Below are positions 1 to 64,000 of a stretch of 64,000 bases of DNA, one piece after another. Position numbers and translations under genes: made by a program. This DNA comes from Natronosalvus rutilus (GTDB lineage: Archaea; Halobacteriota; Halobacteria; Halobacteriales; Natrialbaceae), in assembly GCF_024204665.1 (NCBI RefSeq), contig NZ_CP100355.1, positions 124,001 through 188,000 of the forward strand, written 5' to 3'. The notes below the pieces were generated by a model. That model saw nothing but the letters and a program-made list of their open reading frames with translations, was not told the DNA's origin and ran no database searches. The first letter of the stretch is position 1. Each line of letters starts with the position of its first letter.

Positions 1-2
1 CA

Positions 3-596
3 GACCGATCGCCAACAGTGACCATCGAAACGAGCGACGTTGGGTACCGACTCTCCCTGATTTCGGGCGATCGGTACTTCCAGGAGGTGGCTCGCTTCGA
101 TCTCCGTGACCGAGACGGCGACTCCCAGTTCGGCTCGTTCTCCGCGGCCGAGAGCCACGCGGCCGAACGGTATCCGTGGGCGCAGGGCAACGCGAACTCG
201 TACCATTTCTCTTCGACGGCCAGTCCGAACCTCTACCTGACCGAGATCTCCCACAACCACGGCGAACTGTACAGCTACATCGACGGGGCGACCGAAGCCG
301 TCGCCCGCGAACACCAGTCGCTCGTCGTCTCGCGACTCCCGATCGAACACCAGAACACCTGGGAGCGAGACACCGTCGCGATCACCCTGAACCGAACTCC
401 CGGAGACGGTCCCGCGGAAGTCCGCGTGACCGACCTCGAGACCGGCGAACCGGTCGAGGCGACCGTTCGTCTCGATGGCGTCGCCGTCGGACAGACGGGG
501 AGCAACGGATACCTCTGGCTGGCGACGCCGGCAGGCGACTACGAAATCGAAGTAGAGACGGCAGACGAGACGGTGACGATCGCGCCGGCCACCTGA
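3..596 (+). CDS. C-terminal part of a haloarchaeal surface or pilin-like protein (5' end outside window)
   Basis: The frame is open to the first base of the window, so the true start lies upstream and only the last ~197 residues are visible. The final ~65 residues form a small beta-rich module (EPVEATVRLDGVAVG ... GDYEIEVE) of the PEGA or carboxypeptidase-regulatory kind, which often ends secreted proteins. The preceding part is rich in Ser, Asn, His and aromatic residues and I do not recognise it. A type IV pilin-like gene follows on the same strand 218 bases later, so an extracytoplasmic role is an inference from fold and context. No membrane segment lies in the visible part. Confidence 0.6.
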   Translation, partial: DRSPTVTIETSDVGYRLSLISGDRYFQEVARFDLRDRDGDSQFGSFSAAESHAAERYPWAQGNANSYHFSSTASPNLYLTEISHNHGELYSYIDGATEAVAREHQSLVVSRLPIEHQNTWERDTVAITLNRTPGDGPAEVRVTDLETGEPVEATVRLDGVAVGQTGSNGYLWLATPAGDYEIEVETADETVTIAPAT

Positions 597-814
597 TACC
601 TCGTCGCCACAGCCTTCTGTCCATCCAGTACCTCGAGAATCCCGTCGCGATAGTTCGTCGTCGATCTTCTACCTCGAGAAATCCATCCTACAGCAGGCCA
701 GTACCACCGGAAATCGGCGCGAGCGGTGCCACATAACTCGCTGCCTCGCCGTACCGATCTCTCGTGGAACAGTCGTGCAACCATTTATATTCAATAGCGC
801 GGCCAGGATGGCCC
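597..814. other. Intergenic region
   Basis: No convincing gene. A 15-base direct repeat of tacctcgagaa(a)tcc occurs at about 631 and 670. The only clear signal is the TATA box at 784-790 that serves the following gene. Confidence 0.4.
784..790 (+). promoter_or_regulatory. TATA box of the type IV pilin gene
   Basis: tttatat is centred 28 bases before the GTG at 815. That is the spacing expected of a leaderless haloarchaeal transcript, and it favours this GTG over upstream in-frame starts. Confidence 0.65.
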
Positions 815-1345
815 GTGTCCACGCCTCGATCCGTACCGGACGCTCGATCGGCTTCTCCGGCCGACCTGGAGAGCGGCCGCGATCGAGCCGTCAGCCCGCT
901 CGTCGGAACGATCTTGCTCGTCGCGATCACGGTCTTGCTGGCAGCAACCGTCGCGACGGCGATGGGGTCGCTCTCGCTCGAGTCCGACTCGAGCGCCACT
1001 GCAGCCATCGAGTTCGAGGTCGACGCCGACCGGAACGAACTCGTCTTCGAGCACGCAGGTGGCGACGCACTCGACGCTCGCGACCTGACGCTCGAGGTGA
1101 CCATCGACGGCGAACCGCTCGCCCACCAGCCACCGGTGCCGTTCGTCGGGGCGACGGGGTTTCGTGGCTTTCCCTCGGGCCCGTTCAACGCCGCGACCGG
1201 TCCGACCTGGACCGTCGGCGAGCGTGCGACGATTCGCCTCGCTGCGACGAACTCGCCGGCGCTCGCTGAGGGTGCTGTCGTGCGGGTTCGTCTCATTGAT
1301 GCGGACGGGACGGTCGCGCGGGTCGTGGCCGAGGTCTGCCGATGA
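815..1345 (+). CDS. Type IV pilin-like protein (Pilin_N / DUF1628)
   Basis: 176 residues if started at the GTG at 815, which sits at leaderless spacing from a TATA box. Residues ~20-50 carry the archaeal pilin signature: a charged stretch ending DRAVSPLVGTILLVAITV, where a prepilin peptidase (PibD type) would cut just before the hydrophobic helix. The rest is a beta-rich extracellular head (FEVDADRNELVFEHAGGDAL). Family knowledge implies assembly into an adhesive pilus or related surface filament. No pilus ATPase or platform gene is nearby, so it probably relies on machinery encoded elsewhere. A longer start at 764 adds an unlikely N-terminus ahead of the signal. Confidence 0.85.
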   Translation: MSTPRSVPDARSASPADLESGRDRAVSPLVGTILLVAITVLLAATVATAMGSLSLESDSSATAAIEFEVDADRNELVFEHAGGDALDARDLTLEVTIDGEPLAHQPPVPFVGATGFRGFPSGPFNAATGPTWTVGERATIRLAATNSPALAEGAVVRVRLIDADGTVARVVAEVCR

Positions 1346-1357
1346 CCACCGCGAGTT

Positions 1358-1411
1358 AGCAAACGACCCATAGCTCCAACAGTCAGCAAAAGACCCATAG
1401 CCCCAACGGTC
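1358..1411 (+). repeat. Two adjacent 27-bp direct repeats upstream of hisI
   Basis: Units 1358-1384 and 1385-1411 match at 24 of 27 positions; each runs agcaaa(c/a)gacccatag and on to (a/g)gtc. They fill the gap between the pilin stop and the hisI start at 1424, so they probably cover the hisI promoter. This looks like a tandem duplication of promoter sequence. Confidence 0.8.
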
Positions 1412-1423
1412 ATCGAAGCGAGT

Positions 1424-1903
1424 ATGACCGAACCGACTCCGGCCAGAGGCGGGAGCGGCAGGACTGGCGGGGCCGACGAGACTGGCCTCGAGGGGCGGAT
1501 CGAAGTTGACTTCGGCGACGACGGCCTCGTGCCGGCCGTCGCCCAGGACGCCGACTCCGGGGCGGTGCTGATGCTCGCGTACGTCTCGCCGGCAGCGCTC
1601 GAGGCGACCCTCGAGACCAGCACGGCCCACTACTACTCGCGGAGCCGCGAAGAACTCTGGGAGAAGGGGGCGACAAGCGGCCACACCCAGTCCGTCGAGG
1701 AGGTGCGCGTCGACTGCGACGCCGACGCCCTCCTGTACCTCGTCGATCAGACCGGCGGTGCCTGTCACACCGGCCACCGGTCGTGTTTCTACCGGACGAT
1801 CGAGGGCGACAATGTCGGCGAGCGAGTGTTCGATCCGAACGCGGTTTACGACAGTGAGGACGGCAACGAAATCGGCAACGAGGACACCAGCGAGGACGAC
1901 TGA
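1424..1903 (+). CDS. hisI: Phosphoribosyl-AMP cyclohydrolase
   Basis: 159 residues. The enzyme opens the adenine ring of phosphoribosyl-AMP, the third step of histidine synthesis, in the cytoplasm. Diagnostic motifs are present: a [19 protein letters not shown] segment (residues ~67-85) and the metal-binding [14 protein letters not shown] then [13 protein letters not shown] (residues ~96-127) with the conserved Cys ligands. The N-terminal ~25 residues and the acidic tail are haloarchaeal extensions. There is no HisE domain, so phosphoribosyl-ATP pyrophosphohydrolase must be separate. The following coiled-coil gene starts 7 bases after the stop, suggesting co-transcription. Confidence 0.95.
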
Positions 1904-1909
1904 CGAACG

Positions 1910-3079
1910 ATGCCAGATACCGCTCACGATCTGACGACGGGCGACGGATCGGACCCGAGAGCCGACGCCGACGCGGCGAGGGAGCGACTCGAGCGCGCCA
2001 GCGAGCGTCTCGAGGCCGCGAAGACGGCGATCGACGAGGCCGGCGGCCGCGAGACCGTCGAGACGGGGGCCGACGCCTACCGATCGGCCGCGAGCCTCCT
2101 CGACCGGTACGTGGACCTGGCGACCGGCACGGGGCGGGAGACGTTCAAACACTACATCAATCTCGAGGGCGAGTACTCGACGCTCGTCGAGGACTTGCCC
2201 GCGGACCTCCCCCACCGCGAGGCGTTCGAGGCGTCATTCGAGGCCGTCGACAAGCGTCGACTGCACGAGTCGGACTTCGAGAGCGCGGAATCGGCGCTCG
2301 GGCCGGCCGAACGCTTCGTCGACCTGCTCCAGGAGGAGGCCGCCGCCGAGGAAGAGGTGACACTCGCACGAAAGGCGGCGACCGACCAGCTCGACGCGCT
2401 TGAGGACGAGATCAGCGATCTCCAGCGACTGCGCTCGCTCGCCGACGCCGACCTCGAGGCCCCGGTGGACCGCCTTCGAGACCCCATCGAGGCCTACAAC
2501 GAGTCGATTCGGGAGGCCTTCGAGTCGTTTCTGTACGACCGGTCTGCACGGACGGTGTTCGACCTGCTCGAGCGCAGTCGGCTCCGGCCGTTCGTCGACT
2601 TCGAAACGCCGCCGCCAGAGCTGCGCGAGTACGTCGAGGACAACGACGCGGGCACGTACTCGATCCCGGAACTCCTTGAGTACGCCGAGTACTCCCGGTC
2701 GAAACTGGATCACTACGTCGATGACCCCGACGAACTCAAACGACGAATCGCCACCCGACAGACGTACCTCGAACGAATCGACGCGACGCCGCTAACGCTG
2801 TCGTGGCCGCCCGCGGACGCGACGACCCTGCGGTACGCGATCCGCGACCGGCGACCGCTGGTCGAACGCATCGGCGGACAGGAGCTCGTCGAGGGCTTGC
2901 TCGCGGTTCGGGAACGGACGTACGACGACGACTACGACCGACTGCAGACCGCCGCGAACGCACTCGACCAGCTCTCGGCGACGGAACGCGAGCGCCTCCA
3001 GCGTCGGGACATCGACGCGGAACTCGAGGGGATTCGAGACGCGCGCGAGGAACTCGAGGCGGCGCTCGCAGATGGGTAG
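1910..3079 (+). CDS. Coiled-coil haloarchaeal protein (DUF7118-like)
   Basis: 389 residues, acidic, without signal peptide or membrane segment. Long amphipathic helices rich in Arg, Glu and Leu lie at residues ~20-50, ~140-180 and ~345-388, typical of coiled coils; the middle (residues ~190-310) is more globular with a WPPAD motif. It starts 7 bases after hisI and probably shares its transcript. I recall this only as a conserved haloarchaeal family of unknown role, often beside hisI. No catalytic motif is visible. Its stop codon lies inside the first unit of a 17-bp tandem repeat. Confidence 0.75.
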   Translation: MPDTAHDLTTGDGSDPRADADAARERLERASERLEAAKTAIDEAGGRETVETGADAYRSAASLLDRYVDLATGTGRETFKHYINLEGEYSTLVEDLPADLPHREAFEASFEAVDKRRLHESDFESAESALGPAERFVDLLQEEAAAEEEVTLARKAATDQLDALEDEISDLQRLRSLADADLEAPVDRLRDPIEAYNESIREAFESFLYDRSARTVFDLLERSRLRPFVDFETPPPELREYVEDNDAGTYSIPELLEYAEYSRSKLDHYVDDPDELKRRIATRQTYLERIDATPLTLSWPPADATTLRYAIRDRRPLVERIGGQELVEGLLAVRERTYDDDYDRLQTAANALDQLSATERERLQRRDIDAELEGIRDAREELEAALADG

Positions 3080-3182
3080 CGGTCGCGGACGGGTAGAGCT
3101 CGTAGATAAGGAGCGTTCGCAGATGAATTCGATTGCAGATGGATAGCGTTCGCAGACGGTAGTACTGGCAGACGGATAGCCC
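3066..3182 (+). repeat. Degenerate 16-17 bp minisatellite, about seven copies
   Basis: Units begin near 3066, 3083, 3100, 3117, 3133, 3150 and 3166. The consensus is tcgcagayggrtagcgt. The first unit contains the stop codon of the preceding gene (tag at 3077-3079) and the array fills the gap toward the UspA gene. Copies differ by substitutions and a few one-base indels, so the array is old. Confidence 0.75.
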
Positions 3183-3255
3183 TCGAGCACGGCGACCGCC
3201 CCGACGACACGAAGATCCGCGAGGATTTTTGACCGCGGCGCTCGACCGTTCAGAC

Positions 3256-3660
3256 GTGAGTCGACACCTCCTCGTCGCTATGGACGACTCCGAGCCGGCC
3301 AGAACGGCTCTCAACTACGCGCTCTCAGCGTTTCCGGAGTCGAAAGTCACAGTGGTCCACGTCGTCGACGACCTCGAGGCGGGCTACGGCGGCGGGCCGA
3401 CCGCGGAGGCGGCCCGCGACCAGGACGAACCCGCGTTCTTCGCGGACGTCCGCCGACTCGCCGAGGGCCACGCGGGTGACGTCGCGCTCGAGGTGCTCGA
3501 GGGGACCCCCGTCGACGCCATTCTCGAGTACGTGCGCTCGAACGATGTCGACGGCGTCGTCGTCGGGAGCGAGGGCCGTTCCGGCGTCTCGCGGATGTTG
3601 CTGGGGAGCGTCGCCGAAGGCGTCGCCCGGCGTGTCGAGGTTCCAGTGACGATCGTCTGA
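3256..3660 (+). CDS. Universal stress protein (UspA family)
   Basis: 134 residues from the GTG at 3256. A single Usp domain: the strand SRHLLVAMDDS at the start, VTVVHVVDD near residue 38, and the C-terminal nucleotide-binding signature GSEGRSGVSRMLLGSVAEGV (G-x2-G-x9-G-S), which marks the ATP-binding subtype. Cytoplasmic, with a general role in stress survival known from the family. The upstream in-frame start at 3229 adds nine residues before the conserved strand and overlaps a T-rich promoter-like stretch (gaggatttttgacc), so I prefer 3256. It is a monocistronic gene between a minisatellite and the HPP gene. Confidence 0.9.
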   Translation: MSRHLLVAMDDSEPARTALNYALSAFPESKVTVVHVVDDLEAGYGGGPTAEAARDQDEPAFFADVRRLAEGHAGDVALEVLEGTPVDAILEYVRSNDVDGVVVGSEGRSGVSRMLLGSVAEGVARRVEVPVTIV

Positions 3661-3735
3661 CTCGAGACCGGGACCGGACTCGTCGTCCACCCTGCGCGTC
3701 GTTCCGATACGGTCGGATTTCGAGTACGCAGTGAA

Positions 3736-3754
3736 TGCTATAGATTTTATAGCA
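3736..3754. promoter_or_regulatory. Dyad element tgctata-N5-tatagca (copy A)
   Basis: A perfect inverted repeat with 7-base arms around gattt, centred about 74 bases upstream of the HPP gene start. The same core (CTATA-N5-TATAG, sometimes imperfect) recurs near 15344 and 52668, each time 65-110 bases before a start codon. It looks like the operator of a dimeric regulator; the regulator is unknown. Confidence 0.5.
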
Positions 3755-3790
3755 GCGTCGTTCTCGACCGGAGGGCGAAACCGGCGTTCC

Positions 3791-3799
3791 TTTTTATCC
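3791..3799 (+). promoter_or_regulatory. TATA box of the HPP gene
   Basis: tttttatcc is centred about 25 bases before the ATG at 3819, which supports that start over the overlapping GTG at 3816. Confidence 0.55.
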
Positions 3800-3818
3800 G
3801 CAATCAAAATGACGGGTG

Positions 3819-4295
3819 ATGGACGACCGCGTGGGGACGACGCTTCACACCGGCCTGTTACTCGCCGTGACCGGCACGCTCGCGTGGCTCTCCGGACTCC
3901 CCCTCCTCTTTCCGAGCCTGGGCCCCTCGGCGTTCGTCCTCGCGCTCTTCGAACGCAGCGAGGCGACCCGTCCGCGGCGCGTCGTCGGCGGCCACCTCAT
4001 CGGCGTCGTCGCCGGACTGCTCGCCTACCACGTCGTCGCCGGCGACTCCGCCATGACCGTCGCGTACGAACCCGGCTCGCTCGAGGGACTGCGCCTGGCA
4101 ACCAGCGGCGTGCTCGCGACGACGGCCACCGCGGGCGGGATGCTCGCGACGGATACCCGTCACCCGCCCGCGTGCGCGACCACGTTGATCGTCTCGCTGG
4201 GGCTACTCTCGACGGTCCTGGAGGGGGCATTCATCGTGCTCGCAGTAGCGGTGCTGGTCGGGGTCCACCGATCGATACTGCTGGCGACGAACTGA
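3819..4295 (+). CDS. HPP family integral membrane protein
   Basis: 158 residues, nearly all hydrophobic, with about four membrane helices. It contains the name-giving motif of the HPP family: DTRHPPACATTL near residues 110-121, and the earlier SLGPSAFVLALFE element. HPP proteins are putative transporters; some plastid and cyanobacterial members are linked to nitrite uptake, but the substrate here cannot be read from sequence. The TATA box is at leaderless spacing, and a dyad motif lies ~70 bases upstream. It converges with the HTH regulator gene, with 36 bases between stops. Confidence 0.85.
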   Translation: MDDRVGTTLHTGLLLAVTGTLAWLSGLPLLFPSLGPSAFVLALFERSEATRPRRVVGGHLIGVVAGLLAYHVVAGDSAMTVAYEPGSLEGLRLATSGVLATTATAGGMLATDTRHPPACATTLIVSLGLLSTVLEGAFIVLAVAVLVGVHRSILLATN

Positions 4296-4331
4296 CACCG
4301 ATTCGACGGAGGCCCACGCGTTCGAATCCGA

Positions 4332-4979
4332 TCACTCGAGCGCGCTCTCGACGAGGCGTCGCTCGGCCTTTCGCAGGTGTTCGCCGACGGTACTCGGCGC
4401 ACACTCGAGGACGGCCGCGAGGTCTTCGTGGCTCGCCGTTCGCGGCACGTCGTAGTAGCCGTGCTCGAACGCGGCGGCCAGAACCTCACGCTGACGAGCG
4501 GTCAACGCCCGGCCGCCCACGAGCCGATCGGCGCGGTACGGGCCGACCTCGAGAATCGTCGCCTCGAGCGGGTCCGGAAGGTCGGTGAGCGTCGTCGAGA
4601 GGTCCGTCTGGGTGCCGACGACCGTCATCTCGACGCTTCCGTCCGCCCGGAACGTCGCCGGCAGCAGGACGACGAGGCTCTCGCGGGTGAGTCCCTCTCG
4701 AAGCGCGCCGACTGCCGCCGGCGCACGAAACCTGACGTAGGCGAACACCGATCCCGCTTCGGCGCTGGCGACATCCCACTCCAGAACGTCGGACTCGGCC
4801 TCGAGGACGCTGCGGACGGCTGCCGCGTTCCCGTCGATCGAGAGCGAGTACGTCGGCGCGTCGGTGTCGGCGACGCCGCCCGCGAGCAGGTGAACCGCGT
4901 CGACGTCCTCGTGGGCCGCAAGGGCCGTCACGGGCGTCTCCGGACCCGACGCAGCGATACGAACGCGAGCGTAGTGCAT
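4332..4979 (-). CDS. HTH-10 (bacterio-opsin activator-like) transcription regulator
   Basis: 215 residues. The C-terminal ~60 residues form the HTH-10 module of Bat-type haloarchaeal regulators: LTARQREVLAAAFEHGYYDV, then SHEDLAAVLECAPSTVGEHL and a final recognition-type helix. The N-terminal ~150 residues are the usual mixed alpha/beta sensory half, with no PAS or GAF motif that I can see. It probably regulates a nearby or metabolic operon. Its start faces the divergent P450 gene with 84 bases between starts, so P450 control is possible but unproven. Confidence 0.85.
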   Translation of the reverse strand: MHYARVRIAASGPETPVTALAAHEDVDAVHLLAGGVADTDAPTYSLSIDGNAAAVRSVLEAESDVLEWDVASAEAGSVFAYVRFRAPAAVGALREGLTRESLVVLLPATFRADGSVEMTVVGTQTDLSTTLTDLPDPLEATILEVGPYRADRLVGGRALTARQREVLAAAFEHGYYDVPRTASHEDLAAVLECAPSTVGEHLRKAERRLVESALE

Positions 4980-5063
4980 GAGGGAAAGTGCTCGCTAATC
5001 ACATATAAACTACCGTGTCAAACCGGCACCAGGGATACGCCTCGAGCGGCGTCACGCTCGAGT

Positions 5064-6362
5064 ATGAACGAGTCGATACCCGAACCCGTCGGCCTCCCGC
5101 TGCTTGGAAACGCGCTGTCGATCGGTCGGGATCCGTTCGGGTTCGTCGAGGACGCCGTGGCCGACCACGGCCCGGTCTTCCGTGTCTCCGTGCCGGGGCT
5201 CTCGTTCGTCTGCTACGCAGAGCCCTCGCTAGTCGAACGGGTCCTCGTCACCGAGCGCGACCGCTACGAGAAGGACCCCCGCGAACGGAATCTGCTCGGC
5301 CCGCTCCTGGGCGCCGGCCTCCTGACCGCGCGAGGTGAAACCTGGGAGCGCGGGCGCAAGCAGGTCCAGCCAGCGTTCTACCCCGGTCGACTGCGGGCGT
5401 ACGGCGAGGTCATGCTCGAGCGAACGGACGGGTTCGTCCAGCGCTGGTCTGACGGCCAGCGCGTCGACGCGTACGAGTGGGCGCGAGGGCTCACCCTGTC
5501 GATCGTCGGGTCGGTCGTCTTCGGCGTCGATGGCGTCGAGGAGATGCGGACGATTTCCCGCGCCGCTGACGCCATCACGGGCCGGTTCGAACCCTTGAGC
5601 GTGACCCTCGAGGTCCCGCTCTGGGTGCCGACGCCGGCGAACCGTCGCTACCGACGAGCCGTCGACGACCTGGACGGCGTCATCGCGGATCTGCTCGACC
5701 GTCGACGGGCGTCGCCGGGTTCCGGAGACGACCTCTGTGCGACGCTACTCGCGGCGGCCGACGATGGTGCGATGTCGGACGAACAGGTCCGCGACCACCT
5801 CCTCACCATGCTGCTCGCCGGGCACGAGACGACCGCTATCGCGCTCACGTGCGCGATGGCGTTGCTGGCGACCCACCCGGACGAGCAGGCGCGCGTGCTC
5901 GAGGAAGTGCGCGAACCGGAGACCGTCGACGCCGGCACCGCGTTGCCTCGCACGGACCGGGTGATCCGGGAGACGCTTCGGCTCTACCCGCCGACGTACC
6001 TCCTCTTCCGGCAGGCGATCGCTGACGACGAGGTCGCCGGCTACGAGATTCCGGCGGGAACGAGGATCTGCCTGCCTCAGTGGGGAATTCACCGGGACGA
6101 ACGCCTGTTCGACGCGCCCCGTTCGTTCCGTCCGGATCGGTGGCTCGACCCCGACGCGTACCCCGACTTCGCGTACTTTCCGTTCGGCGGCGGGCCGCGC
6201 GCCTGTATCGGCCGCCGATTCGCCCTCCTCGAGTTACGACTCGCGCTGGCGACGATCCTGCGGACGGTCTCGCTCGAGGCGACGCCGGAAACCGAGTGGT
6301 CACCGACGCCAGCACTGACGTCTCGCCCGGACGGTCCCGTCTGGGTTCGTGTCCGTAGCTAG
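5064..6362 (+). CDS. Cytochrome P450
   Basis: 432 residues, soluble class I-like P450. Hallmarks are the heme loop FPFGGGPRACIG with its Cys ligand (residues ~370-381), the I-helix oxygen-activating motif AGHETT (~252-257), the K-helix ExxR (ETLR, ~304-307) and the FRPDRW region. It would use molecular oxygen and an external redox partner to hydroxylate a hydrophobic substrate. No ferredoxin or reductase gene is adjacent and the substrate is unknown. The ATG at 5064 gives the canonical N-terminus (PEPVGLPLLGNAL); the frame continues upstream but only antisense to the regulator gene. Confidence 0.95.
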   Translation: MNESIPEPVGLPLLGNALSIGRDPFGFVEDAVADHGPVFRVSVPGLSFVCYAEPSLVERVLVTERDRYEKDPRERNLLGPLLGAGLLTARGETWERGRKQVQPAFYPGRLRAYGEVMLERTDGFVQRWSDGQRVDAYEWARGLTLSIVGSVVFGVDGVEEMRTISRAADAITGRFEPLSVTLEVPLWVPTPANRRYRRAVDDLDGVIADLLDRRRASPGSGDDLCATLLAAADDGAMSDEQVRDHLLTMLLAGHETTAIALTCAMALLATHPDEQARVLEEVREPETVDAGTALPRTDRVIRETLRLYPPTYLLFRQAIADDEVAGYEIPAGTRICLPQWGIHRDERLFDAPRSFRPDRWLDPDAYPDFAYFPFGGGPRACIGRRFALLELRLALATILRTVSLEATPETEWSPTPALTSRPDGPVWVRVRS

Positions 6363-6393
6363 CCGGGACGTACCACGTCGCTGCGTTCTCGCC

Positions 6394-7326
6394 TCACCAC
6401 TCCTCGAGCAGCGGGTACGCCGCGTGCTGGGCCGCCGAGAGCAGGACCCGATCCTTCTCGTAGCCGTGCGCGATCGACTCGACCATCCCGTCGCTGTCGG
6501 TCAGGGGCACCTGGCGGACGGTCGTGCCCCGTTCGTCGACCTCGAGGACGAGTAGGGCATGGGGAAACGAGGAGACGGCCGGAACGGTGAGTTCCCGAAC
6601 GCCACCGCTCGATTCGATCGCCGGAAAGTGGAGGTGACCGGTGACGACCAGTCCGACGTCGTGGTCGGCGAGCACCTCGAGCAGCGGTTCGGGGTTCGAG
6701 AAACCGGGGACACGCCCCTCGACGGGTAACTCGTCGCGCCAGCGCTCGTAGAGTTCGCCGGTCGCGGGGAGGTTGTGGTGGATGGCGACGAGCGTCGCGT
6801 CGGCGGGCGTCGTCTCGAGCGTCTCGTCGAGCCACATCAGCGTCTCGGCGTCGACGCGTCCGTCCCAGGTCTCGGCGGGCGAGTCGGGTTCGGCGGCGTG
6901 GCTGTCGAGACCGATCACCTCGAGGTCGCCCACGCGAACCCGGAACGGGAGGCCATCGGGCGTGTAGCGCGCCTCGAAAGCCTCGATCGGTAGCGACTCG
7001 CGTTCGTCGAAGGTCGTCGGTTCGTCGTGGTTGCCCGGAATCGCGACCGTCGGCGGGTCGAACGTCGCGAGTTCGTCGAAGCGATCGAACTCCGTCTGCG
7101 TCCCGTTTCGCGTCAGGTCGCCCGCGAGGAGGACGCCGTCGACGTCGCGCTCGTTGACGCACCGGACGGCAGCCCGGAGGTGGCGCTCGGTCCGGTGAAA
7201 GACCTTCCACGTGCCCGTGGCGTCGGTCGCCAGGTGCACGTCCGAACCCACCGCGAGCGTTGTCGGCTCCGGGGTTCGTGGGCGCTCGAGGCGAGCCAGC
7301 AGTTGGCCGGCGTGGAGGCGAGCCAT
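6394..7326 (-). CDS. Calcineurin-like metallophosphoesterase
   Basis: 310 residues. All five metal-site blocks are visible in order: GSDVHL (D, H), AGDLT (D), GNHDEP (N, H), AIHHNL (H) and TGHLHFP (H, H). The likely chemistry is two-metal hydrolysis of a phosphodiester or phosphomonoester; the layout resembles cyclic-nucleotide phosphodiesterase-type (CpdA-like) members, but the substrate cannot be assigned. Cytoplasmic, with no signal peptide. It converges with the P450 gene (31 bases between stops) and its start faces the beta-propeller gene. Confidence 0.9.
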   Translation of the reverse strand: MARLHAGQLLARLERPRTPEPTTLAVGSDVHLATDATGTWKVFHRTERHLRAAVRCVNERDVDGVLLAGDLTRNGTQTEFDRFDELATFDPPTVAIPGNHDEPTTFDERESLPIEAFEARYTPDGLPFRVRVGDLEVIGLDSHAAEPDSPAETWDGRVDAETLMWLDETLETTPADATLVAIHHNLPATGELYERWRDELPVEGRVPGFSNPEPLLEVLADHDVGLVVTGHLHFPAIESSGGVRELTVPAVSSFPHALLVLEVDERGTTVRQVPLTDSDGMVESIAHGYEKDRVLLSAAQHAAYPLLEEW

Positions 7327-7473
7327 CGTGCTGGCGAACCACGAGGAGCGGGATAACGCTTCGCGCGGGAGCGGTCGTTCGGACAGTCTCTAGGACGGTC
7401 GAGACTCGAGACGCCAGCGTGGACCTCGAGCGTTCCGTCGGTCTTATCGTCCCCGCCTCACATGCATCGAGCA

Positions 7474-8580
7474 GTGACCGAGTGGAACCAGTACCGCGGC
7501 GACGAGCGCAAGACGGCTCGACTCGAGGTGGACGCGAGCCTCGAGGGACTCCATCGAAAGCCCGTCGAGCGATGGACGGCCGACCTCCGAGGGCCCGTCG
7601 CCTGTCCGCCAGTCGTCGATCGAGACGGCGTCTACGTCGCCACGACGGAGGGAACCGTCACCGCGCTCGACTTCCAGGGCCGGCGGCGCTGGGTGTACGA
7701 AACGGACGCGTCGACGCACCTGACCCCCGCCGTCGACGGCTACGTCTACTGCTGTCTCGAAGACGCGCTGGTCGCACTCGAGGCCGAGACGGGCGACCCT
7801 GTCTGGACGCGCGAGGCGACGGAGCTCTACACGACGCCGCCGACGCTCGCGGGCAACCTGCTGCTGGTGGGAGACGCCGAGGGTATCACCGCGATCCACG
7901 CAGAGACGGGCGAAGCGATCTGGACGAACGACCTCGAGGCTCCGCCAGTCGGCGCCATCGCCGTCGACGACGAGCGGGTGTACGTCGCAGTCCAGGACGA
8001 GTCGGTCTCCGCGATGGACCTCGACTCGGGCGAGGATGTCTGGCGCGTTCCGGCCGACGGAGTCGTCGTCGGCGGCCCGACGCTCGCGGACGACCGCGCC
8101 TACGTCGCCGACGAGAGTGGGACGGTCCTCGCGCTCGACGCGGAGACGGGCCAGACCTGGTTCACCTACAAAATCGACGGGGCGTTCACCTTGGCGCCGA
8201 CTGTCCTCGAGGGCGCGGACACGCTCTTCGTCGCCGCCGACGACGACACCCTCCACGTGACCGACACGACGTTCGGCAATCGCAAACTCCGCGGACTCCT
8301 GTTCTCGAAGCCCGGCCTCCCGCTCGACGACACGCCTGCCACCGATCCGATCGTGGTCGGCGACACCGTCCTGGTCGGCGACCAGTCGGGCGGCCTCTAC
8401 GGCGTAGACACCGACGGTCCGGACTTTCGCTGGCACCTTCCGCTCGAGGCGGGAATCGCGAGCACGCCCGCGCCCGCGTTTGAGGTGGACTCGTTCGACA
8501 ACGAACCCTCGAGCGTCCGCCTGTTCATCGGGGACGAGGTGGGTCGACTTCGCTGTCTCGCGTGGGACGCCGATCAGTGA
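7474..8580 (+). CDS. PQQ-like beta-propeller protein (cytoplasmic)
   Basis: 368 residues made of repeated beta-propeller blades, each ending in a motif such as ALEAETGDPVW, AIHAETGEAIW or ALDAETGQTW. There is no signal peptide, so unlike the quinoprotein at 33312 it should stay in the cytoplasm; a scaffold role is more likely than a quinone enzyme. The GTG at 7474 lies 29 bases after a TATA-like tcttatc (7442-7448); an ATG at 7462 is the alternative. It stands alone and ends 160 bases before radA. Confidence 0.85.
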   Translation: MTEWNQYRGDERKTARLEVDASLEGLHRKPVERWTADLRGPVACPPVVDRDGVYVATTEGTVTALDFQGRRRWVYETDASTHLTPAVDGYVYCCLEDALVALEAETGDPVWTREATELYTTPPTLAGNLLLVGDAEGITAIHAETGEAIWTNDLEAPPVGAIAVDDERVYVAVQDESVSAMDLDSGEDVWRVPADGVVVGGPTLADDRAYVADESGTVLALDAETGQTWFTYKIDGAFTLAPTVLEGADTLFVAADDDTLHVTDTTFGNRKLRGLLFSKPGLPLDDTPATDPIVVGDTVLVGDQSGGLYGVDTDGPDFRWHLPLEAGIASTPAPAFEVDSFDNEPSSVRLFIGDEVGRLRCLAWDADQ

Positions 8581-8630
8581 ACGTTCGTCGAAATCTCCTC
8601 TTTCGCTCACACCCGTCGGCGCGCGCCATC

Positions 8631-8717
8631 GTATACAAACCCTCGCTTCGGCCCCAACTGGGGCCCGCTCTCGTCCACCACTTTCACTTCCACTCTACTG
8701 TTAACGAGGGTTTATAC
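8631..8717. promoter_or_regulatory. radA control region with nested inverted repeats
   Basis: Two inverted repeats are nested here. The outer one pairs gtatacaaaccctcg (8631-8645) with cgagggtttatac (8705-8717), which is also the radA TATA region. The inner one, ggcccca-ac-tggggcc, spans 8650-8665. The layout puts a mirror-image TATA-like box on the opposite strand. Confidence 0.5.
8711..8717 (+). promoter_or_regulatory. TATA box of radA
   Basis: tttatac is centred 27 bases before the radA ATG, giving a leaderless mRNA. Confidence 0.7.
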
Positions 8718-8740
8718 CCCATCCGGCACAACGACCGGGT

Positions 8741-9772
8741 ATGGCAGACGTAGACCTCGAGACGCTCCCCGGCGTTGGACCGGCAACCGCGGACAAACTC
8801 ACCGAAGCCGGCTACGACTCCTACCAGAGTCTGGCCGTCGCCTCCCCCTCCGAACTATCGAACACCGCCGACGTCGGCGAGTCCACCGCGGGCGACATCG
8901 TCCGCGCGGCCCGCGATGCCGCGGACATCGGCGGCTTCGAAACCGGCTCGACCGTCCTCGAGCGACGAAACCAGATCGGCAAACTCACCTGGAACATCGA
9001 CGAGGTCGACGACCTCCTCGGCGGCGGCATCGAAACCCAGTCGATCACCGAGGTGTACGGCGAGTTCGGTGCCGGCAAGTCCCAGGTCACCCACCAGATG
9101 GCCGTCAACGTCCAGCTCCCCAAGGAAGTCGGCGGTCTCCGCGGGAGCGTCATCTTCATCGACTCCGAGGACACCTTCCGCCCCGAGCGAATCGACGACA
9201 TGGTCCGCGGACTCCCCGAAGAGGCCATCGACGCCGCCCTCGAGGACCGCGAGATTGAAGGATCCGCGGGTGACGAGGATGCGCTCGACGAACTCGTCGC
9301 GGACATGCTCGAGAAGATCCACGTCGCGAAGGCGTTCAACTCCAACCACCAGATGCTGCTGGCCGAGAAGGCCAAAGAGATCGCCGGCGAGCACGAGGAC
9401 TCGGAGTTCCCCGTTCGCCTGCTCTGTGTCGACTCGCTGACCGCCCACTTCCGCGCGGAGTACGTCGGCCGTGGTAACCTCGCGAACCGCCAGCAGAAGC
9501 TCAACAAACACCTCCACGACATTGACAAGGTCGGCAACCTCTACAACGCTGCCGTCATTGTCACGAACCAGGTCACCTCCAACCCCGACGCGTTCTTCGG
9601 CGACCCGACCAAACCCATCGGTGGCAACATTCTCGGCCACAAGTCCACCTTCCGAATGTACCTCCGCAAGTCCAAGGGCGACAAGCGGATCGTCAAGCTG
9701 GTCGACGCGCCGAACCTCGCTGACGGCGAAGCCGTCATGCGCGTTCAGGACGGCGGACTGAAGCCCGAGTAG
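8741..9772 (+). CDS. radA: DNA repair and recombination protein RadA
   Basis: 343 residues, the normal length of archaeal RadA. The N-terminal ~60 residues hold the helix-hairpin-helix DNA-binding domain ([19 protein letters not shown]). The RecA-like ATPase core follows: Walker [10 protein letters not shown] (residues ~107-115), an acidic strand [14 protein letters not shown], Walker B LLCVDSL, and the DNA-binding loop region ending [19 protein letters not shown]. It forms filaments on single-stranded DNA and catalyses strand exchange in homologous recombination. The upstream region carries paired inverted repeats around the TATA box, suggesting specific control. Confidence 0.98.
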
Positions 9773-9911
9773 GCTAGTCGTAGACGACTCACGCCGCTCT
9801 TTACCTCCCGGCCCGTTCCTCGAGCACCACGAGCGCCCGCTATCTGTGCTCGAGCGAGGTGGTGGCACTCTCGCTATCGACGCGTGGCGGTAGCAAAAAC
9901 GAGCGTCGGTG

Positions 9912-10718
9912 TCAGTCCGTCAGTCGTCCTCGGTCGTCGTCTTCTCGGCCTCGAGTTCGCCGCGGTAGATCTCGGCACCGTCCTGGGCGACCTTTTCGGC
10001 TAACACCGCGCACTTGATCCGCATCGGCGAGATTTCGACGCCGAGCATGTCGACGATGTCGTCGCGGTCCATCTCGAGTAGTTCGTCGATCGTGGTGCCC
10101 GGCAGCTCCGTCGAGAGCATACTCGCCGACGCCTGGCTGATCGCACAGCCGTCGCCGGAGAAGGCGACCCGCTCGATCGTCTCGCCGTCGTCGGCGAGGA
10201 CGACGTCCATGCGGATCTCGTCGCCGCACATCGGATTCTCGCCGACGTGGGTGAACGTGGGATCCTCGAGTTCCCCGTAGTTGCGGGGGCTCTTGTAGTG
10301 ATCGAGGATCTGCTGCCGGTACATATCGGAGCCGAGTCCCATTTGCCGACACGTAGGTCGGTGGCGTGGAAAAGGGTTCCGGGGCGCTCGGGAGCGAACG
10401 GCCTGGAAACGGCTCGCGGGCCGGTGGGGTTTCGGACGAGCGGTCGTGGTCGTGGTTGCCAACTCGCTCGTCGATCTTGGGCGGGCGTACACAACACGCG
10501 TCCGCGATGGCGAGAATGCCGACGGTCGAGGCTGCCGCCAGCGACTGGAGAACCGACAGCGCGGTCGGAATCGTCGCCGCGAGCGCGGACGCGTAAGCCA
10601 GCGGGATAATCCCAAGCGTGAGATCGAACCTTGAGGCTCTCGAACCGCCATTAGTGGCGGTCTCGAGGGTTGAAACGATCCGACTGCCGACCGGTCGGTC
10701 GCGAGTCGTCTCTATCAT
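9912..10718 (-). CDS. Small two-helix membrane protein frame that runs on through sufU
   Basis: From the ATG at 10718 the first ~85 residues look like a conserved haloarchaeal small membrane protein: RFDLTLGIIPLAYASALAA, a short turn, a second helix, then ADACCVRPP. Such proteins normally stop a few residues after the second helix. Here no stop occurs; the frame continues as low-complexity Arg-rich sequence across the whole of sufU in another frame to 9912. The N-terminal part (about 10460-10718) is the credible gene. The rest is probably read-through after loss or displacement of the natural stop. It lies between sufS and sufU on the same strand. Confidence 0.4.
   Translation of the reverse strand: MIETTRDRPVGSRIVSTLETATNGGSRASRFDLTLGIIPLAYASALAATIPTALSVLQSLAAASTVGILAIADACCVRPPKIDERVGNHDHDRSSETPPAREPFPGRSLPSAPEPFSTPPTYVSANGTRLRYVPAADPRSLQEPPQLRGTRGSHVHPRRRESDVRRRDPHGRRPRRRRRDDRAGRLLRRRLCDQPGVGEYALDGAAGHHDRRTTRDGPRRHRRHARRRNLADADQVRGVSRKGRPGRCRDLPRRTRGREDDDRGRLTD
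9920..10342 (-). CDS. sufU: Fe-S cluster assembly scaffold SufU/IscU
   Basis: 140 residues from the ATG at 10342. Three conserved Cys motifs are present: NPMCGDE (~residue 40), SGDGCAISQASASML (~67) and IKCAVL (~110-115), as in the SufU/IscU family that receives sulfane sulfur from a cysteine desulfurase. The N-terminus (MYRQQILDHYKSPRNYG) is diagnostic. The sufS gene lies upstream on the same strand but is separated by ~540 bases, so the two may not be tightly co-transcribed. An extended reading frame upstream of 10342 is Arg/Pro-rich and is not credible. Confidence 0.93.
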   Translation of the reverse strand: MGLGSDMYRQQILDHYKSPRNYGELEDPTFTHVGENPMCGDEIRMDVVLADDGETIERVAFSGDGCAISQASASMLSTELPGTTIDELLEMDRDDIVDMLGVEISPMRIKCAVLAEKVAQDGAEIYRGELEAEKTTTEDD

Positions 10719-10882
10719 CGTACTCACTGCGGCACCCGACCTACCGTCGCTCGAGGGAAAAGCCGAATCGTTGCATTGTTTCTCGGTTTGGCACTCGTTC
10801 CCAGGCGACGGGGCACCCGCACTCGCTCGTCTGAGGGTGACGAACGGCGCCGCTCGCGTGAGAGAGCGTTCGAGCCGAAAAA

Positions 10883-12139
10883 TCAGGCGAACAACTCGCG
10901 CGCGCCGCCGATCGCTTCGACAAGCGCGTCGACCTCCTCGTGCGTGTTGTAGACGTAGAACGACGCTCGCGCGGAGGCGGCGACGCCGAGTTTGTCGTGC
11001 AGCGGCTGGGTGCAGTGGTCGCCCGCGCGGATGGCGACCGCGTGATCGTTCATGATCGAGGCCAGGTCGTGGGCGTGGACGGACTCGAGGTTGAAACTCA
11101 CCAGGCCACCGCGGTCGGGGCCGGGTTCGGGGCCGTACACCTCGATATCGTCGAACTCGCTCAGCCGGTCGTAGGCATAGCCCGCCAGTTCCTCCTCGTG
11201 AGCGCGGACGCGGTCCATCCCGATGTCCTCGAGGTAGTCGATCGCCGCCTCGAGGCCGACGGCTTCGGCGATGGGCGGGGTGCCGGGTTCGAACTTCCAG
11301 GGGAGGTCGGCCCAGGTCGAGTCCTCGAAGGTGACCTTCTCGATCATGCCGCCGCCGTAGAGGTAGGGCTCGAGGTCCTCGAGCAGGTGTTTTTTCCCGT
11401 AGAGGACACCGATGCCAGTGGGGCCGGCCATCTTGTGTCCCGAGAAGGCGTAGAAGTCGGCGTCGATGGCCTGGACGTCCACCGGGCGGGTGGGGACGGC
11501 CTGCGCCCCGTCGATGAAGGCGTAGGCACCGTGGTCGTGGGCGAGGTCGGCCAGTTCCGAGACGGGGTTGACGGTACCGAGCGTGTTCGAGACGTGGACC
11601 GCCGAGACGATGGCGGTGTCGTCGGTGACGAGGTCGCGAGCGTGGTCCATGTCGAGGCAGCCGTCGTCCGTAATCTGAATGTACTTCACGTCGGCACCGG
11701 TGCGCCTGGCAATCTGCTGCCAGGTGACCAGCGAGGCGTGGTGTTCCATCTCCGTGAGGACGACCTCGTCGCCGGGGCTGAGTTCGGTCAATCCCCAGGC
11801 GTAGGCGAGCAGGTTCTCGCTCTCGGTCGTGTTCTTCGTGAAGATGATCTCCTCGCGACCCTCCCCCCCAATGAACTCGGCAACCCGGTCGTGGGCCTCC
11901 TCGTAGAGAATAGAGGCCTCCTGACTGAGGTGGTGGATGCCCCGGTGGACGTTCGCGTTCGATTCGCGGTAGTAGTCGCTCATGGCGTCGACGACCTGGT
12001 CCGGGGTCTGCGTCGTCGCTGCATTGTCGAGGTAGACGAGCCGGCTCCCGTCGAACTCGCGCTCGAGGATGGGGTAGTCCTCGCGGAGAGAGGCGACGTC
12101 GAGGGGGTCGGCGCCTTCGCGCTGGTGCTGGTGGCTCAT
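10883..12139 (-). CDS. sufS: Cysteine desulfurase (SufS/CsdA type)
   Basis: 418 residues. A PLP enzyme that removes sulfur from cysteine for Fe-S cluster building. Visible are the N-terminal YLDNAATTQTP, the EHHASLVTWQ His segment, the PLP-lysine motif SGHKMAGPTGIGVLYG (~residues 225-240), and the active-site Cys loop AGDHCTQPLH near residue 370. Group II (SufS-like) features fit pairing with the downstream SufU. It starts at the ATG at 12139, after which only antisense frames continue upstream. Confidence 0.96.
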   Translation of the reverse strand: MSHQHQREGADPLDVASLREDYPILEREFDGSRLVYLDNAATTQTPDQVVDAMSDYYRESNANVHRGIHHLSQEASILYEEAHDRVAEFIGGEGREEIIFTKNTTESENLLAYAWGLTELSPGDEVVLTEMEHHASLVTWQQIARRTGADVKYIQITDDGCLDMDHARDLVTDDTAIVSAVHVSNTLGTVNPVSELADLAHDHGAYAFIDGAQAVPTRPVDVQAIDADFYAFSGHKMAGPTGIGVLYGKKHLLEDLEPYLYGGGMIEKVTFEDSTWADLPWKFEPGTPPIAEAVGLEAAIDYLEDIGMDRVRAHEEELAGYAYDRLSEFDDIEVYGPEPGPDRGGLVSFNLESVHAHDLASIMNDHAVAIRAGDHCTQPLHDKLGVAASARASFYVYNTHEEVDALVEAIGGARELFA

Positions 12140-12239
12140 TACGCGAAGACAGGCGCTGGAGACAAAACACTCCTTCGGTCGGTTGCAGGTTCGCCGCAAT
12201 CTGGGACGGGGATGGGGTAGATTTCGAGCGGGCCCGAAA

Positions 12240-13103
12240 TCAGGCGTCGACCTCGAGCAGCCGCGCCTCGCAGTCGTCGCAGGTGATGGCGTAGACCTCG
12301 TAGGAGCGACAGCACGACTCGACGGTCTCGGCATCGATCGAGATGGCCCCGCTGCAGGCCGGGCAGGTCTCGATAAAGGCGCGCAGTCCGCTCGCGAGCT
12401 GGCTCCGCTGGTCGGCGGGCAGGGTCTCCCACCCCGGCACGCGCTCGGCGAGCACCTCGAGCCCGGCGAGGTCGGCGACGAGGGCGGCGTCGGACTCCCA
12501 GCGGGCGGCGACGTAGCCGTCGACGCGGACGACCACCGGATCCTCCGGGCGCTCGCCGCTGATCTCGATGGCCCCGGGGTCGGCCTCGAGCAGGGGACCG
12601 AGTTGCTGGGGTCGGTCGCCGTCCTGGACCACGTCCATGCGCTCGTGCCACTCGCGTCGGACGTCCTCGCGGAGACACAGGTCGTCCTCGTCGACGCAGG
12701 GTTCGACGACGTTCGCCTCGAGCAGCGTCTCCTCCGGGGTGAGGCGCGTTTCGCGTTCGTGGATCGGGTCGGGTCCATGGCCCGCCGTCGTGTCGGGGTC
12801 GGAGTCGGAATCAGTCTCGAGCCCGTACCCAGGCGGCGCCTTGTCGAACTTCGCCAGGAGCCAGTCGGGGAAGTACCGTTTCGTCAGCGCGGGCGTCCCG
12901 GGAACGAGGTAGCCGCGAACGTAGATCGCGAACGCGGACACGGCGAACACCGCGATGCCCGCGAGCGGGACGACCACACCGACGGCGACCGCGAGGACGC
13001 CTGCGATGACGACGTTGACGGCGGTACACGGCGTGCATCGATTCTCGCCCGTGTACTCGGGCTGGCGCAGCCGGTCGATCGTTCGAGAGAGGCCTGCAGA
13101 CAT
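12240..13103 (-). CDS. Membrane protein with Cys-rich C-terminal domain
   Basis: 287 residues from the ATG at 13103. Two hydrophobic helices at residues ~28-65 anchor it to the membrane. A long cytoplasmic or external part follows, with an acidic segment (residues ~100-120) and a C-terminal zinc-ribbon-like set of Cys residues: CPACSGA, SCCRSYE and CDDCEARLL. The N-terminus also carries CTPC. A TATA box on the minus strand (ggataaaaaat at 13124-13134) is 26 bases from 13103, favouring this start over the GTG at 13112. I know it only as a conserved haloarchaeal membrane protein next to suf genes; function unknown. Confidence 0.75.
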   Translation of the reverse strand: MSAGLSRTIDRLRQPEYTGENRCTPCTAVNVVIAGVLAVAVGVVVPLAGIAVFAVSAFAIYVRGYLVPGTPALTKRYFPDWLLAKFDKAPPGYGLETDSDSDPDTTAGHGPDPIHERETRLTPEETLLEANVVEPCVDEDDLCLREDVRREWHERMDVVQDGDRPQQLGPLLEADPGAIEISGERPEDPVVVRVDGYVAARWESDAALVADLAGLEVLAERVPGWETLPADQRSQLASGLRAFIETCPACSGAISIDAETVESCCRSYEVYAITCDDCEARLLEVDA

Positions 13104-13178
13104 GTTCGTCACGTCGACTGGTGGGATAAAAAATACGTCGGTGGTTCATCAGTCCACGCTACGCGCCCGTCTGGTCGG

Positions 13179-13805
13179 TCACGGGTCAGAATCGAACAAT
13201 CCCTCGACGTCCCGCCGCTTCGTTCGGCGGCGCTCGACGTGAGCCGAGAGCCGATCGTACACCAGCGCGCGGTCGGCCGGCTCGCGGACGAAGTCCTGGA
13301 CCAGCGCCAGGAAGCGACTGGTCGCCCGTTCGGCCTCGAGGTCCGCCCGGGCGAACGCGACTCCGTCCTCGAGGATCGCTTCGTCGTAGCCGAACTCCTC
13401 GGCCAGGACGCCCGCTGCCAGGAACGTCGCCTCGAGGTCGAGATCCGCCAGTTCAAGCGCCGCACCGGCGTATTCGAGGGTCGGGGGGCGGCGGCGCTCG
13501 ATCACCTCCGGATCGCTCGCGAGGGTTCGTAGGGAGCGACGGACGGCAGCCACATCGACCCCGCGGTAGTCCGCCGGAAGGTCCTCGAGGTACTCGTGGG
13601 CACTCGCGGCCAGCCCCGTCGCCCCCGCCCAGTTGCGGTTCCGCGCGTGGTAGATCGCTGCGGTGAACTGGATCAGTCCGTGGAGCAGGCGCTCGTGGTC
13701 GGTGCCCGCCTCGAGGTCGAGCCAGTGGGCCTCCCAGGCGTCGTGGGCGGCGTGGTAGTAGCCGTCGTTGTAGATGGCGATGCCGGCCCGGAGCGCGTCG
13801 CGCAT
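13179..13805 (-). CDS. DUF309 domain protein
   Basis: 208 residues. The first half carries the DUF309 signature (YNDGYYHAAHDAWEAHWLDL, followed by LLHGLIQFTAAIYHARN), a helical domain with conserved His, Glu and Trp residues whose biochemical role is unknown. The C-terminal half is alpha-helical and acidic. A TATA box on the minus strand (ataaaaag at 13830-13837) is 28 bases from the ATG, giving a leaderless transcript. It precedes the Cys-rich membrane protein with 75 bases between them, possibly one unit. Confidence 0.85.
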   Translation of the reverse strand: MRDALRAGIAIYNDGYYHAAHDAWEAHWLDLEAGTDHERLLHGLIQFTAAIYHARNRNWAGATGLAASAHEYLEDLPADYRGVDVAAVRRSLRTLASDPEVIERRRPPTLEYAGAALELADLDLEATFLAAGVLAEEFGYDEAILEDGVAFARADLEAERATSRFLALVQDFVREPADRALVYDRLSAHVERRRTKRRDVEGLFDSDP

Positions 13806-14156
13806 AGCCGTAAGTATCGGGTCGAGCGCATAAAAAGCCGGATACGTGCCGCCTCCGGCGGGGCGGACAGGTCAACGATGCGGGGACGAGCAGCCCACCG
13901 TCCGTATCGACTGATCGGCTGTTCTGGCCGTCGGTCGCCTCGGATCGAGCCGCCTCGAGCACGCCGACGGCCACCGCCGCCGATCGAGCGGTGAGGAAAC
14001 CGACGAGGACGCATCACAAGAGTATGGGGTCGTTTACGGATGGTAGGGACCGCCCAACCGTGCATCTACCGGTCGTCCTCGAGCGTCTCGCTCGCACCCA
14101 CCGTCTCACTCTCGCTTCGCGACTCGTTCGCAAAAGCTGGATCAAAAAGTACCTGC
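13806..14156. other. Intergenic region without a recognisable gene
   Basis: 351 bases. It holds the DUF309 promoter at 13830-13837 and, at 14124-14150, T-rich sequence on the minus strand following the aminopeptidase stop. The open frames are short and Arg/Pro-rich and do not look coding. Confidence 0.5.
14124..14150 (-). terminator. Putative T-rich terminator of the aminopeptidase gene
   Basis: Read on the minus strand just after the stop codon, the sequence contains tactttttgatc and then cttttgcg, matching the short U-tracts at which archaeal RNA polymerase terminates. No strong hairpin precedes it. Confidence 0.35.
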
Positions 14157-15254
14157 TCAGGCCTCGAACTCGCGCTCCCACCTGAACGTCCCGTTTCGCT
14201 GCACAACTTCCCCGTCCACCTCGAGCCGAGACTCCTCGCTCATATCTGTAATCATGTCGGTGTGGACGGCCGACTCGTTGCCCATCTGGCCCTCCGGCAG
14301 GCAGGCGTCGTAGGCCCGACCGACCGCCAGGTGAACGGTGTCGCCCATCTTCTCGTCGAAGAGGATGCTGTCGGTAAAGCGGTCGATACCGCGATTCATG
14401 CCGATGCCGAGTTCGCCCAGGCGTCGGGCACCCTCGTCGGTCTCGAGGATGTCCGTCAGGACGTCCTCGCCCTGGGCAGCCTCGTGGTCGACCACCTCGC
14501 CGGCTTCGAACTCGAGGCGGACGTCTCTGACGGCCTCGCCGTCGATCGTCATCGGGACGTCGAACGTGACGGTTCCCTCCGTGTCGTAGGGCGCTGTGAA
14601 CACCTCGCCGCTCGGGAGGTTGTGCGAGTCGTAGGCGACGGATGCAGCGCTGTTGACCGCCGTCCGGTCCTCGATCGACATGGTGAGGTCGGTTCCCTCC
14701 TTGACCAGTCGGACCTCCGATCCGGCGTCCAGGACGTCCTTCATCTTCGCCATCTCCTCGGCCAGGGCCTCCCAGTCCCGGAGGATGGCGTCGTAGGCGA
14801 AGTCCTGGTACTCCTCGTAAGCCATCCTGGCCTGCTGGGCGAGCGAGCGCGTCGGGTGGACGGTCGAGACCCAGCGGGTGTCGTAGCGCGCCTCGCGGAC
14901 CCCCGAGCGCGCCGTGCGGTAGGTCTGGCGGGTCTCGCTCGGCACGTCGGCCATCGCCGCCGTGTTTCGTCCGCCCCCGATCGAGAGCACGACGTCGGCT
15001 GCCTCGTAGAGGCGGCGTTCGTACTCCGGGTCCTCGTCGAAGTCGCCGTCGTGCGCCTGGAGGTACGCTCGACTCACCTCCCCGGAACCGTAGGTCGTGA
15101 GCAGGTTCGCCCCGCGCTCGCCGAGTTCCGCAGCGACGGCGACCGCGAGGTCGTGTGCCTCTGGCCCGACCGAGAGCACCACGTCGTCGCCCGCCTCGAT
15201 CCGAGCACTCCAGTCGACCAGCACTGATGCGTGTTCGCGTACGCGTTCGTCCAT
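14157..15254 (-). CDS. Aminopeptidase, M29 (thermophilic metalloprotease) family
   Basis: 365 residues, the usual length of family M29. It would release N-terminal residues from peptides using two metal ions, in the cytoplasm. Expected ligand regions are present: LPSGEVFTAPY (Glu), the LGIGMNRGIDR stretch, GDTVHLAVGRAYD (His and Asp) and the C-terminal SAVHTDMITDM (His, Asp). A minus-strand TATA box (cactaaac at 15276-15283) lies 26 bases from the ATG. A dyad motif shared with two other loci sits ~90-110 bases upstream. Confidence 0.92.
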   Translation of the reverse strand: MDERVREHASVLVDWSARIEAGDDVVLSVGPEAHDLAVAVAAELGERGANLLTTYGSGEVSRAYLQAHDGDFDEDPEYERRLYEAADVVLSIGGGRNTAAMADVPSETRQTYRTARSGVREARYDTRWVSTVHPTRSLAQQARMAYEEYQDFAYDAILRDWEALAEEMAKMKDVLDAGSEVRLVKEGTDLTMSIEDRTAVNSAASVAYDSHNLPSGEVFTAPYDTEGTVTFDVPMTIDGEAVRDVRLEFEAGEVVDHEAAQGEDVLTDILETDEGARRLGELGIGMNRGIDRFTDSILFDEKMGDTVHLAVGRAYDACLPEGQMGNESAVHTDMITDMSEESRLEVDGEVVQRNGTFRWEREFEA

Positions 15255-15340
15255 ACCTCACCTGACTCGAGTCGGCACTAAACGTCCAGTGGTTCGACTC
15301 GAGTGCCGGCGGTCCGTATCGACACCACCAGCCGTCCGCC

Positions 15341-15366
15341 GTTGCTATAGAAAGGATAGTGTTATC
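15341..15366. promoter_or_regulatory. Dyad element ttgctata-N5-gatag (copy B)
   Basis: The sequence gttgctatagaaaggatag, then tgttat, resembles copy C near 52663 closely, including the cgtccgccg just before it. The dyad core is imperfect here (gatag for tatag). It lies upstream of the minus-strand aminopeptidase gene and downstream of the queuosine transporter gene. Confidence 0.45.
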
Positions 15367-15406
15367 GAATTCATCGCAGGCTCGAGATCGGCCTCGAGTA
15401 CGCCGT

Positions 15407-16126
15407 TCAGACGGGAGTCGACGGCGAATTCGAGTCTCTCGAACGAACGAACCCGACGACGGCGTAGACGACGGGGGTGTCGAGGAGAGCGATCAGCAAT
15501 TTGAGGAGGTACTGGCCGACGATCAGGGCGGCGAGGTCCCCGGGCTCGAGGACGGGACCGACGCCGAGAACCATCGGTGCGAGCGCGAACGCGATCGAGA
15601 CGAAAATCACGGTGTCAATGGCCTGGCTGCTCGCCGTCGAGGCGATGTTGCGTAGCCAGAGGGCATCCCCGTCGGTGTACTCGCGGATCTCGTGAAACAC
15701 CCAGACGTCCCAGTTCTGGCTGACGAGGTACGCGAGCAGGCTCCCGGCGACGATGTTCGTCGATGCCCCGAGAACCGATTCGAAGGTCGCCGGGTCGATG
15801 CTCGTCGGTGCGGCGGGGGCGGCGATGGTCGACCAGACGAGTGCCAGCAGGAGGAAGTTCATCGCGAACGCGACGTTGATCACGACCTGGGCGGCCCTCC
15901 GTCCGTACAGTTCCGAGTAGCAATCGCTCGCCAGAAAGGTGAGTGCGTACGCGAGCGCGGCCCCCGGAAGGAAGAGTTCGTTGCCCGCTATCGGGAGCGC
16001 TACTGGCAGTTCGAACGCGAGCACCTTCGCTGCCGTCACCTGGGCCGTAACCAGCGCCGTGACGAACACGGCGATGAGCGAGACCTGGACGACCGTCGGC
16101 CCGGCCCGAGGCTGTGACTGAGTCAT
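15407..16126 (-). CDS. Queuosine precursor transporter (YhhQ/VUT family)
   Basis: 239 residues with six or more membrane helices. Family features are an N-terminal helix with TAQVTAAKVLAF, the FLASDCYSELYGRRAAQ loop, and the SQNWDVWVFHEIRE segment typical of VUT/YhhQ proteins, which import queuosine or archaeosine precursors in bacteria. In archaea the substrate may be a 7-deazaguanine related to archaeosine. A minus-strand TATA box (taaag core at 16149-16156) is 26 bases from the ATG at 16126, which is preferred to the GTG at 16132. Confidence 0.88.
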   Translation of the reverse strand: MTQSQPRAGPTVVQVSLIAVFVTALVTAQVTAAKVLAFELPVALPIAGNELFLPGAALAYALTFLASDCYSELYGRRAAQVVINVAFAMNFLLLALVWSTIAAPAAPTSIDPATFESVLGASTNIVAGSLLAYLVSQNWDVWVFHEIREYTDGDALWLRNIASTASSQAIDTVIFVSIAFALAPMVLGVGPVLEPGDLAALIVGQYLLKLLIALLDTPVVYAVVGFVRSRDSNSPSTPV

Positions 16127-16148
16127 ACCCACTTCTCACGAGTACGCG

Positions 16149-16156
16149 GATAAAGT
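16149..16156 (-). promoter_or_regulatory. TATA box of the queuosine transporter gene
   Basis: Read on the minus strand as actttatcc. Its distance of ~26 bases fixes the leaderless start at 16126. Confidence 0.55.
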
Positions 16157-16397
16157 CGTAGCGAAACGCTTCCTCGAGTGTGATTCAGAGAATATCGATG
16201 GAGGGGGTTTGCCCGACAGAGCGATTATTTCTACGTGCGACGACAGAACGTTTGTATTTGAGCCTCTGAACGTGGCACGTTCCGAATCGGGCACAACGAA
16301 TGGAGATTCCGATGGCATCGAGTTTTTTTACATCGAGGCCCGAGTGAACGGGGCCCACGCAAGTCTTATCCGTCTATCGGCGTTGTGTTCAAAAGCA

Positions 16398-16592
16398 ATG
16401 GCGAAAGGCAACGTTGATTTCTTCAACGACACAGGCGGCTACGGTTTCATTTCGACGGACGACGCGGACGATGACGTCTTCTTCCACATGGAAGACGTCG
16501 GCGGTCCGGACCTCGAAGAAGGCACAGACATCGAATTCGACATCGAACAGGCCCCCAAGGGTCCCCGCGCGACGAACGTCACCCGCCTGTAA
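16398..16592 (+). CDS. Cold-shock domain protein (copy 1)
   Basis: 64 residues, a single cold-shock domain. Starts MAKGNVDFFNDTGGYGFI and contains both RNA-binding motifs, GGYGFI (RNP1) and VFFHM (RNP2), on an acidic halophilic surface. It would bind single-stranded RNA or DNA and act as an RNA chaperone. A near-twin lies at 26241. A TATA-like tcttatcc at 16364-16371 is ~31 bases upstream, so upstream in-frame codons are not used. T-rich sequence follows the stop. Confidence 0.93.
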   Translation: MAKGNVDFFNDTGGYGFISTDDADDDVFFHMEDVGGPDLEEGTDIEFDIEQAPKGPRATNVTRL

Positions 16593-16600
16593 CACGGCTT

Positions 16601-16639
16601 TTCGTTCCGACGCCCGGATTTCACATTTTCACCATTTTT
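16601..16639 (+). terminator. T-rich termination region after the first cold-shock gene
   Basis: Three U-tracts (cttttcg, cattttc, catttttg) follow the stop within 45 bases, a common archaeal termination pattern. Confidence 0.45.
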
Positions 16640-16658
16640 GACCGGCGAGCGACGCGTC

Positions 16659-16698
16659 CGCAGTCGCGCAGTGACGCAGTTACGCAGTTACGTAGCCA
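16659..16698 (+). repeat. Five copies of an 8-bp tandem repeat
   Basis: Units cgcagtcg, cgcagtga, cgcagtta, cgcagtta and cgtagcca follow one another without gaps. The array sits between the cold-shock terminator and the PGF-CTERM protein gene. Confidence 0.75.
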
Positions 16699-16878
16699 CT
16701 GAAGGAACTCGAGCGACCGGTAACCGCCACGTACCGTCGCGTATCGAGTCCGTACGGTCAGGTACGCGTGATATACCCAAAACGGTGACTGTCGTGGGCA
16801 GATCCACGTTCGTCGCCTCGAGGCCCGCTTGCTCGCGCTCGCGGGGCTCTCGAGCGGCGACGAGTCAGAATCACGCTC

Positions 16879-17994
16879 ATGTCGCACACGTTACCCGATC
16901 GCTGGAAAGTCGTATCGCTCGCCGGCCTCACCCTCTTGCTCGCCGGCCTCACCGTCGGCGCCCTCGTCGGCGCTGGGCCGCTCACACCTGCCACTGGCCC
17001 GGTCGACCCAGGTCCGGAGAACGTCAGCGAACCGGCCGCCGAAGAACCGGTTCCCGAACGCGGGGACCCCTGGTTCGAGGCGGCCGCCGCCGACGGGAGC
17101 TGGATCAGTTACGTCAATCCGCGCGACGAGTACCGAACCCCGTATCTCGGGGACGGCTCCTCGAAAGTCTGTACGACGCTGGTCAACGAGGCAGGCGACC
17201 CGATCATGGGCGAAACGGTCCCGAACACGACCGTCACGCTCCCGATGGGCGAGTCCGTCGCGTGGCACTCCCACGCCGACCCGTTCGTCACCCAGTATCC
17301 ACTTAACGACCACTACGAGCGCCCGCTGGATGCCGACCAGTTCGGCGTCTCCGATCTGCCACAGGGCGACGGCTACCTGGACAGCCACTGCATCGAGATC
17401 CACGGCCTCTCCGAGGAAGGTGACAGCGTCGAGTACGGCGAGGCCATCGTCGAGGGCGAGCACGCCGACCGCGTCGAGGTCGTCGGCTACATCCAGCAGG
17501 AACCCGCCGGTACCGGCTGGGACTCGAACGTCGACCCCGTCGCGGACGCAGTCTCGTACGAGGAAGCCGGCGGCGGCTGGACGTTCACGCCCGATTCCTC
17601 GCACGGGCAGGTGACGGTCGTCTTGCAACTCGTCGACGAGACGGGTGGTGACGATGATGGCGAGGCCGGTGAAAACGATGACGGCAATGGGGGGTCCGAA
17701 AACGGAACGGACGACTCGAGTTCGGATTCGGACGAGAATGACGGGAATGGATCCGATGCCGATGGTGAGGAGACGAAGGGAGACGGTGACGGTGCCGACA
17801 ACAACGAAACGGACGACGACGGGACTGGGACAGACGACCGCTCGAGCGACGGCCCCGTCCTTGAAGACGACCCCGAGGACGACGAGACTGCCGGCGCGAA
17901 CGACGACGCTCAGCCGGGCTTCGGCGCAGGAGTAGCCGGGTTCGCGATAATGTCGCTGGTGATCGCGGCAATCGGGCGGCGTCGTGAGTCCTGA
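16879..17994 (+). CDS. PGF-CTERM surface protein
   Basis: 371 residues. An N-terminal hydrophobic signal (residues ~12-35) is followed by a globular ectodomain (residues ~60-250) containing SWISYVNPRDEYRTPYLGDG, WHSHADPFV and LDSHCIEIHGL. Next is a long stalk of Asp, Glu, Asn, Gly and Ser (residues ~255-335). The C-terminus has the archaeosortase signal: PGFGAG, a hydrophobic helix, then RRRES. By family knowledge, ArtA would cut at PGF and attach a lipid, leaving the protein on the cell surface. The ectodomain function is unknown. Confidence 0.88.
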   Translation: MSHTLPDRWKVVSLAGLTLLLAGLTVGALVGAGPLTPATGPVDPGPENVSEPAAEEPVPERGDPWFEAAAADGSWISYVNPRDEYRTPYLGDGSSKVCTTLVNEAGDPIMGETVPNTTVTLPMGESVAWHSHADPFVTQYPLNDHYERPLDADQFGVSDLPQGDGYLDSHCIEIHGLSEEGDSVEYGEAIVEGEHADRVEVVGYIQQEPAGTGWDSNVDPVADAVSYEEAGGGWTFTPDSSHGQVTVVLQLVDETGGDDDGEAGENDDGNGGSENGTDDSSSDSDENDGNGSDADGEETKGDGDGADNNETDDDGTGTDDRSSDGPVLEDDPEDDETAGANDDAQPGFGAGVAGFAIMSLVIAAIGRRRES

Positions 17995-18096
17995 ATCTCG
18001 AATCGCGCCCATTCAGTCGCGCGTTGGCGCCGACGGTGGCCGATACCGCCGCAACAGGTTCGTTCAAGTGTGACACGCCCCTGGGACGAGATAGCC

Positions 18097-18267
18097 ATGC
18101 GCACGTGTCGAACTGACGGCGGAACGACCGACGGGCGAGACTGTCGGATGTGTGGGGAGTCCCTCGCCGACACACCGGACCAGCGGGTACTCACCGCCGT
18201 CGAAGACGGAACGGTAGTCCACCGGTACTTCTGTAGCGACGACTGCCTCGAGCGCTGGTCCGCGTAG
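18097..18267 (+). CDS. Small zinc-finger protein (TRASH-like, DUF7576-like)
   Basis: 56 residues from the ATG at 18097. It carries two Cys pairs, CRMCGESL and [10 protein letters not shown], the arrangement of small treble-clef or TRASH-like zinc fingers that are abundant in haloarchaea. A TATA-like ttcaagtg lies ~30 bases upstream; the GTG at 18070 would add nine residues. Function unknown; metal binding or a regulatory role is possible. Confidence 0.7.
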
Positions 18268-18308
18268 CGCCGGCGGCGAACCAGTCACGCTCACCCGCTC
18301 TCGTCGCG

Positions 18309-18315
18309 TTTATAC
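18309..18315 (+). promoter_or_regulatory. TATA box of engB
   Basis: tttatac is 27 bases before the ATG at 18339. Confidence 0.7.
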
Positions 18316-18338
18316 CCGCCCCGCCCGATGGCGAGTAC

Positions 18339-18962
18339 ATGAATCCCTTCGAGACGCGACCCGACCGCGACGCCGAGGTCGTCCTGGTCGGCCGTTCGAA
18401 CGTCGGCAAGTCGACGCTGATGCGGGAGCTTACGGGTCACAAATTCGACACCGGCGGCAAGCCCGGCGTCACCCGGACGCCCAACCACTACGACTGGACG
18501 GCCGAGGACTTCGTCATCACGGACCTCCCCGGGTTCGGCTTCATGAGCGGCGTCGAAGCGGATCGCCAGGACCAGATCAAGACGGACATCGTCCGGTACC
18601 TCGAGGCCCACGCCGACTCGATCCTCGTCGGCATCCTCGTCGTCGACGGCAAGAGCGTCGTCGACATTATCGACCGCCACACCGGCGAGGACGAGATCCC
18701 CTACGACGTCGAGATGTTTCACTTCCTCCGGGAACTCGACGTGCCGACGGTGGTCGCCGTCAACAAGATGGACAAGGTCGACGACCGGGACGAGCGACTC
18801 GACGAGCTGTGTGACCGACTGGGGCTACTCCCACCGTGGAAACAATGGCAGGACACGATCGCTCCAATCACGGCCAAGCGCGGGCAGATCGACGCACTCG
18901 AGGAGTCAGTTCGCACGCACCTGCACGCGCAAAAACGGGACGACCTATTCCGATTCTTCTGA
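18339..18962 (+). CDS. engB: GTP-binding protein EngB
   Basis: 207 residues. G-motifs are complete: G1 GRSNVGKST (residues ~18-26), G2/switch [13 protein letters not shown]3 DLPGFGFM, G4 NKMDK and G5 near PITAK. EngB/YihA GTPases help assemble the large ribosomal subunit in bacteria; the archaeal role is inferred. It converges with the lipoprotein gene, and the two coding ends overlap by 18 bases (18945-18962). Confidence 0.94.
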
Positions 18963-19520
18963 CGACGAGTCGTCGCGCTCGTCGTCACCGATCGCATCGA
19001 CGGTGAACTCGAGTTCGGTGTCCTCTTCGAGCGTCAGTTCCTGTTCCTGGGACTCGAAGTCGTTTTCGCTGTACTCGTCTGCTTCCACGGTGACGACGTA
19101 CTCGCCTGCTTCGAGGGTCGCTTCGGCTACCCCTTCGGAAATGTCGGAATCGTAGAGTTGTTGTTTGCCAAACGAGTCGTCTGCCGGCTCGATGGTCACG
19201 ATTATACCCTCGGAGACCGTCTGGCCGTTCTCGTTTTCGATCGTGATGGACAGTACGTACTCCTCGGCGCCGTCGGTCTCGTCGTTCGAATTGTCGTCCG
19301 ATTCGTTTCCACTTCCGTCGGAGTCGGTGTCGTTGCTGTTGTTGCCGTCGACACCGTTGCCGTCGCTTGTGTTGGTGTCGTCGCTGCTATTGTTGTCGTC
19401 GCCGTTTCCGTCCTGGCCGTCATCGCTCGTGCAGCCAGCGAGTGGGAGGGCGACTGCGGTCGCGAGACCGATACCAACCGTTCGGCGGGATACCTTTCGT
19501 GGCATATCGAAACGAAACAT
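18945..19520 (-). CDS. Tat-exported lipoprotein with Asp/Asn/Ser-rich linker
   Basis: 191 residues from the ATG at 19520. A twin-arginine signal ([19 protein letters not shown]) ends in a lipobox, LAGC, so the mature protein starts with a lipidated Cys outside the cell. A low-complexity linker of Asp, Asn, Gly and Ser spans residues ~32-85. The last ~100 residues look like a beta-sandwich (carboxypeptidase-regulatory type: [19 protein letters not shown]). Function unknown. A minus-strand TATA (19537-19547) is 22 bases upstream; the ATG at 19505 is an alternative start. The end overlaps engB. Confidence 0.8.
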
Positions 19521-19536
19521 CAATTTGTAAATAAGT

Positions 19537-19547
19537 CTTTATATTTG
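19537..19547 (-). promoter_or_regulatory. TATA box of the lipoprotein gene
   Basis: Minus-strand caaatataaag lies in an AT-rich patch. Its spacing puts transcription start close to the ATG at 19520. Confidence 0.6.
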
Positions 19548-19568
19548 ATCAGGGTAGATGGCCTCCCG

Positions 19569-20057
19569 TCACTCGATACTGAACGACTGACCGACCGGCT
19601 TTTCCATCCGCAAACACTCGAGGACAACCGCGCCGGTCGACTCGTGGTCGACCCACTCGAGTCCCCGCCAGCCGTGGCGTTCGTAGAAGCCGACCGCGTT
19701 TTTCGACGCTAACAGCGTCAGACGCTCGAGTCCGGCTGCTTGCGCTGTTTTCTCGAGGTGGTCGAGGAGCGCTCGTCCGACCCCCGTTCGCGCGTAGTCG
19801 GGGTGGACGTAGACGGCCTGGACCTCGTCCACGCCGAACTCGAGGTGGCCGAAGCCGACGACCGCGCCGTTTCGCGTGGCGACGACGAAGTGTGCGGTAT
19901 CCACGTCGACGGGGTAGCCGTCGGGCGACTTGTTGGCCGCCCAGGCGTCGACCTGCGCTGACTCGTAGGCGGCGGCCCCGAGTTCGCGGACGGCGGCGAC
20001 GTGGACCGACACGAGGGCCTCGCCGTCGGTCGCTCGAGCGGGGCGGATTTCGACCAT
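19569..20057 (-). CDS. GNAT family N-acetyltransferase
   Basis: 162 residues, a single GNAT fold. The acetyl-CoA pyrophosphate loop is YARTGVGRALLDHL (R/Q-x-x-G-x-G/A type) near residues 87-100, preceded by the strand VQAVYVHPDY and followed by ASKNAVGFYERHGW, the classic motif B. The acceptor is unknown. A perfect 12-base palindrome, taccgatcggta, at 20057-20068 touches the start codon and could be an operator. Confidence 0.88.
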   Translation of the reverse strand: MVEIRPARATDGEALVSVHVAAVRELGAAAYESAQVDAWAANKSPDGYPVDVDTAHFVVATRNGAVVGFGHLEFGVDEVQAVYVHPDYARTGVGRALLDHLEKTAQAAGLERLTLLASKNAVGFYERHGWRGLEWVDHESTGAVVLECLRMEKPVGQSFSIE

Positions 20058-20068
20058 ACCGATCGGTA
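20057..20068. promoter_or_regulatory. Palindrome at the acetyltransferase start
   Basis: taccgatcggta is a perfect 12-base palindrome whose first base is the A of the minus-strand ATG. In a leaderless gene this position would overlap the transcription start. Confidence 0.3.
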
Positions 20069-20180
20069 CGGGACGGGTACCACTGTGCCTGTCGATCAGG
20101 CAGAATCGACTGTCATCGTCGTCGGTGACGCCGTCGTCGTCGATACCGACACCGTCGACACCCCGTCACCGTCGACCTCC

Positions 20181-21137
20181 TCACACCACCCGGTTCGTGA
20201 ACGCCTCGCCCGCCTCGAGTCGACGGACGTTCTCCCGGACCAGGCCGGCGATGTCCCGGTAGTAATCGACGGTGAACGCCGCACTGTGGGGCGTGACGAT
20301 CACCTCGTCCATCGCCCAGAGGGGCGAGTCGGACGAGAGCGGTTCGGTCTCGAACACGTCGAGGGCCGCTCCCGCCACTTTGTTCGCCTCGAGTGCGTCG
20401 ATCAGGGCCGCCTCGTCCACGACCGGGCCGCGGCCGACGTTGACGACGTAGGCGTCCTCGTCCATCGCTTCGAAGACGGCGGCGTCGAGCAGGCCGCGCG
20501 TCTCGTCGGTCAACGGGAGCGTCGAGACCACGAAGTCGACGCCGGAAACGGCCTCAAGCAGGGCGTCGGTCGTGTAGATGTCGTCGAATCCGGGGACGTC
20601 TTCGGGGGTGCGACGGACGCCGCGCACCGAGACGCCCAGGGAGCCAGCGACTTCGGCGACACCCTGGCCGAGAGTGCCGGTGCCGACGACGCAGGCCGTC
20701 GTTCCGGGAAGGGTGAACGCCTCGTCCCAGTCGGGCTGGGTCCACTCCCGGCGCTGCTGATTGGCCACGTGACGGTGGAGTCGTCGGGAGAACGCCAGCA
20801 GGTAGCCGGCCACCGTCTCGCCGACCGTTCGATCGTGGATGCCGGTGCTGTTGGTGAGAACCACGCCCTCGCGTTCGAAGACGTCCATCGGGAAGCGGTC
20901 GACGCCCGCCTGGACCGAGTGAACCCACTCGAGGTCGGCGAACCATTCCCGGTGCTCGAAGGTGACGATGGCTTCGCAGTCAGTGTCGTTGTGGTCCTCG
21001 TCCTCGACGAGCGATACCGTCACGGGGAGGTCCTCGAGCGTTTCGATCAGTTCCTCGGGCGGGAACACGGTCGAAACGGACCGGTGAACGCCGAGGTGCT
21101 CGAGGTCGATATCGGGTGCGGCATCGAAATCAGCCAT
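20181..21137 (-). CDS. D-2-hydroxyacid dehydrogenase
   Basis: 318 residues from the ATG at 21137. A two-domain NAD(P)-dependent dehydrogenase of the D-2-hydroxyacid family: nucleotide-binding glycines in VVGTGTLGQG (~residue 145), the catalytic Arg region NVGRGPVVDE, the Glu region ALDVFETEPL and the catalytic His in VTPHSAAFT. It would interconvert a 2-keto acid and a D-2-hydroxy acid in the cytoplasm; the side chain specificity cannot be read. A longer open frame to 21218 lacks support. Confidence 0.92.
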   Translation of the reverse strand: MADFDAAPDIDLEHLGVHRSVSTVFPPEELIETLEDLPVTVSLVEDEDHNDTDCEAIVTFEHREWFADLEWVHSVQAGVDRFPMDVFEREGVVLTNSTGIHDRTVGETVAGYLLAFSRRLHRHVANQQRREWTQPDWDEAFTLPGTTACVVGTGTLGQGVAEVAGSLGVSVRGVRRTPEDVPGFDDIYTTDALLEAVSGVDFVVSTLPLTDETRGLLDAAVFEAMDEDAYVVNVGRGPVVDEAALIDALEANKVAGAALDVFETEPLSSDSPLWAMDEVIVTPHSAAFTVDYYRDIAGLVRENVRRLEAGEAFTNRVV

Positions 21138-21288
21138 GACTGGCGGTACGGACGACTGGTAGTTCAACGTTCCTGCGGCGAGTAGGAGTGGGCGGCTCGG
21201 TATTGAATCCCTCGTCACACGGGGCTCGGTGGGGGTAACTCCTCGTCACCGCCGCCCGCTCGTCGGTACGACTCGAACGGGTTTCGGT

Positions 21289-22701
21289 CTATCGTTTCTC
21301 CCGCCAGGCCGCGAATTCGCGTGCCTCCTCGACGAGGGCCGTGACGTCGTCGGGCTCGAGGACGCCGCGTTCGGTGACGACCTCGGTCACGCACTCGGCG
21401 GGCGTCACGTCGAAGGTCGGGTTCGTGACGTCGAACGGCGCGTCGCCGCAGTAGACCGCGTTCCTCGAGCCGGACTCGAGCGCGATTTCCTCCCGAGTCG
21501 AGACCTTGTCGCTCGCGGCGACGATCGTCACGGGGATTTCCTCGTGGACGGCCGCGAGCGCCACCCCACGGGTGCCGGTCTTGTTGACGACGACGCCATC
21601 GGGACGAATCGTGTCGGCGCCGACGACCACCTGGTCGACCGACTCGCGCGAGAGGAGCGACGCCGCCGCGGCGTCGGTGTGGAGCGTCACGGGGCGCTCG
21701 TCGGCCAGCGACTCGGCGACGCCGACGCCCTCGAGACCGGGGCGGGATTCGGCGACGTAGACGCGGTGCGCGTCGCTCGCTCGAATCGCCTCGAGCACGG
21801 TTCCCGATCGCGAGAGCGTCATCACGGTTTCCTCGAGACGGTCGCTCGCCCGGGCCGCAGCCTCGTCGTCGGCGGTCGCGGCGCGCTCGAGGACGGCCGT
21901 CGTCGCCTCGAGGACTGCGGCGGCGTCCGGGGCCGGGGTTTCGTCCTCGCTTGCCTCGCCGCCGTCGTCGCCTTCTCGACCGGCATCGAGCGCCGTCCCC
22001 ATCGCCCGATCGACCCGGTTCCGGAGGACGGCCATCGACGGTCGGGCCTCGAGCAGGCGTTCGGCGAGGGTCGCGAGTTCGTCCCACTCGTCGTCGTGAG
22101 CGGGCGTCTGTCCCTCGTTCTCGAGCGCCAGTCCGTCGTCGAGTTCGCTCCCCTCGAGCGACTGTTTCCCGTCCGCGCGCTCGGCGACGAGCAGTCCCGC
22201 CCGGTCCCGCAGGACCTCGAGTCCCCGGATCGAGAGCCACGCGGCGCCGTGGTCGGCGTCAGCGGCGATCGAGCGCACAGTCGGTGCCACTCGCTCGTAG
22301 GCTGCCCAGAGGCCGGGAACCGTCTCGTACTCGCCCGTGAGGATCGCCGTCGGGTGTGCCCACTCGTGGACGTCGTGTTCCTCGCTCAACTCGACCTCGC
22401 GGGCGTCGCAGTCGAACAGGTAGGGGTGAACCACCCACTCCCGGCCGATCTCGGCGTCGGTCACCTCGAGCGGCCGACCCGACCGAACGAGCGTGCAGGC
22501 GTCCTCGAGGCCGGTCTCCTCGGCGATTTCGCGGCGAGCCTGCGCGTTGGGGTCGCCCTCTGCAAAGCCGGAGACGGCGCCCCAGGTCCCTGTGTAGGTG
22601 CCGACGGCGTCGCTCCGACGCGCCAGCAGGACCTCGCCGGCGTTGCGGAGGAAGGCGGTGACGACCTGGCTCGGTTCGTCGCCGTTCGTCGAATCGGTCA
22701 T
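21289..22701 (-). CDS. Nudix hydrolase / IF2B-family fusion protein
   Basis: 470 residues in two domains. Residues 1-~145 are a Nudix fold with a modified box, GFAEGDPNAQARREIAEETG, two residues shorter than the standard G-x5-E-x7-REUXEEXGU and lacking its first Glu. After an acidic linker (~residues 235-260) comes an IF2B/ribose-1,5-bisphosphate isomerase-like domain with VVGADTIRPDGVVVNKTGT and VAASDK. The catalytic Thr-His-Cys of the isomerases is replaced by Thr-Leu-Ser in VMTLSRSGTV. Nucleotide sensing or an altered reaction is therefore as likely as isomerase activity. Cytoplasmic. Confidence 0.85.
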   Translation of the reverse strand: MTDSTNGDEPSQVVTAFLRNAGEVLLARRSDAVGTYTGTWGAVSGFAEGDPNAQARREIAEETGLEDACTLVRSGRPLEVTDAEIGREWVVHPYLFDCDAREVELSEEHDVHEWAHPTAILTGEYETVPGLWAAYERVAPTVRSIAADADHGAAWLSIRGLEVLRDRAGLLVAERADGKQSLEGSELDDGLALENEGQTPAHDDEWDELATLAERLLEARPSMAVLRNRVDRAMGTALDAGREGDDGGEASEDETPAPDAAAVLEATTAVLERAATADDEAAARASDRLEETVMTLSRSGTVLEAIRASDAHRVYVAESRPGLEGVGVAESLADERPVTLHTDAAAASLLSRESVDQVVVGADTIRPDGVVVNKTGTRGVALAAVHEEIPVTIVAASDKVSTREEIALESGSRNAVYCGDAPFDVTNPTFDVTPAECVTEVVTERGVLEPDDVTALVEEAREFAAWREKR

Positions 22702-22770
22702 GCGAAAAACGAGGCGCGCTCGCGGGGTAGCGTTTTCGGAGACCGATATCTGCGTCCGTCACCCGACCCC

Positions 22771-23337
22771 TCAGTTGCCGTCGCCGTACTCGTACTCCTC
22801 GGGGTCCTCGACGCCCTCGGTTCGCGAGCCGACCCAGGCACCCAGCGAGAGGCCGTACACCAGGTGGCCGGCGTGAAATAGCGCGAGTTCGTCGGACTCG
22901 AGGCGAATGTCGAGGATCTCCTTGAGCATCACCTGCGAGCCGAACGCCGACAGCGCCATCCCGTACACCGCACCCCAGACGAGGCCGCGCTGTTCGGGTT
23001 CGATGGCACGGTCGGCGTCGAACAGGGCGAACAGCCCACCGAAGAGCGCGCCCGCCTGGACCCCGTAGACGAAGTGCAAGACGAGACCGGCTACGGGGTG
23101 GTCGCTCGGGTCGTCGCCGGTCACGTACTGCGCCCAGAAGTTCGCCGACGGCGGCAGCGAGCGCAGGATCGGCAGGCGGAAGGCGGTCATGATCAGCGTC
23201 GCGACGAAGCCGGCCTGGACGCCTCGAGCGACCGCGTCGGCGACGTGGTGTTCGCGTGGACGGTCGTCCGCCTCGCTCGAGCGGCCCTCGGTCCCGGCGA
23301 TCGAACGCAGGCGTCGGAGGTGGTCAGCCACAGCCAT
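22771..23337 (-). CDS. Conserved haloarchaeal integral membrane protein
   Basis: 188 residues from the ATG at 23337. It has four hydrophobic segments: residues ~45-65, ~85-108, ~122-142 and ~155-175. A charged N-terminal tail precedes them and an acidic tail (VEDPEEYEYGDG) ends the protein. Small motifs are YVTGDDPSDHPVAG and LFHAGHLVYG. Its composition suggests a small integral protein rather than a transporter with a recognised signature. I do not recognise the family. It lies in the same direction as the Nudix/IF2B gene, 69 bases upstream of it. Confidence 0.7.
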   Translation of the reverse strand: MAVADHLRRLRSIAGTEGRSSEADDRPREHHVADAVARGVQAGFVATLIMTAFRLPILRSLPPSANFWAQYVTGDDPSDHPVAGLVLHFVYGVQAGALFGGLFALFDADRAIEPEQRGLVWGAVYGMALSAFGSQVMLKEILDIRLESDELALFHAGHLVYGLSLGAWVGSRTEGVEDPEEYEYGDGN

Positions 23338-23495
23338 CGTGGTCACGAGTGTGGCCTACCACGGACGTCACCTTAATCGCGAGGCGTGCACCTTCCGACA
23401 TCGGCGGTATCCTCTCCCGACTCGGCAACCGGTCTGGCACCGGCCGCGGTCTCCGGTGACGGTGCGTTTTTCACCCTCCTGACCCACCCTCGAGT

Positions 23496-24266
23496 ATGGA
23501 ACTCAATGCGGTGCCGGACCTCCCCGAGATCCGCCCGGGAGACGACCTGGCAGGACTCGTCGCCGAGCGGACCGACGTCGAGGCCGGCGACGTGCTGACG
23601 GTGGCGAGCACGGTCGTCTCGAAGGCCGAGGGTCGGGCGGCGGACCTCGACGACTTCCCGGCGGGCCCGCGCGCCCGAGAGATCGCGACACGGCTGGAGG
23701 GAATCGCCGGCGAGGAGAAAGATCCCCGGTTCGCCCAGGCGGTCCTCGAGGAGAGCACGGAACTCGTGATGGAGGCGCCCTTCCTGCTGACCGAGACCCG
23801 CTTCGGCCACGTCTGCGTGAACGCGGGGATCGATCGCTCGAACGTCCCCGGTCACGACCTGCTCCTGTTGCCGAAGCGCCCGGCGGCGAGCGCCGAGCAA
23901 ATTCGAAACGGGTTGCTCGAGCGCGGGATCGAGGACGTCGCCGTGATCGTCACCGACACCTGTGGCCGGCCGTTTCGCCACGGCCAGCGCGGGGTCGCCC
24001 TGGGCTGGGACGGCATGCCCGCGAGTCGCGACTGGCGGGGCGAACGCGACCGCGACGGCCGCGAACTGGGCGTCACCGTCCAGTCGGTCGTCGACGAACT
24101 CGCCTCGGCCGCGAACCTGGTGACCGGCGAGGGCGCGGGCGGCACGCCCGCCGTCGTCGTCCGCGACTGGAACTTCGGAAACCACGAGGGAAGCGACGCT
24201 CTCTTTCGCGACCTCGAGGGGGACTTCGTTCGGCAGGCGCTCCGCGAGTGGAGGTACGAGGAGTGA
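23496..24266 (+). CDS. cofE: Coenzyme F420-0:L-glutamate ligase
   Basis: 256 residues. CofE adds glutamate to F420-0 using GTP, finishing the polyglutamate tail of coenzyme F420. Family motifs are VLTVASTVVSKAEGR (residues ~33-47), ETRFGHVCVNAGIDRSN, the DTCGRPFRHGQRGVALG block, and the C-terminal NLVTGEGAGGTPAVVVR. The stop codon overlaps the start of mer (tgatg), so the two are translationally coupled and form an F420 operon. Confidence 0.95.
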   Translation: MELNAVPDLPEIRPGDDLAGLVAERTDVEAGDVLTVASTVVSKAEGRAADLDDFPAGPRAREIATRLEGIAGEEKDPRFAQAVLEESTELVMEAPFLLTETRFGHVCVNAGIDRSNVPGHDLLLLPKRPAASAEQIRNGLLERGIEDVAVIVTDTCGRPFRHGQRGVALGWDGMPASRDWRGERDRDGRELGVTVQSVVDELASAANLVTGEGAGGTPAVVVRDWNFGNHEGSDALFRDLEGDFVRQALREWRYEE

Positions 24267-25309
24267 TGGCGGCCGAGAACCCCACCTCGAGCGACTCGAG
24301 TGGATCGAACGGTTCGAGTGACTCGAGTCCCACCTGGGGAATCGAACTCACCCCCGAACACCCGCCGGACCGGATCGCCGACCTCGCGGCCCTCGCCGAA
24401 ACCGAGGGCTTCGACGTTGCGTTCTCGAGCAGCCACTACTTCAACCGTGACCCGTTCGTGACGCTCTCGCGGATGGCCGAGCGAACCGACTCGATCGCCC
24501 TCGGTCCCGGCGTCGTCAACCCGTTCCAGGACCACCCGGTGACGCTCGCGGCCCGGATGGCGACGGTCGACGAGATTTCTGAGGGTCGTGGTGTCTACGG
24601 CATTGGTGCCGGGGACCGCTCGGCACTGTCGAACCTCGGCTTCGAGCACGATCGCCCCCTCCGACGCGTCCTTGAGGCGTTCTCGGTGGCACGAGACCTC
24701 TGGGCCGGCGAGACCGTCACCCACGACGGGACGTTCACCGCCCAGGACGCCTCACTCAATCTCGAGCCGACGGAGATCCCGGTCTACGTCGGTGCGCAGG
24801 GCCCCCACATGCTCCGCATGAGCGCGAAACACGCCGACGGCGTGCTCGTCAACGCCTCCCATCCGCGCGACCTCGAATGGGCCGCCGACCAGCTCGAGAT
24901 CGGCCTCGCGGACCGTCCCGACGACCGCGGCCCGTTCGAGGCGCTTGCCTTCTCGAGCGTGAGCGTCGCCGACGAGGAGGCCGCAGCGCGGGAGGCCGCC
25001 CGTCCGCCGGTCGCGTTCATCGCCGGCGGGGCCGCCCCGCCCGTGATCGAGCGCCACGGGCTCGACGAGGCGGCGGTGGAGACCGTCGGTCGGCACCTCG
25101 AGGCCGGCAGCCTCTCGGCGGCGTTCGAGGCCGTCACCCCCGAAATGATCGACGCGTTCGCCGTCGCCGGCACGCCGGAGACGGTCGCCGACCGGTTCGA
25201 GGCGATCCTCGAGTTCGTCGACGGGGTCGTCGTCGGGTCGCCGCTGGGGCCGGACCTCGAGGTGGCGGTCGAGCAGGCAGCGCGGGCGCTCGAGCAGGCG
25301 CAGGTATAA
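24266..25309 (+). CDS. mer: F420-dependent methylene-tetrahydromethanopterin reductase-like enzyme
   Basis: 347 residues, bacterial-luciferase-like TIM barrel. It begins, after a Ser-rich leader, with WGIELTPEHPPDRIADLA and contains AFSSSHYFNRDPFVTLS, ALGPGVVNPFQDHPVTLA and VYGIGAGDRSALSNLG, the F420- and pterin-binding segments of Mer. The enzyme reduces a C1 carrier with F420H2. In a non-methanogen the carrier is expected to be a folate or a related pterin, an inference. The start at 24266 shares two bases with the cofE stop. The Ser-rich first ~25 residues are unusual for the family. Confidence 0.9.
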   Translation: MAAENPTSSDSSGSNGSSDSSPTWGIELTPEHPPDRIADLAALAETEGFDVAFSSSHYFNRDPFVTLSRMAERTDSIALGPGVVNPFQDHPVTLAARMATVDEISEGRGVYGIGAGDRSALSNLGFEHDRPLRRVLEAFSVARDLWAGETVTHDGTFTAQDASLNLEPTEIPVYVGAQGPHMLRMSAKHADGVLVNASHPRDLEWAADQLEIGLADRPDDRGPFEALAFSSVSVADEEAAAREAARPPVAFIAGGAAPPVIERHGLDEAAVETVGRHLEAGSLSAAFEAVTPEMIDAFAVAGTPETVADRFEAILEFVDGVVVGSPLGPDLEVAVEQAARALEQAQV

Positions 25310-25343
25310 GACGGATCGACCGGAGATCGGGCGAGAAAACGCC

Positions 25344-25538
25344 CTACTCGAGCGAGAAGAGACTGCCCAGTCCGCCGAGGGTGAGCACGCCGAAGACGCC
25401 CATGCTGAAGGCGACCAGGATCGCCCCGACCAAGAACAGGAGGGGAGCGAGCCCCTCGCCGGTGGCGACGTTCGAGAACAGGTTGATCATTTCGACCAGG
25501 TTGCTGACGATCGGGTCGAGGAACGGAGCGGAAACCAT
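25344..25538 (-). CDS. Small two-helix membrane protein
   Basis: 64 residues, ATG at 25538. An amphipathic N-terminus (IVSNLVEMINLFSNVA) is followed by two hydrophobic stretches containing APLLFLVGAILVAF and VFGVLTLGG. I recognise it only as a typical haloarchaeal small membrane protein. It converges with mer, 34 bases between stops. Confidence 0.6.
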   Translation of the reverse strand: MVSAPFLDPIVSNLVEMINLFSNVATGEGLAPLLFLVGAILVAFSMGVFGVLTLGGLGSLFSLE

Positions 25539-25769
25539 GTGCGACGATTGGCAACGATGGTACTTGGTGATATCGATCTGGTCGATGGTCGTCCGGACCT
25601 GACCGACCGGCGCCGCTCGAGGTGCGTCGTCTATTCCGGCTCTGGTCAGGACTCTGACTCGGGCTCGAACTCGGGCTCGGACCCGGCCCCCAGAGCAGCA
25701 CTCGTCGGCGTTCGGGTCACGACCATCGAAACGATGGTCTGGGAACGGCGATTCGGCCAGGACAAACAG

Positions 25770-25776
25770 TATAAAC
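25770..25776 (+). promoter_or_regulatory. TATA box of the DUF7573-like gene
   Basis: tataaac is 27 bases before the GTG at 25800 and fixes that start. Confidence 0.7.
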
Positions 25777-25799
25777 CCCGGGCGTTCGTATCGGTACGC

Positions 25800-26117
25800 G
25801 TGACCGAGGACAGCCGACTCACCGACTACGGCCAGGGCGAGGGGTCGTCCGCGTCGGCGGCGGACACCGCGGAAGCTGATACCGAGGAAGCAAGTACCGA
25901 GGAAACAGCCGCCGCCGTCTCGTCGGACGAAACGACTGCCTCGAGCAGCCAACACGCGGGTGACGCGGACGAATCCGATCCGCCGCCGAGCGATCCCGAC
26001 GCCGGCCTCTCGACGTACGCCTGGGGGACTTACACCTGCACTCGCTGTGACTCGAGCGTCGACCGGGTCTGGCGAGATGGGGACGACCTGGTGTGTCCGT
26101 CGTGTAAGGAGTGGTGA
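25800..26117 (+). CDS. Small zinc-ribbon protein (DUF7573-like)
   Basis: 105 residues from the GTG at 25800. An acidic, low-complexity N-terminal ~70 residues (Ala, Glu, Ser, Thr) precedes a C-terminal zinc ribbon: YTCTRCDSSVDRVWRDGDDL then VCPSCKEW, with four Cys ligands. The C-terminal motif YAWGTYTC is the part conserved among haloarchaeal relatives as I recall them. Function unknown; such ribbons often bind partner proteins or nucleic acid. Confidence 0.75.
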   Translation: MTEDSRLTDYGQGEGSSASAADTAEADTEEASTEETAAAVSSDETTASSSQHAGDADESDPPPSDPDAGLSTYAWGTYTCTRCDSSVDRVWRDGDDLVCPSCKEW

Positions 26118-26240
26118 CTGGACGCCGATTGTGGCCCTACAGCCCTGCTCGAGGTCAGCTTCACGCGATGAGCGGTGACGAACCGGCCGGGTGTCACCTC
26201 CAGAAGCTTTATGCTTCCGTCCTCACTTAGTACGAACGCA

Positions 26241-26435
26241 ATGGCGAAAGGTACGGTCGCATTCTTCAACGACACTGGCGGATACGGATTCATCGAAACT
26301 GACGACGCGGACGACGACGTGTTCTTCCACATGGAAGACGTTGGCGGTCCTGACCTCGAGGAGGGGCAGGAAGTCGAGTTCGACATCGAGCAGGCCGACA
26401 AAGGCCCGCGCGCGACGAATCTCGAGCGACTCTGA
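26241..26435 (+). CDS. Cold-shock domain protein (copy 2)
   Basis: 64 residues, differing from the copy at 16398 at about a dozen positions. RNP1 (GGYGFI) and RNP2 (VFFHM) are intact. The TATA-like gctttatgc at 26206-26214 has the same ~31-base spacing as in copy 1, but the flanking DNA is otherwise unrelated, so the paralogues are not a recent block duplication. Expected role: RNA chaperone, with possible division of labour between copies. Confidence 0.93.
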   Translation: MAKGTVAFFNDTGGYGFIETDDADDDVFFHMEDVGGPDLEEGQEVEFDIEQADKGPRATNLERL

Positions 26436-26455
26436 GTCAGTCGAGCCAGACGGAG

Positions 26456-26468
26456 GTATCGTTTTCTG
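26456..26468 (+). terminator. Putative terminator of the second cold-shock gene
   Basis: tatcgttttctga lies ~25 bases after the stop, a short U-tract of the archaeal type. Confidence 0.3.
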
Positions 26469-26721
26469 ATCGTTACGCTGTGAGTGCCGACAGCGTCGCG
26501 GGTCGAACACGAGCAGGTACAACTATTTCCCGCTGGCAATCCGAGAGTCTATCACTACCATCCAGACACCCGGGTTCGTCTCGGCGCGTCGTCGACCGTC
26601 CGTCGACGGACCCAGCATACCTGAAAGACACAAAACATATGTCGATCAATTGCACAAGGAGCACTATCGACCGTGTATCCAGGGTATGCCCGCTACGCTG
26701 GCCTCCAGACACGCAGCCACC

Positions 26722-27711
26722 ATGACCGACGCCAATCCTTCATCCCAGCCGGAGACGACGAATCAGCTCGGAACTATCGATCCACTCCCCGTTTCAGCCG
26801 TCGCGAACCTCGTCGAGACGGTTCGGGAGAACGTGACGCGCGTGATTGTCGGCCACGACGAGGAAGTCGACCACGTCATCACCACCATCCTCTCTCGCGG
26901 TCACGTGCTCCTCGACGACGTCCCCGGCGTCGGCAAGACGATGCTCGCCCGTTCGATCGCTCGATCGATCGACTGTAGCTTCCGACGGGTCCAGTTCACG
27001 CCCGACCTCCTCCCCTCTGACATCACCGGCGTCAACGTCTTCAACCAGAAGACCCGCGAGTTCGAGTTCCAGCACGGCCCCGTCTTCGCGAACGTGGTCC
27101 TCGGCGACGAGATCAACCGCGCCCCGCCGAAGACCCAGTCGGCCCTGCTCGAGGCCATGGAGGAACGCCAGGTGACCGTCGACGGCGACACCCGCCCGCT
27201 GCCGAACCCGTTCGTCGTCATCGCCACCCAGAACGCCATCGAGCCCAACCGGACCTACGAACTCCCGTTCGCGGAGGTCGATCGCTTCATGAAGAAACTC
27301 TCGCTCGGCTACCCGAACACCGACGAGGAAGCCGAGATGCTCGGTCGCACGGTCGGTCACCACCCCATCGAGGGGCTCGAGCCGGTCACCGACCTCGAGT
27401 CGATCGTCCGCGCGCGCGAGACGGTGGCCAACGTCGCCGTCGAACCGCCTGTCCGCGAGTACGCGAGCGAACTCGCTGGCTACACCCGCGAGCACGCCCA
27501 CATCGGCGCGAGTCCACGCGGAACTATCGCCCTCCTGCGGGCCGCCCAAGCGAGGGCCGTGCTCGACGAACGGGAGTACGTCATCCCGGACGACATCCAG
27601 CACGAGGCGCCGTACGTCTTCGCCCACCGGATCAAGACGAAGGCGAACGGCCGCGAGACCGATGGTGCGACCGTCGTCGAGGACGCCCTCGAACACGTCC
27701 GCGTGCCATGA
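26722..27711 (+). CDS. MoxR-family AAA+ ATPase
   Basis: 329 residues from the ATG at 26722. Walker A is DVPGVGKTM (residues ~72-80), Walker B VVLGDEINRAPPKTQSALLE, sensor 1 VIATQNAIE, and the C-terminal lid ends in EDALEHVRVP. MoxR ATPases act as chaperones for protein or cofactor maturation and usually sit with DUF58 and transglutaminase or von Willebrand genes, as here. The stop overlaps the start of the DUF58 gene. In-frame starts at 26650 and 26686 add unconserved sequence. Confidence 0.93.
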   Translation: MTDANPSSQPETTNQLGTIDPLPVSAVANLVETVRENVTRVIVGHDEEVDHVITTILSRGHVLLDDVPGVGKTMLARSIARSIDCSFRRVQFTPDLLPSDITGVNVFNQKTREFEFQHGPVFANVVLGDEINRAPPKTQSALLEAMEERQVTVDGDTRPLPNPFVVIATQNAIEPNRTYELPFAEVDRFMKKLSLGYPNTDEEAEMLGRTVGHHPIEGLEPVTDLESIVRARETVANVAVEPPVREYASELAGYTREHAHIGASPRGTIALLRAAQARAVLDEREYVIPDDIQHEAPYVFAHRIKTKANGRETDGATVVEDALEHVRVP

Positions 27712-28850
27712 GACTCACGCGACGCGGCTGGGGGACCGTCGCCGTCGTCGGCTTCTGTCTCTGGATGGCCGCCAGCTTCGGCTCGCGAGCGCTCAACGCA
27801 GTCGTCGCGCCGCTGGCGTTCGTCCTCGTCGCCGGCGTGATCACGGCCGCGCGGGTCGACCGCCCACGGATCCGCCGAGTTCCGACCGCGGAGGGGTATC
27901 CAGGCGAGCGACGGACAGTCGAACTCACCGTCGACGTCGAGTCGCCGCTATCGGCTACCGTCCGCGACGACCTCCCCGACGGCGTGTCCGCGGTCGACGA
28001 CGGCAACGTCAGGGACACGACCCTCGTCGACGGCGACTCGCTCACCTACGAGATCGACCTCGAGGGCCGTGGCGCCCACGAAATCGGCCCGGTCACGGTC
28101 GTCGTCAGCGACGTCTTCGGGCTCGTCGAGCAACGGTTCGAGTACGACCGGACCGACGAGGTGCTGGTCTATCCCCGGGTCCACGACCTCCGGGGTGGCG
28201 CGAAACACGACTTACAGTTACTTCACGACGCTATTGGCGCCTACGACCGCGAGGAGTTCGACCACCTCCGCGAGTACACCCGCGGCGATTCCCTTCGCGA
28301 CATTCACTGGAAGTCCGCCGCCAAACGAGCCGACGACGAACTCGTCGTCAAGGAGTTCGTCGCGGACGGCCGCGTCGGCTCGGTCGACCTCGTCGGCGAG
28401 TGCATTCCCGGACGTGACGACGACCTCGCCGCCGCCGTCGCCAGTGTGGCGACGTACCTGCTCAGGGAGGACGTCGCCGTCGGCGTCTCGACCGTCGAGG
28501 GCACCCTCGAGGCCGACGCGGGCGAACGTCATCACCTCGAGGTGCTGCGACAGCTGGCCGTGGTCGGTCCCGGCGAACTCGACGACCGCACTCGCCGGGA
28601 GGCGGACGTCCTGATCCAGGCGGACGCGTCGGGCGTCCTGGTGCTCGTCGACGGGCACGAAATTCCGTTCGACCGGCTTCGCGGGCGTCGCGGCGGCGCC
28701 GTCGACGAGTCCTCGACCGAATCGACGGCGATAGCCGCCGACGGGTCCGGTGGCTCGAGCGCCGACGGGGCTGGCGGGGTCGGCGCCTCCGGTGAGTCCG
28801 GTGTCCCCGGTGACGACCTCGAGGAGCCAGGCACGGGGGTGTCGGCATGA
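27708..28850 (+). CDS. DUF58 membrane-anchored protein
   Basis: 380 residues. Two N-terminal membrane helices (residues ~10-45) are followed by a beta-rich linker and the DUF58 block near residues 180-220: YDREEFDHLREYTRGDSLRD, then IHWKSAAKR. The last ~55 residues are a Gly/Ser/Asp-rich tail. DUF58 proteins work with MoxR ATPases; the vWA-like fold may bind a metal or a partner. The start codon shares bases with the MoxR stop, and the stop shares bases with the transglutaminase start, so all three genes are translationally coupled. Confidence 0.92.
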   Translation: MRLTRRGWGTVAVVGFCLWMAASFGSRALNAVVAPLAFVLVAGVITAARVDRPRIRRVPTAEGYPGERRTVELTVDVESPLSATVRDDLPDGVSAVDDGNVRDTTLVDGDSLTYEIDLEGRGAHEIGPVTVVVSDVFGLVEQRFEYDRTDEVLVYPRVHDLRGGAKHDLQLLHDAIGAYDREEFDHLREYTRGDSLRDIHWKSAAKRADDELVVKEFVADGRVGSVDLVGECIPGRDDDLAAAVASVATYLLREDVAVGVSTVEGTLEADAGERHHLEVLRQLAVVGPGELDDRTRREADVLIQADASGVLVLVDGHEIPFDRLRGRRGGAVDESSTESTAIAADGSGGSSADGAGGVGASGESGVPGDDLEEPGTGVSA

Positions 28851-31162
28851 GCACGCGAACCGTTCCGAACTCGATCGCCACCTCGCTCGAGGGATCGACG
28901 ACGACGCTCTTTCGGACCCTCGCGCTGGCGGGCGTGCTCGTGCTCCTCGCGGCCATCGTCTTCACGCTGAGCGAGATCACGCGAACCGTCGGCGGCACGG
29001 AGTCGCTGTACCTCCTCGTGCTCACAATGGTACTCGCGGCGACGATTCTCGCCCACGCGATCCGACCGCGGACGGCCCTCGCAATCGGTCTGGGCGCGAC
29101 GGCGATTGGCTTCCTGTACTACCTCGAGGCCGCCGGGTACGCGCCGGGAGCCGCAGTCGGTCAGGCCGGCAAGTTCCTCTCGGACACGATCACGCTCGCG
29201 ACCGGAATGCCGCTGATTCAGATGCTCGAAGCGGGCATCTGGACGCTGGGCTTTGCGCCCGCGCCGGTCTTTCTCACGTGGTACCTCGCGATGCGCGAGC
29301 GGTACGTCCTGAGCGTCGTTCCCGGCGGCGTAGCCCTCCTGTTTCTCGTATTGACGACGGACGCTGGCATCGGCGTGACCCTCGTGGGCGTCGTCGGCGG
29401 CATCGCCGCGGTCGGGTTCGGCGAACTCGACCGACACGAGGGCTCGATCGCTCAGGCCGACGTCCTGGCGATCATGTTCGCGATCATCGTCTTCCTCTCG
29501 ATGACCATCACCTTCGTCCCAGGGGGCGCCGCCAGCCCTACGTTCTTGCTCGAGAGCGAGCCGGGCACGCTCGACGGCGCCGTCGACGGCGACCCCGATC
29601 GGTCGACGATCACCGGCAGCGTCGACCTCTCGCCGGAAGTCCACTTCACCGTCGTGACCGAGGAGCCCACCTACTGGCGAACGGGGGTGTACGACCGCTA
29701 CACGGGCGATTCGTGGATCAGGAGCGGTCCGGACGCCACCTACGACGACGTCGGCCTCCCCGAACCGGACGGGGAGTACGAGACGGCCAGGCACACGATT
29801 ACCATCGAGCGTCAGCTCGAGGTGATGCCGGTCGCCACCAATCCGACCGCACTCGACGGCGACGTGACGGCACACACGCGCGTGTCCGACCACGGCCAGC
29901 CGATGCCCGACGGACCGCTCATCGCCGGCGACACGTACAACGTCGAGAGCGCAGTCCTCGAGGCCGATCCCACCGTCCTCAACGAGGCCGGGACGGAGTA
30001 TCCCGACCCGGTCACGGAGTACTACCTCCAGATGCCCGAGAGTCGCTCGGACGAGTTCGACGCGCGAACCGACGAGATCCTCGCCGAATCCGACGCGGAG
30101 ACGCCCTACGAGAAGGCCGCTACCATCGAGCAGTACTTCCAGGACGGCTATGACTACACCCTCGAGGTCGACCGCCCCGGGGGCAACGCCGCCGAGGAAT
30201 TCCTGCTCGAGATGGACGAAGGCTACTGCGTCTACTTCGCGACGACGATGACCCAGATGCTGCGCTCGGAGGGCATCCCCGCCAGATACGCCACGGGCTA
30301 CACCACGGGCCAGCAGGTCGACGACAACGAGTACGTCGTCCGCGGGCTCGACGCCCACGCCTGGGTCGAGGTCTACTTCCCCGACCAGGGCTGGGTCGTC
30401 TTCGAGCCGACGCCCTCCTCGTCCCGGGACGCGACCCACCAGGAGCGACTCGAGGAGGCCCGCGAGGACAACGAATCGGGCGTCGACACGAATGGGAGCG
30501 AGGACGTTCCCGTCGACGGCCCGGAAGAGAACGAGTCGGTGCCCGACCTCGACGGCGACATCGACGACCTACTCGATCGGAACGACACCGACGACGGCCC
30601 GTCGGGGAACGAGACGAACGACACCAACGACACGAACGAGACCCCCGGCGGACCGGGCGGCCCCGAGAATCCGCTCCAGCCTGGCAACCCGTCTGGAGAC
30701 GGCACGGGCGGGACCGGCGGCGTCGATTCGAGCGACGAGGACGAGGAGGATCTGATCCCGCTCGCACCCGGCGACCTCCTCGTCGGCGTCGCACTCCTGG
30801 TCGGTCTCGCCGCCGGGGGCCATCGAGCCGGTGTCGGCTCCCTCGTAAGTCGCGAAGTCAGCCGCTACTGGCACGGCTTCCGCGGCGACCCGACCGAGGA
30901 CACCGTCCGGGCCTACGAGCGCCTCGAGCTCGTCCTTGAGCGTCGCTTCCGACCCCGCAAACGCGGGGAATCACCACGCCAGTACGTCGATTCGCTCGAG
31001 CGGGTCGGCCTGACTGACCCGCGCGCGAGACGCGTGCTGGACGCCTACGAGCAGGCTCGCTACGGCGGTGGGGTCGACGAATCCACGGCCGACGAGGCCG
31101 TCTCGCTGGTCACGACACTCGCCCGCGAACGGGCGCCGCTCGTCGGTCGGCTGTGGCGCTAG
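28847..31162 (+). CDS. Membrane transglutaminase-like protein (TgpA type, with DUF4129)
   Basis: 771 residues. Five or six N-terminal helices (to residue ~225), an extracytoplasmic transglutaminase core (residues ~430-530), an Asn/Asp/Gly-rich linker (540-635), one helix (~640-660) and a cytoplasmic DUF4129-like tail. Catalytic Cys is in EGYCVYFATTMTQ and His in DAHAWVEVYF; the third residue, normally Asp, appears to be Glu in VVFEPTPSS. It may cross-link or cleave cell-surface protein. Last gene of the coupled MoxR-DUF58-transglutaminase operon. Confidence 0.9.
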   Translation: MSTRTVPNSIATSLEGSTTTLFRTLALAGVLVLLAAIVFTLSEITRTVGGTESLYLLVLTMVLAATILAHAIRPRTALAIGLGATAIGFLYYLEAAGYAPGAAVGQAGKFLSDTITLATGMPLIQMLEAGIWTLGFAPAPVFLTWYLAMRERYVLSVVPGGVALLFLVLTTDAGIGVTLVGVVGGIAAVGFGELDRHEGSIAQADVLAIMFAIIVFLSMTITFVPGGAASPTFLLESEPGTLDGAVDGDPDRSTITGSVDLSPEVHFTVVTEEPTYWRTGVYDRYTGDSWIRSGPDATYDDVGLPEPDGEYETARHTITIERQLEVMPVATNPTALDGDVTAHTRVSDHGQPMPDGPLIAGDTYNVESAVLEADPTVLNEAGTEYPDPVTEYYLQMPESRSDEFDARTDEILAESDAETPYEKAATIEQYFQDGYDYTLEVDRPGGNAAEEFLLEMDEGYCVYFATTMTQMLRSEGIPARYATGYTTGQQVDDNEYVVRGLDAHAWVEVYFPDQGWVVFEPTPSSSRDATHQERLEEAREDNESGVDTNGSEDVPVDGPEENESVPDLDGDIDDLLDRNDTDDGPSGNETNDTNDTNETPGGPGGPENPLQPGNPSGDGTGGTGGVDSSDEDEEDLIPLAPGDLLVGVALLVGLAAGGHRAGVGSLVSREVSRYWHGFRGDPTEDTVRAYERLELVLERRFRPRKRGESPRQYVDSLERVGLTDPRARRVLDAYEQARYGGGVDESTADEAVSLVTTLARERAPLVGRLWR

Positions 31163-31262
31163 GGTGAGTCGAGCCTGCAGTGATGAGCCGAACCGAGACC
31201 TCGTGTCCGGTTCGTCCCATCGATCCGGTCGATTAACCTCCTGAAACAGTAGTGCGTCGCGA

Positions 31263-31421
31263 TTACCAGAGCTGGACCCGCGGCGTCCCACACTCCTCAC
31301 AACAGACCGCGCTGTTGCCCTTGTACTCCGTTCGAACGAGCGATCCGGCCCGACAGGACGGACAGGGTTCCCCCTCGAGGGCGACCAATAACTGCCGTCC
31401 GTCGGCGATGCGTGTTGCCAT
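31263..31421 (-). CDS. Tiny zinc-finger protein (HVO_A0556-like)
   Basis: 52 residues, ATG at 31421 and TAA at 31263. It encodes MATRIADGRQLLVALEGE, then two Cys pairs, PCPSCRAG and VCCEECGTP, and ends VQLW. The Cys spacing, a TYKGN-like loop (EYKGNSAV) and the VQLW end match a haloarchaeal small zinc-finger family as I recall it. These are thought to be regulatory or protein-binding; no function can be read. It is shorter than usual gene-finder limits. Confidence 0.75.
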   Translation of the reverse strand: MATRIADGRQLLVALEGEPCPSCRAGSLVRTEYKGNSAVCCEECGTPRVQLW

Positions 31422-31531
31422 ATCGTGGGGGTCGCCTCCGTCGAGAAAACCGATTGGGCTTGCCAGTGCAACGACCCAGCTGCCCGCGACAGATCAAAAC
31501 AGGGTAGCCCCTCGAGTCCAAACCTCAGCTG

Positions 31532-32575
31532 ATGACGTTTCACCGGATTTCCCTCGGGAACACCGTCTTCGAGGGAGCCAACAACGCGTATCTGTTCGAC
31601 GGCGAGGCGACCGTCCTGCTCGATACGGGCGTCGCCGTCCCGGACACCCGGGCCGAACTCGAGGCGGGCCTTCGCGAACTGGAGGTCGAGTTCGCGGATC
31701 TCGACGCAATAGTCCTCACCCATTACCACGCCGACCACACCGGCCTCGCCGGCGAGATCCAGGCCGAGAGCGGGGCGACCGTCCACGCTCACGCCGCCGA
31801 CGCACCGCTGATCGCCCACGACGAGGACGCCTGGGACGAACTCGAGGCACGTCAGCGACGGCTGTTCGCCGACTGGGGTATGTCGAGCGACGCGCGCGAG
31901 GAACTCCTCGCGTTTCTCGACGCCGGCGAGGAGATGGGAATTTACGGCGAGTCCGTCGACGTGATGGCGTTCGAGGACGGCGACCACCTCTCGTTCGGCG
32001 ACCTGGCGCTCGAGGTTCGTCACGCACCCGGACACACGGCCGGCCTGAGCTGTTTCGTACCCGCCGACGCACCCGAGGAGGTCTACACCGGCGACGCCCT
32101 CCTCCCCGAATACACCCCGAACGTCGGCGGCGCCGACGTCCGCCTCGAGGGAGCACTCTCGGCGTACGTGGAGACACTCGAGACGCTGATCGAGGCCGAC
32201 TACTCACGCGCCTGGCCGGGCCACCGCGAACCGATCGACGACCCCGCAGCACGCGCTCGCTACATCCTGGCTCACCACGAAGAGCGTGCCTACCGGGTCG
32301 CGGACGCGCTGGCCGACGCCGGCTCCGCAGCTGCCTGGACGATCAGCGCCCGGCTCTTCGGCGACCTCGCGGACATCCACATCCTCCACGGGCCCGGCGA
32401 GGCGTACGCCCACCTCGAACACCTGCGTGAACGCGGCGCCGTAGCCGCCGACGGCGAAAGAGGTGAGGCTGACGACGATGCCTCGAGCGTCCGCTACCGA
32501 CTCACGGACGACGGGCGGTCCCGACTCGAGTCCCTGACCGACGGCCGCTGGCCGCTCTCGGACGCCGTCCGCTAA
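31532..32575 (+). CDS. MBL-fold metallo-hydrolase with C-terminal winged helix
   Basis: 347 residues. The N-terminal ~235 residues carry the metallo-beta-lactamase fold: zinc motif THYHADHTGL (H-x-H-x-D-H), then APGHTAGLSCF, YTGDALL and WPGHREP, the glyoxalase II-like set. Residues ~255-340 resemble a winged-helix domain (HILHGPGEAYAHLEHLRERG). This architecture is shared with LACTB2-like hydrolases acting on thioesters or RNA. The substrate is unknown. Cytoplasmic; single gene. Confidence 0.9.
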   Translation: MTFHRISLGNTVFEGANNAYLFDGEATVLLDTGVAVPDTRAELEAGLRELEVEFADLDAIVLTHYHADHTGLAGEIQAESGATVHAHAADAPLIAHDEDAWDELEARQRRLFADWGMSSDAREELLAFLDAGEEMGIYGESVDVMAFEDGDHLSFGDLALEVRHAPGHTAGLSCFVPADAPEEVYTGDALLPEYTPNVGGADVRLEGALSAYVETLETLIEADYSRAWPGHREPIDDPAARARYILAHHEERAYRVADALADAGSAAAWTISARLFGDLADIHILHGPGEAYAHLEHLRERGAVAADGERGEADDDASSVRYRLTDDGRSRLESLTDGRWPLSDAVR

Positions 32576-32723
32576 CCTCACATCTCACCCCGAGCTGGAT
32601 GAGCGTCCGATGCGTGAGTAGGTTCGAACTAGTCGCGTCACTCCTCGATAGAAACCAGCACAGACTAGCTGGAGCCGTCGCTCACCGGGTAGCGCTCGAT
32701 AAAATGATAGTCAGTGGCGTTCC

Positions 32724-32891
32724 TTACAGGTCGCGGGGCTGGACCGTCTTCCGGTCGTTGTCTTCGGCACGTCGGGCAGCGTCCTCGAGCAGCTCGGACA
32801 CTTCCTCGTCGAGTGCTTCGTAGAAATCCGAAGCGACGTTCTTGTCATCGAGTGCTTCCTTTACGGCGGCTTTGACGATAAGGTCTGCCAT
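32724..32891 (-). CDS. Single histone-fold protein (DUF1931 type)
   Basis: 55 residues from the ATG at 32891. It starts MADLIVKAAVKEALDDKNVA and ends NDRKTVQPRDL, the last strand of a histone fold, with an amphipathic helix between. DUF1931 proteins are short archaeal histone-fold proteins; the acidic surface here makes bulk DNA packaging doubtful, so a regulatory or dimerisation role is as likely. A minus-strand TATA box (ctataaag at 32918-32925) is ~31 bases upstream; the in-frame extension to 32993 is beyond that box. Confidence 0.85.
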   Translation of the reverse strand: MADLIVKAAVKEALDDKNVASDFYEALDEEVSELLEDAARRAEDNDRKTVQPRDL

Positions 32892-33311
32892 ACAGAATAC
32901 CCGTTCCCGTTTCCCTACTATAAAGGTTCTGTTTGTGAGCGGCGAATTCGGGCTCGAGCGGCCCGATAGACCGTCTTTACGCGCACCACCCACCAGAAAG
33001 TATATGTCGAATGAAGTTCCGGCGGGCGTCGGACCCCCTCGAATCGGCCCAAACTGCCCTCGAACGCGCTCGCGCGCGCTCTCGAGACGGTCTCTGAGTC
33101 ACCACGAACGCAGCGCCTGGTCGACGGGGACGGCAGACGATTCCGCTACTCGTTTCGAGTCTCGAGACTCGAGAGCCAACAGACAAGGCCGAGACTCGAG
33201 ACTCAAGCCCCGGGCAGGTACGAGCGACGGTACACGCAACCAATTTGCACCGCCGAGAATCGACTGGTGTCGAGAGACGGCTGGGTCGTGAAAGCGACTC
33301 CGCCGACGAAT
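32892..33311. other. 420-base gene-free region with TATA-like box and GAGTCTC palindromes
   Basis: Holds the histone-fold gene promoter (32918-32925). A plus-strand gaaagtatatgtcg at 32996-33009 looks like a TATA element. A cluster of overlapping palindromes built from gagtctcgagactc follows at 33156-33208. No frame in between looks coding. The palindromes can fold into a long hairpin and lie downstream of the minus-strand quinoprotein gene, so they may end its transcript. A small RNA starting near 33025 is possible. Confidence 0.4.
33156..33208. repeat. Palindrome cluster based on gagtctcgagactc
   Basis: The 14-base perfect palindrome gagtctcgagactc begins at 33157-33158. A second, related copy containing cgagactcgagactc lies at 33190-33204. 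Eight-base arms (gagtctcg / cgagactc) can pair across ~30 bases, nested with the local palindromes. Confidence 0.5.
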
Positions 33312-34628
33312 TCAGCGAACCGCGAACAGTCCGTCCTCCCCGCCAAGATAGACCGTTCCGTCGCTCACTGCGAGGTGATCACGGAGGACGCGGTGATCGT
33401 CTTCGAACTGCGGCACGTCCTCGAGGTGGAGACACCACGCTTCGCTACCGTCTTCGACGCGGTAACCCTTGAGGAACTCGTTGCCGTTCCAGTCGGCCGT
33501 GATCGCGATGACCGTTTCCCCCACGACGACCGGGTCGCTGTACAGGCGCATTTCGTCGACGGACCAGCGCTCGCTCGAGCCGTCGGATCCGGTGTCGAGG
33601 TTCGTCATACGGAGCGTCTGATCCTCGCCGATCGTTGCGAACGCGAGGACGTCGTCGGCGGCGAAGGTGCTCCTGCGGGACGAAACCGAGCCCACAGTCT
33701 CGCCCGTTTCCGGGTCCAGGAGCAACACTTCTCTGCTGTTTCCGTCGTGAATCAGGACGTACTGATCGGTCGCCACGGGGCGCATCTGCCACATCCAGCC
33801 GGTCTCGGATACCCACAGCGTGTCGCCGGTCTCCGGATCGAGCGCGACGACGTGAGCCGTGTCTCCGTCGATGCCGACCGTCGCGTAGACCGCGTCGTCC
33901 GTAACGGCCAGCGAGTACGCATGGAACGTGTCGAACCGGCCGAGAAGGGAATCGCCTTCGTCGATCTCGTCGATCGAATGGCGTTCCCACGCGATCGATC
34001 CGTCGTCCGGGTTGACCGCGTACAGTCGCTCGTCGTCGTCACCACAGACGTAGAGCAGTCCGTTGGCGAACTCCGGCTGGTAGACCGACGGCGCCTCTTC
34101 GCCCTCGCCGAACCACTGCCGCCATCGAACGGCCCCGGTGTCGGCGTCGAGGGCAGTCAGCGCCTCGCCGCCGACGAAGACCCAGTCCCCGACGACGACC
34201 GGTGCGAGGTTCGGACCGTCGTCGGCTCCGATGTCGGGACTCACCCACTGCAGCGAGCCCGTTTCGGCATCGAGGGCGTGAATCCGATCGTTGCCATCGT
34301 GGCGGTACACACGCCCGTCGCTGATGGCAATCCCGTCGTTCGCCTCTACGTTTCCGTAACTCCAGGCGACCCCCTCGAGTGCGCTCGGTTCGTTCGCGGC
34401 GGAGACTGCACGCGTACTGCCGCTATTCGCGTAAAACGAGTACCAGCCGTCGGACGGTTCGGCGTTGAATGTCGATTCGGTGACAATTTCCGTTTCGCCG
34501 TCAGTACCCGCGTCGCTCGAGTTCTCCGTGTCGTTCTCCGCGCTTCCCGAACCCACCGTCGCGAAGACGCCAGTCGTCAACAGGGCCGATCCGGATACGA
34601 TAACGCTTCGTCTGTCGAATGTCGGCAT
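33312..34628 (-). CDS. Exported PQQ-like beta-propeller protein
   Basis: 438 residues. The N-terminus FDRRSVIVSGSALLTTGVFA is a twin-arginine signal ending near SGSA, without a lipobox Cys. A short acidic Ser/Asp linker follows, then seven or eight propeller blades with repeated motifs: ALDAETGSLQW, ALDADTGAVRW, AVNPDDGSIAW and ALDPETGDTLW. It should fold outside the membrane. Quinoprotein dehydrogenase activity cannot be assumed because catalytic and quinone ligands are not obvious. Upstream, an inverted repeat (34679-34710) may be its operator. Confidence 0.88.
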   Translation of the reverse strand: MPTFDRRSVIVSGSALLTTGVFATVGSGSAENDTENSSDAGTDGETEIVTESTFNAEPSDGWYSFYANSGSTRAVSAANEPSALEGVAWSYGNVEANDGIAISDGRVYRHDGNDRIHALDAETGSLQWVSPDIGADDGPNLAPVVVGDWVFVGGEALTALDADTGAVRWRQWFGEGEEAPSVYQPEFANGLLYVCGDDDERLYAVNPDDGSIAWERHSIDEIDEGDSLLGRFDTFHAYSLAVTDDAVYATVGIDGDTAHVVALDPETGDTLWVSETGWMWQMRPVATDQYVLIHDGNSREVLLLDPETGETVGSVSSRRSTFAADDVLAFATIGEDQTLRMTNLDTGSDGSSERWSVDEMRLYSDPVVVGETVIAITADWNGNEFLKGYRVEDGSEAWCLHLEDVPQFEDDHRVLRDHLAVSDGTVYLGGEDGLFAVR

Positions 34629-34678
34629 ACACCAGCCACCACGAAATTCCGTATTGCTATCGGCCTACTAACCGTAAC

Positions 34679-34710
34679 TTTCACGTCGAGCAACCGTTTC
34701 AATCGTGAAA
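34679..34710. promoter_or_regulatory. Inverted repeat tttcacg...cgtgaaa
   Basis: Seven-base arms at 34679-34685 and 34704-34710 are separated by 18 bases, 50-80 bases upstream of the exported beta-propeller gene. The spacing suits a dimeric regulator or two half-sites. Confidence 0.35.
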
Positions 34711-34790
34711 TAGTCCTCTTGTGGGTCTGATAAATGCCCGAAGGGCGACGCCATAGATGAACTCTCGGACAGCACTCAAGAATCGTATCA

Positions 34791-34862
34791 AGCCTAGGCC
34801 GGGATTTGAACCCGGGCTCTCGTCCTTACCAAGGACGCGCTTTACCGCTAAGCTACCCAGGC
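34791..34862 (-). tRNA. tRNA-Thr (anticodon GGT)
   Basis: 72 bases on the minus strand. Acceptor GCCTGGG pairs with CCTAGGC (one G-T pair), D-arm GCTT/AAGC, anticodon stem CGTCC/GGACG around TTGGTAA (anticodon GGT, reading ACC/ACT), T-arm CCGGG-TTCAAAT-CCCGG, discriminator T. CCA is not encoded. No intron is present. Confidence 0.95.
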
Positions 34863-34952
34863 AGGCATGCGTTGGTTGACCGGAGTCGTCTTTATGGGTT
34901 TCGATTCCCCCCTGAGTGTGTGTCGGGGTGACAGAGGACGCAAACGAATCGC

Positions 34953-35888
34953 TCAGTGGTCTCCAGTGGACGTCACACGGTCGGTCGGAATCTCCGTTTC
35001 GACCGGCGGTCGCTCGAGGTCGCGTCCGTGTTCGCGATTGTCTTCGCTTGCGTCTTCATCCGTGTCCTCGCTTGCACCTTCACTATCGAAACCGACCTCG
35101 AGCGCCTCGAGGTCCGGGAGGCACTCTGCAGCCGGCGGGAACGCGAGACCGGTGTCGGTGGTAGCGGTGGCGTCGGCGACGTCGGCGACGTCGGTGGCAA
35201 CCGCGAGCAGTTCGGGCGTCGGGTCGGCGTCGGCAGCCGTCGCACCCGTCCGGACCGCGAGTTCGAGAACGTCCTGTTCGAGGTTGGCGTCCAGGGCGGC
35301 CGCGTCCGTCTCGTCGGCGTCCGCGCGGGTAGTCTGGTCGCGACCGAAGCGGCGGACGGTTCGGACGGCGGTGTCGGCGGCATCGGTGCGAGCGAGGAGG
35401 TAGAAGCCCCGGGCGACGAGAATGTCGGCGGCGAGGATTTCGAGGTCGGCGCGGGTGTCGCCCGTGGTTTCGGCCCAGGGTTCGTCGTGGGCGAGCGCCC
35501 GGGTCAGCCGCAGGCCCTCGTAGATGAGCTGGACGCCGGCGGCGTGGTGGGCGATTCCCTCGAGGGAGTTGCCGGATTCGCCGTATACCAATTTGGCGGC
35601 CGATCGGTCCTCGGTCTCGGGTGCTCCCGGACTCTCCCTGCTCGCGGTTTCGCCGTTCGTTTCGGCGTTGCCGTCGCTTCGCTCGTGCTTCCCACCGCTC
35701 GAGTCCCGGTCGTCCGCCGGTCGCGACGCCGCGCGCTCGAGGACGGACGCGGACGCGAGCGTCAACACGCCGGGTGTCATCGAGGCCGTCTCGAGGGTGT
35801 CGGTGAGAAAGTCGTGCAGCGCTGCCGGTTCGACGTCCGCGAGCGCGTCGCGAGCGGCTCCTCGGCAGGTATCGACCCGATCCATCAT
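34953..35888 (-). CDS. Acidic haloarchaeal helical protein (DUF7114-like)
   Basis: 311 residues from the ATG at 35888. Two conserved helical blocks (residues ~5-55 with LETASMTPGVLTLASAS, and ~100-200 with AAGVQLIYEGLRLTRALAHDEPW and LEILAADILVARGFYLLA) are separated by a Ser/Asp/Glu-rich insert. A long acidic tail follows. The helical blocks with AGVQLIYEGL recall the polyprenyl-synthetase-like fold, but Asp-rich catalytic motifs are absent. It is divergent from the enoyl-CoA hydratase gene, with 57 bases between starts. Function unknown. Confidence 0.75.
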   Translation of the reverse strand: MMDRVDTCRGAARDALADVEPAALHDFLTDTLETASMTPGVLTLASASVLERAASRPADDRDSSGGKHERSDGNAETNGETASRESPGAPETEDRSAAKLVYGESGNSLEGIAHHAAGVQLIYEGLRLTRALAHDEPWAETTGDTRADLEILAADILVARGFYLLARTDAADTAVRTVRRFGRDQTTRADADETDAAALDANLEQDVLELAVRTGATAADADPTPELLAVATDVADVADATATTDTGLAFPPAAECLPDLEALEVGFDSEGASEDTDEDASEDNREHGRDLERPPVETEIPTDRVTSTGDH

Positions 35889-35945
35889 CGCATGGTTACG
35901 GCGGAGCAGGCAAAGACCTTTGGAAAGGTGCCACCGACGAGTGGC

Positions 35946-36641
35946 ATGATCGACAGTCGATCGAACGGATCGGTTCGGACGATTCGATTGAACCGCCCGG
36001 CCGCGCGAAACGCACTCACGGTCGACGGTCTCGAGGCCCTCGAGGAAGTCGTGCGCACCGCGCAAGAACCAGTGATCTACCTCGAGGGAGCGGGGCCGGC
36101 CTTCTGTGCTGGCGCCGACCTGGACACCGTCGCCGACCTGGATCGCGAGGGGGCCGAGGCGTTCGCCCAATTGGGCCAGCGGGTCGCGCGCGAACTCGAG
36201 ACCGCGGAGGCCGTCACCGTCGCCGGGATCGACGGGTCGGCCAGGGGCGGGGGACTCGAGCTGGCGCTGGCCTGCGACGTCCGCGTGGGGACGCCGGGGG
36301 CGACGCTCGGCGAGCCAGGGGTCACGTTTGGTCTGTTCGGCGCCTGGGGTGGGACGGTTCGCCTGCCGCGGATCGTCGGCGAGGGGAACGCGCTCGACGT
36401 CGCGTGTACGGGGCGGGTGCTCGAGGCCAAGGAGGCCCTCCGGATGGGACTGCTGTCGCGAATCGAGTCCGATCCGCAGGCAGTCGCAGCGTCGATCGCG
36501 ACACATCCGGCCGGTACCCTCCGGGTACTCAAGGAACGCCTTCGGGACGACGCCGACCGAGACTCGCAGGAGACACGCGAAGCGACGGCGTTTGGGCGGT
36601 TGCTCGAGGCGCACGCGGACGACATCGCTGCGCGTCGATAG
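35946..36641 (+). CDS. Enoyl-CoA hydratase/isomerase family protein
   Basis: 231 residues, slightly short for the crotonase family. Signature segments are TIRLNRPAARNALTVDGLEA, the CoA-binding/oxyanion loop GAGPAFCAGADLDTV, and GSARGGGLELALACDVRVG with the second oxyanion glycines. The segment FGAWGGTVRLPRIVG follows. Of the two catalytic Glu of classic hydratases, one position lies in LGEPGVTFGL; the other is not clearly conserved, so the reaction could be isomerase or hydrolase. It probably belongs to fatty acid or amino acid breakdown. Shares a short divergent promoter with the acidic helical protein. Confidence 0.88.
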   Translation: MIDSRSNGSVRTIRLNRPAARNALTVDGLEALEEVVRTAQEPVIYLEGAGPAFCAGADLDTVADLDREGAEAFAQLGQRVARELETAEAVTVAGIDGSARGGGLELALACDVRVGTPGATLGEPGVTFGLFGAWGGTVRLPRIVGEGNALDVACTGRVLEAKEALRMGLLSRIESDPQAVAASIATHPAGTLRVLKERLRDDADRDSQETREATAFGRLLEAHADDIAARR

Positions 36642-36699
36642 CGCTGGCGAAGGGTCGAACGGTTGAATCGTCGAATCGAGGAGGACGCAGACGCCGAGG

Positions 36700-36867
36700 C
36701 TATCGCCAGGTCGAGAGCGTCGGCGCGTCGTCCGCTCGCATCGAGAGCCACGCATCGTCGACGGAGATGTCCGCGATCACGTACTCGTCGCGGCGTCCGT
36801 CGGAGTCGATCGAACCGAGAACCGTGTCGTCCGACACGGCTGCACCATGGATGTTATTCGCCACCAT
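36700..36867 (-). CDS. Small acidic protein (DUF7556-like)
   Basis: 55 residues, ATG at 36867 and TAG at 36700. Core motif DEYVIADISVDDAWLSM, followed by RADDAPTLSTWR. The YVIADIS-x-DDAWLSM segment is conserved in a haloarchaeal small-protein family as I recall it. A minus-strand TATA box (gtttatatt at 36890-36898) is 27 bases upstream, strong support for this start. Role unknown. Divergent from the CBS gene. Confidence 0.8.
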   Translation of the reverse strand: MVANNIHGAAVSDDTVLGSIDSDGRRDEYVIADISVDDAWLSMRADDAPTLSTWR

Positions 36868-36889
36868 GCGAGTAGTTCACTTGCACGCG

Positions 36890-36898
36890 AATATAAAC
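36890..36898 (-). promoter_or_regulatory. TATA box of the small acidic protein gene
   Basis: Read on the minus strand as gtttatatt, 27 bases before the ATG at 36867. Confidence 0.7.
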
Positions 36899-36966
36899 TC
36901 GTCGGATGTGGTCGACGAGGGTCGAATCCGAACGCCCGTCACGAGAGGAGGGAGAGAAGCACTGCC

Positions 36967-36973
36967 TTTATAC
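36967..36973 (+). promoter_or_regulatory. TATA box of the CBS-domain gene
   Basis: tttatac is 28 bases before the ATG at 36998, fixing this start within a much longer open frame. Confidence 0.7.
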
Positions 36974-36997
36974 CGATTTTGGCCGTACCCAGGTGGT

Positions 36998-37849
36998 ATG
37001 AACGTAGCCGACGCGATGACGGTCCGCGACGACGTGGTCTCCGTCTCGCTACCGGGAACCCGAACCGACGTGCTCGAGTACTTTCAGGAGCGGGCGTTTT
37101 CCTCCGTACCGGTCGTCCAGTCGGACGACGGCACGGCCGAGTACCGCGGACTCGTCTCTCGAGAGACGCTGATCGAACAGCCCGACGAGGACCAGCTCGT
37201 CATGCTGATGGAGGACGTGCCGACGACGACGGCGGACACGAGCCTCGAGGCGGTCGCGAAGGTGATGGTCGAGGAAGGTGCGCGGCGCGTTCCCGTCGTG
37301 GATGGCGAGTTCGAGGGGATCGTCACGGTTACCGACGTCGTCCACGCGATCGCAAGGGGGGCGGCCGAGACCGACGCCGAAGTCGGCGACTACGCCGCCC
37401 GGAGCGTGAACACGACCTACGAGGACGTTCCGCTCCCCGTCGCGGAGCGCGAACTCCACTACGCGAACGCCCCGTACGCGGTCGTCCTCGACGACGACGG
37501 GCGGATGAGCGGCGTCATCACCGAGGTCGACGTCATCGACGTGGCTCGAATCGTCGAGGGCGAGGAGGAGACGGGCAACAACTTCCCAGACCAGGATGCC
37601 GACTACTCCTGGGAGGGAATCAAGGGCGTCGGCAGTCGGTCGCTTCCCACCCGCGACATCGAATTGCCGACCAGTCCGGTCAGCGAGTTCATGACCGAGG
37701 ACGTGGTGACCGTCTCGCGGTCGAAATCCGTCGAGGGGGCCGCCCAGCTGATGATCAGCAACGACATCGAGCAGATTCCGATGGTCACCGGCGACGACCT
37801 CGTCGGTATCGTCCGGGACATCGACCTCGTGCGGTCGCTGTACGACTGA
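36998..37849 (+). CDS. Protein with four CBS domains
   Basis: 283 residues. Two Bateman pairs: residues ~1-120 (MNVADAMTVRDDVVSVSLPG and VTVTDVVHAIARG) and ~130-283 (AVVLDDDGRMSGVITEVDV, VSEFMTEDVVTVSRSK, VGIVRDIDLVRSL). CBS pairs bind adenosine nucleotides and act as energy or ionic-strength sensors; no effector domain is attached, so it probably regulates a partner. Leaderless start from the TATA box. Confidence 0.93.
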   Translation: MNVADAMTVRDDVVSVSLPGTRTDVLEYFQERAFSSVPVVQSDDGTAEYRGLVSRETLIEQPDEDQLVMLMEDVPTTTADTSLEAVAKVMVEEGARRVPVVDGEFEGIVTVTDVVHAIARGAAETDAEVGDYAARSVNTTYEDVPLPVAERELHYANAPYAVVLDDDGRMSGVITEVDVIDVARIVEGEEETGNNFPDQDADYSWEGIKGVGSRSLPTRDIELPTSPVSEFMTEDVVTVSRSKSVEGAAQLMISNDIEQIPMVTGDDLVGIVRDIDLVRSLYD

Positions 37850-38010
37850 GCCCCCGTCGACAGCCTCTGGTTCGGCGAGCTACAGGCAACCAACCACACG
37901 TTCGTTCCTCGAGTTGCGCGAGTTGTTCGAGTCGCTCCGCCGAGGAATCGACTGTGAACCCGTGACGCAGCCTCGAAAGTGACTTTTGTCCGGCGGGGCT
38001 CGAGACGAGT

Positions 38011-39759
38011 ATGAGCGACGAGGCTACGAGCCAGAAACTGACCGAACTCGCCAAGCGCCGCGGCTACTTCTTCCAGTCTTCAGACGTCTACGGCGGCGTC
38101 GGCGGATTCTACACGTTCGGTCCGCAGGGTGCCGCGCTGAAGGGCAATCTCGAGGACGCCTGGCGGGGTCGATTCGCCGTCGAGGAGGGCAACATGGAGA
38201 TCGACGCGCCGACGATCATGCCCGAACCCGTCTTCGAGTCCTCGGGCCACCTCGACACCTTCGACGACATGCTAGTCGAGTGCCCCGAGTGCGGCGAGAG
38301 TCACCGCGCCGACCACGTCGTCGAGGACAACACCGAGTACGAGGACGCCGAGAGCCTCCCGATCCCTGAAGTCGAGGAGATCGTCGCCGAGTACGAACTC
38401 GTCTGCCCGTCCTGTGGCGCCGGCCTGGCCGGCCAGGCCATCGACGACTTCAACCTCATGTTCGCGACGAACATCGGTCCCGGCGACTCCCAGCCGGGCT
38501 ATCTCCGCCCCGAGACCGCACAGGGCATCTTCGTCGAGTTCCCGCGACTCAAGGAGTACGCGCGCAACACGCTTCCCTTCGGCGTCACCCAGATCGGCCG
38601 CGCCTACCGCAACGAGATCAGCCCCCGGCGCTCGATCATCCGCACCCGGGAGTTCACCCAGGCCGAACTCGAGTTATTCGTCGATCCCGAGGGTGACGAC
38701 CCGGACCTCTCGCCGGTCGAAGACGTGCCCGTCCGGCTGTACCCGGCGACCGAACAACAGAACGAGGACGGCGAGATCCTCGAGACGACCATCGGCGAAG
38801 CCGCCGAGGAGGGGATCATCGCCAGCCCGTGGATCGCCTACTACCTGGGCGTCGCCCGCGAGTGGTACGCTGCCGTCGGCGTCGACATGGATCGCTTCCG
38901 GTTCCGCCAGCACCTCGCCGGTGAGCGATCGCACTACGCGAGCGACTGCTGGGACGCCGAGGGCCTCATCGACGGCAACTGGATCGAACTCGCCGGTTTC
39001 TCCGACCGGGGCGACTACGACCTCTCGAAGCACGCCGAGGGCTCGGGCGAGCGCTTCACCGTCTTCCGACAGTACGACGAACCCCAGACCGTCGAACGCG
39101 CGAGCGTCGACCCCGACATGAGCTACCTGGGTCCGGAATTCGGCGGCGACGCCGGCGCAGTCGCCGACGCCCTGGAGTCGCTGGCCGAACGCGACCGCGA
39201 GGCCTTCTCCGGCGACGTCGTGGAGGTCGACCTCGAGGGCAAGAGTCACGAAATTCCCGTCGAGAAGACGGGCTTCGCCGTCGAGGACGAAACCATCGCG
39301 GGCGAGCACGTCACCCCACACGTCATCGAGCCCTCCTTCGGCGTCGACCGGCTGCTCTACACCGTGCTCCACCACGCCTACGCCGAGGACGAGGTCGACG
39401 GCGAGGACCGGACTTACCTCGCCCTCGAGCCCGAAATCGCCCCGACCTTCGTCGGCGTCTTCCCGCTGCAGAGCGACGACGACCTCGAGGCGACGGCCGA
39501 CGAGATCGCCGCGGCCCTGCGCGCCGAGGGCCTCTCGGTCACCTACGACGACTCGGGTAACATCGGCCGGCGCTACCGCCGCCAGGATGAGGTCGGTACC
39601 CCGTTCTGCGTCACGGTGGACTACGAGAGTCTGGAGGACGACACCGTGACGGTTCGAGAACGGGACTCGACGACCCAGACGCGACTGGCCATCGACGACC
39701 TTCCGGAGGCGCTGTCGGCGCTGCGGGCCGGCGACGTCGAATTCGAGGATCTCGCGTAG
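38011..39759 (+). CDS. glyS: Glycyl-tRNA synthetase
   Basis: 582 residues, the eukaryote/archaea-type alpha2 class II synthetase. Motif 1 region near the N-terminus (RGYFFQSSDVYGGVGGFYTF), a zinc-binding insertion (CPECGESH and CPSCGAG), the glycine-specific YLRPETAQGIFVEFPRL, motif 2 FTQAELELFVDP, and motif 3 VIEPSFGVDRLLY. The C-terminal anticodon domain follows (VGVFPLQSDDDLEAT). It charges tRNA-Gly in the cytoplasm. A single gene with its own promoter. Confidence 0.97.
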   Translation: MSDEATSQKLTELAKRRGYFFQSSDVYGGVGGFYTFGPQGAALKGNLEDAWRGRFAVEEGNMEIDAPTIMPEPVFESSGHLDTFDDMLVECPECGESHRADHVVEDNTEYEDAESLPIPEVEEIVAEYELVCPSCGAGLAGQAIDDFNLMFATNIGPGDSQPGYLRPETAQGIFVEFPRLKEYARNTLPFGVTQIGRAYRNEISPRRSIIRTREFTQAELELFVDPEGDDPDLSPVEDVPVRLYPATEQQNEDGEILETTIGEAAEEGIIASPWIAYYLGVAREWYAAVGVDMDRFRFRQHLAGERSHYASDCWDAEGLIDGNWIELAGFSDRGDYDLSKHAEGSGERFTVFRQYDEPQTVERASVDPDMSYLGPEFGGDAGAVADALESLAERDREAFSGDVVEVDLEGKSHEIPVEKTGFAVEDETIAGEHVTPHVIEPSFGVDRLLYTVLHHAYAEDEVDGEDRTYLALEPEIAPTFVGVFPLQSDDDLEATADEIAAALRAEGLSVTYDDSGNIGRRYRRQDEVGTPFCVTVDYESLEDDTVTVRERDSTTQTRLAIDDLPEALSALRAGDVEFEDLA

Positions 39760-39956
39760 GCTCGACCAGGGCTGGCGCTCCGTCTCCGTTCACCACAGCA
39801 CTTAACTCGCGATCCCTCGAGTCCAACGGTAGAGCTGACCGATGACCGTTTTCCCCCGTTGAGGCCGTTTTCGACCCGCTCGACGCCCGTCGACTGTACC
39901 CACCCAGTGACCTCGTCTCGTGAGCCAACCGCCACCGCAGCGATCGATCCACACAG

Positions 39957-40526
39957 ATGTCACCACCGACGTTCATCAGCACCGATCGGATCGAGTTACG
40001 ACCGCCCAAAGAATCGGACGTTACCTTCCTCCAGGAGGGGGTGAACCACCCGAAGGTACGCCGGTACATCAGCGCCTTCAGAACGCCCTACAGCGAGGAG
40101 CGCTACCGCGAAGAACTGTGGGACCGCGACGTCGACGCCGATCCGACGCTACTCGCCGTGCCGACGACCGGCGAGTTCGCGGGCGACCCCGTCGGCTCCG
40201 TCGCGCTCTCGCCGCTGATCGAGCGCGACGGCTACGCCAACTTCGGCGTCTGGTTCCACCCGAAAGCCTGGGGGAACGGTTATGCCCTCGAGGCCAGCGC
40301 CCACCTCCTCGAGTACGGCTTCCGGGAACTTCGTCTGCACCGCGTGTCGGCGACTGCGATGGCACCGAACGGCGCCTCTCGGCGTCTGTGTGAGCGCCTC
40401 GGATTCGTCCACGAGGGGACCGCCCGCGAGGCACAGTTCGCCCACGGCGACTACGTCGACGTCGAGCGCTACGGCCTGCTCGAGCGCGAATGGGACGGAC
40501 TGGACGCCGTGCTGGAAGCCGTTTGA
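39957..40526 (+). CDS. GNAT family N-acetyltransferase (RimJ/RimL-like)
   Basis: 189 residues. Begins with TDRIELRPPKESD, then the GNAT core FGVWFHPKAWGNGYALEASA (acetyl-CoA loop W-G-x-G-Y-A) and NGASRRLCERLGFVHEGT, as in ribosomal-protein alanine acetyltransferases (RimJ/RimL). The target is unknown; a protein N-terminus or antibiotic is possible. No operon partners are evident. Confidence 0.88.
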   Translation: MSPPTFISTDRIELRPPKESDVTFLQEGVNHPKVRRYISAFRTPYSEERYREELWDRDVDADPTLLAVPTTGEFAGDPVGSVALSPLIERDGYANFGVWFHPKAWGNGYALEASAHLLEYGFRELRLHRVSATAMAPNGASRRLCERLGFVHEGTAREAQFAHGDYVDVERYGLLEREWDGLDAVLEAV

Positions 40527-40639
40527 GGCGAACGGAACTCACAACAGTCGTCGGAATCCGGCTCACAGCAGTCGGCGAAAGCCGGAAGATACCGGGCGCA
40601 AGGCCAACCGTTTTGTCCGAATTCGTGGATATTGGTGGC

Positions 40640-40846
40640 ATGGCGACGGATTCGGACGCGACGTGGGAGTACGAGACGGTCAGGCCGCCTCGAGAGGCGA
40701 CCATGCGCGAAGCCGCCGATCCGAAAGACATGCTCAACGAGTTCGGTAGCAAGGGGTGGGAGTTCGTCGATACGATCGATTACGCCGAGGGCGGCACGAA
40801 GTACCTTGTCTTCAAACGACGGCGCTCCGGTGACGACGATGACTGA
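40640..40846 (+). CDS. Small DUF4177-like protein
   Basis: 68 residues from the ATG at 40640. The core WEYETVRPPRE, LNEFGSKGWEFVDT and GGTKYLVFKRR match the DUF4177 pattern (a strand, then N-x-x-G-x-x-G-W-E). The end overlaps the start of the next gene by eight bases, so the two are likely co-translated. Function unknown. Confidence 0.8.
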   Translation: MATDSDATWEYETVRPPREATMREAADPKDMLNEFGSKGWEFVDTIDYAEGGTKYLVFKRRRSGDDDD

Positions 40847-41849
40847 CGACCAGGTCAGCACCGCCGACACGATGCGCGAACGCGCCGACGAAAGTCGGCT
40901 CAAACTCTGGCTGCTCGTCGGCGCCAATCGTCTCGTCGTCACGGCAGTCCTGACAGTGTCGTTTTTCGTCCTGTTCTCGCTCGGGACCGTTTTCGAACCG
41001 GGGCTGTCCACGCTCCTGCGAAATCGAAACGTCATCGCCTGGGTGTTCGCGACGATGATCACGGCGGACATCACCATCGCGACGCTGGTCGTGACGATCG
41101 GACAACTCATCCTCTCCCAGGAGAACGGTCCGCTCGGCGATCAACAACAACGCATGAGCATGGCGATGGATTTCCGCGGCTACGTCAGCGAACTGGTCGA
41201 CGAACCGGCCCCGGCCGATCCGTCGGCGTTCCTTCGGGTGCTCGTCAATGCTGCCCGCACTCGCGCGCTCGCGCTCGAGGATGCCACCGAGGGGTTGTCG
41301 AACGAGGCCGCTGCCGAGGAATTCGACGAATTCACCTCGAGCGTCCTGGGAAACGCCGACACGGTCACCGACAAGCTCGATGGTGCCCGATTCGGCACGT
41401 TCGACGTCGTCCACGCCGCCCTCGACTTCAACTACGGCTGGAAGGTCTTTCAGACGCAGCGCCTCGAGGACGAGTACGCCGACGTGCTCGACGAGGAGCA
41501 GCGAACCGCCCTCCAGGATCTTCGCCAGTCGCTCGCGATGTTCGGCCCCGCTCGCGAGCACGTCAAGACGCTGTACTTCCAGTGGGACCTGATCAACCTC
41601 TCGCGGCTGATCTTCTACGCGAGCGTGCCGGCGTTGCTCGTCAGCGGCATGATGGTGACGTACGTCGACGCGACGACGGTCGTTGGGACGACCCTGGGCG
41701 TGCAGAACCTGCTCTGGCTCGTCGCCGGCGCGTTCACGTTCACCCTCGTCCCGTTCTTCCTCTTGCTGGCGTACATCCTCCGCATCACGACGGTGGCAAA
41801 GCGAACGCTCGCCATCGGGCCGCTGATCCTTCGTGACTCCCAGCGGTGA
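40839..41849 (+). CDS. Membrane protein with cytoplasmic helical domain
   Basis: 336 residues from the ATG at 40839. Two N-terminal helices (residues ~28-52 and ~64-92) are followed by a soluble helical region (residues ~100-230) and two C-terminal helices (~250-275 and ~285-312). The arrangement, with FGTFDVVHAALDFNYGWKVF in the middle, does not match a family I can name. Coupled to the DUF4177 gene by an eight-base overlap. Confidence 0.75.
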   Translation: MTDDQVSTADTMRERADESRLKLWLLVGANRLVVTAVLTVSFFVLFSLGTVFEPGLSTLLRNRNVIAWVFATMITADITIATLVVTIGQLILSQENGPLGDQQQRMSMAMDFRGYVSELVDEPAPADPSAFLRVLVNAARTRALALEDATEGLSNEAAAEEFDEFTSSVLGNADTVTDKLDGARFGTFDVVHAALDFNYGWKVFQTQRLEDEYADVLDEEQRTALQDLRQSLAMFGPAREHVKTLYFQWDLINLSRLIFYASVPALLVSGMMVTYVDATTVVGTTLGVQNLLWLVAGAFTFTLVPFFLLLAYILRITTVAKRTLAIGPLILRDSQR

Positions 41850-41869
41850 GAACGTGTCGTAATCGACGT

Positions 41870-41877
41870 ACTAAATA
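41870..41877 (+). promoter_or_regulatory. TATA box of the polyprenol kinase-like gene
   Basis: actaaata is 29 bases upstream of the ATG at 41902 and supports it over the GTG at 41887. Confidence 0.5.
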
Positions 41878-41901
41878 CGCCGGCCGGTGAGCACCCACGG
41901 G

Positions 41902-42492
41902 ATGGCCGATGAACTCAAGCGACGGCTCGTCCACGCCAGCGGGTCGGGACTCGTCGCGCTCTATCTTCTCGCGGGCGCCCTCGAGCTTGGGCTAACGTGG
42001 CCCCGGTTTCAGGTCCTGATGGTGGTTCTCGCACTCGGTGCCGTCGTCCTCGAGCTCCTGCGCCTGCACGTGGGCCTCGAGTGGTGGCTCTACGACAAAC
42101 TCACCCGCGAGTACGAGCAAAATCAGTTTGCGGGCTACGGCTACTACATGGTGAGCATGACGATCGTCGTCCTCCTCTTCCCCGAGGACATCGCCCTGCC
42201 GGCGATGTTGATGCTCGCCATCGGCGACCCAATCGCGGGCTACGTCTCCGCGGACACCCTCACGCGATTCAAGGACCGCAAGACGCTCGTCACGATGTTC
42301 GTCGTCAGCACTCTACTGGCCCTGCCGTTCTTCCTTGAGACGCCACTGGTCGCCGTCGCCGCTGCCCTCGGGGCAACGATCGCCGACGGGATCACCATCC
42401 GCGTTCGCGAGTTCGTCGTCGACGACAACCTGACGATTCCGCTGTACGCGGCCGTCCTCGGCTCCGTAGCGCTCGCGATTGTGCCACTCTGA
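41902..42492 (+). CDS. Dolichol/polyprenol kinase-like membrane protein
   Basis: 196 residues from the ATG at 41902, about six membrane helices. It begins ELKRRLVHASGSGLVALYLL, the K-R-x-x-H motif of the SEC59/dolichol kinase-like family, and has AIGDPIAGYVSADTLTRFKD as the glycine/aspartate-rich catalytic-type loop with DRKTLV. Members phosphorylate isoprenoid alcohols or act as CTP-dependent lipid enzymes; the substrate here is unknown. It may support archaeal lipid or glycan carrier synthesis. Confidence 0.8.
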   Translation: MADELKRRLVHASGSGLVALYLLAGALELGLTWPRFQVLMVVLALGAVVLELLRLHVGLEWWLYDKLTREYEQNQFAGYGYYMVSMTIVVLLFPEDIALPAMLMLAIGDPIAGYVSADTLTRFKDRKTLVTMFVVSTLLALPFFLETPLVAVAAALGATIADGITIRVREFVVDDNLTIPLYAAVLGSVALAIVPL

Positions 42493-42544
42493 GACCGCAG
42501 GTATCGCCGACGGTTGCGCCGACTGCTATCCGTCGCGAGCGCCG

Positions 42545-43996
42545 TTACCGGCGAAACGTATCCGGCACCCACTTGCGGTTCGGATCCTCGGTTCGCTCCA
42601 TCCAGTCCACGAGTCGATCGGCCATCTCGTCGCGAACGTCGGCGTAGGCGGGATGGTCCACGAGGTTCTGGAGTTCGGCGGGGTCGGCCTCGAGGTCGTA
42701 CAGTTCGTTCCGATCCGGGCCGTTGTAGACGAACTTGTGCTCGCGCGTGCGGACCATCCGCTGGGTGTAGAGGCCGAACTCCTCGCCGTGGTACTGCGAG
42801 AACGTCGAGTCGGGCCACGCCGGGTTCTCGCCAGCGAGTAACGGGACGAGGCTCCGGGAGTGGAACGATTCCGGAACCGCCACACCGCCGATCTCGAGGA
42901 ACGTCGCCGCCAGGTCGTGGAGGTGAACCGGTTCGTCGCGGGTCGTCCCGGGGTCGGTGACGCCCGGCCAGCGAACCTGCAGCGGGATGCGGTAGGTCTC
43001 GTCGTACATCAGCGGCCCCTTGTTGAACTGGCGGTGCGATCCCGTGAAGTCGCCGTGGTCGGAGGCGTGGACCACTACCGTCTCCTCGTCGAAGCCGAGG
43101 TCCTCGAGCGCCTCGAGGATCCGTCCGGCCTGGTGGTCGATGAGCGTCACGAAGCCGAAGTACTTCGCGACGGCCTCGGCCCAGGTGTCCCAGTCGAAGT
43201 CCTCGACGCCCCGGTAGTGCAGGAATTGCTCGTGGACCGCCGGTTTGCCCGCGTAGGTCTCGGCGTAGGTGTCCCAAGGCTCGAGGGCCTCGGGGTCGTA
43301 CATCGAGGCGTAGGGTTCGGGGACGACGTAGGGGTGGTGGGGGCCGTAGAAGTCGGCGCGGTGGAAGAATGGGGATTCGCTGTCGGAAGAGCGACCGTCG
43401 GCGTGTGCCTCGAGCGCCTCGATCGTTCGCTCGGCGAGGAAGTACGCCCGCGTGTCCTCGACCTCGATTGGCGTTTTCGCTGCGACGAGCGTCCCAGACT
43501 CGGACCCGCCTGCGGTGTAAGTCTCATCCTCGAGGTCGGTCTCCTCGACGGGGGTGCCGCGGCGCTCACGGTACTCGCGGAACGCCTCGTCGATGTCGTC
43601 GTGATGGACGTCGCTGCCGCCCAGGTACTCGAAGCCGAAGTCCTCGGGCGTCTGGTCGCGTCCGACGTGCCACTTGCCGGTGTAGGTCAGGTCGTAGCCG
43701 CTCTGGGCGAGCAGCTCCGAGAACGTCGGCAACCCGGGCGGGAGGTTCGCCTGGATCGCGTCCGCCTCGTGGGAGTTGTTGAGCATGCCGTGGGCGTGGG
43801 GAAACAACCCCGTCAGCAGGGACGAGCGGGCGCTCGTGCAGATGCTGATCGGCGTCACGGCGTGAGAGAACCGGACGCCGTCGCTCGAGAGGCGGGCGAA
43901 CGACGGCGTCTCGCCCGTCGGGCCGTCGGGTGCCGTGCAGTCGTACCGTTCCTGGTCGGTGAGGACGAACAGGACGTTCGGCGGCGAGTCGGTCAT
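42545..43996 (-). CDS. Sulfatase family hydrolase
   Basis: 483 residues, cytoplasmic in appearance. Begins NVLFVLTDQERYDCTAPDG (metal Asp, Asp-like), with the formylglycine motif ISICTSARSSLLTG (C-x-S-x-R) near residue 52, then GKWHVG and VHASDHGDFTGSHRQFNKGP (metal Asp-His). The Cys motif fits Cys-type sulfatases that need oxidation to formylglycine by FGE or an anaerobic maturase. No maturase is visible in the window. Substrate unknown; sulfated polysaccharide is typical. Confidence 0.92.
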   Translation of the reverse strand: MTDSPPNVLFVLTDQERYDCTAPDGPTGETPSFARLSSDGVRFSHAVTPISICTSARSSLLTGLFPHAHGMLNNSHEADAIQANLPPGLPTFSELLAQSGYDLTYTGKWHVGRDQTPEDFGFEYLGGSDVHHDDIDEAFREYRERRGTPVEETDLEDETYTAGGSESGTLVAAKTPIEVEDTRAYFLAERTIEALEAHADGRSSDSESPFFHRADFYGPHHPYVVPEPYASMYDPEALEPWDTYAETYAGKPAVHEQFLHYRGVEDFDWDTWAEAVAKYFGFVTLIDHQAGRILEALEDLGFDEETVVVHASDHGDFTGSHRQFNKGPLMYDETYRIPLQVRWPGVTDPGTTRDEPVHLHDLAATFLEIGGVAVPESFHSRSLVPLLAGENPAWPDSTFSQYHGEEFGLYTQRMVRTREHKFVYNGPDRNELYDLEADPAELQNLVDHPAYADVRDEMADRLVDWMERTEDPNRKWVPDTFRR

Positions 43997-44079
43997 CAGG
44001 TTCGTTACACCGACCGAACTGAAAAGGCTACTCGGTCATTTCGGTCGCTCACTTGGTCACTCAGTCGTTCGAGCACTCG

Positions 44080-45342
44080 TCACTCGGTCGCGAGCAGACC
44101 AGCGCAGACGAGCGTCGCGACGGCGACGGTCCCCGCGAGGAGCCAGAACGCCGGTCGGAAACCAGCGGTTTCAGAGAGGACGCCGACGACGGCAGGGGCG
44201 ACCGCACCCGCGCCCATTAGCAACGTTCGGACGACGCCGAGGCTGCCGCCGGCGATCGAGTCGGGAATCGTCTGTACGAGGTAGGCCCCGCGGACGGGCC
44301 GAAAGCCGTGGGATCCCAGGCCGATCCCGACGAGCGCAATACCCAGCGCGAGCGCGGATCCGGTTCCCGTGAGCGCAACGAACGCGACCGTGGCAGCCGT
44401 GGCCAGCGCCAGCGCGGCGACGATTACCGGCAGCGTGCCGACCCGGTCGCTGAGTTCGCCGCTCGCGAGCTGAACGACGCTGACGGCGAACAGGGCGCCG
44501 TAGAGGAGGTTCGCCGTAGCCGACTCAAGGCCGGCCTCGTTCGTCAGGTACAGCGGGGCGAACGCGACGAGGCCGTTGTAGGTGAACGAGAAACAGATCG
44601 TCGCGAGGACGAACGCGGTGAATCGACGGTCGCGAAACAGGCTCGCGTATCGGCGGAGGCCGGGGTCAGACGGTGAACTCGAGGCGTCCGTTCGAAAATC
44701 GCCGGAACTCGAGTCGACGCCTCGAGCAGCCCCCGGCAACCGCTTCGGCACCCGAACGAGAAAGAGCGCCCCCAGGACGAGTCCGACCGCGCCGGCGACG
44801 AGAAAGAGGAGTCGCCAGCCGGGGACCGCGAGGGACAGCCCCGCGGCGAGGACGACCGCGGTCGGGGCCACGACGCCCGCGTAGGTGCCGAGCGTGTCGA
44901 GAAAGCCCAGCGCGCGACCCGTCCGCTCCGGGTAGGCCCGCGACAGCAGGCGGACGGCGACGGTCTTGTGCGCGCCGGTTCCGGCCCCCATGACGAGCAT
45001 CGCGCCCACGAGCACGACGAAGGGGGAGTCGACGACCAGGACGAGCGCCCCGGCAGAAGCGAGGACGACGCCGCCGACGATCACCGTCACAGCGCCGATT
45101 CGGTCGGCGAGCACGCCCGAGGGGAACTGCATGGCGGCGTAGACGAGCATGAAGCCGGTGAACGCGGTGCCGAGGACGGCGTTCGAGACCCCGTAGCTCG
45201 CCTGGAAGGCGTCGAACAGAGGCGGGAAGGCGTACCGGAGGAACTTCGCGAGAAACCAGATCAGGGCGGTCAGGACGAGTGCGTCGTAGCGGGCGAGCCC
45301 CGCCAGCGAGGATCGCGACAGCACCGCCCCGACTCGAGCCAT
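44080..45342 (-). CDS. Major facilitator superfamily transporter
   Basis: 420 residues from the ATG at 45342, about 12 membrane helices in two halves with a charged loop (DSSSGDFRTDASSSPSDPG) at the centre. The loop 2 motif is GVLADRIGAVTVIVGG, the standard MFS G-x-x-x-D-R type, with RTGRALGFLDTLGTYAG and a second half GELSDRVGTLPVI. Substrate unknown. An upstream ATG at 45378 is alternative, but the sequence before 45342 is minisatellite-derived. Confidence 0.88.
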   Translation of the reverse strand: MARVGAVLSRSSLAGLARYDALVLTALIWFLAKFLRYAFPPLFDAFQASYGVSNAVLGTAFTGFMLVYAAMQFPSGVLADRIGAVTVIVGGVVLASAGALVLVVDSPFVVLVGAMLVMGAGTGAHKTVAVRLLSRAYPERTGRALGFLDTLGTYAGVVAPTAVVLAAGLSLAVPGWRLLFLVAGAVGLVLGALFLVRVPKRLPGAARGVDSSSGDFRTDASSSPSDPGLRRYASLFRDRRFTAFVLATICFSFTYNGLVAFAPLYLTNEAGLESATANLLYGALFAVSVVQLASGELSDRVGTLPVIVAALALATAATVAFVALTGTGSALALGIALVGIGLGSHGFRPVRGAYLVQTIPDSIAGGSLGVVRTLLMGAGAVAPAVVGVLSETAGFRPAFWLLAGTVAVATLVCAGLLATE

Positions 45343-45384
45343 TTTCCGACCCTCGGCGGGCCAGCCACGAGTACGCATCGGTTG

Positions 45385-45438
45385 CGGCAGCAGGCGTTCG
45401 TTCGCCAGCAAGCGTTCGTTCCGCAGCGGGCACTCGTT
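45385..45438 (-). repeat. 18-bp tandem repeat, three clear copies
   Basis: Units 45385-45402, 45403-45420 and 45421-45438 follow cggcagcaggcgttcgtt with a few changes; degenerate partial copies continue to ~45470. The array lies just upstream of the MFS start and could extend its N-terminus if an upstream start were used. Confidence 0.7.
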
Positions 45439-45509
45439 CGACCGCGAGTTCGTCCGGCAGCGAGTTCAGCCGTGGCTGCACTGGTAAACGGTGGAGACCA
45501 CCCGAGCGC

Positions 45510-46133
45510 CTACTCCGTCGTCTGGGAGTACTCCGCCACCCACTCCTTCAGCGTGATCCCCATCGTCGCCTGGGTGATCGCGTTCGAACTCGCCGAGTTG
45601 GCGCTCTTGACCAGTTCCGCCTCGAGCGTCCGGGTCGGCACCTCCCCGAGGAAGTGGGGGATCGCCCGCTGGACTGCGAGCGGACAGCCGACCTCGTGAG
45701 CCAGCGCGTACCCCGAAATCGAGTGGGGAATCTCCTCGCTGCAGTAGGTCGGATCGGGGTCGACCAGGTCGTCGTCGACGAAGTCGACGTACTCGTAACA
45801 CTTGCCCACGTCGTGGAGCAGACAGGCCGCGACCAGGACGTCCTCGTCGGGGTCGGCGCCGTGGAACTCGCGCTGGATTTCGGCGGACTCGAGGGCGACT
45901 TTCGTCGTCCCGCGGACGTGCTCGACGTTGTCGACCTCGTGGATGTTCCAGGCGTAGGGGACGTCGTGGATATCCTGCCAGCCCCCGCGCTCGAGCGCCA
46001 GAGTCCAGGCCTCGACGACCTGCTCACGGAGGGTGTCGTCCGCGATGGCCTCGAGTTCGGGGAAGGCCTCGCGGACCTGCGATTCGTACTCGGATTCGGA
46101 GCCCCCGCCAGACTCCGGGTCGGAATTGGTCAT
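45510..46133 (-). CDS. HD-domain hydrolase
   Basis: 207 residues. HD signature: a leading His in IHEVDNVEHV, then the His-Asp pair LLHDVGKCYEYVD and a later His in IPHSISGYALAHEVG. HD proteins are metal-dependent phosphohydrolases acting on nucleotides. An acidic Ser/Gly/Glu-rich N-terminus (residues 1-20) precedes the fold. It begins three bases after the stop of the tandem EthD gene on the minus strand, so the two are likely one transcript. Confidence 0.88.
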   Translation of the reverse strand: MTNSDPESGGGSESEYESQVREAFPELEAIADDTLREQVVEAWTLALERGGWQDIHDVPYAWNIHEVDNVEHVRGTTKVALESAEIQREFHGADPDEDVLVAACLLHDVGKCYEYVDFVDDDLVDPDPTYCSEEIPHSISGYALAHEVGCPLAVQRAIPHFLGEVPTRTLEAELVKSANSASSNAITQATMGITLKEWVAEYSQTTE

Positions 46134-46136
46134 CCG

Positions 46137-46862
46137 TCAGTCTCCGTCCGTCCGGTCGACCTGCAGCGTCTCCTGGCCGATGAATCGCGGGCGTTCCTCG
46201 ATGGCGAGGAAGTTGTCCACGTCCTCGCGGGCCTCCTTCGCCTTTCCGCGGTCGGGATCGTAGTCGCGCGAATCCTCGCTCCCGAGGGCGTCGTAGAGTG
46301 CCTCGAGTTCCTCGAAATAGAGTTCCGCGATGCCGTCGAACTCCGCGTTCTCGGGGTCGGCGGGGAGAACGGTCGCGTAGCGGACGACGCCCTCGATGTC
46401 GCGGGCGATCGGGGTATGCTCGTTCTGCCAGTGGTCGACGAACTCCTCGTGGCTCATCCCTTCCTGGCGGACGAGGAACGCCGAGTGCTTGTACAGCCCC
46501 GTCGTGTCGCCGTCGGTCTCGTCCTTCTGAACGATCTCCTCGCCGATGAAGCGGGGGCGACCCTCGAGGTCGAGGAAGTTGTCCACGTCCGCGCGGGCCT
46601 CGACGGCGACCTCCTTCGTCGGGTCGTAGTCCCGGGAGCCGGAACTGCCCAGCGCGTCGTGGAGGTCCTCGAGCGTCTCGAAGTAGAGTTCGGCGAGGCC
46701 GTCGAACTCGGCGTGTTCGGGTTCGGTGGGGAGAACGGTCTGGTAGCGGACGACGCCCTCGATGTCGCGGGCGATCGGGGTATGCTCGTTCTGCCAGTAG
46801 TCGACGAACTCCTCGTGGCTGAGGTCGTCCTTCCGGACCAGCAACGCGACGTGTTTGTACAT
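46137..46862 (-). CDS. Tandem EthD/dimeric alpha-beta barrel protein
   Basis: 241 residues built from two near-identical EthD-type ferredoxin-like domains (residues ~1-110 and ~122-235), each with SHEEFVD(Y/H)WQNEHTPIAR, VVRY(Q/A)TVLP and RPRFIG. EthD domains form dimeric barrels and can act as monooxygenase-like or sensor proteins; fusion of two domains makes an internal pseudo-dimer. The first repeat is slightly more diverged than the second. The gene likely starts the operon with the HD hydrolase. DNA identity of the repeats is notable. Confidence 0.9.
   Translation of the reverse strand: MYKHVALLVRKDDLSHEEFVDYWQNEHTPIARDIEGVVRYQTVLPTEPEHAEFDGLAELYFETLEDLHDALGSSGSRDYDPTKEVAVEARADVDNFLDLEGRPRFIGEEIVQKDETDGDTTGLYKHSAFLVRQEGMSHEEFVDHWQNEHTPIARDIEGVVRYATVLPADPENAEFDGIAELYFEELEALYDALGSEDSRDYDPDRGKAKEAREDVDNFLAIEERPRFIGQETLQVDRTDGD
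46378..46820 (-). repeat. Nearly identical 77-base segments in the two EthD repeats
   Basis: 46378-46454 and 46744-46820 match at 76 of 77 bases although the flanking repeat sequence is less alike. The segment encodes the HEEFVDxWQNEHTPIARDI stretch of both domains. This points to a recent duplication or local gene conversion. Confidence 0.8.
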
Positions 46863-47093
46863 ACGTCTCGAGAGACGGCGCGTTCGCTCAAAAAAGGTGA
46901 GGAACCGCGTCGGGGTCGTGCGTGCCGCGAGTGGGGGTCGTCCGTGCCGCCGCCGGGGGTGGCGGCCGGGCGCTTCCGTGGTCGTCAGATCGACAAAAAT
47001 GAGGCCCGAGACCGGCCGGTAGGATTAACCCCGTCGCGCTCGGCTTCTCGAGCGAACGCCGCGGACGACCAGCCCCGGCACGGTCCCGAGATC

Positions 47094-47861
47094 ATGGCTC
47101 GCACCGCCCTCGTCCACCTCGTCCTCTTCATCGCGGTCGTGAGCGTCGCCACCCTCGCCGTCGGCGTGCTCGTCACCGAATCCGGGCTCTACGCGGACGC
47201 CCTCGAAGACGAGAGCGAACGCGAGCGCGCCGTCCTGGAGACCGAACTGACGATCGTCAACGATCCCGAATCGGGCGCGACTTACGACGGGAACGGAACG
47301 ACCACGATCTACGTCAAGAACGTCGGCGGGAAGACCCTCGAGCCCGACGACCTCGAGGTCGTCCTCGACGGCGAGTACGTCACCGCACCGGAAACCAGGG
47401 TCGTCGACGGCGACCGCTGGCGCGAGGGGACGGTCCTCGAAGTGACGATCGACCGTCCGCTCGAGCGTGGCGATCACCGCGTCGCCGTCTCCCTCGACGA
47501 GGCGCGGGAAACGCTCGAGTTCGCCCACCGCGTCGTCTTCTGGCTCGACAGCCAGCCGCCAGCGACGTGTTCGGCCGACGAGTGCGTCGTCAACACCAGC
47601 GAGGAGACCCTGACGCTGACGATGGGAACCGATCCCCTCGAGGAAGGCGTCGACGTGACCTACTCGCTGAACGACTCCGCGAACGAAAACGTCACGTTCG
47701 AACGCACCACGGGGACGACGGACTCGAATGGCGAGAACGCCACCGTACTCGACTTTAGCCCGCTGGCCAACGAGACCGACGTCTCCGAATCGGTGCTGGT
47801 GACCGTCGACGCGGGCTGGGATACGCAGACGTTGGTCGTCCGGATCGAGTCCGAGAGGTGA
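47094..47861 (+). CDS. FlaG/archaellin-like secreted protein
   Basis: 255 residues from the ATG at 47094. An N-terminal hydrophobic helix (VHLVLFIAVVSVATLAVGVL) is followed by a FlaG-like beta-rich domain: TTIYVKNVGGKTLEPDDLEV, VVLDGEYVT and a second beta region rich in charged residues. FlaG proteins bind the S-layer and stabilise the archaellum motor. No archaellum genes are in the window, so it may be an orphan or a related surface protein. Length exceeds typical FlaG (~150 residues). Confidence 0.75.
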   Translation: MARTALVHLVLFIAVVSVATLAVGVLVTESGLYADALEDESERERAVLETELTIVNDPESGATYDGNGTTTIYVKNVGGKTLEPDDLEVVLDGEYVTAPETRVVDGDRWREGTVLEVTIDRPLERGDHRVAVSLDEARETLEFAHRVVFWLDSQPPATCSADECVVNTSEETLTLTMGTDPLEEGVDVTYSLNDSANENVTFERTTGTTDSNGENATVLDFSPLANETDVSESVLVTVDAGWDTQTLVVRIESER

Positions 47862-47939
47862 CGGCCTTCGCCGCCTGCAGCGCTATTGACCGCCACCCGC
47901 TTGCAAAGCGGTTATTCGACCGGCCGTTGAGCGTCACCT

Positions 47940-49550
47940 GTGCGACTCGTCCAGCTATCGGTTCCGGAGGGAAAACTCGAGGCCGTCCGCAAGGCCCTCG
48001 ACGAGGACGACCTCCCCTACGTCATCACGGACGAAACCAGCGGCCGCGGCCACGAGGCGCTCGTCTACATTCCGCTGCCGACGGGGATGGTCGAATCGAC
48101 GCTCGATACGCTACGCGCCCGTGGCATCGGCGAGGACGCCTACACGGTCGTCGTGGACGCCGAGACGGTCATTTCCGAGGAGTTCGACGCGCTCCAGGAC
48201 GAGAACGACGCCGGGGACGTCGAGTCCGAGCGCATCTCGAGACAGGAGCTACGGACCGAGGCCGCCGAACTGACGCCGCCGCTCGACGTATTCGTCGTGA
48301 TGACGGTCGTCAGCACCATCGTTGCCACGGCGGGGCTCCTCCTCGACTCGGCGGCCGTCGTCGTCGGCTCGATGGTGATCGCGCCGCTGATCGGGCCCGC
48401 CCTGGGTGCGAGCGTCGGCTCCGTGATCAACGACGAGGAACTGCTCACCAAGAGCGTCAAGTACCAGCTTCTCGGAGTCACCCTGGCGATCGTCGCGGCG
48501 GCGGTCTTCGCCTGGCTCGTCAGGCTGGGGAACATCGTGCCTCCGGGACTCGCCATCAGCGGCGTCGGCGAAATCGAAGAGCGCCTCACCCCGGACCTGC
48601 TCTCGCTGGCCGTCGCGCTCGGGGCCGGCGTCGCCGGCGTGGTGAGCATCACGACGGGCATCTCCGTGGCCCTCGTCGGGGTCATGATCGCCGCCGCCCT
48701 CATCCCGCCGGCGGCCGCGGCCGGCATCGCCATCGCCTGGGGCGAACCGATGGCCGCCGTCGGCTCGACCGTCCTCGTCCTCGTGAACGTCCTCTCGGTG
48801 AACCTCGCCGGACTCCTCACCCTCTGGTACGCTGGCTACCGACCCGAACGGCTCTTCGATCGAGGCCTCGCCGAGCGCCGCGTTCGCAAACAGGTCGTTG
48901 GCCTGATCGTCGTCGTCCTTATCTTCTCGACGTTTCTGGGTGGGATCACCTACTCGAACTTCACAACGGCCACCTTCGAGGACGACGCCCGCACCGAAAC
49001 CGAGGAACTGCTCGAGCAAGAGCAGTACGCGGCCTACGAACTCATCGCCCTCGAGATCGAACTCACCGACGACTTCCCCTTCCGCGGGCCCGAACGGGTG
49101 ATCGTCACCATCGGCGGCCCGCCCCAGGACGCCCCGCTCGAGATCGCGACCGACCTCGAGGAACGCATCTCGGCACAGACCGACGACCCCGTCGCGGTCG
49201 ACGTCCGATACGTCGACCTCATCTCCATCGGTCCGCAAAACGACAGTGACGAAGAGGCGGCCGACGGCGACGAGACGGGACTCGACGAAGATGAGACGAC
49301 GTCGCTTCAGCAACCCGTGTCGCATCAACAACCGGCGTCGATCCAGCAACCTGTGTCGCATCAACAACCGGCGTCGATCCAGCAACCTGTGTCGCATCAA
49401 CAACCGGCGTCACTCGAGGCACACGAGCGAACGCGGGAAGGGAAAGCCAGTCAGCGATCTCGAGACGGCAACTTCGGTTCGTATCCGATAGCGTCGACGG
49501 CGGCCTCGAGCACCGCGTCGACGTTCTCGCCGGTCTCGACACTCATGTAG
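47940..49550 (+). CDS. DUF389 membrane protein with Gln-rich repeat tail
   Basis: 536 residues. An N-terminal ACT-like domain (residues 1-70) precedes the DUF389 helices (residues ~115-340) with LIGPALGASVGSVINDEELL and ITTGISVALVGVMIAAALIPP. A cytoplasmic domain follows to residue ~435. The tail then carries three 12-residue repeats (QQPVSHQQPAS(I/L)) and ends antisense to the C-terminus of the convergent GTPase gene. Repeat DNA is lower in GC than its surroundings. DUF389 proteins are predicted transporters. The final ~45 residues are probably an accidental extension. Confidence 0.85.
   Translation: MRLVQLSVPEGKLEAVRKALDEDDLPYVITDETSGRGHEALVYIPLPTGMVESTLDTLRARGIGEDAYTVVVDAETVISEEFDALQDENDAGDVESERISRQELRTEAAELTPPLDVFVVMTVVSTIVATAGLLLDSAAVVVGSMVIAPLIGPALGASVGSVINDEELLTKSVKYQLLGVTLAIVAAAVFAWLVRLGNIVPPGLAISGVGEIEERLTPDLLSLAVALGAGVAGVVSITTGISVALVGVMIAAALIPPAAAAGIAIAWGEPMAAVGSTVLVLVNVLSVNLAGLLTLWYAGYRPERLFDRGLAERRVRKQVVGLIVVVLIFSTFLGGITYSNFTTATFEDDARTETEELLEQEQYAAYELIALEIELTDDFPFRGPERVIVTIGGPPQDAPLEIATDLEERISAQTDDPVAVDVRYVDLISIGPQNDSDEEAADGDETGLDEDETTSLQQPVSHQQPASIQQPVSHQQPASIQQPVSHQQPASLEAHERTREGKASQRSRDGNFGSYPIASTAASSTASTFSPVSTLM
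49308..49415 (+). repeat. 36-bp coding repeat, three copies
   Basis: Units 49308-49343, 49344-49379 and 49380-49415 start cagcaacc(c/t)gtgtcgcat and differ by only one to a few bases. They encode Gln-Gln-Pro-Val-Ser-His-Gln-Gln-Pro-Ala-Ser-Ile/Leu at the end of the DUF389 protein. Confidence 0.9.
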
Positions 49551-50419
49551 AAGTCGGCCTCGACGTCGCGTGAGCGGTCGGCCTTGTTACAGACCGTGAA
49601 CACCGGCAGGTCCGCGAACTGGTCGGCGATGGCGTCGCGCAACTCGAGTTGGTCCGCGAGCGGGTAGCCACACTCTTCGCTGGCGTCGACGAAGACGAGG
49701 ACGCAGTCGCCGAGGTGCTCGAGGGCGCTGACGGCCTGGGACTCGATCTCGTTTCGCTCCTGTGGCGGCCGGTCGAGCAGCCCCGGCGTGTCGACGATCT
49801 GATGGCGGATGTGATCGCTGGTGAAGTGACCCAGGCCGATCCCCCGCGTCGTGAACGGGTAGGCGGCGGTCTCGCCGCGAGCGTTGGTGACGGCGTTGAC
49901 GAACGAGGACTTGCCGACGTTGGGGTAGCCGGCGACGACGATGGTTGGCTCCTCGGGGTTGATCTCGGGCAGGTCCCGCAGGTCGTTGCGCGAGTCGTTG
50001 ATGTAGCGCAGTTCGTCGTCGACCTGCTCGACGATGTCCGCCAGGCGGGCGAACGCTTGCTTGCGGTACTTCCTGGCCGTGTCGACGTCCGTCTTGCGCA
50101 GCTTCGGCTGGTACTCCTGGTGGATCTCGCGGGTCTTTCGGCTGGCCCACATCACCTCCGAGAGGCTCTGGCGAAGGCGGTCGACGTCAACGATAGCGTC
50201 GGCCAGCTCCTCGTAGAACGGGTGGACGTCGTACTCGAAGTCCGGCCAGGAGGTGACGACGTTCTCGAGGTTGTCCGAGAGGATGTTCGCCGCCGTCTGG
50301 AGCATCGACTGCTGGGCGTCGAGCCCCTTCTGGGCCCGACCGGCCCGTGAAGCCCGGGAGAACGCCTTGTCGATCAGCTCTTCCGACGTGGGCGTGGTCG
50401 GAAGGTCTTCGAAAATCAT
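49451..50419 (-). CDS. Nog1/Obg-like GTPase
   Basis: 322 residues from the ATG at 50419 (MIFEDLPTTPTSEELIDKAF). After an N-terminal helical region (residues 1-155, with RKTREIHQEYQPKLRKT) come GTPase motifs: G1 GYPNVGKSS, G2 region AYPFTTRGIGLG, G3 DTPGLLD and G4 NKADR. This order is that of archaeal Nog1-type GTPases, linked to large ribosomal subunit assembly. Its 3' end overlaps the convergent DUF389 frame by 100 bases (49451-49550). An adjacent ATG at 50425 is the alternative start. Confidence 0.93.
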   Translation of the reverse strand: MIFEDLPTTPTSEELIDKAFSRASRAGRAQKGLDAQQSMLQTAANILSDNLENVVTSWPDFEYDVHPFYEELADAIVDVDRLRQSLSEVMWASRKTREIHQEYQPKLRKTDVDTARKYRKQAFARLADIVEQVDDELRYINDSRNDLRDLPEINPEEPTIVVAGYPNVGKSSFVNAVTNARGETAAYPFTTRGIGLGHFTSDHIRHQIVDTPGLLDRPPQERNEIESQAVSALEHLGDCVLVFVDASEECGYPLADQLELRDAIADQFADLPVFTVCNKADRSRDVEADFYMSVETGENVDAVLEAAVDAIGYEPKLPSRDR

Positions 50420-50569
50420 ACGCATACTAGCGGCAGGGAGCGTAAAAGGTCGTTCGATACGCGACGGGTCGCTCCCGGGCTCGAAGCGACGCAATCTCGA
50501 GCGGTTCGCCCCCGCCGCTGTCACCGTTGGTCTCGAATTCGCGGATCAACAGTCGGTTCCGGCGGACGA

Positions 50570-50574
50570 TATAT
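50570..50574 (+). promoter_or_regulatory. TATA box of the DUF5518-like gene
   Basis: The core tatat within cgatatatgc is 28 bases before the ATG at 50600. Confidence 0.55.
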
Positions 50575-50599
50575 GCGCCTCGAGCCCCTCACTCCCGGT

Positions 50600-50971
50600 A
50601 TGACCGACTGGCATGCGGCTGGCATCGGATTCCTCACGATCGTCGTCCTGAGTGTCTTCGGCGTCGTCGCCCCCGGCCTCGGCCAGCTAACCGCCGGCCT
50701 GATCGGCGGGTTCGTCGCCGGCTACCTCGCCGGTGGTGGTCTCGGTTCCGGGTTCTGGCACGGATTGCTCGCCGGATCGCTCGGGGGCATCATCGCCGGC
50801 GTGATCCTGGGGCTCTTCGTCGCCGTCGCGGGCGTCGCGCTCGGCCCCGCCGGGGCCGCCATCTCGAGCGTGGCCGGCGCGGGAATATTCCTTGCCGCCG
50901 TCGTGCTCGCCCTCGTGATGGCGCTCGAGAGCGCCGTCGCTGGGGCACTTGGGGCCGCGATTAACAACTGA
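50600..50971 (+). CDS. Four-helix small membrane protein (DUF5518-like)
   Basis: 123 residues from the ATG at 50600. About four glycine-rich helices: GFLTIVVLSVFG, LIGGFVAGYLAGGG, LLAGSLGGIIAGVILG and IFLAAVVLALVMA. The glycine-zipper look is typical of the haloarchaeal DUF5518 family, whose function is unknown. It converges with the amidase gene. A TATA box at leaderless spacing supports this start rather than the one nine codons earlier. Confidence 0.75.
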   Translation: MTDWHAAGIGFLTIVVLSVFGVVAPGLGQLTAGLIGGFVAGYLAGGGLGSGFWHGLLAGSLGGIIAGVILGLFVAVAGVALGPAGAAISSVAGAGIFLAAVVLALVMALESAVAGALGAAINN

Positions 50972-51055
50972 GGCGGCTTCCAGATTGACACTCGAGCCGC
51001 GTCGGGCCGTCTGCAGGTAATTGCCGCGAGTGCCGTGGGAGGACGTGGCCGTGAA

Positions 51056-51906
51056 TCAGACCTCGAGCCACGGCTCGGCACACCAGCCCCAGATGTTGTC
51101 CGCCTCGAAGTGCAGCCCCCACCAGGTGTAGCCGTCGGCGGATTCGGGCCCATTCATGATCCGGCCGGCGGACCCCTCGGGCATCGTCGCGACGATGGTC
51201 GAGTCGGTGCCGGGCTGTTCGCGAGCGTTGAGGTTGGCCGTGGTGTAGACGGTCTGGTCCATCTCGAATTTTCCGTCACCACCGCCGCCGCCGTCGCCCA
51301 CGAAGTCCATCAGTCGCGACCCCGACCAGTCGGGTCCTGGACAGGCCGTCGCGTTCGAACTCGAGCAGTAGCTATTGGTCGGCGCGTGGCGGTGTTCGAT
51401 GATGCCACCGCTGGCGTTACACGGCGCCGACATCGACGTGTAGTAGTTTCTCGGGATGTCGTAGGTGTCCGCCAGGTAGTCGATGAGGGCCGCCGACTGC
51501 TGGTACATCGTGTCCGAAATGTACCCCTGTGATTCGGTCCACTCGTGTTCGATGCCGATCGCGCTCGAGTTGAAGCCGCTGGCGTGCCAGGCGACGTTCG
51601 ACTCGTCGACCATCTTCGTCGTGTGCCCGTCCGAGTTGCGGATCACGTAGTGGGCAGAGACGTTCGCGTCCGGGTTCTGGAACCAGCTGATCGCGCCCGA
51701 GTACGACCCGACCGTCGTGTGCACGACGATCCAGTTGATGTCGTTCACGCCGCGGTCCGCCCACGAGTAGTTGCTCGAGTCGGCCGCGACCCAGCGATCG
51801 CCCGGCTCCTCGGCCGCGAGTGCCGACGTCTGGTCGCCGCGAGCGATGCCGCGCCGCCGACCGAGAGGCCGGCCGCTTTCAGGAGTGTTCGCCTGTTTGC
51901 ATCCAT
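51056..51906 (-). pseudogene. N-acetylmuramoyl-L-alanine amidase with frameshifted Tat signal peptide
   Basis: The mature frame (from ~51835 to 51056) encodes an Amidase_2 (PGRP-like) domain with zinc ligands in IVVHTTVG, AWHASG and TACPGPDW, and NVSAHYVIRNSDG, followed by a Gly linker and an SH3b domain (NLNAREQPGTDSTIVAT). No start fits that frame. In another frame an ATG at 51906 begins a perfect Tat signal (MDANRRTLLKAAGLSVGG), with a TATA box at 51929-51937, 27 bases upstream. One missing base near 51830-51850 would join the two into 283 residues. It is either a real frameshift or a sequence error. Intact, it would be a secreted murein hydrolase. Confidence 0.8.
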
Positions 51907-51928
51907 TCGATCTCACACATAAGATGGT

Positions 51929-51937
51929 GAATAAATA
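51929..51937 (-). promoter_or_regulatory. TATA box of the amidase gene
   Basis: Minus-strand atttattc in an AT-rich patch is centred 27 bases before the ATG at 51906. This supports the Tat-signal start despite the frame break. Confidence 0.6.
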
Positions 51938-52093
51938 ATTTTTGTCTGGTACACTGTAGGAATTTTGGGCGTATGTCTGATATCGAGTGGCTGTCGGGGC
52001 TCGAGGGGACGCTACCGTTGCACGAGGACGGTACCGCTGACCGATCACCTACCATTATACGACGGCGCACGTACTGTCCGCCAGCGAAAACGC

Positions 52094-52597
52094 ATGTTCG
52101 ACGAGATCATGGAGAAATTCGAGGGATCGCCGAGCCAGCAGGCGGTCATCCGCCTCCTCCTGGAGCGGGGCTTCTCGGTCAACGACGAGGGCCGGGTCGT
52201 CTCGGGCGGAATCGAGATCCCCAACACGGGTATCGCTCGCGAAATCGACGTCGACCGGCGCGTCGTCGACTCGACGACGGACGTCATCCTGGAGGACCCC
52301 GAGTTGCGACGGATCTTCCAGAACATCTCGCAGGTGCCGAGCCTGATGGATCTGGCACCCGTCCTCGACCTGACGGTGCTCTCCGTCGAGGTCGCCGACG
52401 CCGAACAGGAAGGCATCGTCGCCTCGGTGACGGGGATTTTGGCCGACCACGGCATCTCGATACGCCAGACGATCAGCGAGGACCCGGAGTTCACCGACGA
52501 ACCCCGCCTCCACCTCGTCACCGACGAGGACCTGCCGGGCGAGGTCATCACCGACATCCGCGCGCTGTCGTTCGTGCGTTCGATCGAGTTGCAGTAG
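52094..52597 (+). CDS. ACT-domain regulator of amino acid metabolism
   Basis: 167 residues from the ATG at 52094. The N-terminal ~75 residues look like a winged helix (SPSQQAVIRLLLERGFSVND and IPNTGIAREIDVDRRVVDST), and residues ~95-165 form an ACT domain (TVLSVEVADAEQEGIVASVT, DHGISIRQTI, EVITDIRALSFV). This is the predicted-regulator group known as COG2150. It probably binds an amino acid and controls its target operon; the ligand is unknown. Confidence 0.85.
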   Translation: MFDEIMEKFEGSPSQQAVIRLLLERGFSVNDEGRVVSGGIEIPNTGIAREIDVDRRVVDSTTDVILEDPELRRIFQNISQVPSLMDLAPVLDLTVLSVEVADAEQEGIVASVTGILADHGISIRQTISEDPEFTDEPRLHLVTDEDLPGEVITDIRALSFVRSIELQ

Positions 52598-52662
52598 TTC
52601 GTTCGAGTCGTCGAGTTCCGGACCGCCTCGAGTCGCCGTCTCTGCGCCGATTCGTCCGCCGA

Positions 52663-52707
52663 TATTGCTATAGAACGTATAGTATTATGGTACAACGGAT
52701 ATAGCAA
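52663..52707. promoter_or_regulatory. Dyad element upstream of pitA (copy C)
   Basis: ttgctatagaacgtatag (from 52665) contains ctata-gaacg-tatag. The first half also pairs as ttgctata (52665-52672) with tatagcaa (52700-52707), a perfect 8-base inverted repeat. It lies ~60-105 bases before the pitA start and upstream of the TATA-like gttattc near 52737. Confidence 0.55.
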
Positions 52708-52766
52708 AGACGGCCCAACGAATCGGAAACCGTTCGTTATTCACCGCTGCACTCGAAGCCCCACGT

Positions 52767-54308
52767 ATGGACCGACGCAGACCGCCACAGACCGAGGAAG
52801 GCTGGTACGTGCTGCACGACTTCCGGTCGGTCGACTGGGACGCCTGGCGAAACGCCCCGGAACGCCGACGCGCACGCGCACTCGAGGAGGGCATCGACTA
52901 CCTCTCGAGTGCGACGTCCCTGACCGACGTCGACGCCGAGGAGGGCGGCTCGGCCGTCTTCTCCGTAATCGGCCACGAGGCCGACTTCATGGTACTTCAC
53001 CTCCGGCCGACGATCGCCGACCTCGACGCCCTCGAGCGACGGTTCGAGGGGACGGCTCTGGCCGAGTTCACCGAGCACACCGACTCCTATCTCTCCGTCA
53101 CGGAGGTCTCGGGCTACATGTCCGAGGAGTACTTCGAGGAGGACGGGGAGGCAGACTCCGGCATCGCCCGCTACATCGAGTCCCGCCTCGAGCCCGAGAT
53201 TCCCGACGCCGAGTACGTCTCGTTTTACCCGATGGACAAGCGCCGCGACGCCGAGTGGAACTGGTACGACCTGTCGTTCGACGAGCGCGCGGAGTACATG
53301 TCCGGCCACGGCGACATCGGTCGGAAGTACGCCGGTCGCGTCACCCAGATCATCTCCGGGAGCGTCGGCCTCGACGATCACGAGTGGGGCGTGACGCTGT
53401 TCGCGGACGACCCGGCCGACATCAAGGGACTGCTCTACGAGATGCGGTTCGACCCCTCGAGTTCGCGCTTCGGGGAGTTCGGCCGGTTCCGCTTCGGGCG
53501 ACGTTTCGCCCCCGAGAACCTGAGGGCGCTCCTGTCAGGCGAGCGAGTGTCGCAGGAAGTGGACGAGGGAGACGGGCACAGTCACGGACATGGACACGAC
53601 CACGGCTCGAGCCGCGGTCACCACGGCCACGGTGGCGACGATAAATCGAGCGGCCACCACGGCGACTCGAGCGGCCACGATCACGCACACGGGAGCGACG
53701 ACGGAGACGACAGCAACGTCCGTGACGAACTCGAGGACCTCGGCGTCTACGCCGGGAAACCCCACGGCGAGGACGTCCACGCAGTGGTGCTCTACTCGGC
53801 CGCCGACGTCGACGACCTCTTCGAGGAAGTTCAGGGCCTCCGGGCGAACTTCGATCACTACGACAGTCACGTCAAGACGGCCGTCTACGACGCCGAAGGC
53901 GACGGCGGCGACGAGAATGAGGCCGCCGTCGTCAGCCTCTGGGAGACCGAACGCGCCGCGAACACGGCTGCCGGCTTCCTCGGGGACCTCCCCGAAATCG
54001 TCCGACAGGCGGGCGACGAGGGCGACTCCTGGGGGACGATGGGGATGTTCTACGCCGTCGAGCCTGATCACCGCGGGGACTTCGTCGGGACCTTCGAGGA
54101 AGTCGGCGACGCCCTCGCGGACATGGACGGTCACCGGAAGACTACTCTACTGGCGAATCTCGAGGACGAGAACGACATGTTCATCGCTAGCCGCTGGGAC
54201 GCCCGCGAGGACGCGATGGCGTTCTTCCGCAGCGATGCGTTCGCCGAGACCGTCGAGTGGGGCCGCGATATCTTGACCGAGCGGCCGCGCCACGTGTTCC
54301 TGGCCTGA
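52767..54308 (+). CDS. pitA: PitA-type heme protein: chlorite dismutase/HemQ domain fused to ABM-like domain
   Basis: 513 residues. Residues ~10-250 form a chlorite-dismutase/HemQ fold with the heme-binding SGHGDIGRKYAGRVTQI and EWGVTLFADD, then YEMRFDPSSSRFGEFG. A His-, Asp- and Gly-rich linker (residues ~272-310, GHSHGHGHDHGSSRGHHG) joins it to a second ferredoxin-like (antibiotic-biosynthesis-monooxygenase type) domain. This matches haloarchaeal PitA. HemQ-like decarboxylation of coproheme or heme handling is the likely role; the His linker may bind metals. Upstream, a dyad element and a TATA-like sequence are present. Confidence 0.94.
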   Translation: MDRRRPPQTEEGWYVLHDFRSVDWDAWRNAPERRRARALEEGIDYLSSATSLTDVDAEEGGSAVFSVIGHEADFMVLHLRPTIADLDALERRFEGTALAEFTEHTDSYLSVTEVSGYMSEEYFEEDGEADSGIARYIESRLEPEIPDAEYVSFYPMDKRRDAEWNWYDLSFDERAEYMSGHGDIGRKYAGRVTQIISGSVGLDDHEWGVTLFADDPADIKGLLYEMRFDPSSSRFGEFGRFRFGRRFAPENLRALLSGERVSQEVDEGDGHSHGHGHDHGSSRGHHGHGGDDKSSGHHGDSSGHDHAHGSDDGDDSNVRDELEDLGVYAGKPHGEDVHAVVLYSAADVDDLFEEVQGLRANFDHYDSHVKTAVYDAEGDGGDENEAAVVSLWETERAANTAAGFLGDLPEIVRQAGDEGDSWGTMGMFYAVEPDHRGDFVGTFEEVGDALADMDGHRKTTLLANLEDENDMFIASRWDAREDAMAFFRSDAFAETVEWGRDILTERPRHVFLA

Positions 54309-54324
54309 GTGCGGTCGAGGAGCG

Positions 54325-54510
54325 CTAAATCCGGGCCTCGGGCGACTCGTCGTAAAAGAAGTAGCCGGCGACCCCCGCGAGGCCGAGCGCGAGGGTCACG
54401 AAGGGCCACTTCCCGAGCTCTCTGTCCGTGAACTTCGCGTGAATCGTAACGAAAATCGTGAGTCCCACGTGGGCGCTGAGGGTCGCGGCGAGGAACGTCT
54501 GGAGGTCCAT
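54325..54510 (-). CDS. Small two-helix membrane protein
   Basis: 61 residues, ATG at 54510. MDLQTFLAATLSAHVGLTIF is the first helix, a charged loop (HAKFTDRELGKWPF) follows, then VTLALGLAGVAGYFFYDE. It converges with pitA (16 bases between ends). No family name is certain; such small proteins are common in haloarchaea. Confidence 0.65.
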   Translation of the reverse strand: MDLQTFLAATLSAHVGLTIFVTIHAKFTDRELGKWPFVTLALGLAGVAGYFFYDESPEARI

Positions 54511-54605
54511 CGCTCGCAGGTTCGACCGCGAGCGGATAGTGATTTCGACTCGGTGAGCGCAACGAGAGGGAAAAGTACACCTCGATTCGCCCTCGAGAGT
54601 CGGGT

Positions 54606-55085
54606 GTGAACCGCCGCGCGTTCCTCGCTTGCGTCCCCACCGTCGCCCTCGCCGGCTGTTTCTATCGTCTCGGGCTCGCCGAACGCGTCGTCGTCCTGGA
54701 GAAGACGATCGAGGGCGTCGAGGTCGACCTCGAGACGGGCGAGCGTCGAACGGTCACGCTCCTCACCAGACGCGACGGCCCCGAAGGGCCGACCTACGAA
54801 ACCGTTCACGATGACCTCGAGGGGACTGTTTCCGACGACGAGCCGCTGGCGTTCGAGGGCGACCTTCGCCAGGATCTCGAGTCGACGTACCCCGAGATTC
54901 GGCTCCGCGCTCGAGTCTGCGATTCGGCGCCGCTCGAGGACCCCGACGCCGCGAGCGGCTGTCGCTCGGTCTCGATCGTGAGCGAGGACTTCGACGAGGT
55001 TCGCGTCGGCGACGTGATCGACGTGCGTGAGAGCGACGACGGAATCGGGCTGCTCGAGGTCCACAAACGGCGCGAGGATCGGTGA
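54606..55085 (+). CDS. Tat-exported lipoprotein
   Basis: 159 residues from the GTG at 54606. NRRAFLACVPTVALAGC is a Tat signal that ends in a lipobox Cys at about residue 18. The mature part is acidic with beta-rich sequence (TVTLLTRRDGPEGPTYETVH). Four further Cys residues are absent or unpaired except a late VCDSAPLE and GCRSV. Function unknown; it is anchored to the outer face of the membrane. Confidence 0.75.
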   Translation: MNRRAFLACVPTVALAGCFYRLGLAERVVVLEKTIEGVEVDLETGERRTVTLLTRRDGPEGPTYETVHDDLEGTVSDDEPLAFEGDLRQDLESTYPEIRLRARVCDSAPLEDPDAASGCRSVSIVSEDFDEVRVGDVIDVRESDDGIGLLEVHKRREDR

Positions 55086-55257
55086 ATCGGGATGGATCGG
55101 ACTCGAGTGATCTACGAGCCAACGACCCGTTACCAGACCACCGTTCCGTGGTCGCGAGCCGGGGAAGGGCAGGCGGTCAGTCGCCGTGGCGGCCCAGTAA
55201 TTGCACCGTGAGCGAGGCGTCGCCGAGCGAGCGGACCGACGACTGACCCGCAGGGGA

Positions 55258-55353
55258 AGGAGGAGTGTTTTTGGTCCAGCTTTTGCCGAGTGACGGCGAA
55301 CCGTACGGTAGCAAAGCTACCGTCGGTGAGCCAGAACGCAGCGCAAAAGGTGG
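55258..55353. other. Structured intergenic element with nested hairpins
   Basis: A perfect hairpin, acggtagc-aaa-gctaccgt, spans 55305-55323. Outside it, cttttgc (about 55279) can pair with gcaaaag (about 55346). The element begins gtgtttttggtccag. In one plus frame it reads FLVQLLPS ... RSAKGG and stop, a tail I have seen at the ends of unrelated haloarchaeal frames. That suggests a dispersed element rather than a gene. It lies upstream of the plus-strand end and beside the DUF5611 stop. Confidence 0.4.
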
Positions 55354-55737
55354 TTAGAAATCGTGGTCCGGATCGTCCTCGACGGCTCGCTTGAGCGACT
55401 CGCGTCGGGACTTGGCGTCGCGGCCGGTGGCCTCGAGCAGGAAGTCGTTCTTCGCGGAGACGGCCTCGCCGGCGGCCTCGAGTTCGTCGGGGCCGAGTTC
55501 GGTGGGGTCACGCTCGACGAAGTCGACGGCGAGTTTGTCCTTTTTGCCGGAGTACTGGACGGTGCCGACTGTGATGCGCTCGAAGACGGGATTGTCGGGT
55601 TCTTCGACGACGAAGAGGTCGCTTCCCTTGAACTCCTCGGTGGTCGTGATCGAGCCGAAGTAGTCTTCGACGGTGGCTTTCATGTCGGGGATTCGGTCCT
55701 CGAGATGTTCACCGCGGCGCATCTTGTACTCCTTCAT
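55354..55737 (-). CDS. DUF5611 family protein
   Basis: 127 residues from the ATG at 55737. Starts MKEYKMRRGEHLEDRIPDMK and continues VEDYFGSITTTEEFKGSDLF, then a beta core (ERITVGTVQYSGKKDKLAVD) and an acidic helical tail. Conserved in haloarchaea, with no known function. The Met at 55737 matches the conserved start as I recall it; thirteen residues of unconserved sequence would be added by starting at 55776. Confidence 0.85.
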   Translation of the reverse strand: MKEYKMRRGEHLEDRIPDMKATVEDYFGSITTTEEFKGSDLFVVEEPDNPVFERITVGTVQYSGKKDKLAVDFVERDPTELGPDELEAAGEAVSAKNDFLLEATGRDAKSRRESLKRAVEDDPDHDF

Positions 55738-56029
55738 GGCAGAGCCATGTACGGGGTAGTGTTTACCTCTTTTCATCGTCGCCAGCGGCTGTGAGGTGGG
55801 AGTCCGTCACAGGCGGCGGGCGGTCGTGATTAGGTCGTCTGGCTCGGGGCTCGGGGGTCAAGACTTGAGGCTCGAGGATCGCCGAGAGAGGTTGTGTTCG
55901 GTTCTCGAGGGCTGGGACGCGCTTGAGCCACGGAGCGGACTCCATTCATGGAACCGACTCGAGCACCAAGGTCGAGACCGAAATCCGGGAAGTCGATGTC
56001 AAAATCAAGGACGAGACGAAGGAATCGGC

Positions 56030-57001
56030 TTACCGCTTACGCTCGCCGAGGTAGCCCTTGCGACACTCGGGGCAGATGTCGCCCGCGCGAAGGGAGCCGC
56101 GGTCGCCGGGGGCGATGAACGAACACTGCGGACAGAAGAACTCGGTGTTGGCGCCACCCTGTGTCGTGGCTTTGCTCGGGTCGGGCGCGGTCTGTGCGCT
56201 GGCGATGCCGGTGTAGGACTCCGACTGCTGGGGCGACGGTTCCGGGTCGGCGTCGACGAACACCGCGTCGTCGGTGATCGGTTCGTCCCGAGTGGCATCG
56301 TTCTCGGTCTCGGTTTCGCTTGTGTTCGCGCCTGCGTTCGCGCTCGCACCCACGTCCTCCTCGACGAACGTCGTCTCGATACCGTTCGACTCGACTGACG
56401 AGTCGTTCCCGTCCCCGTCGGCGCCTTCCTCCTCGGGCCAGGCGGTCGGTTCGGCCTCCGAACCGACCGGTGGGCCGACGTCGTCCGACTCGGGCCACTC
56501 GCCGTGTTCCCGGTCGCCGTCGTCGGTGTCGGGTTCGGTTAGAATTTCGGCGTCGTCGGTGATCGGGTCGCCGTTTTCGTCGGTGGGGATCTCGAGGCCG
56601 TCGTCTTCGTTTGCGTCTCCGTCCCCGTCCTCGTCCGTCGTCTCGTCTGCAGTTCCGGCTTCGACTTCGGCTTCAACTTCGACTTCGGCCGTATCGCTGA
56701 GATCCCCCGCGCTCGTTGCCACTTCCTCGGTCGATTCACCGTCCTCGAGACCGGCGCCGGCTGCATCGTCGGTTCCGGGAGACGGGGGCTGGTCGGATGT
56801 AGATTCGCCTGGGGAACGTGCGACGTCGGGACCGAGTGCGGTCACCTCGGTGTTCTCGCTGGTGACGGTCTTCTCGCCACAGCGCTGACACCGCTGGTAC
56901 TCGGTCACGGTGACGACGACCTCGCTTCCCCGTTCTTCGCGCTCGCGGTCGACCTCGGTCTCGCCGAAGTCGTGCCCGAGCAGCGAACATCGAAGGGCCA
57001 T
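56030..57001 (-). CDS. Acidic protein with N- and C-terminal zinc ribbons (DUF7093-like)
   Basis: 323 residues from the ATG at 57001. The N-terminus has CSLLGHDFGETEV and, after ~25 residues, CQRCGEKTVTSENTEV. A very long acidic low-complexity region (residues ~65-275, mostly Asp, Glu, Ser, Thr, Gly) follows. The C-terminus has a zinc ribbon, FFCPQCSFIAPGD and ICPECRKGYLG. The two ribbons probably bind zinc and partner molecules; the function is unknown. TATA box at 57024-57034 (minus strand) is 28 bases upstream. It is divergent from the next gene. Confidence 0.8.
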   Translation of the reverse strand: MALRCSLLGHDFGETEVDREREERGSEVVVTVTEYQRCQRCGEKTVTSENTEVTALGPDVARSPGESTSDQPPSPGTDDAAGAGLEDGESTEEVATSAGDLSDTAEVEVEAEVEAGTADETTDEDGDGDANEDDGLEIPTDENGDPITDDAEILTEPDTDDGDREHGEWPESDDVGPPVGSEAEPTAWPEEEGADGDGNDSSVESNGIETTFVEEDVGASANAGANTSETETENDATRDEPITDDAVFVDADPEPSPQQSESYTGIASAQTAPDPSKATTQGGANTEFFCPQCSFIAPGDRGSLRAGDICPECRKGYLGERKR

Positions 57002-57023
57002 TGTCAGACCGTTCCAACCCAGG

Positions 57024-57034
57024 CCATAAAAAAC
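57024..57034 (-). promoter_or_regulatory. TATA box of the double zinc-ribbon gene
   Basis: Read on the minus strand as gttttttatgg, 28 bases before the ATG at 57001. Confidence 0.6.
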
Positions 57035-57105
57035 GTACTGCAAGAACCGCCGTCGAGTGGGACAACGGCAAACGTCAAATCCCAGCGTCACGAAGGGCAG
57101 ATCGG

Positions 57106-57402
57106 ATGAGAGCGAAACGGGAGTTCCGGGACCGGTCAACGACGGAGGTCGCCGTGCTCGACGCGCTCGTCGACCGCACCGAGAACGGGATGACGGTCTT
57201 CGAACTTCGAGCCGAGGTCGCCGTCAGCATCGACGACCTCGAGGAGGCGCTCGCGACGCTCAAGGACGACGGGCTCATCGTGATCGACAACCAGACGAGT
57301 CGGACGGTCATCAAACCGGACGAGCGCGTCGTTCCCGACGAGAACGACCTCGATGAGGAGGACTCCCTGCTCGAGCGGCTGCGCGAGCGTTTTTCGTTAT
57401 AG
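57106..57402 (+). CDS. Small winged-helix protein (DUF6432-like)
   Basis: 98 residues from the ATG at 57106. Winged-helix pattern: MRAKREFRDRSTTEVAVLDA, NGMTVFELRAEVAVSIDDLE, ATLKDDGLIVIDNQTSRTV, ending in an acidic tail. As I recall it, the sequence matches a haloarchaeal family of small putative DNA-binding proteins. The regulated target is unknown. Starts upstream of 57106 lack this conserved MRAK beginning. Confidence 0.85.
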   Translation: MRAKREFRDRSTTEVAVLDALVDRTENGMTVFELRAEVAVSIDDLEEALATLKDDGLIVIDNQTSRTVIKPDERVVPDENDLDEEDSLLERLRERFSL

Positions 57403-57460
57403 GTGGCTGACGTTCTCGCTTCTGGCCCCCTGCTACACCAGAACGAGGCGAAGACGTCAG

Positions 57461-57565
57461 TCAGCCGTCGGTCTCGATTACGTCGGCCGGCTCGAGGACC
57501 TCGCTCACTTCGAACGCCTCGGTCGTCTCGATTGGCCCGCTTAACTCGAGCGAAAAACGCGCCAC
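57461..57565 (-). CDS. Possible 34-residue small protein
   Basis: GTG at 57565, stop at 57461, immediately preceded by an in-frame stop. The sequence MARFSLELSGPIETTEAFEV, then SEVLEPADVIETDG, has the acidic composition of a haloarchaeal protein. No TATA box is found at leaderless spacing and antisense frames in this DNA can look similarly acidic. It is a candidate, not an established gene. Confidence 0.3.
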   Translation of the reverse strand: MARFSLELSGPIETTEAFEVSEVLEPADVIETDG

Positions 57566-57571
57566 CTAAAC
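57563..57571 (+). promoter_or_regulatory. TATA box of the uracil-DNA glycosylase gene
   Basis: cacctaaac is ~28 bases before the GTG at 57595. Confidence 0.45.
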
Positions 57572-57594
57572 CCGACCGACCCCTCCACCGGAAC

Positions 57595-58257
57595 GTGTCC
57601 GACACGACGCCGCCGACCGACGCCGATCCCGCGTTCCCGACCGAACGACACGTCCTCGAGGCCGACTGCGCGCGCTGCCCTCACCTCGTCGACCACCGCG
57701 AGTGTATCTCCTGGGGGACCGGCCCGCTCGAGGCCTCGGTGCTCGTCGTCGGCGAGGCTCCCGGCCGGGGCAACCCGGAGGCCGAGCGCTGGCGCGGCGG
57801 CAACTGGACCGGCATGGCCTACACCTCGCGACACTCCGGCCGACGCATTCGCGAACTGCTCGAGGCGGTGGGCTACGGCGACGACGCCTTCTACACGAAC
57901 GCGGTGAAGTGCTTTCCCGCGGACCCCGACGACCCGACGACGAATCGCGAACCGACCGCCGAGGAACGGTCGGCCTGCCGGGGGCACCTGCTGACCGAAC
58001 TCGAGCGAGTCGACCCCACCGTGATCCTCGCGACGGGCAAGCACGCGACGACGACGGTGCTGGCGTTCGAGGAGGACTCGCTCGACGGCTTTCTGGAGAC
58101 GGTACTCGAGCCCAGGTGGTGTGATCGCCTGGAAGCGTGGCTGTTGCCGATCCTGCACCCTTCCTACCAGGACGTCTGGCTCGGCCGACTGGGATACGAC
58201 CCCGAGGAGTACCGCGCGGACCTGCGGACGCAACTCGATGCGCTGGTCGACGGCTGA
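57595..58257 (+). CDS. Uracil-DNA glycosylase family protein (Fe-S type)
   Basis: 220 residues from the GTG at 57595. Motif 1 is VVGEAPGRGNPEAE, and a late HPSYQD gives the DNA-binding loop. Cys residues in CARCPHL, VKCFPADP and ACRGHL are placed like the 4Fe-4S cluster ligands of family 4 UDG. It removes uracil from DNA in base-excision repair; family 4 versus 5 cannot be settled by eye. The TATA box at leaderless spacing fixes the GTG start. Confidence 0.9.
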   Translation: MSDTTPPTDADPAFPTERHVLEADCARCPHLVDHRECISWGTGPLEASVLVVGEAPGRGNPEAERWRGGNWTGMAYTSRHSGRRIRELLEAVGYGDDAFYTNAVKCFPADPDDPTTNREPTAEERSACRGHLLTELERVDPTVILATGKHATTTVLAFEEDSLDGFLETVLEPRWCDRLEAWLLPILHPSYQDVWLGRLGYDPEEYRADLRTQLDALVDG

Positions 58258-58405
58258 GCGTCGTGGTGAAGCCGCTGCCCGAGCGCGAAACCACTGCCCG
58301 AAACGCACCGCCGCGACTCGAGCGGAGCGAGGGTCGTCGCTCGAGCCGACCCCGCCATCGCCGGCGGTGGCAACGTTCTTTGACCAGGCCGTCGCATCGT
58401 CTCGT

Positions 58406-58825
58406 ATGTCGACGATATTCAGCCAGATCGTCGCGGGCGACATCCCCGCGCGGGTCGTGTACGAAGACGAAACCACGTTTGCCTTCCTCGACGCCAATCC
58501 GCTCGCACCGGGGCACACCCTCGTGATCCCGAGAGACGAGTACGAGCGGCTGAACGACGTCCCCGATGACGTCGCCGCGGATCTGTACGCGACGATCCAC
58601 CGCCTCGTGCCGGTGGTCGAAGACGCCGTCGACGCCGATGCGACGACCGTGGCGTTCAACAACGGCGAGGCCGCCGGCCAGGAGGTGCCCCACGTTCACT
58701 GCCACATCGTCCCGCGGTTCGACGGCGACGGGGGCGGCCCGATTCACGCCGTCGCGGGCGAGACGCCGGACCTCGAGGACGACGAACTCGACGAGATCGC
58801 GGCCGCGATCGACGAACGGGTCTGA
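58406..58825 (+). CDS. HIT family nucleotide hydrolase
   Basis: 139 residues from the ATG at 58406. HIT motif VPHVHCHIVPRF (H-x-H-x-H) near residue 95; N-terminal FSQIVAGDIPARVVYEDE and NPLAPGHTLVIPRDEY are typical of the Hint/PKCI group. It would hydrolyse AMP-linked compounds such as aminoacyl adenylates or diadenosine phosphates. Single gene, cytoplasmic. Confidence 0.93.
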   Translation: MSTIFSQIVAGDIPARVVYEDETTFAFLDANPLAPGHTLVIPRDEYERLNDVPDDVAADLYATIHRLVPVVEDAVDADATTVAFNNGEAAGQEVPHVHCHIVPRFDGDGGGPIHAVAGETPDLEDDELDEIAAAIDERV

Positions 58826-58897
58826 AGCCGTTGCGGCGAATCGGACTCGAGTGCAGCGTACCGCTGGCCGTGCCAGCCTGCGACCGAAGGCCGGGAA

Positions 58898-58905
58898 TCT
58901 TATTT
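58898..58905 (+). promoter_or_regulatory. TATA box of the small membrane protein gene
   Basis: tcttattt is ~27 bases before the ATG at 58929. Confidence 0.5.
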
Positions 58906-58928
58906 CATTCGACCGCGAGCCTCGAGCC

Positions 58929-59168
58929 ATGCGCGGGATCGCCGGTATCGGTGCACGGTTTCGAGCCCATCCGGTCGCCACAGCGATCGAGCTCGGGAGC
59001 TTTCTGACCTGTTTCCTCCTGTTGCTCACGACCGTCGCAGCCGTCGCGAGCGGGCCGCCGACCGGGACCGTCACCGGCGATCGGTTGTGGCTCGTCGTGA
59101 TCGCCGCTGGCGGCTTCTTCGTCCTGTTCTGGACACTCGTCGTGCCGCTGTACGAACGACTACTCTGA
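58929..59168 (+). CDS. Small membrane protein
   Basis: 79 residues from the ATG at 58929. A charged N-terminus (MRGIAGIGARFRAHPVATAI) and two helices, GSFLTCFLLLLTTVAAVA and WLVVIAAGGFFVLFWTLVV, with a short loop GPPTGTVTGDR. Unknown function. It sits just before the thiamine transporter locus. Confidence 0.65.
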   Translation: MRGIAGIGARFRAHPVATAIELGSFLTCFLLLLTTVAAVASGPPTGTVTGDRLWLVVIAAGGFFVLFWTLVVPLYERLL

Positions 59169-59244
59169 TAGCCGAACGTTCGCAGGGCGGCAGTACTTCA
59201 GACGACGCCGGTACGCCGTGTCACGTCGTTCGGAGACCACGCTA

Positions 59245-59252
59245 CTTACATA
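59245..59252 (+). promoter_or_regulatory. TATA box of the thiamine-binding lipoprotein gene
   Basis: cttacata is ~27 bases before the ATG at 59276. I see no thiamine riboswitch here, so regulation, if any, is by a protein. Confidence 0.5.
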
Positions 59253-59275
59253 CCACCCGGTTCAACCACAGGATA

Positions 59276-60421
59276 ATGAGACGACGAGCGTTTCTGACGA
59301 GTACGGCTGGCGGCGCGGTCGCCGGCGTAGCTGGGTGCATCCAGAATACGTCGGATGGGAACGGGGACGGAAATGGAAACGGGGACGGCACCAACGGCAA
59401 CGGCGACGCAAACGACAGCGATACCAACGGCAACGGTGGCGACAACACGCTCCACGTCGCCACCTACACGTCGTTCGTCGACGCGCCGAGCGACAGCCCC
59501 GGCGTCTGGATCAAAGAAGAGTTCGAGCAGCGCTACGACGCCACCCTCGAGTGGCACACGCCCCAGCGCGAGCTCACCCACTACGTCGAACGCTACAACG
59601 AGGGCGCCGAGATCGAACCCGAACTCTACTACGGAGCGAGCCCCCACGACCTCGTCCGCGTCGACGAGAACACCGACGGCGGCCTCTTCACCGAAACCGA
59701 CCGCTCGAAACTCGAGAACGCGGACGACATCGGCGAGCAACACGAGTTCGACCCCCAGGGACGCGTGATCCCGACCTACCGGGCTCTCTGTGCAATCGTC
59801 TACGACGGTCGTAACGTCCCGGCACCGGAGACGTTCGAGGACCTGCTCGATCCGGCCTACGAGGGACAGATCGGCATCCCGACTCCGCAGGACACGACGG
59901 GACTTCTATTCTTGCTGTGGACGCTCAACGAGTTCGGCGAGGGCGGCGAGTACGACTACCTCGATTACTGGTCGGACCTGCTCGACAACGGCGCCCGCGT
60001 GCTCGACTCATGGAGCGACGTCTACACCCAGTTCGAGAACGACGAACTCCCGGTCATCGTCTCCTACGCGAACGATCGCGTCTACGCGAAGCGCTTCGGC
60101 AACGACCTGGAGAAACACCGGGTCGCGCTGCTCAATGGACAGTCCTACGCTAACTACTCCGGCGTCGTCCGCTTCTCGAGTGGGACGAACGACGACCTGG
60201 CCCACAAGTTCATGGACTTCGTCCTCGACCCGGAGGTCCAGGCGGTCGTCGCCGAGCGCAACGTCACCGGGCCGACCAACGAGAAGACGGAACTTCCGGA
60301 GGTGTTCGAAGAGTACGCCAGAGAGCCCGAAGAGCCAGTCTTCTACGACTACGAGGAACTCAGTGGCAACCTTTCTGGGTGGCTCGACGACTGGAGTCGC
60401 ATGGCCGCCGGCGGTCGCTGA
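59276..60421 (+). CDS. Thiamine-type ABC transporter, solute-binding lipoprotein
   Basis: 381 residues from the ATG at 59276. Tat signal with lipobox: RRRAFLTSTAGGAVAGVAGC. A low-complexity Gly/Asn/Asp linker (residues ~24-56) precedes the binding protein proper, which begins LHVATYTSFVDAPSDSPG. Segments YYGASPHDLVRV, LLDPAYEGQIGIPTPQDTTG and DVYTQFENDELPVIVSY match the thiamine/iron family of periplasmic binding proteins; thiamine is favoured by the neighbours. It is anchored on the outside of the membrane. Permease and ATPase genes lie ~0.5 kb downstream. Confidence 0.9.
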   Translation: MRRRAFLTSTAGGAVAGVAGCIQNTSDGNGDGNGNGDGTNGNGDANDSDTNGNGGDNTLHVATYTSFVDAPSDSPGVWIKEEFEQRYDATLEWHTPQRELTHYVERYNEGAEIEPELYYGASPHDLVRVDENTDGGLFTETDRSKLENADDIGEQHEFDPQGRVIPTYRALCAIVYDGRNVPAPETFEDLLDPAYEGQIGIPTPQDTTGLLFLLWTLNEFGEGGEYDYLDYWSDLLDNGARVLDSWSDVYTQFENDELPVIVSYANDRVYAKRFGNDLEKHRVALLNGQSYANYSGVVRFSSGTNDDLAHKFMDFVLDPEVQAVVAERNVTGPTNEKTELPEVFEEYAREPEEPVFYDYEELSGNLSGWLDDWSRMAAGGR

Positions 60422-60515
60422 GCACGACACGAAAATCGAGATGTTCGCTCCTGTTCCGCCGTATCGCGTTCCCTCGCCGCGCAGCTCGAGCGTGGCGTCG
60501 CCACCACCGACGACC

Positions 60516-60833
60516 TCACTCCTCGCGCTGGCTCCTGGCGTCGCGCCCGAGTTCGCCCTCGACGGCGTCGACCTTGTCGCTCGCGGTCATCTCGACCTCG
60601 CGCTTGTCGTCGACCTGGACGAGCGTCTGGACGTGCGCGCGGTCGACGGCCTCGTGGGCCGCCGCACACGCCGCGAACAGTTCGTGGACGTCGTCGGCCT
60701 CGAGTGTCGTCGCCATCGGCGTCGTCTCGTAGGTGACGTCGAATTCCTCGAGGGCGTCGATGGCGGCGGCCACGTCGGGCGTGATGTCGTCTTCGGTGAT
60801 GGGCGAGACGCGGAGCAGTGCAAAGACGGTCAT
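60516..60833 (-). CDS. Thiamine-binding protein of the MTH1187/YkoF type
   Basis: 105 residues on the minus strand, between the solute-binding and permease genes. MTVFALLRVSPITEDDITPD and MATTLEADDVHELFAACAAA are typical of MTH1187-family (DUF77) proteins, which bind thiamine or its precursor. Fits with a thiamine transport role, although it is transcribed toward the solute-binding gene. A minus-strand TATA-like ccactaac near 60860 is ~28 bases upstream. The C-terminus is acidic. Confidence 0.88.
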   Translation of the reverse strand: MTVFALLRVSPITEDDITPDVAAAIDALEEFDVTYETTPMATTLEADDVHELFAACAAAHEAVDRAHVQTLVQVDDKREVEMTASDKVDAVEGELGRDARSQREE

Positions 60834-60970
60834 AGTCGGGCGTTGGCGCGAGCGGGAGTTAGTGGTGACGGTCGCCGACGTCGGTTCCGTTCTGGACGGT
60901 TCAGCGTCCGGCGGCGCGCTCGACCCCGGGTTCGAGTCCGAACGCGGCCACGGCCGACGGAGGTACCAAC

Positions 60971-62851
60971 GTGACGACCGATGCCGACCGTGCGAGTCCC
61001 GACGGCGGTGACGCGAGCGCGGCGATGCTGGGGGCCCCCTCCGCCGACGGCGTGTCGAGTCGATCCCCCACCCGCCACCGGACCGTCCGCGACCGCCTCG
61101 AGCGCCGGGCGCTCGCCGCCGGAGCCGTCGTCACGGTTGGGTTGCTGCTCGCGATGTTTTACTACCCTGTAGCGACGGTGTTCGTCGAGTCGGTCGTCGT
61201 CGAGGGCATCCTCACGCTCACCATCTTCGCCGATTTGGTGACCGATCCGTTCTACTTCGGCGATTTCGCGCGGTTCCTCGCCGGCGAACCCCCGCTCGAG
61301 GTCCTCCGGGACCTGCTCTCGAGCGACCGTCGACTGGGCATCGTCGGCTTCACCGCCTACCAGGCGCTCCTCTCGACGCTCCTCTCGCTCGCGCTCGGCC
61401 TGCCGATGGCCTACCTGCTCGCACGCTACGAGTTTCGCGGACGGCGGACGCTACGCTCGCTGACGATTCTGCCGTTCGTCATGCCCTCGATCATGGTAGC
61501 CATCGGTTTCTACGCCACGTTCGGCCAGAGCGGTACGCTCAACGCCGTCCTCGAGCCCATCGGGCTGGGGCCGGTATCGCTCGTGGGCAGCCTCGAGGCG
61601 ATCCTGATCGCTCACGCCTTCTACAACGCGCCCCTGATCGCGCGGATGACGACGGCAGCCTGGGAGTCCGTCGACGCGAGCGCCTTCGAGACCGCTCGCA
61701 GCCTCGGGGCCGGGCCGTTCCGGGCCTTCCGGGACGTGGTCGCCCCGCAGCTGTACCCCGCGGCGCTGATGGGCGCGGCCCTGACGTTCGTCTTCACGTT
61801 CGGCACCTTTCCCATCGTCCTCGCACTCGGCGGGATCCGGCTGTCGACCGTCGAGGTGTTCGTCTACCAGCTCGTCCAGGACCTCGATTACGCCGAAGCC
61901 GCCGCGCTGGCGATCGTAGAACTGGTGATCTCGCTCGGCGTACTCTACGGCTACCTCCGCTACGAGGCGAAACACACGGTTCGCTCGAGCGCAATCCGAC
62001 CGCTTCCTCGTAAGTCACTCGCGCCGCCAGCGTTCTCCGCGCGCGAACTCCTCCCGCGGGTCGGCCTGGCCGTCTACGGCGTGATCGCCCTGTTCGTCTT
62101 CGTCGCCCCCATCGCGAGCCTGCTCGTCCGGAGCGTCTCCACCCCCGGCGGCGAGTTCACCCTGGCTCACTACGGCTTCCTCCTCGAGCGCCAGGCGTCC
62201 GCGGCGGCGTTCCAGGTGCGACCCTGGCCCGCCATCCGTAATTCCCTGCTGTTCGCCGCCGCGGCACTCGCCGTGTCCCTCCCGATGGGGGTCGTCGTCT
62301 CGGTGCTGACGACGCGCCGGTACCGCGGGCGAAAACTCGTCGACGTGGTCGCCATGGCCCCGCTCGCCGTCTCCGGCATCGTCGTCGGCATCGGCCTGCT
62401 CCGCGGTCCCGTTTTCGGGTTCGAGGTCTGGCACTATCGAATCACCGTCACGGGCGCGGTGGCCATCGTCGCCGCCCACGCCGTCGCCTGTTACCCGTTC
62501 GTCGTCCGCACCGTCGCGCCGGGACTCGAGTCGATCGACCCCAGCTTGCTCGAGTCCGCTCGCGCGCTTGGAGCCTCTCGAACCAGGGCGCTGCTCGACG
62601 TCGAGTTGCCCCTGGTTTGGCCCGGCGTAGTCGCGGGCGCGGCGTTCGCGGTGGCCATCTCGATGGGGGAGTTCTCCGCGACGGTGATCCTCGCGACGGG
62701 TACCGACCAGTACACGATGCCGATTGCGATCGAACGATTCATCGGGCGCCGCCTCGGACCGGCGACCGCCATGGGTGTCGTCTTGCTCGTCGTCACCGCG
62801 TTCAGTTTCGTCGTCATCGACCGCCTCGGGGGTGATCGCGTTGGCCTCTGA
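60971..62851 (+). CDS. Thiamine-type ABC transporter permease
   Basis: 626 residues, GTG start at 60971. A fused double permease: two binding-protein-dependent transport domains, each with six helices, and EAA loops WESVDASAFETARSLGAG and LESIDPSLLESARALGAS. The layout matches ThiP/FbpB-type fused permeases. The N-terminal ~40 residues are acidic and cytoplasmic. It overlaps the ATPase gene start by 20 bases, so the two are coupled. Confidence 0.92.
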   Translation: MTTDADRASPDGGDASAAMLGAPSADGVSSRSPTRHRTVRDRLERRALAAGAVVTVGLLLAMFYYPVATVFVESVVVEGILTLTIFADLVTDPFYFGDFARFLAGEPPLEVLRDLLSSDRRLGIVGFTAYQALLSTLLSLALGLPMAYLLARYEFRGRRTLRSLTILPFVMPSIMVAIGFYATFGQSGTLNAVLEPIGLGPVSLVGSLEAILIAHAFYNAPLIARMTTAAWESVDASAFETARSLGAGPFRAFRDVVAPQLYPAALMGAALTFVFTFGTFPIVLALGGIRLSTVEVFVYQLVQDLDYAEAAALAIVELVISLGVLYGYLRYEAKHTVRSSAIRPLPRKSLAPPAFSARELLPRVGLAVYGVIALFVFVAPIASLLVRSVSTPGGEFTLAHYGFLLERQASAAAFQVRPWPAIRNSLLFAAAALAVSLPMGVVVSVLTTRRYRGRKLVDVVAMAPLAVSGIVVGIGLLRGPVFGFEVWHYRITVTGAVAIVAAHAVACYPFVVRTVAPGLESIDPSLLESARALGASRTRALLDVELPLVWPGVVAGAAFAVAISMGEFSATVILATGTDQYTMPIAIERFIGRRLGPATAMGVVLLVVTAFSFVVIDRLGGDRVGL

Positions 62852-63977
62852 GCGCAACGGACTCGAACGAGCGCAGGTGGCCGACCACCAGGCCGACGCG
62901 GTCGACCCGGACGCTCCCGTCGCGCTCGAGCTCGACGGCGTCTCGAAAACGTACGGCGAAACGACGGCCGTCGACGACGTCTCGGTCCGCGTCCGCGAGG
63001 GCGAGTTCTTCACCCTCGTCGGCCCCTCGGGCTGTGGGAAGACCACCACGCTCCGGCTCGTCGCCGGGTTCGAAGCGCCGAGTGCGGGGACCGTCCGATT
63101 CCGCGGCGAGGACGTGACCGACGTCCCGCCCGAGGATCGCGACGTCGGCGTCGTCTTCCAGAACTACGCGTTGTTCCCGCACATGACCGTCGGCGAGAAC
63201 GTCGCCTACGGGCTCAACTTCGCCGAGCCGCCAGGGGACGTCTCGCGCGAGGAACGGGTTCAGGAGTTACTCGAGCTGGTCGACCTCGAGGGGATGGCCG
63301 ACCGCGACCCCAACGAACTTTCCGGCGGCCAGCAACAGCGCGTGTCCATCGCCCGCGCGCTGGCGCCCGGCCCGGACGTCCTCCTGCTCGACGAGCCGAT
63401 GAGCGCTCTCGACGCGCAACTCCGCGAGCGCCTCCGCGTCCAGGTGAAGGCGATCCAGCGGGAGCTAGCGATTACGACGGTGTACGTCACCCACGACCAG
63501 GAGGAGGCCCTCGCCATCTCCGACCGCGTGGCCGTGATGCGTGCGGGGGCGCCCGAGCAGATTGCCCCGCCGCGAACGATCTACCACCGGCCCGAGACGC
63601 GCTTCGTCGCTGAGTTCGTCGGGGACAACAACGTCTTCGAAGGCGAGGTCGTCGGCGTCGACGTCGACGGCTACAGGGGCGAGGCGCGGACTCGAGTCGA
63701 CGTCGCCGGAACCGAGTTCGACGTCGTGACTGGCCGGAACAACGTACCGAACCGAGGCGAGTCGCTGACCTTCTGTGTTCGACCCGAACACCTCACGCTC
63801 GAGGCGCCGGCCAACGTGATCGCAGGCACCGTCGAGAGTTCGGAGTTCCTCGGAGAGACGACGCGCGTCAACCTGGAGTGGCAGGGCCGGGACGTCGTGT
63901 TGCGAACGCGCGAGCCGCTCTCGGGCGAGGTTCGAGTCGGGTTCAGGCCGGGCGACGCCCACGTCGTCAGTCGGTGA
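62832..63977 (+). CDS. ABC transporter ATP-binding protein, thiamine/iron family
   Basis: 381 residues from the GTG at 62832 (a TTG at 62841 is alternative). Walker A GPSGCGKTT, Q-loop FQNYALF, signature ELSGGQQQRVSIARA, Walker B DVLLLDEPMSALD and H-loop YVTHDQEEA. The C-terminal ~120 residues form a TOBE-like domain (GEARTRVDVAG, CVRPEHL). It energises the permease encoded just upstream; the start overlaps that gene by 20 bases. The gene ends 23 bases before the window edge. Confidence 0.93.
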   Translation: MIALASERNGLERAQVADHQADAVDPDAPVALELDGVSKTYGETTAVDDVSVRVREGEFFTLVGPSGCGKTTTLRLVAGFEAPSAGTVRFRGEDVTDVPPEDRDVGVVFQNYALFPHMTVGENVAYGLNFAEPPGDVSREERVQELLELVDLEGMADRDPNELSGGQQQRVSIARALAPGPDVLLLDEPMSALDAQLRERLRVQVKAIQRELAITTVYVTHDQEEALAISDRVAVMRAGAPEQIAPPRTIYHRPETRFVAEFVGDNNVFEGEVVGVDVDGYRGEARTRVDVAGTEFDVVTGRNNVPNRGESLTFCVRPEHLTLEAPANVIAGTVESSEFLGETTRVNLEWQGRDVVLRTREPLSGEVRVGFRPGDAHVVSR

Positions 63978-64000
63978 TCAGATCTCGTCCGTCGGAATCG

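Follow-up and report, generated by a model that had tools for sequence, protein, structure and literature searches.

A Nudix-IF2B fusion protein of haloarchaea with serine in place of the isomerase cysteine

The gene considered here lies in a 64,000-nucleotide stretch of the Natronosalvus rutilus genome (the window) and encodes a Nudix domain fused to an IF2B-like domain, each with an altered catalytic motif. The locus raises the question of whether such a protein is a broken enzyme, a translation factor, a sensor or an enzyme with a changed reaction. An earlier note on the sequence had suggested that both halves may have lost or changed their activity, and that the protein may be a sensor or catalyze a new reaction linked to nucleotide salvage. 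Most haloarchaea carry a member of the fusion family, as do some bacteria without aIF2. Through this family one can ask how an enzyme fold for sugar phosphates turned into a sensor or took on a different reaction, which is also the question behind the origin of eIF2B.

The apparent orthologue in Haloferax volcanii, HVO_1934, has been described as a 43.2 kDa 'NUDIX family hydrolase/eIF-2B domain protein' with the name aIF2Bsu (PMC8576121). According to this published annotation, it has the same two-domain architecture and a similar size, and orthology was assigned from annotation and architecture. A search of the open-licence literature found neither a biochemical study or assay nor a ligand or solved structure for any protein of the family, and for HVO_1934 it found only deletion and pull-down data. 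The features of the gene in the window are collected in Table 1.

Table 1. Features of the Nudix-IF2B fusion gene in the window
Feature	Position	Strand	Remarks
Nudix-IF2B fusion gene	21289..22701	minus	ATG start, 470 aa; apparent HVO_1934 orthologue
Nudix domain, residues 11-140	22282..22671	minus	Pfam NUDIX; AF2 pLDDT >90 over most; VIA-align
Nudix box, G45-L65	22507..22569	minus	two residues short; Pro51 for first Glu; Glu58/61/62 kept
IF2B-like domain, residues 145-466	21304..22269	minus	Pfam IF-2B; VIA-align
TLSRS motif, residues 295-299	21805..21819	minus	Ser297 at catalytic Cys position; Ser299 at 5-phosphate ligand Ser137
Glu324	21730..21732	minus	position of R15P isomerase 1-phosphate ligand Gln166
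GAD...NKTGT, residues 361-377	21571..21621	minus	catalytic Asp363 and sugar/phosphate ligands Asn373, Lys374 kept

The two domains and the Nudix box

Both domains were recognized by their Pfam profiles, NUDIX over residues 12-119 (36.9 bits, cut-off 21.1) and IF-2B over residues 195-449 (164.1 bits, cut-off 22.4). An AF2 model calculated with 48 sequences in the alignment had a mean pLDDT of 91.7 and a pTM of 0.90. The model was compared with known structures by VIA-align, where rows within Z 1 of each other were treated as ties. The N-terminal part matched the Nudix protein 2fkb (Z 16.6, 2.4 A over 131 residues) and 3grn (Z 16.5), so that the protein belongs to the Nudix clan by its fold as well as by its Pfam score. 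The IF2B fold spans approximately residues 139-469, and the C-terminal part matched the ribose-1,5-bisphosphate (R15P) isomerase 5yfs with a Z of 31.8 (2.8 A over 292 residues). Wild-type and mutant R15P isomerase structures were tied as matches and, for this reason, the top rank of the C135S mutant structure was not counted as evidence.

A set of 130 members was gathered, consisting of the window protein, 49 sequences from Halobacteria genomes and 80 from named genome records. The set includes a few truncated sequences and many that are close kin (Natrialbaceae). The 119 distinct members comprise 117 haloarchaeal and 2 gammaproteobacterial sequences; the bacterial loci L129 and L133 are included in the sets of 119 and 118 and are counted again among the six bacterial copies described below. 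The 80 loci from named records were retrieved by peptide patterns covering residues ~159-168 and 317-326, which inflates the conservation of Glu324, Arg165 and Asp166 among them; in the 50 sequences chosen without these patterns, Glu324 was present in 49 and Arg165 and Asp166 in all 50. Ser297 and Asp363 lie outside all of the search patterns. One locus (L049, 4257-5318) carries a seemingly truncated copy in which the GAD/NKxGT region is missing; it may be a pseudogene or reflect an assembly break.

The Nudix box of the window protein is G45-FAEGDPNAQAR-R57-E58-IA-E61-E62-T-G64-L65. The earlier note had read it as two residues short and without its first glutamate, and both points were confirmed. 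The distance from the glycine to the glutamate of the 'RE' pair is 14 residues, compared to 16 in the consensus, and position G+6, a glutamate in the consensus, is Pro51. The shorter spacing was found in 93 of the 111 members in which both ends could be aligned and Pro51 in 115/119, while Arg57 occurred in just 19/119. The box therefore differs from the canonical GX5EX7REUXEEXGU in its spacing, in the proline at the first glutamate and in an arginine that is not conserved in the family. In MutT, the glutamates of the Nudix box are metal ligands. Glu58, Glu61 and Glu62 were each present in 112 of the 119 members, and all three together in 108. These remaining glutamates, and the intact Asp363 and Asn-Lys-x-Gly-Thr motif of the other half, had escaped the earlier note.

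The fusion gene as a whole is under purifying selection, with dN/dS values of 0.25-0.36 against three relatives. For the Nudix half the values were 0.14, 0.24 and 0.26 and for the IF2B half 0.29, 0.26 and 0.39 (against L005, L006 and L014, respectively). Since three of the four box glutamates are kept and dN/dS in this half is 0.14-0.26, a loss of Nudix hydrolase activity in the window protein is not supported. The proposal that activity is altered in both halves thus stood for the IF2B half, which lacks the catalytic cysteine in every member, and not for a loss of hydrolase activity in the Nudix half. As judged from the alignment, clear damage to the Nudix half is confined to some other lineages and does not extend to the window protein. 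At least one of Glu58, Glu61 and Glu62 was missing in 11/119 members, one of them a truncated ORF (L115). The ten that are full-length all retained the IF2B pocket signature (10/10), even though six of them lack two or three of the glutamates. One of the glutamate-losing members, L119 of Halococcus thailandensis, was modelled with Nudix-fold strands and a helix in addition to the IF2B domain (pLDDT 93.7).

The pocket of the IF2B half

The R15P isomerase of Pyrococcus served as the reference for the pocket. The ligands given in its structural description (PMC5789824) are Arg22, Arg65, Gln166 and Lys215 for the 1-phosphate, Ser137, Lys240 and backbone groups for the 5-phosphate, and Asp204, Asn214 and Lys215 for the sugar. 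The same report describes the C135S mutant as inactive while still binding R15P with a Kd of 13.8 uM, and the C135A mutant as unable to bind. A joint alignment was made of 118 fusions and 16 archaeal R15P isomerases, one of them from the same genome as the window.

The alignment with isomerase enzymes, a comparison that the earlier note had proposed, placed Ser297 at the catalytic cysteine (Cys133/Cys135) and Asp363 at the catalytic aspartate (Asp202/Asp204) of R15P isomerase. The fusion residues T295-L296-S297 correspond to Thr-His-Cys of the R15P isomerase encoded in the same genome, and the reported substitution of Thr-Leu-Ser for Thr-His-Cys was borne out across the family. The cysteine position is serine in 118/118 fusions in the joint alignment (119/119 distinct members overall) and cysteine in 16/16 isomerases. 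At the position of Gln166, which is glutamine in 16/16 isomerases, all 118 fusions have a glutamate (Glu324). The His134 position is leucine in 114/118 fusions and histidine in 16/16 isomerases, and the Arg22 position (fusion residue 151) is histidine in 109 and arginine in 8 of the 118 fusions and arginine in all 16 isomerases. The same-genome isomerase (L001) has THC and GAD and scored 456.5 bits with TIGR00511 (cut-off 314.1); as it keeps THC, salt adaptation is not the explanation of the change from cysteine to serine. A delta-like paralogue in the same genome (L003) carries THD.

Mapping by profile alignment showed that the equivalents of Ser137, Lys240, Asp204, Asn214, Lys215 and Arg65 are kept. 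The fusion residues at the retained sugar and 5-phosphate ligand positions are Ser299, Asp363, Asn373, Lys374 and Lys399. The 1-phosphate ligand equivalents Lys374 and Arg220 are also retained, which leaves a bisphosphate ligand possible. At the AMP site, all six residues examined (Arg190, Lys194, Asn209, Arg229, Trp231 and Asp290) are replaced in the fusion profile consensus, and Val251 falls in a gap. The Lys226-Glu287 contact of R15P isomerase is also lost in the fusion, which may bear on whether it forms a hexamer.

Ser297, Thr295, Ser299, Thr301, Met223, Arg229 and Pro321 were each found in 119/119 distinct members, and Asp363, Asn373, Lys374 and Gly376 each in 118/119, the remaining sequence being gapped there. 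Some of the invariant residues, such as Met223, Arg229 and Thr301, are new to the fusion and common to its archaeal and bacterial members. Because Pro51 occurs in 115/119 and Ser297 in 119/119, the motif changes are neither chance nor a sequencing slip. Judging from these counts, the pocket is under strict selection and is not decaying, and in its residues the fusion is the natural counterpart of the substrate-trapping Cys-to-Ser mutant of the R15P isomerase. In a phylogenetic tree, the fusion IF2B halves formed a single clade (100/99) separate from R15P isomerase, MtnA and the delta-like paralogue. The Nudix-IF2B fusion is probably a distinct protein family and not a broken enzyme or a translation factor.

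Distribution and gene neighbourhood

A profile search (E <=1e-60) detected the fusion in 191 of 242 Halobacteria genomes and in 68 of 73 genera. The 51 genomes without it include one congener of the window's genome. One genus (g26) is mostly without the fusion, with the gene in 5/30 genomes as counted by eye. In a sample of 294 genomes from the phylum, full-length fusions (E <1e-100) were present in 36 of 53 Halobacteria, also counted by eye; there was no full-length fusion in the 241 genomes from outside Halobacteria, where the best match had an E-value of 7.7e-45 and covered the IF2B half only.

The fusion was also found in two named records of uncultured Gammaproteobacteria and in one gammaproteobacterial order, where 6 of 109 genomes have it; in a sample of the class, the seed genome was alone among 369 in carrying it. 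The possibility that these copies are mis-binned contigs is countered by bacterial neighbours common to several genomes. Three genes each occur in five of the six bacterial loci (L129, L133 and L190-L193), some of which end early: one resembling iron-dependent alcohol dehydrogenases, one for a GGDEF-EAL protein and one resembling c-type cytochromes. Glu58, Glu61, Glu62 and Ser297 are kept in 6/6 bacterial copies, and the full window-type signature in four, if alanine or serine at position 153 is taken as equal. One of the other two has serine for Thr377 only, and the other has Pro221 replaced by Thr and Arg320 by His. No copy was found in viruses with the bacterial form as query, and 112 plasmid records matched part of the query, none of them covering 80%. 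The fusion was likely exchanged between archaea and bacteria, with either direction possible: haloarchaeal monophyly was not rejected in a tree with an outgroup (p-AU 0.445), and it is the distribution that bears on the direction of transfer.

In the window (20181-24266), the gene order is D-2-hydroxyacid dehydrogenase, fusion, a divergent cofE and an oxidoreductase that we take to be LLM-class from its open reading frame. This order is kept across many haloarchaeal families. The D-2-hydroxyacid dehydrogenase gene lies downstream on the same strand in at least 58 of 100 fusion loci, and cofE is found upstream in the opposite orientation in at least 47 of 100, loci with short flanks included in both counts. 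The order may be functional or inherited. A gene for a DUF6789 membrane protein (22771-23346, minus strand) lies between the fusion and cofE; among the loci examined, it was seen otherwise only in the closest relative (L005).

A positive co-occurrence with R15P isomerase was not found. The isomerase is present in 114 of the 191 genomes with the fusion and in 43 of the 51 without it, a negative association (Fisher p 0.0009, uncorrected for kinship) that is driven at least partly by one genus mostly without the fusion. The link to nucleotide salvage was therefore not upheld: the isomerase is not positively associated with the fusion, none of the AMP-site residues checked is retained, and the genes nearby are cofE, the LLM-class gene and the D-2-hydroxyacid dehydrogenase gene.

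Possible functions and comparison with known systems

The reading that we tentatively prefer, while granting that it may well be wrong, is that of a sugar-phosphate protein, self-contained and with an altered pocket, in which the IF2B half would be the working core and the Nudix half an accessory. The protein would probably be an enzyme, and otherwise a sensor. The predicted ligand is a sugar phosphorylated at position 5 or 6 but not at C1, and the protein would not interconvert ribose-1,5-bisphosphate and ribulose-1,5-bisphosphate. With less assurance, a self-contained enzyme might use Glu324 and Asp363 for acid-base chemistry near C1, although a glutamate-based mechanism is a guess from the position of the residue. 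In most lineages the Nudix half would probably be a metal-dependent hydrolase or a nucleotide-binding module whose role is to provide or gate the sugar phosphate; a merely accessory role is disfavoured in the window's clade, since the Nudix half there is as constrained as the IF2B half. Counted against this reading were the arginine at position 151 in 8/118 fusions, the deletion of HVO_1934 without a phenotype and the absence of the fusion from 51/242 genomes. A more specific proposal, possible though we would sooner doubt than assert it, is that the family constitutes a new functional class in the IF2B fold: a cysteine-free sugar-5(6)-phosphate enzyme with a glutamate at the former 1-phosphate site beside the aspartate, fused to a Nudix domain and exchanged between haloarchaea and gammaproteobacteria.

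A pure sensor has also to be considered and is somewhat unlikely; its IF2B pocket would bind a sugar phosphate without converting it, and the signal would pass to the Nudix half or to another partner. The natural serine is the laboratory mutation that binds R15P without turnover, and strict conservation of the pocket may itself mean sensing, because the change from Cys to Ser removes the only known chemistry of the fold. Moreover, eIF2B-alpha, which keeps the same sugar and 5-phosphate subset, is activated by sugar phosphates, and non-catalytic Nudix domains of multidomain proteins are described as binding small molecules or proteins (PMC5389931). However, if the output were the protein's own Nudix half, the pocket would be expected to decay where the Nudix glutamates are lost, and it was kept in 10/10 such members; a sensor dependent on a partner would less likely have been retained after transfer to bacteria. 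An enzyme is favoured over a sensor because the pocket is invariant, outlasts the Nudix glutamates where these are lost, and persists in bacterial hosts without the archaeal partners. The choice of catalysis over sensing and the casting of Glu324 as a catalytic residue are the weakest inferences made here. The earlier suggestion of a sensor or a new reaction agrees with the absence of the catalytic cysteine and with the abolition of R15P isomerization by the Cys-to-Ser mutation (PMC5789824); both readings are compatible with these facts and neither was singled out.

A bifunctional salvage enzyme is improbable. In this reading, an ADP-ribose-type substrate would be cleaved by the Nudix half, and the ribose 5-phosphate set free would be the substrate of the IF2B half. 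The three box glutamates are present, also in all six bacterial copies, and a pocket for the sugar and 5-phosphate without a full 1-phosphate site would suit ribose 5-phosphate. Against this stand the missing first glutamate, the rarely conserved arginine and the altered spacing of the box, the persistence of members with damaged boxes, and the isomerase and AMP-site results given above.

The annotation as a subunit of the translation initiation factor aIF2B is very improbable. It agrees with the homology to eIF2B subunits, the IF2B fold and a single pull-down link of aIF2Bsu to an RNA polymerase subunit (PMC8576121). However, the NCBIfam models for IF-2B alpha and delta gave the fusion 68.2 and 64 bits, compared to cut-offs of 339 and 249. 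The published account of the Haloferax deletions (PMC3828320) reports viable single and double mutants of HVO_1934 and HVO_2706 and no growth phenotype of the HVO_1934 single deletion in 12 conditions, and its authors doubt the annotation; for the double mutant, its text describes wild-type-like growth and the legend of its Figure 6 lists differences on complex medium, sucrose and xylose. In the reported pull-downs, HVO_1934 showed one or two interactions; the three putative subunits were not recovered as a complex, and aIF2Bdelta was not co-isolated with aIF2Bsu (PMC8576121). Furthermore, aIF2-gamma over the TIGR03680 cut-off was present in the window's own genome and in 0/6 bacterial hosts, which disfavours the aIF2B label for HVO_1934; a sub-threshold match of 128.7 bits in one bacterial genome (G516) is probably another translational GTPase. 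We infer that the fusion acts independently of aIF2. The labels 'translation initiation factor subunit' and 'Nudix hydrolase' are both unsafe for genes of this type.

An R15P or methylthioribose-phosphate isomerase of the ordinary kind, active with serine in place of cysteine, would share the fold and most pocket residues with the fusion, but can hardly be right given the inactive C135S mutant of the Pyrococcus enzyme (PMC5789824), scores of 96.2 bits with TIGR00511 and 89.5 bits with TIGR00512 (cut-offs 314.1 and 279), the latter a methylthioribose-1-phosphate isomerase model with serine at its cysteine position in the fusion, and a full R15P isomerase with THC in the same genome. No more credible is a Nudix hydrolase of thiamine (ADP-thiazole) synthesis, for which the Haloferax Thi4 route is reported to need a yet unidentified NUDIX-type hydrolase (PMC4215014), or a factor linked to F420 through cofE, as the bacterial genomes have only short partial Thi4 matches (best 3.7e-7, compared to 3.1e-49 in the window's own genome; they pass Pfam's low cut-off, as do 14/14 controls), cofE is absent from 6/6 bacterial hosts and its linkage may be inherited gene order, and the IF2B half would be left unexplained.

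Among known systems, R15P isomerase (TIGR00511) shares with the fusion the IF2B fold, the catalytic aspartate, the Asn-Lys-x-Gly-Thr motif and the equivalents of Ser137 and Lys240. The fusion differs in having Ser for Cys, Leu for His, Glu for Gln and, in most members, His for Arg, in the replaced AMP site, in its N-terminal Nudix domain and in a score far under the family cut-off. NudI (3n77) and the MutT-like protein 3grn of M. mazei have in common with it the Nudix fold and the box glutamates corresponding to Glu58, Glu61 and Glu62; unlike them, the fusion has a box two residues short, proline for the first glutamate and no family-conserved arginine in 'RE'. The nearest parallel in the pocket is eIF2B-alpha, which keeps the sugar and 5-phosphate residues without those for the 1-phosphate (PMC5789824) and binds sugar phosphates in the ancestral pocket and is activated by them (PMC8187479). 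Both proteins lack the catalytic cysteine, and sugar-phosphate binding is proposed for the fusion. However, the cysteine position is alanine or glycine in eIF2B-alpha (PMC5789824) and serine in the fusion, which also keeps the aspartate and is without eIF2B partners in its bacterial hosts. If the fusion is indeed a new functional class, the IF2B fold would, together with eIF2B-alpha, have lost the isomerase cysteine at least twice while keeping the sugar-phosphate pocket.

Follow-up and report, generated by a model that had tools for sequence, protein, structure and literature searches.

A gene on the minus strand of the Natronosalvus rutilus chromosome very probably encodes a Tat-exported murein amidase, one member of a family-wide set of haloarchaeal enzymes built with SH3b domains. 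As sequenced, it is a broken copy of a family member, and the exported protein evidently cannot be made from it. The locus lies in a 64,000-nucleotide stretch of contig NZ_CP100355.1 (positions 124,001 to 188,000), referred to here as the window, and all coordinates are those of the window unless a contig is named.

The locus and its interrupted reading frame

On the minus strand, an ATG at 51906 opens a twin-arginine (Tat) signal, MDANRRTLLKAAGLSVGGAASLAAT, in a frame that soon departs from that of the enzyme and meets its first stop near 51745. The resulting short ORF (51745..51906, minus strand) consists of the signal followed by wrong-frame sequence; at loci L004, L005, and L006, this signal and the enzyme share one frame. 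The mature enzyme frame occupies 51056..51831 of the minus strand, including its stop codon (51056-51058), and is open from 52048 to that stop (330 codons). The two frames differ by one base, as a preliminary description of this DNA had maintained. No start codon in the enzyme frame yields a signal peptide, and an alternative start within it was rejected on this ground and for its lack of conservation in relatives.

A TATA-like element, TTATTTAT (51931..51938, minus strand), precedes the ATG by about 27 bases, where a TATA box had been placed before. In DNA alignments, the AAAATTATTTA block at this element is kept in two congeners (G175 and G251) and largely kept in a third (G045). The element is a putative promoter, and its spacing would fit a leaderless or nearly leaderless transcript. 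The neighbors of the gene are ordinary chromosomal genes common to the same three genomes, a pattern indicative of vertical inheritance in the genus. A viral lysin origin was rejected in view of these neighbors and of the lack of a relative in viral contigs, which were searched with patterns derived from the amidase protein.

In all three congeners, Tat signal and enzyme form a single frame that begins at the same ATG, behind the same upstream AT-rich element. The signal and domain order sought in relatives is therefore present in them, and the possibility that homologs might start elsewhere was not borne out, since the start is shared and a complete Tat signal stands in the mature frame. The frame change maps to 51829..51832, outside any homopolymer run, where the window lacks one base that each of the three has. 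A restoring base had been predicted near 51830-51850, and the alignments put it at the lower edge of that range. All of about 30 more distant full-length haloarchaeal homologs in the set listed, three excepted, also carry the Tat signal in frame with the enzyme; the exceptions, L043, L045, and L035 (from Halorussus litoreus, Halorubellus salinus, and Haladaptatus halobius, respectively), look broken or lack a signal.

The mature frame is 97%, 95%, and 76% identical to its orthologs in G175, G251, and G045, respectively, and its pairwise nonsynonymous/synonymous rate ratio against G175 is 0.087. Because the orthologs this similar are read in one frame, and given this ratio, the enzyme frame is not a chance ORF. 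The window branch carries 2 nonsynonymous and 7 synonymous changes. Judged from the substitution pattern, the mature frame is under purifying selection and long-standing decay is excluded, so the break would be either a recent mutation or a sequencing error.

A recent and real loss-of-function mutation, with decay of a dispensable accessory weapon, has about an even chance of being the explanation. The distribution is patchy, with Amidase_2 domains in 50 of the 391 genomes sampled from the class, representing 20 of 86 genera. A second hydrolase is still present in the genome, and further homologs (for example, L043 and L045) look broken, although these copies may themselves be errors. The absence of any further decay on the window branch counts against this explanation, as the mutation would then have to be very recent. 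An error of sequencing or assembly, with the strain in fact making an intact exported enzyme, comes a little short of an even chance. It accords with a mature frame that is still constrained and has no other defect, with an intact regulatory region and signal, and with the occurrence of single-base, error-like breaks in these assemblies. For instance, a glycyl-tRNA synthetase-like gene (glyS) reads as a single open frame in the window (38011-39759) and is broken in G175 (L046-L049), probably through an assembly error there. However, the base missing from the amidase gene is not part of a homopolymer, and such breaks are scarce in the window genome. When ~114 kb of G175 gene sequence was aligned to that genome and codon-position patterns were used to judge each case, most of the apparent frame changes traced to starts that had been chosen wrongly. 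The amidase gene and one other, poorly conserved, were the only genes that seemed to have a real frame change in mid-gene, or about 2 among 110 genes, a judgment by eye rather than a calibrated rate. The assembly is consequently not riddled with errors.

Programmed frameshifting, or a non-exported form begun at an internal start, is very improbable as the working product. The enzyme frame is indeed open well upstream of the mature protein, but relatives do not conserve the protein sequence of the upstream part. A programmed frameshift was rejected since the site has no slippery run and relatives do without the device, their signal and enzyme already being in one frame. If the break is real, the strain would make a short signal fragment, or else an unexported enzyme from an internal start that would be without a substrate. 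The weapon would then have been lost very recently, with a secreted SH3b-M23 endopeptidase kept.

Three other features of the window were recorded. At 33090-34790, both sister species possess extra DNA (~31 kb in G175 and ~26 kb in G251) that is absent from the window and looks like an island or integration site. An ORF at 46137-46862 is made up of two almost identical halves in tandem (MYKHVALLVRKDDLSHEEF... repeated), an internal duplication with the same cross-matches in relatives. Short repeats (QQPVSHQQPASI...) at 49250-49410 form a small tandem array in the C-terminal part of the ORF at 47940-49550.

The amidase domain and the SH3b module

The catalytic part of the protein (51332..51745, minus strand) matches Amidase_2, the N-acetylmuramoyl-L-alanine amidase domain (PF01510), at 5.5e-27 and 95.1 bits against a cut-off of 26, over positions 3-131 of 131. 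With residues counted from 51820, His34 (51719-51721), Tyr58 (51647-51649), Glu91 (51548-51550), and His143 (51392-51394) are invariant among 27 haloarchaeal sequences, and the third-ligand position, Cys160 (51341-51343), is Cys or Asp across relatives. The Asp-Pro-Gly-Pro of AmpD aligns with Cys-Pro-Gly-Pro in the window. The zinc-ligand and catalytic roles of these conserved positions are established for the family, and the loss of zinc ligands that might have spoken against the assignment is not seen, as both zinc and catalytic positions are kept.

An AlphaFold model of the protein has a mean pLDDT of 80.8, with values below 50 at residues 153-161 (the loop with the Cys) and 176-182. Its best match in the PDB is AmpD with products (2y2b, 4e-8), followed by endolysins (LysC, PlyP100, XlyA, and PlyL) and staphylococcal AmiA/AmiE, with animal PGRPs lower. 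The earlier label of a "peptidoglycan-recognition type" amidase is accordingly apt at the level of the family, although its closest counterparts of known structure are amidases from bacteria and phages. As a member of the murein-amidase family, the domain has putative activity on the MurNAc-L-Ala bond. In plasmid records, relatives covering about two-thirds of the query (the amidase part) are found in Halorussus, Haladaptatus, Halocatena, Streptomyces, and a few other bacteria.

The amidase is followed by an SH3b domain, a putative wall-binding module (51059..51274, minus strand), which matches SH3_3 at 20 bits, below the cut-off of 27. The preliminary description had given the same order of domains. 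Relatives with several SH3b copies score above the SH3_3 cut-off. Because the single copies examined fall under it, surveys that depend on Pfam cut-offs may miss such proteins.

Relatives of the module occur in 46 of 391 haloarchaeal genomes and, where examined, are nearly always beside a murein-cutting domain. Departures from the usual pairing exist. For example, the amidase at L025 has PG_binding_1 instead of SH3b, and L139:94-1794 is a Tat-exported protein of the GH18 chitinase family that bears a pair of SH3b domains; the module is thus not necessarily confined to murein enzymes. At L129 and L132, Tat-SH3b proteins share a conserved C-terminal domain that has no match in Pfam or NCBIfam and is possibly a further wall enzyme; it may resemble SleB-type hydrolases.

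Related hydrolases and their possible use

The window genome has a second, intact gene of this kind on contig 1 (2995739-2996497), comprising a Tat signal, SH3b, and an M23 peptidase (M23 at 1.3e-27). Its M23 part matches NCBIfam NF052336, "peptidoglycan hydrolase" (2.6e-55), and a glucosaminidase relative matches NF052335 (1.1e-73); the names of these models suggest the enzymes of Halogranum salarium. Genes from other genera of the family match the Tat-SH3b-M23 gene at 93-94% identity, which suggests recent transfer on a comparison of these genes alone. A third hit in the genome, C4 (E 0.046), falls on an ORF that resembles a DNA methyltransferase and was set aside as a chance match.

Among Tat-exported haloarchaeal proteins, the same SH3b is combined with an amidase, M23, glucosaminidase, or lytic transglycosylase domain, and such genes are in some cases neighbors. 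At L086, a run of three neighboring genes in the same direction encodes transglycosylase-SH3b, SH3b-M23, and SH3b-amidase proteins, and a glucosaminidase-SH3b gene is located elsewhere in that genome. Amidase, M23, and glucosaminidase genes stand in a row at L087, and an M23 gene adjoins a transglycosylase gene at L090. Fusions are also found, with amidase, four SH3b domains, and glucosaminidase combined at L096, and transglycosylase-SH3b-M23 at L097. Together with the likeness of SH3b modules within a genome, co-occurrence of this sort suggests a co-targeted, murein-cutting set of enzymes.

The SH3b modules of different enzymes within a genome have a median identity of 82% (n=25 pairs), and those on the same enzyme across genomes 58% (n=211 pairs), a contrast that is a pattern rather than a test because the pairs are non-independent, several genomes are close relatives, and the non-exhaustive gene set was drawn from clusters already seen. 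The amidase and M23 proteins have SH3b domains that are only 58-59% alike in the window genome and in its sister, so co-targeting is not evident in the window genome.

We infer the amidase activity, the wall binding, the target, and any antibacterial use of the intact protein. The folded enzyme would leave the cell by the Tat route and be held on a bacterial wall by SH3b. With a bound zinc ion, Amidase_2 would then split L-alanine from N-acetylmuramic acid in bacterial peptidoglycan and so take off the stem peptides, and glycan strands and cross-links would be cut by the remaining enzymes. Since one type of SH3b is carried by different murein-cutting domains, several bonds of the same wall could be attacked together. 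The Halobacteria, to our knowledge, have no murein of their own, and immunity would thus not be needed.

A broader reading, offered tentatively as it is on balance doubtful, is that haloarchaea maintain an arsenal for murein demolition, in which Tat-exported enzymes attack different bonds, the SH3b domains of a strain are alike and bring every enzyme to one prey wall, and the arsenal can be redirected when the targets change. Likeness of the modules within a strain would be kept by gene conversion or module swapping. Alternatively, the hydrolases may serve to feed on the peptidoglycan of dead bacteria, or to remove debris, rather than to kill, a use that is quite conceivable if not probable. 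A set that covers several murein bonds is also suited to digestion, and the published work on related archaeal enzymes does not rule scavenging out (PMC12352652). Those enzymes nevertheless kill living bacteria (PMC12352652), and no uptake or catabolic genes were seen beside the hydrolases in a non-systematic reading of the loci.

Whether archaea attack bacteria, and by what means, is only just becoming testable. With the present locus and its relatives, the known archaeal enzymes come to include SH3b-targeted amidases and transglycosylases. These genes also offer natural experiments, namely a copy broken recently whose sister copies are intact, and strains in which a near-identical binding module is found on different enzymes. 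If binding modules track prey, their likeness within a genome would be a readable record of the wall targeted.

Comparison with known enzymes

The window enzyme shares its sequence family, fold, and catalytic positions with the characterized Amidase_2 proteins (AmpD, PlyL, XlyA, LysC, AmiA/AmiE, and the PGRPs). It differs from them in its murein-free host, its Tat export, and its haloarchaeal SH3b partner. Weaponized bacterial hydrolases of the lysostaphin type have the same combination of an exported catalytic domain and SH3b, and the SH3b of lysostaphin binds the prey wall, according to literature cited in PMC12352652. The lysostaphin type employs M23 whereas the window gene encodes an amidase, and binding of a target by the archaeal SH3b is putative.

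The principle that archaea possess hydrolases that kill bacteria has been known since 2025, when Strock et al. reported the secretion of such peptidoglycan hydrolases and described two from Halogranum salarium B-1, Woldo and Danwoldo, that kill a halophilic bacterium (PMC12352652). Their report leaves the choice among predation, competition, and scavenging open (PMC12352652). It was the only paper on Halobacteria together with SH3b and peptidoglycan in the literature collection searched; in its searched text, SH3 appears only in the references, and neither transglycosylases nor adjacent multi-enzyme clusters were found. Proteins of the SH3b-amidase family may nevertheless stand in its supplementary tables. 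Among these hydrolases, killing has been demonstrated for the Halogranum enzymes only (PMC12352652). Strock et al. define the class by a catalytic and a wall-binding Pfam domain and an in-frame signal (PMC12352652). By this definition, the Amidase_2 domain of the window gene is over its cut-off, SH3_3 reaches 20 bits against 27, and the signal is out of frame in the window and in frame in G175, G251, G045, and other relatives.

Compared directly, the window gene has an Amidase_2 catalytic domain and an SH3b module, whereas Woldo and Danwoldo have M23 or glucosaminidase domains and bind through PG_binding_1 (PMC12352652). Their M23 and glucosaminidase domains appear to correspond to those of relatives in the window family (NF052336 and NF052335), as judged from the model names. 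The window family and the Halogranum pair are alike in being Tat-exported haloarchaeal proteins with a catalytic and a wall-binding domain. In the haloarchaeal SH3b sets, related binding domains are carried by different enzymes from a single strain, and the same holds for Woldo and Danwoldo (PMC12352652).
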